Source of the DNA: an uncultured Gammaproteobacteria bacterium
GTDB lineage: Bacteria > Pseudomonadota > Gammaproteobacteria > Arenicellales > JAANXG01
DNA length: 41,151 bases
Assembly (NCBI GenBank): GCA_945787105.1
Contig: CALZGZ010000084.1
Span: forward strand, 1-41,151
Direction: 5' to 3'
Numbering within the stretch: the first letter of the stretch is position 1; the number at the start of each line of letters is the position of its first letter. A model generated the notes under the pieces. It saw only the letters and a program-made list of their open reading frames with translations, had not been told where the DNA came from and made no database searches. The position numbers were made by a program, and so were the translations under genes. Positions 1 to 41,151 of this stretch are shown in pieces.

Positions 1-217
1 CATTGTTTTTTTATTAGGATTGCGGATTACCCGCGCCCACCCCCGCTAGTCCGCGTCTCAATAATGACACCGCACACGGCACGGTCTCGCTTGCATTTAA
101 GATAAAAAACAAACCGTTGCAACGCACAGCCGACCCAGGTTGTCACTCGTCTCAGATGTGAGACACGGGTGGCGGTCAAAAACCTCTCATCAGCCGGGTT
201 TTAAGTCTGGTAGAACA
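1..217. other. Intergenic stretch downstream of dctB
   Basis: I see no supported gene here. The only structure I note is a small perfect inverted repeat, GTCTCA-gatg-TGAGAC at 149-164, about 50 nt beyond the dctB stop codon. It has no T-tract on either strand, so I do not call it a terminator. The stretch probably holds the 3' end of the dctDB transcript and regulatory DNA of a gene outside the window. Confidence 0.4.
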
Positions 218-2119
218 TCAACCATCGGACACAAGTGTCGATGCGTAATCGCCGTCAGCCGCCACCGTCGGGAATGTCACTGTAAAAAGCGCGCCACCGT
301 GTTCCTGGTTGCTCGCTGTAATTGAGCCCGCGAATTCATTGACGATTTCTCGAGATATGGAAAGCCCTAGGCCAAGTCCTGCGCCCACCTCTTTGCTGGT
401 GAAGAACGGATCGAACAATTTATCCAGATTTTCCTTGGGGATACCGGATCCGCTGTCTCCAATCCGAACACTTACCGAATCTCCAAGTGTCCGCATCGAG
501 ATCGTTAACTCGAATTTACTGCAATCCTTCATCGCGTCTACCGCGTTCTTAAATATGTTGACGAAGACTTGCTCCAAACGAATCACATCTGCAAGTACAA
601 AAATCTCCCGCTCCGGCATTGATTCAATGACATCGATGTCCTCATTATGGGTATGTTTTATCAGCAACAGCGCGTCATTGATAGTCTGATTGAGGGAGAC
701 CGTGGAGATATTTTGCGTGGATTTTCGTGAAAACGTCTTCAGTTGACTAGTAAACCCCGCCATGCGATCCGTGAGCAGTAGAACATTTGCCAGGTTTTCG
801 GCGAGTTCATCGTAATGCTGATGTTTAAGTAACTGCTGTGCAGTACCGACATAAGTTTGAATAGCGGTCAGCGGTTGATTCAGCTCATGGGTGATACCTG
901 CAGACATTTGTCCTACAACGGCAAGTTTCGCCGACTGCAGGAGGTCTTCTTGCGCCTTACGTAGCTCTTGCTCCGTCTTTTCTTGCTCTTTGATCTTGTT
1001 ATCCAATTGTTCATTGGTTTTCAAGAGTTCGACGGTGCGTTGCTTGACTTGAACCCCAAGGTCTTGTTGGGCATTCAGCAGAGTTTCTTCAATCTGCTTT
1101 TGGTGTTGCAGGCGTTGAGATAGATTGCGACGACGTTGTAAAACATACAACAACACGAGAAACATAGTAATCACCGACACGGCTGCATAGCCGATTGAGT
1201 GTGCGACCCGCGCATCCACGGTCCTCGTATCCGCGAGCAAATGCACCAGCCACTTGTGGCTGGGTATTTCTCGGCTCTGAGTCAGATAGATTTCCTCCTT
1301 CTCCGACGTATCATTGATTGACTCACGCAGCGTCAACAGACTCACACCGCTGGCGTACAGCCGTTCTTTGATAATGGGCAAGGGCGACATAACAGCATCC
1401 GAATACTGACGACTTTGCTTAATCTGTCGCAGTACCTTGTCGCTGAGCGGGTGCAATGTTTTGAACTTCCAACTCGGATTATTGGTAATGAATACGACGC
1501 CGTTGTAGTCCGTCACGATCACCTTCTCCGGTGCACTTTGCCACGCGGCCTCTACGCTTTCAGGGCTGACTTTGACGACCGCGGCACCCAAAATCTCATT
1601 ACCCGACTTTACCGGTGAGGCGTAATAGTAGCCGCGCTTATTCGACGTTGCCCCCAGCGCGTAATATCGGCCGACCTCGCCGCGCATTGCTGCCTGAAAG
1701 TAAGGTCTGAAACTGAAGTTCTGCCCCACAAACGGTGTCTGCGAGTTCCAGTTACTCGCTACCAGCGTCAGTCCGTCCTTATTTATTACATACGTGTCGG
1801 ATGCTCCGGCAATCTTGTTCACATTCTCCAAATACCGGTTAACCAAAGCCGTGTAGGCCGCATCGGCGGGATCTCGCAGCAGTTGCAGGATTCTTTCATC
1901 CCTGGCGAGAATCTGGGGAAGAAATTCGTATTTCTCCAGTTCACTAGTAAGGTTGGATATGAATAGTGTTAACTTGTTGGCGCTTGCATGTCGCATCTCT
2001 TCGATAGCCGACGCGCGCGTTAGCGCGGCGGTTTGCCATACCACCACTAAGAGAACGCCGGCAAAGACCAGCGCGATGAGCAGTTGTTGCTTTTGTAGAC
2101 TTAGCGAAAACTTGGTCAT
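218..2119 (-). CDS. dctB: C4-dicarboxylate sensor histidine kinase DctB
   Basis: Membrane sensor kinase that detects external C4-dicarboxylates and phosphorylates DctD. The 633-residue protein has a transmembrane helix at about 12-34, a large periplasmic sensor region (about 35-305) with the FRPYFQAAMRGEVGRYYALG segment characteristic of DctB double-PAS/Cache sensors, and a second helix at about 308-327. A coiled coil (about 335-400) follows, then a HisKA box with the phospho-accepting His411 in HELNQP, and a HATPase domain with an N box (NIFKNAVDAM) and glycine-rich loops (GDSGSG, GLGLGLS). It lies 236 nt downstream of dctD on the same strand and diverges from the TRAP genes it should control. 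The ribosome-binding site is weak (GAGAG touching the ATG). The full domain set argues that it is functional. Confidence 0.93.
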   Translation of the reverse strand: MTKFSLSLQKQQLLIALVFAGVLLVVVWQTAALTRASAIEEMRHASANKLTLFISNLTSELEKYEFLPQILARDERILQLLRDPADAAYTALVNRYLENVNKIAGASDTYVINKDGLTLVASNWNSQTPFVGQNFSFRPYFQAAMRGEVGRYYALGATSNKRGYYYASPVKSGNEILGAAVVKVSPESVEAAWQSAPEKVIVTDYNGVVFITNNPSWKFKTLHPLSDKVLRQIKQSRQYSDAVMSPLPIIKERLYASGVSLLTLRESINDTSEKEEIYLTQSREIPSHKWLVHLLADTRTVDARVAHSIGYAAVSVITMFLVLLYVLQRRRNLSQRLQHQKQIEETLLNAQQDLGVQVKQRTVELLKTNEQLDNKIKEQEKTEQELRKAQEDLLQSAKLAVVGQMSAGITHELNQPLTAIQTYVGTAQQLLKHQHYDELAENLANVLLLTDRMAGFTSQLKTFSRKSTQNISTVSLNQTINDALLLIKHTHNEDIDVIESMPEREIFVLADVIRLEQVFVNIFKNAVDAMKDCSKFELTISMRTLGDSVSVRIGDSGSGIPKENLDKLFDPFFTSKEVGAGLGLGLSISREIVNEFAGSITASNQEHGGALFTVTFPTVAADGDYASTLVSDG

Positions 2120-2355
2120 CTCTCGATGCGGTCCACGATATGACCGTCCGGTTCATTTATTAGGCACTCGATGAACAACGGGTTTCGAGCGCATCTGCAA
2201 ACATGTCGCAGGCACGATCAAGATTAAATGCGTTTTAGCGTTTGATATGCCCGATGGCTAAGAATTGATTTCGATTGGAAAGTCTATACCGTTTGATGCA
2301 CCGAAGAAACGCCGCTCGCCGAGTAAGAAAGCCCAAATAACATGCTAAAGCGATG

Positions 2356-3732
2356 CTATTGGTAATCCTTGCGATTTATTGCATATTTACGCAGCTTGTC
2401 TTCAAAGGTCTTGCGCGGTAAACCAAGCGCCGTGTATGTGGCTCGTGTGTCACCCTTGTATTGTGCCAATTGCTGTTCAATGATCCGTCTTTCGTAGCAA
2501 GAGACCATCTCGGTGAGTGTCAGTGGGGAACCGTTTTCGGAGTTCTGCGACAGGTTTGTGAGGCCCGATAGGTCGTTAAAACACCCTAGCACGTAACGAT
2601 CCGCGGTATTTTGCAATTCCCTGACATTGCCCGGCCAATTATGCGCCATCAATTCCCCGATCACCTCCGGCTCTGGCGCCGGGAGAGAACAATCATATCG
2701 GCGGGCTGCCTTGTCGAGAAAATACTGAAACAAAATCGGAATATCGTCGCGCCGCTCTCTAAGCGGCGGCAGGTTGAGCTGCACAACCGCAAGCCGGTAA
2801 TAGAGGTCTTCACGGAACTCGCCACGGGTACTGGCCTCGCGAAGATCGGTCTTGGTAGCCGCAATGACGCGGACATCTACCGGTAGGGTCTTGGATGATC
2901 CCAACCGTTCGATAGTTCGTTCCTGCAACACACGCAGCAGCTTGACACTGAGGTCCGGCGACATGCTCTCGATCTCATCGAGAAAGATGGTGCTTTTGTT
3001 GGCATATTCAAACTTCCCAATCTGTCGCGAATTAGCGCCGGTGAATGCGCCCGGTTCATGACCGAACAACTCATTTTCGATAATATTTTCGGGTATGGCA
3101 CCGCAATTAACGGCTACGAAGGGTTTGTCCCGGCGCCGGCTTTGCTTATGTAAGGTATGAGCGATCAGTTCTTTCCCGGTCCCGGTCTCCCCATATATGA
3201 GTACATCAGCATCGACACCCGCGATTTTGGCCACCTGTGTGCGCACAAACTCCATCTGCGGCGAGTTGCCAATAATATTAAACTGACTGAGCTGGTCGCG
3301 CAGTTCATTACGTAACGCCCGATTTTCGAGTATCAACAGTCGTTTCTCGATCGAACGTTTCGCGACCTCGACCAGTCGATCGGCACCAAAGGGCTTTTCA
3401 ATAAAATCGTAGGCGCCGTCACGTATCGCCTGCACCGCCATGGAGATATCGCCATGGCCGGTGATCAAGACTACCGGCAGATCGCGGTCGATTGCCAACG
3501 CCCGGTTCATCAACTCGAGACCACTCGCTCCCGGTAGTTTGACGTCGGTTATCAGCACCCCCGGCCAGTCTGTGGACAGCAGCTGCTGCGCCGACTCTGA
3601 AGATTCGAAGCAATGCACTTCGAAGCCCGCCATCTTCAGTGCCTGTTCCCCCGCACGCCGTATGTGCATTTCGTCATCGACGAATATGATGCTTCCCTGA
3701 ATGGTGCCGGGCGCGGTAAGTTGGTCACTCAT
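2356..3732 (-). CDS. dctD: Sigma-54-dependent response regulator DctD
   Basis: NtrC-family activator that, when phosphorylated by DctB, drives sigma-54 transcription of dicarboxylate transport genes. Numbered from the ATG at 3732, it has a receiver domain with the phospho-acceptor Asp63 (LITDVKLPG), an AAA+ domain with Walker A GETGTGKE (about 181-188) and the sigma-54-contacting GAFTGA loop (about 228-233), and a C-terminal Fis-type helix-turn-helix (TRATYTALGLPRKTFEDKL). The open frame extends to a GTG at 3786. I prefer the ATG at 3732 because AAGAG lies 6 nt before it and the extra residues look non-coding. The adjacent ATG at 3735 is equally possible. The gene diverges from dctP, whose upstream region carries a matching sigma-54 promoter. 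Confidence 0.93.
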   Translation of the reverse strand: MSDQLTAPGTIQGSIIFVDDEMHIRRAGEQALKMAGFEVHCFESSESAQQLLSTDWPGVLITDVKLPGASGLELMNRALAIDRDLPVVLITGHGDISMAVQAIRDGAYDFIEKPFGADRLVEVAKRSIEKRLLILENRALRNELRDQLSQFNIIGNSPQMEFVRTQVAKIAGVDADVLIYGETGTGKELIAHTLHKQSRRRDKPFVAVNCGAIPENIIENELFGHEPGAFTGANSRQIGKFEYANKSTIFLDEIESMSPDLSVKLLRVLQERTIERLGSSKTLPVDVRVIAATKTDLREASTRGEFREDLYYRLAVVQLNLPPLRERRDDIPILFQYFLDKAARRYDCSLPAPEPEVIGELMAHNWPGNVRELQNTADRYVLGCFNDLSGLTNLSQNSENGSPLTLTEMVSCYERRIIEQQLAQYKGDTRATYTALGLPRKTFEDKLRKYAINRKDYQ

Positions 3733-4025
3733 CATGGACTCTTGTGCATGCCAGTTTTTTGAATCTTTAGGATTTTCGATCCGCACCTGTGCGAGGAATC
3801 ACCGCTTCTGGTACGGTGCCAACATCAACTAGCAAGATTCTTACCAGAGACGGTCACGATTGCCTCGGTAATTTATCCAGCGCGCGCAGCAAATCCGCCC
3901 GCGCTCCGATTTGAGTTTTCGTTTCATCGCGTTGTGCGGGAGACAGACGGCAGCGAAGTGCTTGGCTCGGACCGCTGATATCCCGGGGCATGGCTCCCGT
4001 TCGCCCTCATAGACCCCCCATTATG

Positions 4026-4071
4026 GGCGAAATCTCGCCACATTACTGCAGCCACGGGCGGTTTACCGCCC
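4026..4071 (+). promoter_or_regulatory. Candidate tandem DctD upstream activator sites
   Basis: Two GC-rich palindromes lie here: GGCGA-AATC-TCGCC at 4026-4039 and GGGCGG-TTTA-CCGCCC at 4056-4071. Their centres are 31 bp apart, close to three helical turns, and the second ends about 100 bp upstream of the -24 element at 4171. This is the geometry expected of enhancer sites for an NtrC-family activator such as DctD. The assignment is inference, because the DctD consensus for this lineage is unknown to me. Confidence 0.4.
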
Positions 4072-4170
4072 TGATCGGCGGGTCCCGGGATCGACGACTT
4101 ACCGCCGCACACGATTGGGACGCAAAGCGGATAGGGATACCGAGGCTAACGGGCCTGGCGGCCAAGGACC

Positions 4171-4186
4171 TGGCCTTTTTTTTGCA
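4171..4186 (+). promoter_or_regulatory. Sigma-54 (-24/-12) promoter of the dctPQM operon
   Basis: The sequence TGGCCTTTTTTTTGCA has the invariant GG (4172-4173) and GC (4184-4185) separated by exactly 10 nt, as sigma-54 promoters require. It faces dctP and the divergent neighbour encodes a sigma-54 activator. Transcription would start near 4197, leaving an untranslated leader of about 145 nt. The leader contains a direct repeat (GCGTAACCCG / GCGTTACCCG, 4258-4280) and a small hairpin, AACATT-tat-AATGTT (4310-4324), just before the ribosome-binding site. The same bases also form a short GGCCA/TGGCC stem (4160-4175) followed by eight T, which resembles a terminator; no upstream plus-strand gene needs one. 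Confidence 0.65.
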
Positions 4187-4341
4187 TACTATTCTCGCAA
4201 CAGAGGATGGATAACTGGTGTTGAACCGGGATGGCGTGTGATTGTGAGACGAACCTGGCGTAACCCGATTGCGTTACCCGTCCATTCTCTTTCTAATACC
4301 CATATAGCAAACATTTATAATGTTCTAGGAGGATGAATCGA

Positions 4342-5325
4342 ATGCGATTTTTAGTTAGTGCTCTCACCTTATTGGCATTCATGTTGTCCGCGCCGGCGGC
4401 GAACGCGGCCCCGATCAAGATCAAGTTCTCGCACGTGGTGGCGGTGAACACGCCCAAGGGCCAGATGGCGGAAAAATTCAAGGCCCTGGTCGAGGAGCGT
4501 CTGGCCGGCAAGGTCACGGTCCAGGTATTCCCCAATGCGCAGCTGTTCGGTGACAACAAGGTGCTCGAAGCCCTGCTGTTGGGCGACGTCCAGTTGGCAG
4601 CACCATCGTTGTCGAAGTTTCAGAAGTACACCAAGAGCCTGCAGATATTCGACTTGCCGTTCCTGTTCAACGATATCGGCGCCGTGGACAAGTTTATGGC
4701 CACCGACGCCGGCGTGAAACTGCTGCGCGCCACCGAGAAAAAGGGCCTGGTGGGTCTGGGTTTTCTGCACAACGGGATGAAGCAGTTGTCGTCGAGTTCG
4801 CCACTCAAGGTGCCTGGCGACGCGGCCGGGCTCAAGTTTCGGATCATGACCTCGGATGTGCTCGCCGCCCAGTTTCAGGCGGTCAAGGCGTCACCACAGA
4901 AAAAGCCGTTCTCGGAGGTGTTCACCTTGTTGCAGACCAAGGCCATCGACGGTCAGGAGAACACCTGGTCCAACATCTTCTCCAAGAAATTCTTCGAAGT
5001 TCAAGAACACATCACCCACTCGGATCACGGTTACCTGGGTTACATGGTGGTCACCTCTTCGGAGTTCTGGAACGGCTTGCCCGATGATATTCGCGGTGGG
5101 GTCGAGACGGCCCTGGCAGAGGCCATCGCTTTTGGCAACCAGGTTGCCAATGACAAAGCCATCAGTGACAAGAAGGCGATCATGGATTCGGGGCGCAGCA
5201 AGATCATCGAGTTGAACGCAGACCAGCGCGGTCAGTGGGTCGAGGCGATGAAGCCGGTGTGGAAGAAGTTCGAAGGTGACATCGGCAAGGACTTGATAGA
5301 CGCGGCGCTGGCGGCGAACAAGTAA
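4342..5325 (+). CDS. dctP: TRAP transporter substrate-binding protein DctP
   Basis: Periplasmic receptor that captures C4-dicarboxylates and delivers them to the DctQM membrane complex. The 327-residue product starts with a clear signal peptide (MRFLVSALTLLAF, cleavage near ANA-AP) and then the DctP-family fold: IKIKFSHVV, GKVTVQVFPNAQLFGDNK, LPFLFNDI, and GQENTWSNI near the ligand site. The open frame begins at an ATG at 4333, but AGGAGG (4327-4332) touches that codon. The ATG at 4342 sits 9 nt after the site and gives a normal signal peptide, so I choose it. It is the first gene of the dctPQM operon behind the sigma-54 promoter, and a degraded paralogue follows the operon. Confidence 0.95.
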   Translation: MRFLVSALTLLAFMLSAPAANAAPIKIKFSHVVAVNTPKGQMAEKFKALVEERLAGKVTVQVFPNAQLFGDNKVLEALLLGDVQLAAPSLSKFQKYTKSLQIFDLPFLFNDIGAVDKFMATDAGVKLLRATEKKGLVGLGFLHNGMKQLSSSSPLKVPGDAAGLKFRIMTSDVLAAQFQAVKASPQKKPFSEVFTLLQTKAIDGQENTWSNIFSKKFFEVQEHITHSDHGYLGYMVVTSSEFWNGLPDDIRGGVETALAEAIAFGNQVANDKAISDKKAIMDSGRSKIIELNADQRGQWVEAMKPVWKKFEGDIGKDLIDAALAANK

Positions 5326-5372
5326 CAACGCTGAGCCATACGGCCAAGCAACGTTAACAGGCACTCACTAAC

Positions 5373-5918
5373 GTGATCAGTCGCATTCTCAACCAATTGG
5401 AGGAGGGCATCATCGCCCTCCTGCTGGTCGGGATGACCTTACTGGTATTCATCGAAGTATTCGACCGCTTTGTGCTCGGTCAGGGCATTTTGTGGATGGA
5501 GGAACTTACGCTGCATCTGTCCGCGTGGATGGTGCTGTTCGGTACCTCGTGGGTGCTCAAGCAAGGCGCCCACATCGGTGTCGATGCCTTCGTCAAACTG
5601 TTTCCAAGCGGTATACAACGCGTATTCGGTATCGTCGCCGTGCTGGGCAGTCTCTTTTACTGTGGCCTGATCATGTACGGCGGTTGGATCTACCTTGCGA
5701 AACTGCTCCAGATCGGCATCGAGTTGGAGGATATCCCGATCCCGAAGTGGACCGCCCACTCGATACTGGTCCTTGGCATGGCCCTGCTCGCGCTGCGATT
5801 GGTACAACTCTTATGGCGCATCATCAAAGGCGAGGAAATGGGCTTCCGCCATGCCGACGAAGCCGAAGAGGCCCTGGAAGAACTCGGCAAGGAGCGGCAG
5901 GGGGAGACTAAAGGGTGA
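5373..5918 (+). CDS. dctQ: TRAP transporter small membrane subunit DctQ
   Basis: Small integral membrane subunit that joins the permease DctM in the ion-driven TRAP transporter. The 181-residue protein has four hydrophobic segments: about 12-32, about 48-66 (LSAWMVLFGTSWVLK), about 86-110, and about 125-145. This is the DctQ-family layout, and length is close to the usual 160-190. It begins with GTG at 5373 with only a weak ribosome-binding site, 47 nt after the dctP stop. Its TGA overlaps the GTG start of dctM, which suggests translational coupling. The charged C-terminal tail (EEALEELGKERQGE) is cytoplasmic in the family. Confidence 0.9.
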   Translation: MISRILNQLEEGIIALLLVGMTLLVFIEVFDRFVLGQGILWMEELTLHLSAWMVLFGTSWVLKQGAHIGVDAFVKLFPSGIQRVFGIVAVLGSLFYCGLIMYGGWIYLAKLLQIGIELEDIPIPKWTAHSILVLGMALLALRLVQLLWRIIKGEEMGFRHADEAEEALEELGKERQGETKG

Positions 5919-7315
5919 CCACTGCGGCACTATTCATATTGCTCTTCGCCTGCATGTTTATCGGCGTGCCGGTGTCAATCGCGCTCGGCCTGTCCAGTGT
6001 CACCACCATACTGTTGTTTTCCGATGACTCGCTGGCATCGGTGGCGCTCAAGTTCTTCGAGAATGTGTCCGAGCACTACACACTGCTCGCGATACCGTTT
6101 TTTATTCTATCCTCGGCATTCCTATCCGGTGGCGGCGTCGCCAGACGCCTGATCCGTTTCGCCATCGACGCCGTCGGCCATATCCGCGGCGGCCTGGCGA
6201 TGGCCTCGGTGCTTGCGTGCATGTTGTTTGCCGCGGTATCCGGGTCGTCACCGGCTACGGTGGCGGCGATTGGCAGCATCGTCATAGTCGGCATGGTGAA
6301 GGCCGGCTACCCGAAGGAATTCGGCGCCGGCGTCATCTGCAATGCCGGCACCCTGGGAATCTTGATTCCGCCCTCTATCGTCATGCTTGTCTACTCCGCG
6401 GCCACCGAGGTGTCTGCGGCGCGTATGTTCATGGCCGGATTCATTCCCGGCATCGGCATGGGTCTGTTGCTGATGGTCGCCATCTACATCGTCGCCCGTA
6501 TCAAGGGGTTGCCCGCCCAGCCGCGGGCCTCGTTCCGCGAACTGGTGACCAGCGGGTTCTCCGCCTCGGGTGGTTTGTTTTTGATCGTCATTGTGCTCGG
6601 CGCGATCTACGGCGGCATCGCCAGCCCCACGGAAGCGGCCGCCGTATCTGCAGTCTATGCGTTTATGGTGGCGTGTCTCGGCTATCGCGACATCGGTCCG
6701 ATGAAAGACATTCCATGGCGCAAAGCCGGAGAAGGAATCGGCGGTATCGTGGCCAGAAATACCGGTCAGGTATTGTGGGCACTGCCAAAATGCGTGTTCG
6801 ACAAAGAAGTCCGGCATACGATCATGGACGCCGCCAAGGTCAGTATCATGCTGCTGTTTATCATCGCGAACGCGATGCTGTTCGCGCATGTGCTGACCAC
6901 TGAGCGGATACCCCATGCGATCGCCGAGACCATCGTCAACTGGGGCTTGCCGGCATGGGGCTTTCTGATCGTGGTCAACCTTTTGTTGCTCGCCGCCGGC
7001 AACTTCATGGAACCCTCGGCCATCATCCTGATCATGGCGCCCATCCTGTTCCCGATTGCAACCCAACTCGGCATCGACCCGATTCATCTCGGCATCATTA
7101 TGGTCGTCAACATGGAAATCGGGATGATCACGCCTCCGGTGGGACTCAACCTATTCGTGACTGCCGGGATCACCGGCGAGAACCTGCAGTGGGCGATCAA
7201 GGCCGCGCTGCCCTGGCTCTCCTTGTTGTTGCTGTTCTTGATCTTCATCACTTACATCCCGCAGATATCGTTGTTCCTGCCCGAGTACATCGACTATCTG
7301 AAGGGTTACAAGTAA
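5915..7315 (+). CDS. dctM: TRAP transporter large permease subunit DctM
   Basis: Large permease subunit of the TRAP transporter, which moves dicarboxylate across the inner membrane using an ion gradient. The 466-residue protein has about a dozen hydrophobic helices and recognisable DctM motifs: ALGLSSVTTILL near the N-terminus, AVSGSSPATVAAIGSI, CNAGTLGILIPPSI, and EIGMITPPVGLNLFVTAGI near the C-terminus. It is longer than the usual 425-430 residues, with a polar insertion at roughly 255-305. It starts at a GTG overlapping the dctQ stop and ends directly against the start of the second dctP. Together with dctP and dctQ it forms a complete transporter. Confidence 0.94.
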   Translation: MTTAALFILLFACMFIGVPVSIALGLSSVTTILLFSDDSLASVALKFFENVSEHYTLLAIPFFILSSAFLSGGGVARRLIRFAIDAVGHIRGGLAMASVLACMLFAAVSGSSPATVAAIGSIVIVGMVKAGYPKEFGAGVICNAGTLGILIPPSIVMLVYSAATEVSAARMFMAGFIPGIGMGLLLMVAIYIVARIKGLPAQPRASFRELVTSGFSASGGLFLIVIVLGAIYGGIASPTEAAAVSAVYAFMVACLGYRDIGPMKDIPWRKAGEGIGGIVARNTGQVLWALPKCVFDKEVRHTIMDAAKVSIMLLFIIANAMLFAHVLTTERIPHAIAETIVNWGLPAWGFLIVVNLLLLAAGNFMEPSAIILIMAPILFPIATQLGIDPIHLGIIMVVNMEIGMITPPVGLNLFVTAGITGENLQWAIKAALPWLSLLLLFLIFITYIPQISLFLPEYIDYLKGYK

Positions 7316-8336
7316 ATGCGAACCCAGTGGTCTTTGGTTAGGCTGAGTTGGGCCATGCGCGTGATGGTCCTGATAGGCATGCTGGTTGTGGTTGCGGTCA
7401 ACGTCCACGCTGCCGAGCCGATCCTGATACGCTTTTCTCACGTCACCAGCGAGGCCACCCCCAAGGGATACGGCGCTGTCCTGTTCAAGAAACTGGCGGA
7501 AGAACGGTTGGCCGGGAAAGTGCGCGTCGAGATCTATCCCCGCGCTTTAAAATTCAACGATGACCAGGCGCTGCTCGCCTTGCTGTTCGGGGACATCGAA
7601 CTCGCGGCACCGTCGTTTGCCAAATTCCGCAGTTTTTCGCGACAGATACAGGTGTTTGACCTGCCGTTTTTGTTTTCGGATATCGATGCGGTGAACCGAT
7701 TCCAGCGCAGCGAGGCTGGCGTTAAGCTGCTCGATTCCATGCTGTCTTGGGATCAAGGGGCTTGCTTACTGGGATAATGGCATGCGCGTGATGTCGGCAA
7801 ACCGTGTGTTGCGGACACCTCAAGACTTTAAACGCCTGCGGTTTCGCATCGAGCCCTCGGCGGTGATGCAGGCCCAGTACCGGGCCCTGGGAGCGGCGAC
7901 CGTGCCGATGCCGTTCAAACACGTCCGAGAGGGGTTGAAAATGGGTTTAGTGACTGGGCAGGAGAATGCGTGGTCCAACATCCGCTCCCAGGGGTTTCAC
8001 GACTTTCAGAAGTACTTCACCGAGGCCCGGCACAGTTTCCTCGGCTACATGTTGGTCACCAATGCAAATTTTTGGACCAACTTGCCCGCGGAAATCCGTG
8101 TTGAATTGGACAAGATCATCCAGCAAGTGACCGTGGAAGTGAACAAAAACGCCCGCGAGAAAGCCAAAATGGACCGCCAACGGATCATTGATTCTGAACA
8201 GGCGGAAGTGATCACCTTGACCGATCCCGAACTCGAGGAATGGCGCGCGTTGCTCACACCGATTTGGAAGCAATTCGAGTCGCAGATCGGAACAGAAATC
8301 ATGGAACAAGCGATGCAAGCCGACCAGGCTCGCTAA
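7316..8336 (+). pseudogene. Second dctP gene, interrupted by a +1 frameshift
   Basis: A paralogue of the upstream dctP split between two frames. The 5' part (7316-7777) encodes a signal peptide and the N-terminal half (PILIRFSHV, AEERLAGKVRVEIYP, VFDLPFLFSDI). The 3' part continues in the next frame (KGLAYWDNG at about 7755 through GQENAWSNI to the stop at 8336). The total of 1021 nt is one base over a codon multiple. Removing one T at about 7747-7748 would give SGIKGLAYWDNG, joining the halves perfectly, so a single-base insertion is the simplest cause. It could be real decay or a sequencing error. The ATG follows the dctM stop with no gap, so the ancestral gene was the last of a P-Q-M-P operon. 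Confidence 0.85.
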
Positions 8337-8343
8337 GACAACA

Positions 8344-8373
8344 CCTCACGATCTGTGAGGATGAACAAATAGA
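8344..8373 (+). promoter_or_regulatory. Hairpin and three-codon leader before maeB
   Basis: CCTCAC-gatct-GTGAGG (8344-8360) is a perfect 6-bp hairpin whose right arm contains the only GAGG ribosome-binding site near maeB. It is followed at once by ATG AAC AAA TAG (8361-8372), a possible three-residue leader peptide ending one base before the maeB ATG. Folding could mask the ribosome-binding site. The regulatory role is inference. Confidence 0.3.
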
Positions 8374-10659
8374 ATGTCAGACAAGCTCACAGATGCGGCA
8401 CTCGCCTATCATCGTGCGGAGCCGCCAGGCAAGCTCGCCATCATCGCCACCAAACCGATGGCGACGCAGCATGATTTGACACTCGCCTATTCCCCCGGCG
8501 TGGCGGCGGCGTGCGAGGAAGTCGCTCGCGACCCGAAGCAGGCAGCAACGCTCACCGCCCGCGGTAACCTAGTCGCAGTGATCACCAACGGCACCGCGGT
8601 GCTCGGGCTGGGGAGCATCGGCGCGCTGGCGGCGAAACCGGTCATGGAGGGGAAGGCGGTATTATTCAAGAAATTTTCCGGTCTCGATGTTTTTGATATC
8701 GAGATCGAAGAACGGGATCCTGACAAGTTCATCGACATCGTCGCCGGATTAGAGGCCACCTTCGGCGCCATTAATCTCGAAGACATCAAGGCGCCGGAAT
8801 GCTTCTACATCGAAGAGGCGCTGCGCAAAAGGATGCGCATCCCGGTGTTTCACGACGATCAACACGGCACCGCCATTATTGTCAGCGCGGCGATCATCAG
8901 TGGACTCAAGGTCGTTGACAAGAAGATCGAACAAGTGAAATTGGTGGCCTCCGGCGCAGGTGCGGCAGCGCTCGCGTGTCTGGACTTGCTGGTAAAAATC
9001 GGTTTACCCCGAGAGAACATCACGGTGGTCGATATCGATGGTGTGGTTTACACCGGACGCACCGAATCTATGGACCGGTACAAGGGACGCTATGCACAGG
9101 ATACGGACGCACGCACCCTGGGCGATGTCATCGGCGATGCGGATATCTTCCTGGGCCTGTCGGCGCCCAAGGTGTTGCGCCCCGAACATGTCAAAAAGAT
9201 GGCCGACCGGCCGCTCATCCTGGCGCTGGCCAATCCGGTTCCGGAGATCATGCCCGATGAGGCCAAGGCGGTGCGTCCCGATGCGGTGATAGCCACCGGC
9301 CGGTCCGATTATCCCAACCAGGTGAACAACGTTTTGTGCTTCCCGTTTATATTCCGCGGGGCCCTGGATGTTGGTGCAACAACTATCAACGAGGAGATGA
9401 AGATCGCGTGTGTCAACGCGCTCTCCGACCTCGCCATGGCCGAGCCCTCCGACGTGGTGAAGACCGCGTATGCGGGGCAGCCGCTGAGTTTCGGCCCGGA
9501 TTACCTGATTCCTAAACCCTTCGATCCGAGGTTGATCACCGTACTAGCGCCGGCGGTCGCCAAGGCGGCCATGGACTCCGGCGTCGCAACGCGTCCCATC
9601 AAAGACTTCAAGCACTACCGAGACGACCTCAGCCACTATGTGTTCAAGTCGAGCGCGGTGATGGAGCCCATTTTTGAGCGCGCCATGGAACAACCGATGC
9701 GGATCTGTTATGCCGAGGGTGAAGAGGAACGCGTGTTACAGGCTGCGCAGCAGGTAGTCGATGCCGGGCTCGCCTACCCCATCCTCATCGGCCGCCCAAA
9801 CGTGATCGAGACGCAGTTGACAGAACTCGGTTTGCGCATCCGGCCGGGGCAAGACTTTGAGCTCGTAAACCCACAAGACGATCCACGCTACGAAGAATAC
9901 TGGCAAGAGTACTACACAATCATGGGACGCCGGGGGGTGTCGCCGGCGCGCGCGCAACACCTGCTGCGTAGCCGCAGCAGCACCTTTGCCGCACTGATGG
10001 TTCGCCGTGGCGACGCCGACGGTATGCTGTGCGGCACGGTCGGCGCATTTCACAAGCACCTGGAGCGTGTTGATGACATCATCGGCAAGGCTCCCGGGGT
10101 GCACGATTATTCGACCCTGGTGGCGTTGATTCTTCCGGCGGGGACCTATTTCATCTGCGATACGCATGTCACCTATGAACCCAGCGCCGAGGACTTGGCG
10201 GAAATGACATTGTTGTCGGCGCAAGAGGTGCGGCGTTTTGGGATTACCCCCAAGGTTGCGCTGGTATCGCATTCCAACTTCGGTAACCGCGATACCCCCT
10301 CGGCACGAAAAATGCAGCAGGCGCTGGCAATCCTGCGCGAACGTGCGCCGGAACTCGAGGTCGATGGGGAGATGCATGCCGAGGCGGCGGTGAATGCCAA
10401 GATTCGCGGCCTCACGTTTCCGGACGCCCGCCTTTCGGGGTCCGCGAATCTGTTGGTGATGCCGAATGTGGACGCTGCGCACATCTCATACACCCTGCTC
10501 AAGGTCTTGGGGGGTGGTGTTTCCGTGGGTCCGATTCTGGTCGGCGCCGCCGCACCTGCGCACGTGGTCACCGAGACGATCACCGTGCGCGGGTTGATCA
10601 ACATGACGGCGATGACCACCGTAGAGGCGCAGATGCAAACGGTGGAAGAGAGTTTTTAG
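8374..10659 (+). CDS. maeB: NADP-type malic enzyme with phosphotransacetylase-like domain
   Basis: Oxidatively decarboxylates malate to pyruvate in the cytoplasm, yielding NAD(P)H. The 761-residue protein has the MaeB architecture: an N-terminal malic domain with [15 protein letters not shown] and [19 protein letters not shown], which includes the conserved FKKFSGLD segment and the DDQHGTA metal-site segment; a Rossmann domain ([15 protein letters not shown], about 190-205); and from about 430 a phosphate acetyltransferase-like domain ([33 protein letters not shown]), which in MaeB proteins is regulatory. Full length is normal for the family. It lies between the dicarboxylate transporter and the 2-oxoacid oxidoreductase operon, a placement that fits malate import, conversion to pyruvate, then acetyl-CoA. 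Confidence 0.95.
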
Positions 10660-10713
10660 CAGCGCGCATCGGTCCATCACCGAGGACAGGCAACAGCAGA
10701 ATTCACATTGTTA

Positions 10714-10728
10714 AATTGGATCCCAATT
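10714..10728. promoter_or_regulatory. Inverted repeat upstream of the por operon
   Basis: AATTGG-ATC-CCAATT is a perfect 6-bp inverted repeat in the 184-nt gap between maeB and porG. It has no following T-run, so an operator or promoter-proximal site is likelier than a terminator. No protein can be assigned to it. Confidence 0.25.
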
Positions 10729-10843
10729 CCATTTGGTTAACGTTTCCGCGCAATGGGATCAACGGGCGCCGTTGCCGCCACCTGCTTGCTGCCTATGAGT
10801 ACGTGCAGTTATGTCTGACCGAGAGATGAAAAAGGAGACAACA

Positions 10844-11404
10844 ATGTTTCAAGTGCGTATTCACGGCCGCGGAGGCCAGGGGGTGGTATCCGCCGCCGAG
10901 ATGTTGTCGATCGCGGCCTTCGAAGAGGGCAAACATTCCCAGGCCGTTCCCAGTTTCGGCTCTGAGCGCATGGGTGCGCCGGTGGTGGCCTATGTTCGTA
11001 TCGACGATAAAGAAATCGAATTGCGCGAACCGGTGTTGGAACCCGACCTTCTGATCGTACAGGATCCGACGTTGTTCGCAGCCATTGATGTGTTCGCTGG
11101 TTTGCGCGACGACGGTTATGTGCTGGTGAATACCACCAAGACCCCGGAACAACTGGCAATCGAGGAGGCCACAAAGCAGCTGCCCAACGGGCACTTTGCC
11201 GCGGTGCCGGCCACTGAATTGGCGATGCACCACTTGCAGCGCCCGACACCCAACACCGTATTGCTCGGGGCGTTCGCCGCCATGAGCGATGTCGTGAAGT
11301 TGGAATCGGTGTTCAAGGCCATACAAAAAAAATTCCCCGGCAAGATCGGCGAAATGAATGTTGCTGCGGCCCAGGCGGCCTATGACACCGCCACCGCAAG
11401 TTGA
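10844..11404 (+). CDS. porG: 2-oxoacid:ferredoxin oxidoreductase, gamma subunit
   Basis: Gamma subunit of a pyruvate/2-oxoacid:ferredoxin oxidoreductase, which makes acetyl-CoA, CO2 and reduced ferredoxin from pyruvate and CoA. The family start motif FQVRIHGRGGQGVVSAAEML is followed by QAVPSFGSERMGAPVVAYVRI and PNTVLLGAFA, all characteristic of this subunit. The open frame begins at 10811, but AAGGAG (10832-10837) lies 6 nt before the ATG at 10844, so I start there (186 residues). It is the first gene of a tight gamma-alpha-beta-flavoprotein operon. The substrate is most likely pyruvate, because malic enzyme lies just upstream. A 2-ketoglutarate or branched-chain substrate cannot be excluded from sequence. 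Confidence 0.9.
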   Translation: MFQVRIHGRGGQGVVSAAEMLSIAAFEEGKHSQAVPSFGSERMGAPVVAYVRIDDKEIELREPVLEPDLLIVQDPTLFAAIDVFAGLRDDGYVLVNTTKTPEQLAIEEATKQLPNGHFAAVPATELAMHHLQRPTPNTVLLGAFAAMSDVVKLESVFKAIQKKFPGKIGEMNVAAAQAAYDTATAS

Positions 11405-11426
11405 ATTGCATTAGGAGGACTCTATC

Positions 11427-12683
11427 ATGCTGAAACAAGTCGAGGGCTCACATGCCGTGGCCGAAGCGGTCGCCCTGTGCCGGCCGGAAGTGATCTCCGC
11501 CTATCCCATTACACCACAGACCCACATCGTTGAGGATTTGGGCACAATGGTGAAGGCGGGAGCGATCAAGAACTGCGAGTTCCTATTGGTGGAGTCGGAG
11601 TTCGGAGCGCTCAGCGCCTGTATTGGCTCCTCGGCGGCCGGCGCACGCAGCTATACCGCGACTTCCAGTCAGGGCATGCTGTTCATGATGGAGGCTGTCT
11701 ACAACGCGTCCGGCATGGGCCTGCCGATCGTGATGACGGTGGGTAACCGCGCGATTGGTGCGCCGATCAACATCTGGAACGATTGGGGCGACTCGATGTC
11801 GGCGCGCGATGCCGGTTGGATTCAATTGTTTGTGGAGAGCAACCAGCAGGCGGTGGATGTGCACATCCAGGCGTTTAGGCTGGCGGAACAACTGAGCCTG
11901 CCGGTAATGGTGTGCATGGACGGTTTCATCCTTACGCATTCTTTTAGCCAGGTTGACATCCCCGATCAGAAACAGGTGGATGCGTTTTTACCAACCTTTG
12001 AACCGCGACAGCTACTCGATCCCGCCGCACCGCTGTCCATGGGCGCCATGGTTGGCCCCGAGGCCTTCACCGAGGTGCGTTACCTCGCCCATCATAAGCA
12101 GATGGAGGCGTTGCAGCTCATACCGGAGCAGGCCGCCGAGTTCGAAAAGATCTTTGCGCGGGACTCCGGCGGTGTGGTCAAGACCTTCGACTGTGAAGGC
12201 GCGGAAACGGTTGTCGTCACCATGGGCTCGGTTATCGGCACGATGAAACAGGTGCTTTCGGAGATGCGTGATGACGGCATTTCTATCGGCGCCCTCACCG
12301 TTCGCTCTTTCCGTCCGTTTCCCAAGGAGGCCTTGCGCGCGATACTCAAGGACGCCAAGCGGGTGATCGTATTCGAGAAATGCCTCGCGGTGGGCATGGG
12401 CGGCATCCTGGCGATGAATCTGCGCATGGCACTGAACGATTTTCCGATTCGCGTACATTCCGCGATCGGTGGACTCGGTGGACGACCGATTACCCGCGCG
12501 AATCTGCGGCGCATGTTCGAGAAGGGAATCAGAGATGAAATGGAAGAACCCCATTTTCATGATATTCATATGAATGTCGTCGAACGTGAACTCGAACGTG
12601 AACACGCGCAGCGCCGCTCTGGCTCAATTGCCGAAAATATTCTTCAAGACGTAGGCGTAGTCGCGGCAGCCAAAACGATTTAG
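11427..12683 (+). CDS. porA: 2-oxoacid:ferredoxin oxidoreductase, alpha subunit
   Basis: Alpha subunit of the Por-type enzyme. The 418-residue protein carries the N-terminal pyrimidine-binding domain motifs (EGSHAVAEAVALCRPEVISAYPITPQTHIVE split around residues 5-35; SQGMLFMMEAVYNASGMGLP) and domain II (VVTMGSVIGTMKQVL, LTVRSFRPFP), and ends with GGLGGRPITRANL, typical of PorA. An AGGAGG site at 11413-11418 precedes the ATG by 8 nt. It lies 22 nt after the gamma gene and 12 nt before the beta gene, so the three are co-transcribed. Nothing looks truncated. Confidence 0.92.
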   Translation: MLKQVEGSHAVAEAVALCRPEVISAYPITPQTHIVEDLGTMVKAGAIKNCEFLLVESEFGALSACIGSSAAGARSYTATSSQGMLFMMEAVYNASGMGLPIVMTVGNRAIGAPINIWNDWGDSMSARDAGWIQLFVESNQQAVDVHIQAFRLAEQLSLPVMVCMDGFILTHSFSQVDIPDQKQVDAFLPTFEPRQLLDPAAPLSMGAMVGPEAFTEVRYLAHHKQMEALQLIPEQAAEFEKIFARDSGGVVKTFDCEGAETVVVTMGSVIGTMKQVLSEMRDDGISIGALTVRSFRPFPKEALRAILKDAKRVIVFEKCLAVGMGGILAMNLRMALNDFPIRVHSAIGGLGGRPITRANLRRMFEKGIRDEMEEPHFHDIHMNVVERELEREHAQRRSGSIAENILQDVGVVAAAKTI

Positions 12684-12695
12684 CAGGAGAGCGCA

Positions 12696-13715
12696 ATGCC
12701 ACAAATTCCCGAATCACATCAAAAGGTCAGGTTCTATCAGACCGGCACACTGACGGTTGGCAACCGGCTGCTGGATGCCGAACATCGCTCAGTCCAGGGC
12801 ACGATGGACCGGTCCAACTCCCTGGATTCCGGGCACCGCGCGTGCCAGGGATGCGGCGAGGCATTGGGGGCCCGGTTTGCCATCGATGCGGCGATGCGTG
12901 CGACGAACAATCAACTCATCGCCGCTAACGCAACCGGCTGCTTGGAGGTTTTCACCACGCCCTACCCCGAGACCGCTTGGTCCATCCCATGGATCCATTC
13001 GCTGTTCGGTAATGCCGCCGCGGTAGGTGCCGGTATTGCCGCAGCATTGAAGGCGAAAGGCCGCGAGGACGTGCGCGTGATCGCACAGGGGGGCGACGGC
13101 GGCACCACCGACATCGGGTTCGGTTGCCTGTCCGGCATGTTCGATCGCAACGACGACGTGCTCTACATCTGCTACAACAACGAAGCCTACATGAACACCG
13201 GTGTGCAGCGCTCGAGCGCCACGCCAGGCGGTGCACGTACCGCTACCACGATGCCCGTAGGCAAAGATCCCGGTAATGCGTTCAACACTGGGAAGAGCGT
13301 ACCGCTGATTGCCATGGCCCATCTGATCCCCTACGTCGCCACCGCCTCGGTGCATGATCTGCACGACTTGGAACACAAAGTGACCAAGGCCATGGGTATC
13401 CACGGGGCGCGATACATTGAGCTCTTTGTACCTTGTCCGCTGGGCTGGGGATCGAAACCGAGCGATACGGTGAAGATCTCGCGGTTGGCCGTGGAGTGTG
13501 GCTTGTATCCACTGATCGAAGCAGAGCACGGTGAACTCACCGGGGTGACCAAGATCCGCCGGCAAGTGCCGGTGGGTGAATACCTCAAGCTGCAGCGACG
13601 TTTCGCCCACGTACTGAAACCGGCTAATGCCCATCAGCTCGAACAGCTACAGGCGATTGCCAACCGCAACATCAAGAAGTTCAGCCTCATCGATGAACAA
13701 GGAGGCCAAGAATGA
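12696..13715 (+). CDS. porB: 2-oxoacid:ferredoxin oxidoreductase, beta subunit
   Basis: Beta subunit, which binds thiamine diphosphate and an iron-sulfur cluster. Its 339 residues include the CQGCGEALGARFA cluster/cofactor motif (about 50-62), ATGCLEVFTTPYP, and the ThDP-Mg signature AQGGDGGTTDIGFGCLSG followed by NNEAYMNTGVQRS (the GDG...N pattern). An AGGAGA site lies 6 nt before the ATG. Its stop overlaps the start of the following flavoprotein (ATGA), coupling the two. This subunit carries out the actual decarboxylation of the 2-oxoacid; the flavoprotein partner suggests that electrons can be passed on to NAD(P)+. Confidence 0.92.
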   Translation: MPQIPESHQKVRFYQTGTLTVGNRLLDAEHRSVQGTMDRSNSLDSGHRACQGCGEALGARFAIDAAMRATNNQLIAANATGCLEVFTTPYPETAWSIPWIHSLFGNAAAVGAGIAAALKAKGREDVRVIAQGGDGGTTDIGFGCLSGMFDRNDDVLYICYNNEAYMNTGVQRSSATPGGARTATTMPVGKDPGNAFNTGKSVPLIAMAHLIPYVATASVHDLHDLEHKVTKAMGIHGARYIELFVPCPLGWGSKPSDTVKISRLAVECGLYPLIEAEHGELTGVTKIRRQVPVGEYLKLQRRFAHVLKPANAHQLEQLQAIANRNIKKFSLIDEQGGQE

Positions 13716-15334
13716 AAACGCCGTTTGCGATCACCCTAGACGCCGGCAGCAGCCTGTTAAACAAGACCGGCTCGTGGCGTACCGAGCGCCCGGTGTACTT
13801 GGACCGCCTGCCGCCCTGCAACCACGCTTGCCCCGCCGGCGAGAATATTCAGCAATGGCTGTACCTGACCGAAGAAGGCCGTTATGCGGAGGCTTGGCGG
13901 CAGATCATGGACGACAATCCGTTCCCGGCAGTGATGGGACGGGTTTGTTATCACCCGTGCGAGGTGAGTTGCAACCGTGGTCAGTTGGATGAGGCGGTGG
14001 GAATCAATGCCGTGGAGCGGTTCCTCGGTGACCAGGCGCTGATCAATGAGTGGCAAATGGAGGCCGGTGCGCCGACCGGGAAACGGGTGATGGTTGTCGG
14101 TGCCGGTCCCGGCGGACTGGCGGCCGCCTACCATTTGCGGCGTATGGGCCATGAGGTGACCGTTTACGATGCGTCGCCACAGGCCGGCGGCATGGTGCGT
14201 TACGGCATACCCAAGTATCGCATGCCAAGAGAAAAGCTCCGCGCCGAGGTCGCGCGCATTGAACAGATGGGCGCTGACCTGCAACTCAATACTCGCATCG
14301 ACGATGTGATTGCCGCACGCGATGAGGGTAAGTTCGACGCGGTGTTTCTGTCGATCGGCGCCCAACTACCCAAGCGGGTGGACATCAAGGTCAACGGAGA
14401 ACTGCCGGTGCTCGATGCGGCGATCGTGTTGCGTAACACGGAACTCGAGGAACCGACCGGATTACGTGGGCAAGTCGTGGTATACGGCGGCGGTAACACC
14501 GCCATAGACGTCGCGCGCTCGGCGGTCCGACTCGGCGCCAAGAGTGCTACCGTGGTGGTGTTCGAAGCCCGGGAGCATATGCCCGCCCATGAATTCGAAG
14601 TCAAAGAGGCCCGTGAGGAAGGCGTGGAACTGATCTGCTTGCGTGCGATCCGCGAAGTGAACGGCAACCAGGTGACGTTGGAAAAGCTGGTGCCCAGCGA
14701 AGGCCGGTGGCCCCAGCCCACCGGTCAGTTCGAAACCATTACCGCGGATGTCGTGGTGCAAGCGCTCGGACAAAATGTTCAGACCGATCTCGTGGACACC
14801 ATTTCCGGTATAAAAGTCGCCGAAGGTGCCGTCCAGGTTGGCACCGACATGCAGACTGGATGCCCAGGCGTATTTGCCGGCGGTGACATGATCCCCTCGG
14901 AACGCACGGTGACGACATCCATTGGTCACGGCAAGAAAGCGGCCCGCAATATCGATGCTTATCTGCGCGGCATCACCTATGACGCGGCGGAACAGCACGA
15001 GTTGGTGACGTTCGACATGTTAAATACGTGGTATTACTCCGACGCACCGCGCACGGTGCGCCCGATGTTGAGTGTCATGCGACGGCAATCGGGTTTTGCG
15101 GAGATCGTTGGGAATATCGACCAGGACAATGCGACATTCGAGGCTCGTCGCTGCATGTCATGCGGCAACTGCTTCGAGTGTGATAATTGCTATGGGGTGT
15201 GTCCGGATAATGCGGTCAATAAACTCGGACCGGGCATGCGCTTCAAGTTTAAGTATGATTATTGTAAAGGTTGCGGGTTGTGCGTGTCCGAGTGCCCTTG
15301 CGGTGCGATAAAGATGACCCCCGAGGAGATTTAA
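13712..15334 (+). CDS. GltD-like flavoprotein fused to a 2[4Fe-4S] ferredoxin domain
   Basis: Electron-transfer partner of the Por enzyme, combining the delta (ferredoxin) subunit with a pyridine-nucleotide oxidoreductase. The 540-residue protein has an N-terminal cysteine-rich domain (CNHACPAGENIQQW, CYHPCEVSCNRG), an FAD-binding Rossmann motif GAGPGGLAAAYHL (about 127-139), an NAD(P)-binding motif YGGGNTAIDVARSA (about 257-270), and a C-terminal ferredoxin pair, CMSCGNCFECDNC...CP and CKGCGLCVSECPCGAI. The first two parts match the glutamate synthase small-subunit family. It overlaps porB by 4 nt. The likely net reaction is pyruvate oxidation with reduction of ferredoxin and/or NADP+. Its TAA stop overlaps the end of a repeat element. 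Confidence 0.88.
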   Translation: MKTPFAITLDAGSSLLNKTGSWRTERPVYLDRLPPCNHACPAGENIQQWLYLTEEGRYAEAWRQIMDDNPFPAVMGRVCYHPCEVSCNRGQLDEAVGINAVERFLGDQALINEWQMEAGAPTGKRVMVVGAGPGGLAAAYHLRRMGHEVTVYDASPQAGGMVRYGIPKYRMPREKLRAEVARIEQMGADLQLNTRIDDVIAARDEGKFDAVFLSIGAQLPKRVDIKVNGELPVLDAAIVLRNTELEEPTGLRGQVVVYGGGNTAIDVARSAVRLGAKSATVVVFEAREHMPAHEFEVKEAREEGVELICLRAIREVNGNQVTLEKLVPSEGRWPQPTGQFETITADVVVQALGQNVQTDLVDTISGIKVAEGAVQVGTDMQTGCPGVFAGGDMIPSERTVTTSIGHGKKAARNIDAYLRGITYDAAEQHELVTFDMLNTWYYSDAPRTVRPMLSVMRRQSGFAEIVGNIDQDNATFEARRCMSCGNCFECDNCYGVCPDNAVNKLGPGMRFKFKYDYCKGCGLCVSECPCGAIKMTPEEI

Positions 15335-15663
15335 CCCGTATATTGCGCCAAGGCTCCCGGATGATGGCAACGGGACTTGTGCTGCGCAGAGTTCTCCTGC
15401 TGTTCCCCTGCTGTGCGGGGACAAGGCGGGACAAGCGCAGTATCCGGCGGCTGGCTGGCCGTGCTGAACCGAGTGACAATTTCCGGGACCCGCCGTGTAT
15501 ACATCCATGTAGGCTCGACGCCCGCCTCCTTGCTGGCGACGGTCCCGGCAATTCCCCCTCAATTGCGCACTTTTACGCTTCTATTGTTTATAAGCACATG
15601 TCATGCAATTCAGCCCCCCTGTTTCCGACTGCGGCGCACGTCAAACCCGTATATTGCACCAAG
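15334..15663 (+). repeat. Two one-ended copies of the TA-flanked repeat family
   Basis: The 378-nt gap between the por operon and the convergent flavoprotein gene has no supported gene. It holds two left ends of the repeat family in the same orientation: ACCCGTATATTGCGCCAAGG at 15334-15353, continuing about 95 bp with close similarity to the copy at 39801, and ACCCGTATATTGCACCAAG at 15645-15663. The first contains two 11-bp units, GTTCTCCTGCT and GTTCCCCTGCT (15391-15412), before GTGCGGGG. No matching right end is visible. The first base of the element is the last base of the upstream TAA stop. Confidence 0.8.
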
Positions 15664-15712
15664 CATCCCGGATCCGGACACCGCGCCGGAGCGATGAAAG
15701 ATTGACCACGCC

Positions 15713-16927
15713 TTACTCGGTGATGGAATCGGTTTGTGTTTTCAGCCGGCTGAACTCACTCGCTGACCTGAGCACACAGTCTTCGATGGACATGCCCCGT
15801 AGATAATTACCCGTCAACAAAATCTGCTTACCGGCCAGCAGACTGTCGATCTTTTTCACGCGGTCCTCGTGTCCTACTCTGAAGGAAGGCACCATATTCT
15901 GTTTCGTCGTCACCAACTCTAACTGAGTGGACGAAATTCGCAGAACCTGCGCGATACGTCTGAGCTTGGCGTCCAAATCGAGCTGATCGCCCTTGAAGTG
16001 GAAGGTAAATCCCCGATAGCCGTCATGGGGCACCGTGTCCCTGGACACAATGGAATAAAAACTGTCTTCGGTAGGCACGACACCGGCGATATTTTCCACC
16101 GTGAGCAATTCCTTCGCGAGCGCCACCCCCACGGTTTCTACGGTTGCAACACGAACCTGAGCCAACTCGTCAACAAGGGCCGGACAAACCGGGCGCAGAA
16201 GCCGAGCACCCTCCACAGGCGAGGTGGCCAATCCAATATAGTCGGCAACGTATCGTTCGCCGTTTGCTGTTTTGACCTCAAAAGATCGCGCTCCCGCCTC
16301 AATCTGCGCCGCTGCACTCCCCGTCGCCATGTCTATTCCAGAGCGCGAGGCGATGGCATCGGTCACAGACTGCAGCCCATTCGGGAGCGTGAAGCTCTTT
16401 AACACGTCCTTACGCCGTTGGCGCCGCTTGAACAGGATATCGGCTGGAAAATCATCCGCCCTCTGGGACGGCACCGCGGCAAACAGATGCGTGAACACCT
16501 TGTCGAAGTTTCCTTTTCCGACAATCCTCGAGTAATAAGACTCGACGCTTTGCCCCTCTTTTTTCAAGAAAAACAAACGTGGGACCGACACCAGCAACTC
16601 GAAAAAATTCAGCTGCGAGGGAATCGACCTGAGACGGTCTTCAACCAGCATTCTAAACGGCACCCTCTTCCGCTGCATGAGCTGGTCGATCATCGCGAGA
16701 TCTTCCACTATCTCAAGAAACTTGGCGTAAGAGTTGTAGCAGGTGTGGGCGCCCAATTCGATCCAAAAGCCCGATGCACCGGCTTCAAATCGATGGGTAT
16801 GTACCGCTCCGCCGACCCTTTTAGTCTTTTCGACGACCAAGGTCCTGAGTCCAGCCCCGGCGGCATAATGGGCGAGACTAAGCCCGCTTATCCCCGCGCC
16901 GATAATGACAATGTCGTATTTGGTCAT
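15713..16927 (-). CDS. Protoporphyrinogen-oxidase-like FAD-dependent oxidoreductase
   Basis: Flavoprotein of the protoporphyrinogen oxidase/amine oxidase superfamily, probably for a late oxidation step in haem synthesis. The 404-residue protein begins with an FAD dinucleotide-binding motif (IVIIGAGISGLSLAHYAAG, about 6-24) and the second FAD signature EKTKRVGGAVHT. It ends with a GNYLRGMSIEDCVLRS motif, close to the C-terminal GNYL-G-S--DCV pattern of PpoX/HemY enzymes. The neighbours are haem proteins, which supports the assignment, but substrate cannot be read from sequence. It is on the minus strand and converges on the por operon across repeats. A palindrome 122 bp upstream (17050-17062) may be its operator. 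Confidence 0.75.
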   Translation of the reverse strand: MTKYDIVIIGAGISGLSLAHYAAGAGLRTLVVEKTKRVGGAVHTHRFEAGASGFWIELGAHTCYNSYAKFLEIVEDLAMIDQLMQRKRVPFRMLVEDRLRSIPSQLNFFELLVSVPRLFFLKKEGQSVESYYSRIVGKGNFDKVFTHLFAAVPSQRADDFPADILFKRRQRRKDVLKSFTLPNGLQSVTDAIASRSGIDMATGSAAAQIEAGARSFEVKTANGERYVADYIGLATSPVEGARLLRPVCPALVDELAQVRVATVETVGVALAKELLTVENIAGVVPTEDSFYSIVSRDTVPHDGYRGFTFHFKGDQLDLDAKLRRIAQVLRISSTQLELVTTKQNMVPSFRVGHEDRVKKIDSLLAGKQILLTGNYLRGMSIEDCVLRSASEFSRLKTQTDSITE

Positions 16928-17049
16928 AGCACCCGATGTTACGCGCCCCCAGGACCGGGGTTGAATTCCTCCGCGATACCGTTTCGATTCCTGCCGTCGG
17001 GGTTCATGCTACGGACAATACGCGCAGCGGTAGACACAGCCCTTTAGAC

Positions 17050-17062
17050 CCAACCAGGTTGG
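17050..17062. promoter_or_regulatory. Palindrome CCAAC-CAG-GTTGG
   Basis: A perfect 5-bp inverted repeat around CAG, 122 bp upstream of the minus-strand flavoprotein gene. The same arms with a TAG centre occur at 36679-36691, upstream of another minus-strand gene, and 13 bases of this site (GACCCAACCAGGT) recur on the minus strand at 31951-31963 upstream of glgP. This suggests an operator shared by dispersed genes. The binding protein is unknown. Confidence 0.4.
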
Positions 17063-17262
17063 TTTCACTATGAAACGGCACGTTATGTAGTAGGAGCGCT
17101 GCCCGCATCGCTGCGGTAAGGTTGAGTGGTTGAATGAAATCCTAGGTGGATAATTACGTTCCAGTGTCTGCCGGATCATCCATATCCTTCTTGTCACGAC
17201 CGTCGTTTTTGTTCCTGGCCAGCAACCAGCCATTTAGCGCACGACCAGCGAACCGGGCGCAT

Positions 17263-17637
17263 TCAGTTATCTTTCGCGCCCTGGTTAATCCATCTGCCGA
17301 TTAACTCTACCTGATCCTGGGGTAGCTTCGGCATTTGCTTTGGCATGTTTATAGAGGAATCCGCTTTGTGCTCGACCAGGATCTGCAACGTGCTCGAAAA
17401 ACTGTAACCGGGGATGATGACCGGACCAAATTTAGTGCCCTTCATGAGATTGTCGTAACTTTCCATGCTGAGTCCACTGGCGATATATCCTGAGCCACCT
17501 TGTTTGTGACAAGAGACACATCTCGCTTGCAGTATCGGCACCACATCATTTTTAAAACTCACTTCCTGCTCACCGCAACCGGCAACAATCAATAACGCCA
17601 GCACCGAGACCACTCGTATTATTCTTATCGCATGCAT
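17263..17637 (-). CDS. Monohaem c-type cytochrome lipoprotein
   Basis: Small exported cytochrome, probably lipid-anchored and facing the periplasm. From the ATG at 17637 the 124-residue protein has a lipoprotein signal peptide with lipobox IVAGC (Cys21) and one haem-binding motif CVSCH (40-44). The following region (GLSMESYDNLMKGTK...MPKQMPKLP...LIGRWINQGA) is like the planctomycete-type cytochrome c domain, with Met residues available as axial ligand. The open frame extends to 17688, but AAGGA lies about 9 nt before the inner ATG, and only that start gives a proper signal peptide. It sits in a cluster of haem proteins; its redox partner is unknown. Confidence 0.82.
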   Translation of the reverse strand: MHAIRIIRVVSVLALLIVAGCGEQEVSFKNDVVPILQARCVSCHKQGGSGYIASGLSMESYDNLMKGTKFGPVIIPGYSFSSTLQILVEHKADSSINMPKQMPKLPQDQVELIGRWINQGAKDN

Positions 17638-17731
17638 CTTTATACGTTCCTTAAAATAAGGCAAAACTAACTCCCGGCATTGTCGCAAAAGGCCAACCGC
17701 GCCACAATAGGTGTGGCTCTCATAACCACAA

Positions 17732-17872
17732 TCAAGACAAACCAGTCAGGCGGTGTGCGAGGAGTTTGCCACGATCGATAGCGATGGTCATCGCTGCAGA
17801 CGCCAGTACGATGACCAGTAGGAAGTACTGGTACATCTTCGGCGACACCATCCGCACCGAGAAACCATCCAT
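17732..17872 (-). CDS. Possible small single-helix membrane protein
   Basis: A 46-codon minus-strand reading frame encodes a peptide with one strongly hydrophobic helix (YFLLVIVLASAAMTIAI) between a basic N-terminus and a basic tail (DRGKLLAHRLTGLS). An inner ATG at 17851 would give 39 residues. It lies 94 nt upstream of the cytochrome lipoprotein gene and on the same strand, so it could be a small membrane partner of it. No good ribosome-binding site is visible and I recognise no family. The support is the composition and position only. Confidence 0.35.
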   Translation of the reverse strand: MDGFSVRMVSPKMYQYFLLVIVLASAAMTIAIDRGKLLAHRLTGLS

Positions 17873-18008
17873 GCTTATGACACGGATGACGCGTAAATCT
17901 TGTTTTCCGGACCCGCAAACGATATTGATTTGAGTCGGCGGTTAGTGATATGTTGCGCCGCAACAATATCCCCGCCCGTTATTTGTGTGCCAGGGTTCAG
18001 GAGGTGCC

Positions 18009-18182
18009 ATGCCAATACGCACGCCACGCGGGGAAGCAGATGATGTACGTTTTCACGCTGGAATGGTAAGTTTCGCCCTGTACAGCGGATGGCGGATATA
18101 TCGTATAGTTAATTACTACCCGCCTCACAGTTTCTCTACGATGGTGTTGAGTACACAAGCAGCCCATCTAGGGTGTGAGTGA
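18009..18182 (+). CDS. Hypothetical short reading frame with strong ribosome-binding site
   Basis: A 57-codon frame starting at an ATG with AGGAGG four bases upstream (17999-18004). The translation (MPIRTPRGEADDV...) has no recognisable domain, no signal peptide and no membrane helix. It lies in the roughly 600-nt stretch between the cytochrome lipoprotein and the membrane cytochrome gene. It could be a leader peptide for the downstream gene, but the evidence is only the ribosome-binding site, and chance is a real alternative. The rest of that stretch (17873-18307) presumably holds the promoters of the flanking genes; I see no clear -35/-10 pair. Confidence 0.22.
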   Translation: MPIRTPRGEADDVRFHAGMVSFALYSGWRIYRIVNYYPPHSFSTMVLSTQAAHLGCE

Positions 18183-18307
18183 CGCCGGGGTTGGCGTCGG
18201 TCTCGCCGCGTGTGTCGCGCTCGAATCGAGTGTGGCCGTTTGGTCGGGGCCGTGGAAACTAAACCTTTGCTGTCCTTAACTGCTTATTGGTCGCGGAGAA
18301 ACCAACT

Positions 18308-19087
18308 ATGAGTGAACAAGCACTTCACCGCCACTACCTGCACTTTCAGGAGCTACCGTGGAGTCTGCGCACGCTTTACACCGCCACCCTCCTGGTGCTG
18401 GCGACCGGATATCTATTTGCTCTGCTCCATTTGTACGGATCCCATGCAGGACGCGATGGCGAGCCGGGACTGTCGGTCAAGGACGTGGTGATCGCCTATA
18501 GCGGCAGCAAAGAATCCACGCGCCTGGAATCCGCATTGCGGGGCCCGATGGCCAGTATGCTGCCAACCAGTGAAGCCAACGAGATTTTTGGTTGGATTCA
18601 TGGCGGGCTGGATAAGGCGATGTTCGAAAAGAACATCGACCCGATTTTCGAAAAACGCTGTATGGCGTGCCACGATGGCAGCAACCCGCACATTCCACAC
18701 CTGGGCGGTTATGATAATGTCCTACAGACCGCACAGTTGGACGAAGGGGTCGATATCTTTACCTTGGTTAGGGTCTCTCATATCCACCTGTTCGGCCTCA
18801 CGTTTATTTTCTTCATCACCAGCTTGATCTTCAGCCACGCCTATATGCGCCCGGTGTGGTTGAAGTGCCTGATCGTGGCATTTCCGTTCGTCCAGATCGT
18901 GTTGGATATTTTTTCCTGGTATCTAACCAAAGTCTTCGAGCCCTTCGCCTACGTCATCGTGATTGCTGGGGGACTGATGGGGGCGTGTTTCGCGTTTATG
19001 TGGGTGACATCCATGTATCAGATGTGGCTGTATAAACCGTCTGAACGTATTGCCGCCCGCGAAGCGGAACGGCAAGCAGTCGGTTAG
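18308..19087 (+). CDS. Membrane-bound c-type cytochrome with four helices
   Basis: An inner-membrane protein with a periplasmic haem c. From the ATG at 18308 (259 residues) it has a helix at about 21-43, a soluble region with one haem motif CMACH (118-122) inside DPIFEKRCMACHDG, and three further helices at about 160-178, 183-205 and 212-235. The sequence RVSHIHLFGLTFIFF has two histidines at the start of helix 2 that could bind a haem b. A GGAGA site lies 8 nt before the ATG; the open frame also extends to a TTG at 18287. It converges on the tetrahaem cytochrome gene and could serve as its membrane partner. The electron donor and acceptor are unknown. Confidence 0.8.
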   Translation: MSEQALHRHYLHFQELPWSLRTLYTATLLVLATGYLFALLHLYGSHAGRDGEPGLSVKDVVIAYSGSKESTRLESALRGPMASMLPTSEANEIFGWIHGGLDKAMFEKNIDPIFEKRCMACHDGSNPHIPHLGGYDNVLQTAQLDEGVDIFTLVRVSHIHLFGLTFIFFITSLIFSHAYMRPVWLKCLIVAFPFVQIVLDIFSWYLTKVFEPFAYVIVIAGGLMGACFAFMWVTSMYQMWLYKPSERIAAREAERQAVG

Positions 19088-19091
19088 ACCA

Positions 19092-19127
19092 AGTCACAGT
19101 AGCGCTATGCCTCCCGCGGCTGTGACT
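19092..19127. terminator. Inverted repeat between convergent cytochrome genes
   Basis: AGTCACAG (19092-19099) and CTGTGACT (19120-19127) form a perfect 8-bp stem with a 20-nt loop, which itself contains TAGCGCTA. It lies between two convergent stop codons, the usual site for a bidirectional terminator, but lacks a T-tract. Confidence 0.35.
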
Positions 19128-19150
19128 CAACAGCGCAAGAGGCGGCTCGA

Positions 19151-20386
19151 TTACTTGCAGGGAATTGTTACAAACACTACCGACTTACGTCTTTTACCGG
19201 CGTAGTGCCTTGCCAGATTTTCGATTTCCACGTCCTTGATTGGTTTCAACATCGCGCGCATGATCGTGTTGCCGCGATCCCTTTCCCGATAGGCCGTCAT
19301 GGCCTTGGCCAGATATTCCTCGCCCTGGCTCGATATCGACGGAATCTGCGGATCGGTACTGTTTCCATCGAGTCCGTGGCAGCGGTCACAACGTTCGGCC
19401 CACTGGGCAGTGGTCAGCGGTTTCCGCGCTGTGCCACCCGTGGGCGCTAAAGACGCGTAATAGGCCGCGACGTTATTTATATCATCGTCATTGAGTGAGG
19501 AGACAATCGATTGCATCGCACTGTGATCCCGCATGCCCGCCTTATACGCCTGGGTAGCGTTAATCAGATACCTGGGATCCTGGCCCGCCAGGCTGGGGGT
19601 ATCCGGTTTTGTGCTGTTGCCGTCGGCGCCGTGGCATTCCGCACAGGCCGTGGCCACGGGTTTCCCCGCGGAGGCATCGCCGTCGGCACTCGTGGGACTG
19701 GCCTTGGGCGCTTGCAGCGCGTAATACAGAGCGAGGTTCTCGATCGTATCGTCATTCAGTAACGCCACCGCCGGGCGCATCATGGGATCCTTGCGACTCG
19801 CCGCTCGATACGCCTGCATGGCGTTTACCATATACTCGAGATTCTGACCGGCCAAGCTCGGCATGCCCGGCAGAGCGCTGTTTCCATCCTTGCCGTGGCA
19901 GGATGCGCAACCGGTTGACGCCGCCTTGCCCGCTTGCTCGGGATCAACGTCACCGGCGCTTGTAAGTTGAGCGTCAGCACTCGCGGCCTGCTGTGAACCC
20001 GCGGTATGCGGTAAGTCCAGGCTGAAGTAGTAGGCGGCTACATTCCGCAGCGCATCGTCGTTAAATGCTTTGATGGACTTGCGCATTTGCGCCTTCTTCC
20101 TTGCGCCATCCTTGTATGCCAGTAATTGTGCGTAAAGATAATCCGCGTGTTGGCTGGCCAGGTGAGGCACGCTCGCTTCTACACTGATACCATCCACGCC
20201 ATGACATCGGGCGCATGTCTGTTCGGCAATCGCTCTGCCTGCCCTTACCTCCACCGGCGACGCAAAAATATGGGCCACCGGTTCCTTGGTCTTGGACTTG
20301 GCGCCGGCCTTGGGGGCACTGGCATGCACCGGCGCCACGATCCACGCCGCGATTATCAGTGCGAGCACATACATCATGCGATGCAT
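19151..20386 (-). CDS. Tetrahaem cytochrome c with four c4/c553-like domains
   Basis: A periplasmic electron carrier of four tandem class I cytochrome domains. The 411-residue protein has a signal peptide (VLALIIAAWIVAPVHASA, cleavage near residue 22) and four haem motifs: CARCH (58-62), CASCH (160-164), CAECH (248-252) and CDRCH (333-337). Each is followed by a PSLA(G/S)Q-type segment, a Met suited as sixth ligand (near 101, 202, 291 and 365), and a D--I-N-A-YY helix. Cytochrome c4 normally has two such domains, so this is a doubled version. GAGGAG lies 6 nt before the ATG. A linker rich in Ala/Ser/Gln (about 128-150) separates domains 1 and 2. Likely partners are the neighbouring membrane cytochrome or a terminal oxidase. 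Confidence 0.88.
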   Translation of the reverse strand: MHRMMYVLALIIAAWIVAPVHASAPKAGAKSKTKEPVAHIFASPVEVRAGRAIAEQTCARCHGVDGISVEASVPHLASQHADYLYAQLLAYKDGARKKAQMRKSIKAFNDDALRNVAAYYFSLDLPHTAGSQQAASADAQLTSAGDVDPEQAGKAASTGCASCHGKDGNSALPGMPSLAGQNLEYMVNAMQAYRAASRKDPMMRPAVALLNDDTIENLALYYALQAPKASPTSADGDASAGKPVATACAECHGADGNSTKPDTPSLAGQDPRYLINATQAYKAGMRDHSAMQSIVSSLNDDDINNVAAYYASLAPTGGTARKPLTTAQWAERCDRCHGLDGNSTDPQIPSISSQGEEYLAKAMTAYRERDRGNTIMRAMLKPIKDVEIENLARHYAGKRRKSVVFVTIPCK

Positions 20387-20852
20387 AGAATTCTCCTCAA
20401 TGGCCTGGGTGTAGGCGACTCTAATTCGAAAGTCCCTAATTCTAGTGCCGCGGGACGCTTTAACTCAAACCCGAAATTGCCCAAAATCTGCTCTGACCAC
20501 TATATAGACCTAATAACTAAACTATTTCAGACGCCACGCCCCGGAATCTGCTCGACGCCGTGAACCCACGCTTACCAGCAAACCCGTTACGGGAACGTTA
20601 GATAACACGTTACCCTGGTTATACTGCTGTCAGTCAAGAAGTTACGATAATGTAATACAACGTGCATAGTTTGGTGTGGTGGCCTATTTAGTGAGAGTTT
20701 CTTCAATGCGCCACATATTCCAGTCGAATGTCATACTTGGACAGCGTCCAATAGGCATCTGTGTCCAAAGGCTCCATTGCAATCAGAGAGTCCTTTTGAT
20801 GAGCCCGAATAGATCATCCATTATTTGTCTTAAACCGGCCACGGGAACACAG
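20387..20852. other. Intergenic region between tetrahaem cytochrome and glgA
   Basis: No supported gene. It should hold the promoter of the tetrahaem cytochrome (minus strand) and the 3' end of the glgBA transcript. The one clear structure is TTGGAC-AGC-GTCCAA at 20737-20751, a perfect 6-bp hairpin about 100 nt past the glgA stop; it has no T-run. GCCTATT (20693-20699) and AATAGGC (20750-20756) also match as distant arms around it. Confidence 0.4.
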
Positions 20853-22295
20853 CTACTTCGAATTTGCCTGGTACAACTCCAAGTATGAGCGGGCGCTTTG
20901 ACGCCAACTAAAATCCCAGCTCATACCGGCAAGCATTAAAGCGCGCCAGCTTTGTTCATGATCAAAGAGCTTGACGCCTTGGTGTATGGTTTTAATTAAT
21001 ACATCCGCCGTAAATTCGGTGAATGTCAAACCGGTCGCGGTTTGATTCGCGAGGTTTTGTGGCGTCGCGGGAACGACGGTATCCGCCAATCCGCCGGTTT
21101 TGGACACGATGGGCACCGTCCCGTAATGCATGCTATACATTTGATTCAATCCGCATGGCTCAAAGCGAGACGGCATCAAAAATATGTCGGCTGCGGCCTC
21201 GATTTGATGTGACATTTCTTCATCGTATCCAATCCGAACATGTAGCCGTCCGGGATGTGCGCGTGCGATGTCCTGTAATTTGCGCTCCAGCACCGGATCA
21301 CCCATTCCCAAGACCACAAATGGATATCCATGGTTCAACAATTCCGGGAGCGCCGCGATTAACAAATCGATGCCTTTCTGCTCGACCAACCGTCCAACAA
21401 AACCGAACAGCGGCGCACTATCGTCGCGTAGCAATGACCATCGCTCCATGCATGCCGTCTTGTTTTGGAGCTTGCCCTCGAGGGCATCCGCATGGTAATG
21501 AAAATCAATATACGGATCGGTGTTGGGGTCCCATTCGTCGTAGTCGATCCCATTGAGAATTCCCACCAGACGGTCGGATCGGTGCCGTAACAGGCCTTCA
21601 AGCCCACACCCCAGATCACTGGTCTGAATTTCGCGTGCGTAGGTCGGGCTGACTGTGGTGATCCAGTCGCTAAACACGATCCCACCTTTTATGAAAGACA
21701 TCTGATCCAGATATTCGACGCCATCCATTGCCCATAGTTCTTCTTTTAGCCCTAAGCTCGTGAACGTAGACCTCGGGAATATTCCCTGATAGGACAGATT
21801 ATGGATTGTGAAAATCTTTACAACATCTTGATCGTCATCGATGAGAGGCGCCACCATCCCGGTCTGCCAGTCATGGCAGTGGATAACATCCGGCCGCCAA
21901 CTAAGAAGGTCCTCATTGTGAATGACGGCAACGGCAATCCGGCACAATAGAAAAAACCGCTCAGCGTTGTCATGCCAGGGCATCCCCGTATCGTCCAAGT
22001 AGGGATTGCCGTCGCGGTCGAAGGCGGGTCCATAGTCGACCAGCCAAACTTTCGATGCGGCGTTGCGCATTTCGGTTTCAAGGATCCGGACACCAGCCGG
22101 TAACCCTGGCAACTGTATTTCAGCAATGGTTTTTCTCGTCTGGAGCTTGGCGATCGCCGCCCGATACGCGGGGATCAATACACGTACGTCATGTCCCAGC
22201 CGGGCTTGCGCCTGGGGCAGGCTCGCACAAACGTCCGCCAGGCCACCGGTCTTAATGAAGGGATAGGCCTCGCTGGCTACGTGCAGTATCCTCAT
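20853..22295 (-). CDS. glgA: Glycogen synthase GlgA
   Basis: Transfers glucose from ADP-glucose to the growing glycogen chain in the cytoplasm. The 480-residue protein is a GT5 glycosyltransferase with the N-terminal ADP-glucose-binding KTGGLADV motif (residues 16-23), the HCHDWQTG segment, and a C-terminal domain containing PSRFEPCGLNQMYSM and the second KTGGLADTV copy. Length matches the usual 470-490. It begins one base after the glgB stop (TGAGATG), so the two are translated from one message. GlgC, which makes its substrate, is encoded divergently beyond glgB. Confidence 0.95.
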   Translation of the reverse strand: MRILHVASEAYPFIKTGGLADVCASLPQAQARLGHDVRVLIPAYRAAIAKLQTRKTIAEIQLPGLPAGVRILETEMRNAASKVWLVDYGPAFDRDGNPYLDDTGMPWHDNAERFFLLCRIAVAVIHNEDLLSWRPDVIHCHDWQTGMVAPLIDDDQDVVKIFTIHNLSYQGIFPRSTFTSLGLKEELWAMDGVEYLDQMSFIKGGIVFSDWITTVSPTYAREIQTSDLGCGLEGLLRHRSDRLVGILNGIDYDEWDPNTDPYIDFHYHADALEGKLQNKTACMERWSLLRDDSAPLFGFVGRLVEQKGIDLLIAALPELLNHGYPFVVLGMGDPVLERKLQDIARAHPGRLHVRIGYDEEMSHQIEAAADIFLMPSRFEPCGLNQMYSMHYGTVPIVSKTGGLADTVVPATPQNLANQTATGLTFTEFTADVLIKTIHQGVKLFDHEQSWRALMLAGMSWDFSWRQSARSYLELYQANSK

Positions 22296-22296
22296 C

Positions 22297-24495
22297 TCAG
22301 ACGAGTTTCAAGACGATCCCTGCGAGGGGGGGCAACGTCAATGAAATCGAATGGGGCTTGCCCATCCACGGAATCGACTCCGCGTCGACCTGCCCACTGT
22401 TACCCACGTTAGAGCCTCCGTAGTGTTCCGAGTCTGAATTGAATATCTCACCGTATGGCCCTGGTTCAGGAACGCCTAAGCGATATTGCTTCCTTATCAC
22501 CGGGGTGAAGTTGAGGGCAACGACAACGAATCCGTTTTCGTCCTTTCTTAGGAACGAAAGAACGGATTGCTCGGTGTCATGACAATCGAGCCACTCGAAG
22601 CCACTGGGGTCAAAATCAAAATGATGTAGAGGCCGTGACTCTCGATAGAGATTATTGAGGTCACGCACTAACCGCTGGACCCCTGCATGACCGCCGAACT
22701 GCAGCACATACCAGTCCAAGGCGTTGTCGTGAGACCACTCGGGTCCCTGTGCGAACTCCGAGCCCATGAACAGAAGTTTTTTGCCGGGGTGTGTGTATTG
22801 ATAAGTGTAAAGCAGACGCACATTCGCCAGACGCTGCCACTCATCTCCGGGCATCTTGTACAGCAGCGATCGCTTTCCGTGAACGACTTCGTCGTGGGAG
22901 AAGGGGAGCACGAAATTTTCGGTAAAACAATAAAGCTGACTGAAGGTGAGCAGATCGTGATGATATTTTCGGTGTACGGACTCAAGGGAGAAATACGACA
23001 AGGTATCGTTCATCCATCCCATGTTCCACTTCATACTGAAACCCAAGCCGCCTACGTATACCGGTCGCGACACCATTGGCCAAGCAGTGGATTCCTCCGC
23101 GGTCACAATAACACCGGGAAACTGCTCATGTACGACTTTGTTAAGTTGACGCAGAAAATCAATGGCCTCGAGATTTTCGCGGCCGCCGTATTTATTAGGC
23201 ACCCAATCACCTTCGTCGCGCGAGTAGTCCAGGTACAACATCGATGCCACCGCATCCACCCGCAGGCCGTCAAAATGGAATTCCTGCAACCAGTAGACGG
23301 CACTTGATAAGAGGAAATTTGCCACCTCATTCCGGCCATAGTTGAAGATTAGAGTGCCCCAATCCCGGTGCTCACCGCGACGCGGATCGCTATGCTCATA
23401 GAGTGCGGTCCCATCGTATAGGGCCAGCGCATAACGATCTTTGGGGAAATGGGCGGGCGGCCAATCGAGCAGCACCCCAATGTTGTTTTGATGACAAAGG
23501 TCGATGAAATAGCGCAAATCATCTTGCCGACCATAACGGGAAGTAGACGCGAAATAGCCGACCGTCTGATAGCCCCAGGAGCCCTCGAAGGGGTGTTCGG
23601 TAATCGGCAACAGTTCGATATGCGTATAGCCCAGATCCGCTACGTATGGGATCAGTTGATCTGCGAGATCACGATAATTAAGCGCCTTATTTGATTCACT
23701 ACGACGCCAAGATCCGGCGTGCACCTCGTATATTGCTATGGGTGCGTGTAGCCAATCCCATTGCTCGCGACGCTTCATCCAATCTTGATCACGCCATTGG
23801 TATCGCGTGTCCGCGGGAATCAGATTTGCCGTATCCGGGGCAATTTCGTATTGTCGTCCGTACGGGTCGGCTTTCAGAAACACCGCACCGGTGTCTCGAT
23901 TTCGGATCTCGTACTTGTATAACCCGTCTGGCTCAAATCCGGGTATGAACAACTCCCACACGCCATTTTCACCGCGAACGCGCATGGGATGTTGGCGTCC
24001 GTCCCAATCGTTGAAATTACCCACGACACTGACCCTGGCCGCATTCGGCGCCCAGGTCGCAAACAATGCGCCTTCGACTTGGTCGCAGGTACGCGCACTG
24101 GCGCCTAATATCCGGTAGATATGCCAGTGCTTGCCTTGAGTGAATAGATGCAGATCGTAATCCGACAGTTGCGGTGGAAAGCAGTACGGATCGTAATAAA
24201 CGCTTGCGTGACCTGCCTTATTCACACGCCGAAGCCGGTAGCGTTCGGGAACCTGATTCGCCGGCCCGGACCATTCGAAGAAATCCGACCCGGTTAATCT
24301 CTCCAGAGAAACACCCGATTCCATGATCTCGATGCGTTGCGTGCCTGGGGCAAATACCCGCACAATAACCTGGTCGCCGGTCTGGTGGCGGCCTAAGTAT
24401 GTAAATGGATCGTGATGTTGCGCTTTCTCGATGAGTTCCCGTTCGGAAGCGAGCATTTTTAATTCATCCAAGATTTGTTGGCCTGATGTTATCAT
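22297..24495 (-). CDS. glgB: 1,4-alpha-glucan branching enzyme GlgB
   Basis: Introduces alpha-1,6 branches into glycogen. The 732-residue protein (GH13) has an N-terminal carbohydrate-binding region ([33 protein letters not shown]), and the catalytic barrel with [37 protein letters not shown] (nucleophile Asp), [10 protein letters not shown] (acid/base Glu) and [12 protein letters not shown] (third Asp). The frame is open to 24546, but that would overlap glgC. The ATG at 24495 gives a length matching family members and leaves a 12-nt gap to the glgC start. No strong ribosome-binding site is visible for either choice. Confidence 0.95.
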
Positions 24496-24507
24496 TGAGA
24501 TGGTTTT

Positions 24508-25809
24508 ATGGTTAAAAAAACACGCAATAACGGGGAACTCGACCACGCCACGCCCGAACGCTTCGTCAGTCTCCTTACGAAAGACACGATTGCTCTGGTG
24601 TTAGCTGGCGGTCGTGGCTCGAGATTGCATGACCTGACCCAATGGCGGGCCAAACCTGCGGTACCGTTTGCCGGCAAGTTTCGAATCATAGACTTTACCT
24701 TGTCCAACTGCATAAACTCGGGTATACGCCAGATTGGGGTCTTGACCCAGTATAAGGCGCACTCGCTCATTAAACACATACAAAAAGGATGGGGTTTTTT
24801 GGGTGGACAGCTCGGGGAGGCGGTTGACTTATTACCGGCGTCCCAAAGGGTGAGCGAGGAATCCTGGTATGCCGGTACTGCCGATGCCGTCTATCAGAAT
24901 CTCGACATCATCCGCACCTACGACAAGCATTACATGCTGGTCCTAGCCGGCGACCATGTCTATAAAATGGATTACGGCCGCATGCTCGCGTTTCATGCAG
25001 AGCAGAAGGCGGATCTAACCGTGGGATGTATCGAAGTACCGGTCCATGAGGCCAGCTCGTTTGGGGTGATGTCGGTGAACGACAACCACCGGATACTCGA
25101 GTTCGATGAAAAGCCCCAACACCCCAAACCGCTTCCCGACAACAGTGCGATAGCCTTGGCGTCAATGGGAATTTACGCGTTCAATACAGAATTTTTGTAT
25201 GAACAGATCATCAAAGACGCGGATACCCCCGCATCCAGACATGATTTTGGCGGTGACATCATCCCCAGCGTGATCCGCGACTATCGCGTATACGCCTATT
25301 CGTTCCGCGACGCGCAAAGCGGCACACAATCCTACTGGCGGGATGTGGGCACCGTGGATGCATACTGGAAAGCAAACCTGGAGCTCATCGAGCCGGTGCC
25401 GGAACTGAACCTCTACGACAAAAATTGGCCGATTTGGACCCATCAGGAACAACTGCCTCCGGCCAAATTCATATTTGACGATGAGGACCGTCAAGGCATC
25501 GCCATCAACTCGATGGTTTCGGGCGGTTGCATCATCCAGGGCGCATTGATCCGGCATTCCCTGTTGTTTTCCCAGGTGGTCGTGCGCAACGCCTCGCAGA
25601 TCATCGACTCGGTTGTTCTGCCCGAAGTGAACATCGGCCAGAACTGTAAGATCAGACATGCCATTATCGATAAAGGATGCCGCATTGACGACAATATGAC
25701 GATCGGCTGGGATGAAAAGTCGGATGCCGAGCGTTTTTATGTCTCCCCCGAGGGCGTGGTGCTGGTGACTCCTGACATGCTGGGCCAAGCACTGCATTAT
25801 GTCCGCTAA
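24508..25809 (+). CDS. glgC: Glucose-1-phosphate adenylyltransferase GlgC
   Basis: Makes ADP-glucose from ATP and glucose-1-phosphate, the committed and allosterically regulated step of glycogen synthesis. The 433-residue protein has the nucleotidyltransferase motif [21 protein letters not shown] (about 31-51) with [11 protein letters not shown], the substrate-site segment [19 protein letters not shown], and a C-terminal left-handed beta-helix of hexapeptide-like repeats. The start at 24508 is 12 nt from the divergent glgB ATG. Its end overlaps the next gene by 11 nt, consistent with a glgC-GH57-malQ operon. Confidence 0.95.
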
Positions 25810-27496
25810 CGGGCGCCTCAACGTGGTCTTGTGCTGGCATATGCACCAGCCCGAGTATCGCGATGTATTGACCGGGCAATATCTACAGCCCTGGACGTAC
25901 CTGCACGCCATCAAGGACTACACCGACATGGCCGGCCACCTGGAGTCCAGTCCCGGTGCCCGTGCGGTGGTGAATTTTGTGCCCATCGTCCTTGAGGAGA
26001 TCGCGGACTACCACGCCCAGATCGCCGCATTCTTGGACGGCGGTGAGACGATCAGCGATCCGTTGCTCGCGGCGCTGGCCGACGATTCGGGTCCGATCTC
26101 CACACAGGGCCGCCTGGAACTGGCGCAGCTGTGCCGCCGAGCTAACGAGCAACGGATGATTAAGCGGTTCCCACCCTATGCGGACCTGGTGGAAACCATA
26201 AAGTCCCATCAAGAACGTGTGCAAGCGCTCGATTATCTTAACGATCAGTTCTTCCGCGATCTGCTGGTCTGGTATCACCTGGCTTGGCTGGGCGAGACGA
26301 TTCGCCGCACCGACATGCGAGTGCGACAGCTGATGGACAAGTCGCGCCACTTTACACATGATGATCAAATTCTGCTGCTGCGAGTACTCGGCGAACTGAT
26401 CGGTGGGGTCCTGGAGCGCTACCGCAAGCTGTCGGCAAATGGACAGGTCGAGCTGTCGATGACCCCCTACGCACATCCGATGTTGCCGCTTTTAGTCGAT
26501 TTCAAATCGGCCCGCGAAGCAATACCGGATATCCACCTGCCCCCATCGTCTTACCCAGGCGGTATCGAGCGGGTGCGCTGGCACATCGAGACCGGCCTTC
26601 AATCGTTCAATGAGAGCTTTGGAATGAAACCGATCGGTTGTTGGCCCTCCGAAGGCGGCATCAGCGACGCCATCTTGCCGATGCTTGCCGAGTATGGTTT
26701 CCACTGGGTAGCCAGCGGCCAGTCAGTGTTGCGTAACAGCCTGGAACGCGGGCATCGTCCAACCGATAATAGCGCCTGGCCCTATCGCCCGTACCGGCTG
26801 AACGAATTACCGCTGTACGGATTTTTCCGTGACGACGGACTGTCGGACGCCATCGGTTTCACCTATTCAGACTGGCAGGCTGATGACGCGGTCGCCGATT
26901 TGATCCATCGACTGGAGCACATTGCCTCGCAACTGGACGCACCGGATCGACATGTTGTATCCATCATCATGGACGGAGAAAACGCCTGGGAACACTACCC
27001 GGATAACGGATACCACTTCCTGACAAGCTTATACGAGTCTTTGTCGCAACATTCGGCGATTCATCTGACAACCTATCGCGAGTTTCTCAACGACAACCGG
27101 CAGCATGCCGACAAGCTACCCAGCGTGTGCGCGGGAAGCTGGGTCTATGGGACGTTTAGCACCTGGATCGGCGACGCGGACAAAAATCGCGCATGGGAGA
27201 TCTTGACCGAAACGAAACGGACCTTCGACAAAGTCACGGCCCACAGTAAATTCTCCGAACAAGATCGCATGCAACTAAACCGCCAACTCGCCATATGCGA
27301 GGGTTCGGACTGGTTTTGGTGGTTCGGCGACTATAATCCCATCGAGTCGATCGAGGACTTCAGCGATTTGTACCGACGGCATATCAAAAACCTGCATCAA
27401 ATGTTGGGCGAACCAGCCCCCAAGAGTCTTGATTCGGCCTTCGGCCATGGCGGCATCTCTGAACAGGGTGGCGTCATGCGTCGCGGAGGCGGTTGA
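25799..27496 (+). CDS. Glycoside hydrolase family 57 amylase-like protein
   Basis: A retaining alpha-glucan-acting enzyme of family GH57, probably an amylase or glucanotransferase working on glycogen. The 565-residue protein begins [14 protein letters not shown], the family's N-terminal His motif. It has [13 protein letters not shown] with the expected catalytic nucleophile Glu, [17 protein letters not shown] with the expected acid/base Asp, and a C-terminal [10 protein letters not shown] segment of the associated helical domain. It overlaps glgC by 11 nt and ends within one base of the malQ ATG, so the three are translationally linked. Glycine-rich tail ([17 protein letters not shown]) is unremarkable. 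Exact substrate cannot be inferred. Confidence 0.88.
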
Positions 27497-28989
27497 TGTA
27501 TTCCGATTGCGGCTGCCTACCTAGTCGTGAATTCGGCATCCTACTGCATATCACCTCATTACCCGGGGTCGGCGCACATGGCGATCTTGGATCCGACGCG
27601 TACCGATTTGTCGATTTTTTGGCGTCGAGCGGCGCGCGCGTATGGCAGGTATTACCCTTGGTGCCTACTCACCATGGAGGCTCCCCTTATCTTGGGGAAT
27701 CGGCCCATGCTGGAAACCCTTTGCTGGTCAGCCCCCAGCAGCTGCTCGATGACGACTTGGTCTCCGGCGAACAATTCGACGAATTCATTCATAGCTCGAA
27801 CGCCGGTTGCGACTACAAATCTGCACATCACCGACTCTTGATGCACGCGTTTTCCCGCTATCTTGAATTCGACCGCAAACTGGCAGACGACATTACTCGC
27901 TTTGCAAACCACAACGACTATTGGCTGCCCGATTACACGCTGTATCGGGCCATCAAACACCTGCACAACAATGCACCGTGGTTCGATTGGCCCGCGCCAT
28001 TACGGGACCGAGACGCCCAGGCACTTGCTGCGGCACGTACAGAATATCGCGACGAAATTCAATTTGGCGCGTTCGCGCAATATGTGTTCTGGAAACAATG
28101 GAACAGATTGAAGACCTACGCAAACCAGCACGATATTCGCATCATGGGCGATATGCCGATGTTTGTCGCCCACGACAGCGCTGAAGTGTGGGCCTTCCCG
28201 GACTACTTTCAACTCGACGCCACTGGCCATGCCGTTAGTGTCGCAGGCGTGCCGCCGGACTATTTCTCCGTTACCGGACAGCGCTGGGGGAATCCGTTAT
28301 ATGAATGGCGACACATGCAACAAGACGGTTTTACTTGGTGGATAAACCGGTTTCGTTCACAGCTCAAGCTATTTGATCTATTGCGTGTCGATCATTTCCG
28401 GGGGTACGAATCATGTTGGTCGATTCCTGCGCAATGCGAAGACGCGACCCAAGGTCGTTGGCGCAACAGTCCCGGCGACGCCCTGTTCGCAACGCTCTCA
28501 CAGGCATTTGATCCGCTGCCCTTGATTGCTGAAGATTTGGGCGACATCACAGACGCGGTTCACGAATTGCGCCAACGCCACGGGTTCCCGGGAATGCGGG
28601 TACTGCAGTTTGCGTTTGACGGTGGCGCCGACAATCTGCACTTGCCGCACAACCATGTCGAATGCAGCGTCGTATATACGGGCACCCATGACAATAATAC
28701 GACACTTGGCTGGTTTCACCAGCTCGCGCCTGCGCAACAGCAACGGGTCTACGAGTACCTGGGCAATCCCCAAGTAACCATGCCATGGGCGCTGATTCGG
28801 GCAACCATGGCGTCGGTGGCGAGACTGGGAGTATTACCTTTGCAGGACATCATGGAACTGGATGACACCCATCGCATGAACATGCCCGGCACGGGAAGCG
28901 GGAACTGGTCATGGCGGTTCGACTGGTCCAGTCTTCCTTTCGGCACTGCAGACCGGCTGGCCCATCTTGCGTCGGTCTATGGACGCTAG
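27496..28989 (+). CDS. malQ: 4-alpha-glucanotransferase MalQ
   Basis: Disproportionates maltooligosaccharides in glycogen turnover. The 497-residue protein (GH77) has SREFGILLHITSLPG and LPLVPTHHGGSPYLGESAHAGNP split over the first 85 residues, the nucleophile motif LLRVDHFRGYESCW, the acid/base Glu in LIAEDLGDIT, and the third Asp in YTGTHDNNTTLGW. The ATG at 27496 overlaps the previous stop (TGATG) with CGGAGG 6 nt upstream; a TTG at 27493 is less likely. The last codon is followed by TAG (28987-28989), whose G is the first base of a complete repeat element. The homologous C-terminus (TADRLAHLASVYGR) looks complete. Confidence 0.94.
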   Translation: MYSDCGCLPSREFGILLHITSLPGVGAHGDLGSDAYRFVDFLASSGARVWQVLPLVPTHHGGSPYLGESAHAGNPLLVSPQQLLDDDLVSGEQFDEFIHSSNAGCDYKSAHHRLLMHAFSRYLEFDRKLADDITRFANHNDYWLPDYTLYRAIKHLHNNAPWFDWPAPLRDRDAQALAAARTEYRDEIQFGAFAQYVFWKQWNRLKTYANQHDIRIMGDMPMFVAHDSAEVWAFPDYFQLDATGHAVSVAGVPPDYFSVTGQRWGNPLYEWRHMQQDGFTWWINRFRSQLKLFDLLRVDHFRGYESCWSIPAQCEDATQGRWRNSPGDALFATLSQAFDPLPLIAEDLGDITDAVHELRQRHGFPGMRVLQFAFDGGADNLHLPHNHVECSVVYTGTHDNNTTLGWFHQLAPAQQQRVYEYLGNPQVTMPWALIRATMASVARLGVLPLQDIMELDDTHRMNMPGTGSGNWSWRFDWSSLPFGTADRLAHLASVYGR

Positions 28990-29257
28990 CCCGCATATTG
29001 CACCAAGGATCCCGGATGATGGCGAAGGGATCGGGCGGCTGGACGTAGCGCTGGAGCGAAATGCATAGCCGTAGCTATGCGTTGAGTGAAGCGCAAGTTC
29101 AGGCGTTCGAGACCGAGCCAGCGCCGGGATAGTCCCGCCCCTGTTTTTGCCAAGCAATTTGAAGCGTCGATGTCGCCATTTCCCGGAATAAACGGTACGG
29201 GCCTCTCCGCCGTATCGCTATGAATAGGGGCGGGGCGCCTTGGTGCAATATACGGGC
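28989..29257. repeat. Complete 269-bp TA-flanked inverted-terminus element
   Basis: The left end GCCCGCATATTGCACCAAGG and the right end, which reads GCCCGTATATTGCACCAAGG on the minus strand, are inverted copies. TA lies on both sides (28987-28988 and 29258-29259), as for IS630/Tc1-type targets. There is no reading frame that could be a transposase, so this is a MITE-like element. It fills the gap between the convergent malQ and glgP genes. It shares a 47-bp internal block (29086-29132) with the copy at 39801 and a right-half block with copies at 33074 and 33820. Confidence 0.85.
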
Positions 29258-29259
29258 TA

Positions 29260-31809
29260 TTACAACCAGAGCATACGCCCCATTTCCAACCGGTGAGAAA
29301 GGCTGTGATGGTGCGGATACGCCCGCAGCTTATAGGAGTAACGGCCACAATGGGCAAGACCAATCTCACCCTCATAAATCTGCCAGCCATCTTTTGCTAT
29401 GCCCGTTGCGGACAACGGATATTGCCGCGGATCCATCAGGCGATCCGCCTTAGATTTGTCGCTTATCAGGCATTCGACACGCAGGTCATCGGGCTTCAGC
29501 CCATTTAGCAGTACCTCCACAACCAGCTTCGCCTCATCACCCACGCGTATGTTTTCCGGTGGGATTTCTGATCGTCGAATCTTCACACCGTGCCACGACT
29601 TTTGTAGCTTCTTCTTCCAGGCAACCAACTGTTTGGCCCAGGCTGCGTCGTCGGCGTTGAACTTGCGCCCCAGCTTTGCCGCCGGCGAATAATACTGGCT
29701 TATGTAGTCCGTCAACATCCGCTGCGCGCTGAAACGGGAAAGTGCCGATATCATCGCTTGTTTCGCAACCTGTACCCAGTCCGAGGAATAACCTTGGCCA
29801 TTGCGCTTGTAGTAAAGGGGCAGAATCTCCCCTTCCAAAAGATCGAATGCGCCGGATGCTTCGATGTAGTCCCGCTCATGGTGGTCCGTCGCAGCAAGAT
29901 AGGGACTGATGGCCCAGCCGTTGTCACCCTCGAATCCCTCTTCCCACCAGCCATCCAAAGAGCTGAAATGCGGAACACCATTTATGGCAGCCTTTTGTCC
30001 GGAGGTGCCACTGGCTTCCATCGGGTATTCCGGGGTATTGAACCAGACATCCACACCGGTGACCAAAAAGCGCGCCAACTCAATGTCATAGGCTTCGAGC
30101 AACACGATTTTTCCTTCGAAGTCCGGGCGCCGCGAGAGCTGGTAAATCGCGTGGAGGTATTCCTGACCCGGCCCATCCTGAGGATGCGCTTTACCGGCAA
30201 ATATGAATACCACCGGATGCTCACTGTCCTGCACTAACCTGGTCAATCTGTCCATATCCTTGGTCAACAGGGTTGCTCGTTTGTAGGTTGCGAAACGCCG
30301 TGCAAAACCAATAACCAGCGTTTCGGGATTGAGGCATCGAGTCAATCGTCTGATCTGTGAATGACTCAGTCCATTCCTACGCCCCTGTTGCGTGATGCGT
30401 TGTTTTGCCTCCTCCATTAGCAGCGCCTTGATTGTCTGATGGGTCGCCCAGAACGCGCGGTCGGGAATATTTTTGATTGCCGCCCAAAAATCACGATCCA
30501 CCAACCGGTCGCGCCACTCCCCCGATAGGTGTTGATCAAAGATACGCACCCATTCGTGGTGAATAAACGACAGTACATGAACACCGTTTGTTACGTGACC
30601 TATCGGATTCTCATCAGGCTCGATTTGTGGCCACACGAAACTGCTCAACCTCGAAGACACTTCACCATGAAGCCGGCTGACGCCGTTCCGGAAGCGCGAT
30701 CCACGAAGCGCCAAGGCCGTCATATTGAAACTGCCCCCGTGACCCGGGCTGTCTCCCAACTCTAACAACCTATCGGTATCTACCTGTAGTTCATCCAGGA
30801 AATCCCCTAAATAGCGTGAGATCAGGTCCCGCGGAAAGATGTCGTGACCCGCGGGGACCGGGGTATGGGTGGTGAAAACAGTGGACGCCGCAACCGTTTC
30901 AAACGCGGCATCGAAGGCTACATTTGGTGACACCAACTCGCGGCATCGTTCCAGAATTAGCAATGCGGCATGACCTTCGTTGATATGCCAAGCCGTCGGT
31001 TGCAGACCCAGGGCACGCAGTGCCTTGACCCCGCCTATACCAAGTAATATCTCTTGCTGTATGCGCGTGTCCGCCCCGCCCCCATATAGCTGACGGGTTA
31101 TGAACCGGTCGTTCTCTCCGTTTTGCTCCAAATCCGTGTCTAGCAGGTAAATCGAGATAATACCGATGTTGGCTTCCCAGACCTTGAAGGCCACGTCGCG
31201 ATCTTCGAGGCGTATCGTGAGCGTGAGGTCTTGACCCGACTTGTCGGTCACCGGGTATATCGGTAACTCGTTAAAATTCAGGTCCGCGTACTGTGCATGT
31301 TGTCGGCCATTACCATCGATCTGCTGCTGGAAGTATCCATGACGATAAAGTAACCCCACACCGACAAACGGCAATCCAAGATCGCTCGCCTCTTTGCAGT
31401 GATCCCCGGCGAGAATACCCAGTCCCCCGGAGTAGATCGGTAGACTCTCGTGCACACCGTATTCAGCACAGAAATAGGCGACAAGATCGTGATCCTTGTC
31501 CAAGTTTTTAGTCACCGTTGCGGAATGCCGGTGTTTGAGATAGGTGTCAAAGGACGAAACACAACTCACGTAATGCCGCAGATACAAAGGGTCACCGGCG
31601 GCTTGGTTGAGCCGATCCTGATCAACCCGGCGCAAGAACAAGCGGGGATTATGACCGGTCGCTTCCCACAGCTCCGGATCCAGCGTAGAAAAGAGGTGGC
31701 GAATTCCGCGGTCCCAGCTGTAGAGCAGGTTGTTGGCGAGATCGGTCAGCCGCGCAAGGGCCTTGGGAATGGTAGGACGTACTTCCAGTGAGAAAGTGGT
31801 GCCAGTCAT
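29260..31809 (-). CDS. glgP: Glycogen/alpha-glucan phosphorylase GlgP
   Basis: Releases glucose-1-phosphate from glycogen using phosphate. The 849-residue protein (GT35) has the N-terminal LTDLANNLLYSWD, FCAEYGVHESLPIYSGGLGILAGDH (over about 90-115), HTPVPAGHD, and the pyridoxal-phosphate lysine region EASGTSGQKAAINGV. It matches the bacterial/archaeal type that starts close to VRPTIPKALARL. The frame is open to 31920, with other ATGs at 31854 and 31920; none has a strong ribosome-binding site and residues before 31809 do not look family-like. The stop lies directly against the TA flank of the repeat element. GlgP completes the glycogen cycle with the divergent gene block. Confidence 0.92.
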   Translation of the reverse strand: MTGTTFSLEVRPTIPKALARLTDLANNLLYSWDRGIRHLFSTLDPELWEATGHNPRLFLRRVDQDRLNQAAGDPLYLRHYVSCVSSFDTYLKHRHSATVTKNLDKDHDLVAYFCAEYGVHESLPIYSGGLGILAGDHCKEASDLGLPFVGVGLLYRHGYFQQQIDGNGRQHAQYADLNFNELPIYPVTDKSGQDLTLTIRLEDRDVAFKVWEANIGIISIYLLDTDLEQNGENDRFITRQLYGGGADTRIQQEILLGIGGVKALRALGLQPTAWHINEGHAALLILERCRELVSPNVAFDAAFETVAASTVFTTHTPVPAGHDIFPRDLISRYLGDFLDELQVDTDRLLELGDSPGHGGSFNMTALALRGSRFRNGVSRLHGEVSSRLSSFVWPQIEPDENPIGHVTNGVHVLSFIHHEWVRIFDQHLSGEWRDRLVDRDFWAAIKNIPDRAFWATHQTIKALLMEEAKQRITQQGRRNGLSHSQIRRLTRCLNPETLVIGFARRFATYKRATLLTKDMDRLTRLVQDSEHPVVFIFAGKAHPQDGPGQEYLHAIYQLSRRPDFEGKIVLLEAYDIELARFLVTGVDVWFNTPEYPMEASGTSGQKAAINGVPHFSSLDGWWEEGFEGDNGWAISPYLAATDHHERDYIEASGAFDLLEGEILPLYYKRNGQGYSSDWVQVAKQAMISALSRFSAQRMLTDYISQYYSPAAKLGRKFNADDAAWAKQLVAWKKKLQKSWHGVKIRRSEIPPENIRVGDEAKLVVEVLLNGLKPDDLRVECLISDKSKADRLMDPRQYPLSATGIAKDGWQIYEGEIGLAHCGRYSYKLRAYPHHHSLSHRLEMGRMLWL

Positions 31810-31950
31810 AAAGCAATTGATTAGATCGTTGTCAAAAAATATAGTTTTTGTCATAAATCCAGGTTTGCGGGCGTAGACCTTGGTTGTCACCGCGGTATCG
31901 CATCGCGCGCTGGCCGGCATATAACCCCACCCGCCACCGGAAATATCCAG

Positions 31951-31963
31951 ACCTGGTTGGGTC
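31951..31963. promoter_or_regulatory. Partial copy of the CCAACCAGGTTGG-type site upstream of glgP
   Basis: On the minus strand this reads GACCCAACCAGGT, identical over 13 nt to 17047-17059. Only one arm is fully conserved. It is about 140 bp upstream of my glgP start and about 30 bp upstream of the longest possible start. Confidence 0.25.
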
Positions 31964-32030
31964 GTGTTGTGTAGATTATGTAAAGGCCGTCAACTCATTG
32001 TCAAAAGAAATAAGCTTGTCGAAAAAACTG

Positions 32031-32046
32031 AAAACGCTAGCGTTTT
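32031..32046. promoter_or_regulatory. 16-bp perfect palindrome AAAACGCTAGCGTTTT
   Basis: A perfect palindrome between the divergent glgP and glcG-like genes, followed by one more T. It can fold as a 6-bp stem with a CTAG loop. Because both flanking genes point away from it, an operator fits better than a terminator. The remainder of the 31810-32230 gap contains no other feature I can support. Confidence 0.35.
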
Positions 32047-32230
32047 TGTGGTCCCGGCAAACCGATGCGCGATCGTGCTTGATCTTGAGTTCTGTGTCTT
32101 AACCCGCTGGTTGACGCACAGATATAAGCCTTTATAGTACCATTCCTCATTTCAATTTGGATCGAACCACTTAGATCTCGTCAGACTCCGTTTCGCCATA
32201 ACACCTGCAAATCAAAAATGAGCACTAAAT

Positions 32231-32674
32231 ATGCCAGATATTACACTGAAACACGCAAATCTCATTATTGAAGCGACACTAAAAAAGGGGCGTGAGTTGA
32301 ACCTTCCCAAACTCACCGTGGCCGTAGTCGACCGCGGCGGTTATCTCATCGCCTTGCAGCGGGATGACGGCGCCACTTTTATGCGCCCTAACATCAGCTT
32401 GGCAAAGGCATGGGGCGCCATCGGCCTTGGCGTGAATTCACGGGATATTTCCAAGCGCTATGAAAGCGGCGTGCGTGAAGCGGGGTTCATCAATGCGTTG
32501 AATGCGATGACCGGGGGAGGTGTCATTCCGTTGCCCGGCGGCGTGCTGATCTACGACTCCAACGGCGAGGTGTGCGGCGCCGTGGGCGTGTCGGGCGCCG
32601 TATCCGAGGACGATGAGGCCTGCGCACTCGCCGGGGTCGAAGCCGCAGGTCTGCAGGCACGTGTGGCGCGTTGA
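32231..32674 (+). CDS. GlcG/HbpS-like (DUF336) protein
   Basis: A 147-residue protein of the haem-degrading/GlcG family. It shows the family's N-terminal helix (LKHANLIIEATLKKGRELNLPKLTVAVVDRGG spread over residues 5-36), LIALQRDDGATFMRPNISLAKAWGAI, and the glycine-rich GGGVIPLPGGVLIYDSNGEVCGAVGVSGA. Relatives include GlcG beside glycolate oxidase genes and the haem-sensing HbpS; no glycolate genes are visible here. A stand-alone role in cofactor or haem binding is possible but unproven. No clear ribosome-binding site precedes the ATG. Confidence 0.8.
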   Translation: MPDITLKHANLIIEATLKKGRELNLPKLTVAVVDRGGYLIALQRDDGATFMRPNISLAKAWGAIGLGVNSRDISKRYESGVREAGFINALNAMTGGGVIPLPGGVLIYDSNGEVCGAVGVSGAVSEDDEACALAGVEAAGLQARVAR

Positions 32675-32828
32675 TCGTTAATGCACATTTCCCATTTGTC
32701 CACAGTTGAACAGCCGCTGAACCGGGCACATAGAACCGCGTCTCACCCGGCGCATTGTCGTGATAGGATATAGCTCGGTTTTATTTTTCATATCCGTCGG
32801 CACAACGGTAATCGAGGAGTCCAAAAGT

Positions 32829-33068
32829 ATGCTAGGCGAACCACACGATCTTCTCCATGAATTTCCCGAATATGAAGACAAGATCACAAAACTACGACAC
32901 ACGAATGGAAAGTTCGCCCGCCTCATGATCGAGTACGATGAACTGGATGCAAAGATTCGCAATCTAGAAGAACAAGCGCAGCCGGTCTCGGATACTTATA
33001 TGGAAGATCTAAAGAAAGTCAGGGTCACACTAAAAGACGAGCTGTACGACATACTCAATAATCGATAA
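32829..33068 (+). CDS. YdcH-like (DUF465) small coiled-coil protein
   Basis: A 79-residue, highly charged helical protein. It has the DUF465 pattern: HDLLHEFPEYEDKITKLR near the N-terminus, then an EYDELDAKIRNLEEQ coiled coil and a LKDELYDIL tail. The longer frame from 32760 is discounted because GAGGAG (32814-32819) lies 9 nt before the ATG at 32829. The function of the family is unknown. A repeat element begins 6 nt after the stop codon. Confidence 0.8.
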   Translation: MLGEPHDLLHEFPEYEDKITKLRHTNGKFARLMIEYDELDAKIRNLEEQAQPVSDTYMEDLKKVRVTLKDELYDILNNR

Positions 33069-33073
33069 CAGTT

Positions 33074-33279
33074 GCCCGTATATTGCACAACGGCGCCCCG
33101 CCGCCCCTATTCATGGCTATACACCGAGGACACCTGCAGCGACTCTTCTAGGAAATGGCGACATTCGATGCTCTAGCCCGCAGCTTGCACCAAGTCAGCG
33201 ATAGGAGTCTTGTAAACACCCTGGCAGCGACCCCATGACGCGTCCACCAAAAAACAACATTCAATAAACACTTCCTGTT
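33074..33279 (+). repeat. One-ended repeat copies between ydcH-like and gamma-CA genes
   Basis: GCCCGTATATTGCAC at 33074 starts a block of about 100 bp. It matches the copy at 33820 (CCCCTATTCATGGCTATAC, then TTCTAGGAAATGGCGACATTCGATGCT split by small differences) and the reverse complement of the right half of the 28989 element. A second, diverged left end, TA-GCCCGCAGCTTGCACCAAG, starts at 33176. No right end is seen, so both look truncated or nested. The rest of the gap, up to the next stop codon at 33280, has no gene. Confidence 0.7.
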
Positions 33280-33807
33280 CTATGGGTCTTTCGGCGCAAA
33301 CGCTTGCGTGTAACGGCGTATCTTGTTTACATATAACTCCGCGGCCCACTTGAGTCGGCCGATCTCGTCCGCGATTAGCTCCCGTACAACTCGCCCGGGA
33401 CTGCCCATCACCAATGAATTATCCGGGATTTCTTTTCCCTCAGTAATGAGAGTGTTGGCGCCGATCAAACAGTTGTTGCCAATCCTGGCGTTATTGAGAA
33501 CCACCGACTTCACACCAATCAGGCTGTTATCTCCTATCATGCATCCGTGAAGCATTACCATGTGGCCAACGGTAACGCCCGCACCGACCGTCAACGGGAA
33601 ACCCGGATCCACATGCAGCACGGAACCGTCCTGAATATTGCTCGCCTCGCCGATATGTATAACGTCATTATCGCCACGCAGCACGGCGTTGAACCAAATA
33701 CTGCTACGATGTTCCAAAATGACCGAACCGATCACCGTTGCTGTGTCGGCAATGAAGTGCTCCGTACCGCGAAGTTCCACACTTCGTTCTTCGAAATCAT
33801 AAATCAT
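33280..33807 (-). CDS. Gamma-carbonic-anhydrase-like hexapeptide protein
   Basis: A 175-residue left-handed beta-helix protein of the YrdA/PaaY/gamma-carbonic anhydrase family. It has the family start region ([29 protein letters not shown] in part), and the three expected zinc ligands in VLHVDPG and [15 protein letters not shown], followed by [31 protein letters not shown] near the C-terminus. Enzymatic activity is not certain for this group. The ATG at 33807 is only 12 nt from the terminus of a repeat element, so its ribosome-binding site and promoter must lie within or beyond that element. Confidence 0.85.
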
Positions 33808-33819
33808 GATTCAAACCCA

Positions 33820-33966
33820 GCCCGTATATTGCACCAAGACGCCCCGTCCCTATTCATGGCTATACGCCAAGGATACCCGCAGCGTCTCTTCTAGGAAATG
33901 GCGACATTCGATGCTTTGGCTGCATTGCTCACCAGCATCCGGGATCCATGGGGCAATAAACGGGGT
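33820..33966. repeat. Shortened (147-bp) inverted-terminus element
   Basis: Left end GCCCGTATATTGCACCAAG (33820-33838); degenerate right end GGGGCAATAAACGGGGT (33950-33966), followed by TA. The interior matches the block at 33074. It separates the divergent gamma-CA and ABC transporter genes. Between 33967 and 34076 I see no further feature except the ABC gene's upstream DNA. Confidence 0.65.
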
Positions 33967-34076
33967 TAGTAAATTAATGCTCGCACACCCGACAATGGGG
34001 CTGAGCCGCATCGCTAGCAACATCGCTTTCCCGTCGGGGTCCGCTTACCCAATCCGGAACTGATTCGTTCTACAAT

Positions 34077-35921
34077 GTGGATATGGAAAACGCCGACCAA
34101 CGAACCGGATTTGAAACCACTCTGAGGCCCGACGCGGCACCTGACTCGGGCTATGACTGGTCATACATCGTAAACATAGCGCGTAAACGTAAGCGCAACC
34201 TTGCCGTCGCCAACATCCTTGCCGTGATAGCAGTGGTTGCGGCCGTACCGACTCCACTGCTAATGCCGCTGATGGTAGACGAAGTACTACTCGATCAGCC
34301 CGGATTCCTGGTCAATCTCATGAATCAGATTATGCCGGTCAGCTGGCACGGTCCGATGCTGTATATCGGCCTCATACTTGTGGCAACCGTGCTACTAAGA
34401 TTCACGTCGATCTGGCTCAACGTGCTGCAGACTCGGGAATTCACACTGATTTCAAAGGACGTGACATATCGGATGCGCCGCGACTTGCTGATGCATTTGG
34501 AGCGAGTATCGATGTCGGAGTATGAAACATTGGGCAGTGGCGCCGTGTCGTCACGTTTCGTTACCGACATCAATTCCATCGATGAATTCGTCGGACAGTC
34601 GGTGAGCAAACTGCTGGTAGCGGTCCTGAGCTTGGTTGGCGTGACCATTATCCTGCTGTGGATACACTGGCCGCTGGCGTTGTTCATTCTATTCATGAAC
34701 CCCTTGGTGGTCTTCTTTACCGTGGCGCTGGGTCACAAGGTCAAAGTGCTAAAAGAAAGGGAGAACAGCGCTTTCGAGCTGTTCCAACAGAGCTTGACCG
34801 AGACGCTCAATGCGATACAACAAATCCGCGCGAGCAACCGTGAACATCACTATATCCGCGGTGTGGTAGACAAAGCGCGGGGGATTAGAACCCATTCGGC
34901 ATCGTTTTCCTGGAAATCGGATGCGGCCAATCGATTTTCATTTGGCGTGTTTTTGATCGGCTTCGATGTATTTCGAGCGATCAGTATGCTTATGGTGGTG
35001 TTCTCGGATCTCACGATCGGACAGATGCTCGCTGTATTCGCCTACTTGTGGTTCATGATGGCACCGGTGCAGGAGGTATTGAATATTCAATACGCCTATT
35101 TCGGCGCCAAAGCGGCGCTGACCAGAATCAACGAGCTGTTAGCGTTGCACCAGGAACCGCGTTACCCGCACTTGAAGAACCCGTTTTCCGGCACCAACAC
35201 GGTGGCTATACACATTGAAGATGTGAGCTTCGCCTATGTCCCAGGCGAACCGGTCCTCAAGCACGTAAACCTTAAGATCCAACGCGGAGAGAAGGTTGCC
35301 TTGGTCGGCGCTTCCGGAGGGGGGAAATCCACCCTGGTTCAGGTGATCCTCGGCATGTATCCGATACAGAGCGGTCACCTCTATTTTGATGGTGCATCGA
35401 TCACCGAGATCGGTCTCGATGTGGTGCGCGATAACGTCGCCACCGTGCTACAACATCCGGCAATGTTAAATGATACGGTGCGCGCAAACCTAACTCTAGG
35501 ACGTGCCGCCGATGACGAAAAGCTATGGCATGTCCTCGGCATAGCCCAGCTAAGCGGTGTGGTGGAGTCAATGCCGGATGGATTGGACACGATGATTGGC
35601 CGTGACGGCGTGCGGTTGTCCGGTGGTCAGCAGCAACGCCTGGCCATTGCACGAATGATCTTATCGGATCCCAAGGTCGTCATTCTCGACGAGGCGACGT
35701 CCGCTCTGGATAACGAAACCGAAGCACAATTACACCGCGCCCTAGGAAAACATCTAGAGGGACGCACCACCTTGATCATCGCCCACAGGTTGAGCGCGGT
35801 AAAACAAGCCAACCGTGTCTATGTGTTCGAGGATGGACACATTATCGAACAAGGGTCTCATGAGCAGTTGATGAATACGGATGGTCTATACCACAAACTT
35901 TACAGTCGCACCGCCCACTAA
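34077..35921 (+). CDS. ABC exporter, fused membrane and ATPase domains
   Basis: A 614-residue half-transporter of the MsbA/ABCB type, acting as a homodimer to export a substrate across the inner membrane. The N-terminal half has six hydrophobic helices (first at about 45-68, LAVANILAVIAVVAAVPTPLL over that span). The C-terminal half has an ATPase with Walker A GASGGGKST (about 411-419), signature LSGGQQQR (about 514), Walker B VVILDEATSALD (about 533-544) and the H-loop IIAHRLS. There is no peptidase or substrate-binding domain. No adjacent gene suggests its substrate. A second ATG two codons downstream (34083) is also possible; neither has a clear ribosome-binding site. Confidence 0.9.
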   Translation: MDMENADQRTGFETTLRPDAAPDSGYDWSYIVNIARKRKRNLAVANILAVIAVVAAVPTPLLMPLMVDEVLLDQPGFLVNLMNQIMPVSWHGPMLYIGLILVATVLLRFTSIWLNVLQTREFTLISKDVTYRMRRDLLMHLERVSMSEYETLGSGAVSSRFVTDINSIDEFVGQSVSKLLVAVLSLVGVTIILLWIHWPLALFILFMNPLVVFFTVALGHKVKVLKERENSAFELFQQSLTETLNAIQQIRASNREHHYIRGVVDKARGIRTHSASFSWKSDAANRFSFGVFLIGFDVFRAISMLMVVFSDLTIGQMLAVFAYLWFMMAPVQEVLNIQYAYFGAKAALTRINELLALHQEPRYPHLKNPFSGTNTVAIHIEDVSFAYVPGEPVLKHVNLKIQRGEKVALVGASGGGKSTLVQVILGMYPIQSGHLYFDGASITEIGLDVVRDNVATVLQHPAMLNDTVRANLTLGRAADDEKLWHVLGIAQLSGVVESMPDGLDTMIGRDGVRLSGGQQQRLAIARMILSDPKVVILDEATSALDNETEAQLHRALGKHLEGRTTLIIAHRLSAVKQANRVYVFEDGHIIEQGSHEQLMNTDGLYHKLYSRTAH

Positions 35922-35930
35922 TCGTTCTAA

Positions 35931-36005
35931 GCCCGCATGGTTCATCAGCATTCGGGATGCTGACACAGGACTCGTGTTGCTGGGCGGCTGATGAGAAATA
36001 CAGGC
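35931..36005. repeat. Short (75-bp) inverted-terminus element
   Basis: Left end GCCCGCATGGTTCATCAGC; right end reads GCCTGTATTTCTCATCAGC on the minus strand and is followed by TA (36006-36007). An inner palindrome TCAGCAT-TCGGG-ATGCTGA is similar to the copy at 37977. The convergent dioxygenase-like gene ends in TAG made of this TA plus the first base of the element. Confidence 0.6.
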
Positions 36006-36616
36006 TAGATCCGTTCCAACAGGACTTTCAAACTTGATTGGGTAATCCGCGACACAATTGGATTGGAATAAGCACTCAAGAACTTCCTCCGATGGCCGGT
36101 CTGCGGGTCGTAGATGTAGCGTTTTACGGTGGCGATATTGGCTCCATAGACATGGATACTGATGGATCGTTTATCATTTAGGGAGTTTGATATTTGATGA
36201 ATATCTCCAATCCTAGGCGACGCTAAAAAGATTTCTCCGGGGCCTAATTGTTGGGGGTCTCCCGCTATCAACTGATGCCCGTCCGGGTCTCGGCCGAAAG
36301 GCCGACAGCTCAAGGCACCGTCCATGACTCCAATGATGCCCCAAATCGAGAGGTCGTATATTGGCGTGCCTTGCCGTGGTCCCCATACGGCGCTGACTAC
36401 CGAAAAGCGTTCCCATGGATCCAAATACAAGAGATATTGTTGATACCACTGCGGATCGGGCTCGGCAAATTCTCCTGGCAACCAATCTTTATGGCCGACG
36501 AGATCGGCGAGTAGCCGCTTACCGTCTTCAAGAATTCGAGATTCATCCTCCGCGAACTCGCTCACGAGCCGACTCAACGACTCAACGAATTCCCGGAATC
36601 TAGCAACCTTGTGCAT
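36005..36616 (-). CDS. Cysteine-dioxygenase-like cupin lacking two metal ligands
   Basis: A 203-residue protein of the cysteine/3-mercaptopropionate dioxygenase family, which normally binds iron through three histidines. The family segment is clear: YLLYLDPWERFSVVSAVWGP (61-80), the WGIIGVMDGAL loop, and DIHQISN with the third histidine (His140). The usual TPIHDH motif reads TPIYDL: Tyr87 (TAC) and Leu89 (CTC) replace two metal-binding histidines, each one base from a CAC codon. As written the protein is unlikely to be an active dioxygenase. The frame is otherwise intact, so it may be a recently inactivated gene or a binding protein with a new role. A palindrome lies 62 bp upstream (36679-36691). 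Confidence 0.8.
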   Translation of the reverse strand: MHKVARFREFVESLSRLVSEFAEDESRILEDGKRLLADLVGHKDWLPGEFAEPDPQWYQQYLLYLDPWERFSVVSAVWGPRQGTPIYDLSIWGIIGVMDGALSCRPFGRDPDGHQLIAGDPQQLGPGEIFLASPRIGDIHQISNSLNDKRSISIHVYGANIATVKRYIYDPQTGHRRKFLSAYSNPIVSRITQSSLKVLLERI

Positions 36617-36678
36617 GGGGCGTCCAAAAGATGCAGATATCGGTCACACCGTTAGGCATATAATCGGCGGCATTGGTC

Positions 36679-36691
36679 CCAACTAGGTTGG
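36679..36691. promoter_or_regulatory. Palindrome CCAAC-TAG-GTTGG
   Basis: A second perfect copy of the palindrome at 17050-17062, differing only in the 3-nt centre. It lies 62 bp upstream of the dioxygenase-like gene on the minus strand, where an operator would be expected, and about 125 bp past the cyclase stop codon. Confidence 0.4.
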
Positions 36692-36816
36692 ACCAGGAAA
36701 ACCGATAAGAGTTTTGCGCGACCGTGATTTGACTCGCATCGTAAAGCGTCCCCTGGGTACGTTTAGAGGATCACGCCAGGCGGCAACACATAGTGCGTCT
36801 AAGAGGCGCCGTGCCG

Positions 36817-37875
36817 CTATTTGGCGACAATGACCCGATTTCGTCCTTGCCGTTTCGCCTGATACAAGGCTTGATCCGAGCGCTGCAACAGCCATTGGCC
36901 GAGATCGCTGCCGGCGCCGGATAAGGGTTTTTCCAGCACCGCAACTCCCGCCGAAACGGTGATACGAAGCCGCCTCTTGTCTTGCGCGTTGAACTGCAGG
37001 TTCTTGATTTCCCGATGATGGCGCCGGGCTATCTTGGCACCATGAACTAGCTTGGTTTCGGGCAGAATGAGTACGAATTCCTCGCCACCATAACGCGACA
37101 AGATGTCGCTGGCGCGTAGCCCCTTACATAACGCATCGGCCACGGATTTCAAAACACTATCTCCCACCGAATGGCCGTATTGATCATTGATACTCTTGAA
37201 ATGATCAATGTCCAGCATGATGCACGTCAGCGGATGCCCATAACGACGACAGCGTTCAACTTCTTCGTCCAAACGGCGTTCTAGAAACCGCCGATTGGGG
37301 ATATCTGTCAACGGATCGGTCAAACCGTGCCGTTCGAGCCTGGCGACGTTTACTGTATTACGTATACACAAAGCGATGGTTGCCGACAGATGCTCCAGTA
37401 GCTCAGTCCCCGCGTCCGCCGAAAAATGTTGCGGGTCGTAACTACCCTGGGCGAGACACCCAATCAACTTTCCGGATACGATAAGTGGAGAAACCGCCAT
37501 GGACCCAAGGGACTTTTTGCAGTGTGGGAAAAGCCGTTGCTGCGTAGCCTCATCGCAACTGCCAACCAACGGCCGTAACGGCTGCGGAAACCATTGGTAT
37601 AGCTCACTGTCGCTTACCATGACAAGACTTTCTTCAATCGCATATGGCACATCGCGTTGCGCCATAATACGAACGATTTCATAATCAAGGTTGAGGCATA
37701 TGATCGATGCCGCATCAACATTTCGAAAAGTACGTTTAATACCGGCGGTCACGCTATGTACTAGTTGATGAAACGTCTCAGCACCGATAGCCTCTATTTC
37801 GATTTTTCGGAAACCGGACCAGATTTTCTCATTGGTCCGCACCTGCCTCTTGAGTGCGGCTAATTCTTGGCGCAT
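36817..37875 (-). CDS. Diguanylate cyclase with DUF484/GAF-like sensor domain
   Basis: Makes the second messenger cyclic di-GMP. The 352-residue cytoplasmic protein has a short coiled coil (1-20), a DUF484/GAF-like domain (about 30-175, with GKLIGCLAQGSYDPQHFSAD near its end) and a GGDEF domain with the active-site motif GGEEF (263-267). The RASD sequence at 254-257, five residues before it, is the product-inhibition I-site, so activity should be feedback controlled. The first visible ATG is 37875, but coding-like codons for IDHELAA directly precede it, after a TAA at 37900-37902. The start may therefore be slightly upstream at a rare codon, or the 5' end has been lost. No ribosome-binding site is seen at the ATG. 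Confidence 0.88.
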   Translation of the reverse strand: MRQELAALKRQVRTNEKIWSGFRKIEIEAIGAETFHQLVHSVTAGIKRTFRNVDAASIICLNLDYEIVRIMAQRDVPYAIEESLVMVSDSELYQWFPQPLRPLVGSCDEATQQRLFPHCKKSLGSMAVSPLIVSGKLIGCLAQGSYDPQHFSADAGTELLEHLSATIALCIRNTVNVARLERHGLTDPLTDIPNRRFLERRLDEEVERCRRYGHPLTCIMLDIDHFKSINDQYGHSVGDSVLKSVADALCKGLRASDILSRYGGEEFVLILPETKLVHGAKIARRHHREIKNLQFNAQDKRRLRITVSAGVAVLEKPLSGAGSDLGQWLLQRSDQALYQAKRQGRNRVIVAK

Positions 37876-37976
37876 TGCAGCAAGTTCGTGGTCGATGGAT
37901 TAAAGGAAAAGCTCCGCCAATACAGTTGGTCGTGCCACATCCAAAAACCACGCAACTTCGACGATGCGTTGCGCAA

Positions 37977-38151
37977 GTCCGCATTTCTCACCAGGATCCC
38001 GAATGCTGATGCAGGGCGCGCGCAGCTAACCTCCCTAATCATGTCTGCGCAGGAAACAGTCCGGCAGCGTCTATTCCAGGAAATGACGACATTCGACTCT
38101 CGAGGTTGCTTGGCAACAATAGGGGCGCGGCGCCTGGTGAGACATGTGGGC
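37977..38151. repeat. Shortened (175-bp) inverted-terminus element
   Basis: Left end GTCCGCATTTCTCACCAGG and right end, reading GCCCACATGTCTCACCAGG on the minus strand, are a well-matched inverted pair, followed by TA (38152-38153). Inside is the block CCAGGAAATGACGACATTCGA shared with 33074 and 33820, but in the opposite orientation relative to the ends. Confidence 0.65.
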
Positions 38152-38438
38152 TAACATGATGCCTCAGCTCCGATAACCGGAACCATCAGTGGCGAGTGAC
38201 AATTTCATTACACCTCAGTGACGCCGAATCAACCGCCATTTTATCACTGATTCGCGTACATCAAACCCTAATTGAGTCGAGAAGAAAAAAACGGGTACTA
38301 CGGCTATCCCTCGAAGGACGAAGTTTTACACCTTGGATTCTCGTGACCGTTGCCGAGGATACATTGACGTTGTCCGCGGCGGCGTTGGTGTATATTAAGC
38401 TTTGAAAACGCAGAATGACACTTTGTAAACTGTAACCA
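38152..38438 (+). other. Gap before dadA with an unrecognised 69-codon frame
   Basis: The stretch between the repeat and the DadA-like gene contains a frame from GTG at 38196 to 38405 (HLSDAESTAILSLIRVHQTL, basic centre RRKKRVLRL). I recognise no family, and there is only a weak GGCGA ribosome-binding site, so I do not call it a gene. The dadA promoter should lie here; I see no convincing -35/-10 pair. Confidence 0.25.
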
Positions 38439-39689
38439 ATGGGTAAGCAAAACAAGAATTTTGATTTGGCCGTATTGGGTGCCGGTGTGGTGGGTGTCAA
38501 CACCGCGTACTGGGCACAGCGGGCCGGATTGTCGGTGGCAGTGATAGACAGACAACCCGATGCAGGTCTCGAAACAAGCTTCGCCAATGGCGGTCAGATC
38601 GCGGTCAGTCATGCCGAACCCTGGGCCAATCCCAAAGCCCCCCTACAAGTACTCAAATGGCTATTCGACAGTAACGCGCCTATGCTATTCAGGCCCCGCC
38701 TGGACTGGGCCCAATGGCGCTGGATCGCGGCATTTGTCGCCAACTGTACAACCAACAAAGCTGATCTCAATACCGCATCCATTGTAGGCCTGGCGATGGA
38801 AAGCCGCGAACGGCTGCGAGAAATTCGCGAACAGGAAAACATCGATTACGATCATCGCACTGAAGGCATACTGCATTTCTACCGCGATCATCGATCCTTC
38901 GAGTCCGCGCTGCATGCGGTAGATGTGATGCGAAAACATGGCTGCGAGATAGACATCATTCAACCTGACCGGGTGGTGGAATTGGAACCGGCCTTTGCGG
39001 CCAGCAAATCCCAAATCATCGGCGCAACTTACTCCCCCCGGGACGAAAGCGGTGATGCCCTCAAGTTCACCCAGGCGTTGGCACGGATCTGCGCGTCCCG
39101 GGGCGTTGAATTTTTTTTCGGGTCAGAGGCCGTCGCCTTGCACAAAAACAAAAGTGGCGAGCGCATATCAGGCACTGAAATGCGGACGCCGCATGGGTTC
39201 AGCACCCTGTGTGCGCGTGATGTCGTGGTGTGCCTGGGGAGCTATTCGGCGCCATTCTTGAAGCGATACGGGATCCGTCTCAATCTGTATCCGGCCAAGG
39301 GCTATTCAATCACCATACCAACAGACCCGTCATGCCATACGTGCCCGCTGAAAAGTTTGACCGACGATGAATATAAGCTGGTATACAGCAACCTCGGCGA
39401 CCGACTGAGAGTTGCCGGTACTGCTGAATTGAGCGGTTACAGCATCCATTTAGATCATCAGCGCTGCCGAACCATCGTTGACAATGTTCGCGGCCTGTTT
39501 CCTGACGCCGGCCACTTCGAGGAAGTACAGTTTTGGGCAGGGCTGCGTCCCACAACACCGACAAACATGCCGTACATCCAAGGGACGGGGTATGGCAACC
39601 TGTGGATCAATACCGGGCACGGAACATTGGGTTGGACATTGGGCCCCGGCAGCGGTAAACGTATCGTCGAACTGATAACAACAGCCTGA
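38439..39689 (+). CDS. dadA: D-amino acid dehydrogenase-like flavoprotein (DadA family)
   Basis: Oxidises D-amino acids to 2-oxo acids at the membrane, passing electrons to the quinone pool. The 416-residue protein begins with the FAD motif LAVLGAGVVGVNTAYWAQRAG and continues with ETSFANGGQIAVSHAEPWANP, the family's signature. The middle has GILHFYRDHRSFE, and the C-terminus has FWAGLRPTTPTNMPYIQG and NTGHGTLGWTLGPGSGKRIVEL. Length matches the family. The gene is flanked by repeat elements on both sides and has no obvious operon partner such as an alanine racemase. The exact amino-acid substrate is not determined. Confidence 0.88.
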   Translation: MGKQNKNFDLAVLGAGVVGVNTAYWAQRAGLSVAVIDRQPDAGLETSFANGGQIAVSHAEPWANPKAPLQVLKWLFDSNAPMLFRPRLDWAQWRWIAAFVANCTTNKADLNTASIVGLAMESRERLREIREQENIDYDHRTEGILHFYRDHRSFESALHAVDVMRKHGCEIDIIQPDRVVELEPAFAASKSQIIGATYSPRDESGDALKFTQALARICASRGVEFFFGSEAVALHKNKSGERISGTEMRTPHGFSTLCARDVVVCLGSYSAPFLKRYGIRLNLYPAKGYSITIPTDPSCHTCPLKSLTDDEYKLVYSNLGDRLRVAGTAELSGYSIHLDHQRCRTIVDNVRGLFPDAGHFEEVQFWAGLRPTTPTNMPYIQGTGYGNLWINTGHGTLGWTLGPGSGKRIVELITTA

Positions 39690-39800
39690 ACTAACGGACC
39701 CCATCCTGGCAGCACCGCCAAATGGCCATGCCGCGCCTGGATGTCAGGTCGCGGAGCTAAATTACCTAGACCCTCGGCGCGCAACGTTGCAGAATATCAA

Positions 39801-40070
39801 GCCCGTATATTGCACCAAGGATCCCGGATGATGGCGAAGGAACTTGTCCTGCGCGTAGTTCCCCTGCTGTTCCCCTGCTGTTCCCCTGCTGTGCGGGGAC
39901 AAGGCGTAGTTATAAGTTGCGTGAAGCGCAAAGGCAGGCGTTCGCGACCGAGCCAGCGCCGGGATAGGCGCATTCTCGGGCATTAAGCATAACACCGGGT
40001 ATTGATCCAACCCCGTATGCCAAACGAAATGTTGACTCTTTTCTTCGTCAACTTGGTGCAATATAGGGGC
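39801..40070. repeat. Complete 270-bp inverted-terminus element
   Basis: Left end GCCCGTATATTGCACCAAGG; right end reads GCCCCTATATTGCACCAAG on the minus strand and is followed by TA (40071-40072); the left flank is AA. It contains three exact 11-bp tandem units GTTCCCCTGCT (39858-39890), where the copy at 15334 has two. A 47-bp block (39921-39967) is shared with the copy at 28989. No coding capacity is evident. It lies between dadA and the kinase-like gene. Confidence 0.85.
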
Positions 40071-40098
40071 TAATCTATTTCGGTGGTCACTACGCAAG

Positions 40099-41151
40099 AT
40101 GTCTACTGTGGAAGCACTCATTCCCGGCACTAAGATCGGTTTGTTCGAGGTCAAGGAAACCTTGGGGCTCAGCAACCATGGTGTGGCATATCGCGCCCAG
40201 GACACGGAGCGGGGACGGGACGTTTCGATCCAAGAATATCTCCCGACGGCATTCGCCAATCGGGCTAGCGACGGTGTCCGCGTGGAAGCAGCCGAGAAAA
40301 AGAAGACCGCTTACGAAGATGGGCTCACGCGGTTTCTGCAGGAGGCCCGGATACTGGCGCAGATCCATGATCCGTACATCGCGCGGGTGCTCGAGTACAC
40401 CGAAACCAACGGCACTGCGTATCTGGTGATCGAACATGAAGCAGGGCAAACGCTGCGCAGTTATTTACGAAACCACCCCAAGCTCAACGAACAAACGCTG
40501 CAGAATATCCTGATTCCCATGCTTAAGGGTCTGCGCATCATTCATTCCGAGGGCCTGCTGCATCGTGATATCAGACCCAGCAGCATCTTTCTGCGGGAGG
40601 ACGGCCCTCCAGTGCTGATTGGTTTCGGTAGCACGGTCCGCACTGTGGTTGATGAACCTGTGAGTCTGGACACCCGGGTCACTCCTGGATACAGCCCCAT
40701 TGAGCAATATCATGACGGAGGAAATCTTGGCCCATGGACGGACCTATATGCATTGGGCGCCACCATGTATCGCTGCATCGCCGGCGTGACCCCTGTGGAT
40801 GCCACCAGGCGGGTGGCAGCTATCGCACAGGGCGACGAAGACCCGCTGGTACCGGCAATGGAAATCGGTGTCGGCGATTACGGTACACGTTTACTTGGCA
40901 ATGTTGATTGGATGTTACAACCCGTCATAGCAGAGCGTCCCGCGTCCGCCGGCGCTGTGTTGGGGGTTCTGTCGGAAGACCACCGGAGTACACGATCTGC
41001 AACAGTCAAGCCGACGCTGGGTCAACAGAATTTGAGTTTACCTTCTCAGCACGACTCAGCATCCGCTTATCACTTGCCGTACCAGTCGCTGCGTCAAACC
41101 GACACCAGCGCACGGTTCATCTCACAGCTACGCAAGCGAATCCGAAAACCA
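40099..41151 (+). CDS. Protein-kinase-fold protein (probable pseudokinase), partial
   Basis: The N-terminal 351 codons of a protein with a Ser/Thr-kinase fold; the frame runs off the window. Recognisable are the N-lobe (YRAQDTERGRDVSIQEYLP), the alpha-C glutamate (Glu82 in FLQEARIL), HRDIRPSSIFL (155-165), TPGYSPIEQY and GPWTDLYALGATMYRCIAG. Several catalytic residues differ: the VAIK-type lysine is Gln45, the glycine loop reads GLSNHG, HRDxKxxN reads HRDIRPSS, and the DFG aspartate is Gly175 (GFG). It therefore probably binds nucleotide poorly or not at all. A low-complexity polar segment follows (about 290-351). It starts 28 nt after a repeat element, with a weak ribosome-binding site; an enzyme with unusual chemistry remains possible. 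Confidence 0.82.
   Translation, partial: MSTVEALIPGTKIGLFEVKETLGLSNHGVAYRAQDTERGRDVSIQEYLPTAFANRASDGVRVEAAEKKKTAYEDGLTRFLQEARILAQIHDPYIARVLEYTETNGTAYLVIEHEAGQTLRSYLRNHPKLNEQTLQNILIPMLKGLRIIHSEGLLHRDIRPSSIFLREDGPPVLIGFGSTVRTVVDEPVSLDTRVTPGYSPIEQYHDGGNLGPWTDLYALGATMYRCIAGVTPVDATRRVAAIAQGDEDPLVPAMEIGVGDYGTRLLGNVDWMLQPVIAERPASAGAVLGVLSEDHRSTRSATVKPTLGQQNLSLPSQHDSASAYHLPYQSLRQTDTSARFISQLRKRIRKP

Follow-up and report, generated by a model that had tools for sequence, protein, structure and literature searches.

The window, i.e., the whole stretch of 41,151 nucleotides analysed here, encodes on its minus strand (36005-36616) a relative of the bacterial 3-mercaptopropionate dioxygenases (3MDO) in which two of the three iron-ligand histidines are replaced, and all five full-length copies found in the genus carry this altered form. 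The gene is unlikely to have been broken recently; it probably encodes a non-enzyme of long standing with a different function. From the sequence comparisons below, we consider it likely that it is a metal-free pseudoenzyme, derived from a Gln-type thiol dioxygenase (3MDO) and kept as a non-catalytic binding protein.

Fold and iron site of the window protein

The open reading frame starts with ATG, stops with TAG and is intact over its 203 amino acids, and homology and the fold of the predicted model both relate it to 3MDO. When compared to PDB chains with phmmer, its top matches were bacterial cysteine or 3-mercaptopropionate dioxygenases, namely 4qma (E 1.4e-56), 6xb9 (2.3e-56), 3uss/4tlf (2e-53) and 4wvz (3.3e-52), and the alignments to 4qma, 6xb9 and 3uss all display HDH where the window protein reads YDL. 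Indeed, codons 87-89 are TAC GAC CTC (Tyr-Asp-Leu), as the initial annotation of this gene had stated: codons 87 (36356-36358, minus strand) and 89 (36350-36352, minus strand), the first and second iron-ligand positions, are each one base away from CAC. The same annotation was right that the third ligand position, codon 140 (CAT, His; 36197-36199, minus strand), is kept and that the surrounding motifs (IGDIHQISN and SISIHVYGANI) are unbroken, and it missed a third change at codon 102 (TTG, 36311-36313, minus strand), where leucine replaces a glutamate. According to PMC8050391, the thiol dioxygenases with known structures have a three-histidine iron site in common.

An AlphaFold2 model built on a four-sequence alignment (mean pLDDT 67.1, pTM 0.71, residues 177-203 below 50) predicts the thiol dioxygenase cupin fold. 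Foldseek against the PDB ranked the Azotobacter 3MDO 6xb9 first (E 2.5e-20, TM 0.80 by query, 48% identity); only 6xb9, 4qma, 4wvz, 4tlf and 3uss appear among the first 15 rows, after which comes rat cysteine dioxygenase (CDO) with a TM of 0.65. Across these top 15 rows, the enzymes from Azotobacter vinelandii (6xb9), Pseudomonas aeruginosa (3uss/4tlf/4wvz) and Ralstonia eutropha (4qma) were 46-49% identical to the window protein, with TM values of 0.77-0.82 by query. The window protein shares with them Gln60, Trp78, Ser153, His155, Tyr157, Arg166 and the third ligand His140, but differs by the replacement of two of the three iron ligands and of the Glu104 equivalent, and by another C-terminal end. 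Mammalian CDO, which is of the Arg type, has the same cupin fold (TM mostly ~0.65 by query, ~19-23% identity), whereas the window protein has lost iron ligands and carries a glutamine at the position of CDO Arg60, the mark of the Gln type according to PMC8050391. By predicted fold and by sequence, the window protein is a 3MDO-type cupin, whose tail has no predicted structure because the model is moderately confident (mean pLDDT 67, residues 177-203 below 50).

The window protein scored 15.0 bits with PF05995 (CDO_I), below the curated cut-off of 23, and two orthologues scored 20.6 and 27.0; this cut-off discriminates poorly, as the HxH-keeping relative L005 also falls below it with 18.7 bits. 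Searched over the genus, the same profile is a weak test: it matched 3/6 genomes, and the window copy went undetected. NCBIfam gave no name for any of the seven proteins tried, and Rfam had no match over the window.

Distribution of the altered form

The gene has a copy in 6/6 genomes of the genus, five of them full length. Residues 87-89 read YDL in the window, FDL in G003, YDL in G004 and G001, and SDL in G002, with 77%, 75%, 64% and 51% identity to the window copy for G003, G004, G001 and G002, respectively, and 48-77% identity among the full-length copies. An alignment of orthologues, proposed as a check in the initial annotation, hence finds both histidines missing in the four other full-length copies, with H87 or H89 present in 0/5. 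In contrast, HxH is kept in 31/31 relatives examined outside the genus (five class loci, 23 phylum loci, two of the order and L005), as read in the alignment for 30 of them and from a tblastn row (HDH) for L047, which has a stop near the start of its frame and was left out of the alignment and tree. The loss of the iron-site histidines is more than chance, judging from these sequences, since it also occurs in four separately assembled genomes of the genus and in 0/31 of the outside relatives.

Thirty-five proteins, five with the altered form and 30 without it, were placed in a maximum-likelihood tree. The altered ones formed one clade (support 100/99) on a stem of 0.49 changes per column, and each of the 200 bootstrap trees had just one label change; the neighbours of this clade, L043 (G163; 53% identical to the window protein) and L044 (G405), both have HDH intact. 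The altered form would thus have been derived once from a Gln-type thiol dioxygenase (3MDO), before this gammaproteobacterial genus diversified.

Outside the genus, the seven other genomes of the family had no close copy, and three of the seven displayed distant CDO-type matches alone. In the order (109 genomes), a close relative (E < 1e-45) was found in two genomes from outside the family, G054 and G018, and matches at E 1e-20 or better were found in 5 other genomes of an even class sample (369 genomes) and in 22 other genomes of an even phylum sample (398 genomes), each sample including the window's own genome. Phage records gave no match, and 61 plasmid records had one, with less than 60% identity among the best 20 of these 61.

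Residues kept, residues lost and the new tail

In 49 columns of the alignment, 29 or all 30 of the relatives share the same residue. The five altered copies all keep 25 of these columns and all replace six, i.e., H87 (Y/F/S), H89 (L), E102 (L), V142, G162 (A) and G182; the remaining 18 are variable. Leu89 and Leu102 are themselves invariant in 5/5 altered copies, the latter standing against Glu in 30/30 relatives. Residues 102 and 166 correspond to Glu104 (P. aeruginosa numbering) and Arg168 of 3MDO (numbering matched by counting along the PDB alignment), which, according to PMC8050391, bond the serine of the Ser-His-Tyr network and bind the substrate carboxylate, respectively. Q60, W78, S153, H155 and R166 are kept in 5/5 altered copies, which therefore retain both the glutamine that stands in for the CDO arginine and the relocated carboxylate-binding arginine (codon 166, CGC, 36119-36121, minus strand), with roles again as described in PMC8050391. 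The Ser-His-Tyr triad is complete in the window protein (S153, H155, Y157).

The chain ends in a genus-specific C-terminal tail (codons 192-203; 36008-36043, minus strand), found in the five full-length copies and in the remnant of G005, the closest species, and mostly conserved across the five. Trp192, present in 26/30 relatives, is Thr in 5/5 altered copies, whose ends read TQSSLKVLLERI, TQSRLKVLLERI (two copies), TQSRLKVLLRRI, and THTRLKVLLQRV followed by three residues. If helical, the tail would be amphipathic (moment 0.39-0.52).

Residues 151-203 form the best conserved quarter in 8/10 pairs of altered copies and tie in one; in nine chosen active-type pairs, they are best in two and tied in two, and the HxH quarter (residues 53-104) is best in five. 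This regional comparison, made on pairs that are not independent, is only suggestive of a constraint shifted away from the metal site. A Fisher test for an excess of changes at positions 87, 89, 102 and 140 over the other invariant columns gave p = 0.050, for columns picked after looking, and is given no weight here.

Without its His-x-His pair, the protein would hold no catalytic iron and would carry out no thiol oxidation. Less certainly, the retained Arg166/Gln60/His pocket may bind a small carboxylate in a non-catalytic way, and/or the new tail may bind a partner.

Selection on the frame and the G005 copy

The dN/dS values ranged from 0.145 to 0.301 over the six pairs among the window, G001, G003 and G004 (pairwise dS 0.44-1.85). 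Pairs with G002 have saturated dS and give no ratio, and pairs with G005, kept apart from this intact-copy range, cover 67 codons with ratios of 0.24-0.42. For the same six pairs, values were 0.070-0.108 for the neighbouring ABC exporter, 0.050-0.130 for the hexapeptide protein, 0.072-0.121 for the DAO-family oxidoreductase and 0.085-0.191 for the HbpS-like protein, and 0.077-0.164 for the GGDEF gene (three pairs, as it is absent in G004). The altered gene thus evolves with a dN/dS ~1.5 to 3 times that of the exporter, hexapeptide and oxidoreductase neighbours, and far below 1, and its range overlaps that of active-type relatives (0.050-0.206 in nine listed close pairs with dN up to 0.14); more diverged active relatives reached 0.6, owing to saturated or biased dS. 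When neutral change was simulated on the window ORF, it stayed stop-free in 16, 3 and 0 of 2000 runs at distances of 0.22, 0.44 and 0.83, respectively. From these comparisons, the frame is maintained, under a constraint weaker than that of most neighbours.

The shared loss of catalytic residues combined with purifying selection on the rest is the pattern of a pseudoenzyme, weakened here by the G005 copy. In this closest species, neighbouring genes are 93-97% identical to those of the window. About 20 nt past the GGDEF stop, the match to the altered gene begins at codon 92, so that approximately 91 codons are lacking at its start, and a frameshift occurs near codon 158. The copy looks broken from its sequence, and the gene would therefore be dispensable there unless the assembly is wrong. 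On the same contig, the hexapeptide-repeat gene adjoining the exporter (L039, 2652-3226) matches in two overlapping pieces, which suggests a frameshift in the gene or in the assembly; assembly error may therefore contribute, although the absence of the first part is not easily accounted for in this way.

The G005 copy is the main support for a slow decay, in which the ancestor of the genus lost the catalytic residues and what remains, without a function today, is on its way to being lost. The dN/dS excess over the three neighbours points in the same direction, as does the additional loss of H140 and Y157 in G002. However, ratios as low as those above over such synonymous distances, open frames in five species when neutral frames so rarely stay open, the overlap with close active-type pairs, and the conservation of both leucines (Leu89 and Leu102) and of the greater part of the new tail all argue against drift, and we regard slow decay as unlikely, though still a serious rival. 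The initial annotation had proposed a gene either freshly inactivated or repurposed. Fresh inactivation is not borne out by the clade and dS evidence, as the loss is genus-wide and confined to one clade with pairwise dS from 0.44 to saturated and a frame under purifying selection; repurposing is the better of the two, although the copy of the closest species seems to be broken.

Genomic neighbourhood

The order ABC exporter, altered gene, DAO-family oxidoreductase (Pfam names) is found in 6/6 genomes of the genus. A DUF484/GAF-like and GGDEF gene (36817-37875, minus strand), a possible partner, lies directly upstream in the same direction, and occupies this place in 5/6 genomes, being absent there in G004; when G004 and the other seven family genomes were searched for it, without a dedicated positive control, nothing matched at E 1e-60 or better. 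The exporter (E 1e-100 or better) is present in 4/7 of these family genomes, and the stretches examined around it contain neither the altered gene nor the oxidoreductase in any of the four, the G011 contig ending with the exporter. By gene content, the altered dioxygenase and the GGDEF gene appear to form a pair specific to the genus. A metal-free sensor of small carboxylates, whose old pocket would feed cyclic-di-GMP signalling through the upstream GAF/DUF484-GGDEF protein, nevertheless seems quite improbable to us, and a strict functional link between the two genes is not supported since G004 has the altered gene without the GGDEF gene. Scanning 35900-38460 for promoters and terminators gave fewer sites than shuffled sequences did (1 versus a mean of 2.5, and 1 versus a mean of 2.3).

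Some other genes were noticed during this work. In G018, an ORF resembling rhodanese (by eye) directly follows the active-type relative; none was seen beside the altered copies, whose neighbours were named in part. Elsewhere in the window, a gene for a TRAP-type solute-binding protein (by eye) at 4333-5325 seems intact, whereas a second, paralogous one further downstream (7316-8336, plus strand) is split over two reading frames, with ORFs at 7316-7777 and 7782-8336, which looks like the effect of a frameshift. A run of ORFs at 20853-31920 resembles glycogen metabolism genes (by eye), including glycogen synthase, branching enzyme, ADP-glucose pyrophosphorylase, glucanotransferase and phosphorylase-like genes.

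Discussion

Our results favour a metal-free pseudoenzyme kept as a binding protein, and this reading has to be weighed against a protein that still holds a metal. His140 and other residues (Tyr87, or Tyr157/His155) might carry it and catalyse a different reaction, as H140, H155 and Y157 are all kept in the window protein and H140 and Y157 in 4/5 altered copies. However, residue 87 is Y, F or S depending on the species, which makes it unlikely as an alternative ligand, Leu occupies position 89 in every copy, and in G002 Phe replaces both H140 and Y157, as one would expect if metal chemistry were gone. There is therefore no evident metal site common to the copies, and a metalloenzyme with a new reaction appears very improbable.

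It is harder still to believe that the altered protein pairs, as a non-catalytic partner, with an active paralogous thiol dioxygenase in the cell. 3MDOs form dimers according to PMC8050391, and the window's genome does encode a distant CDO-type protein on contig C318 (L002, 1483-2049), for which no Pfam or NCBIfam family scored at the limits used. It belongs to the same broad family and, unlike the window protein, keeps HDH, but it is a separate and more distant lineage, 26% identical to the window protein, and was found in only 2/6 genomes of the genus (the window's genome and G005). Moreover, no second 3MDO-like match was detected in 6/6 genomes at E 0.001 (genomes 74-97% complete). The search for an intact paralogue suggested in the initial annotation thus returned no second 3MDO-like match in the window's genome, which is 97% complete, and this single distant CDO-type protein.

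Sequencing or assembly error in the window, which the initial annotation had already judged unlikely, is ruled out for practical purposes, as the changes are common to separately assembled genomes and both histidines are absent in four others on different codon backgrounds.

Pseudoenzymes are common, and none is known to have been described in the thiol dioxygenase family; by titles and abstract openings, the open-licence full-text literature also gave no dead thiol dioxygenase. A clade that lacks the iron site and keeps the pocket and the frame would offer a natural test of what the iron-free scaffold can do, and it cautions against labelling genes of this kind as cysteine dioxygenase.
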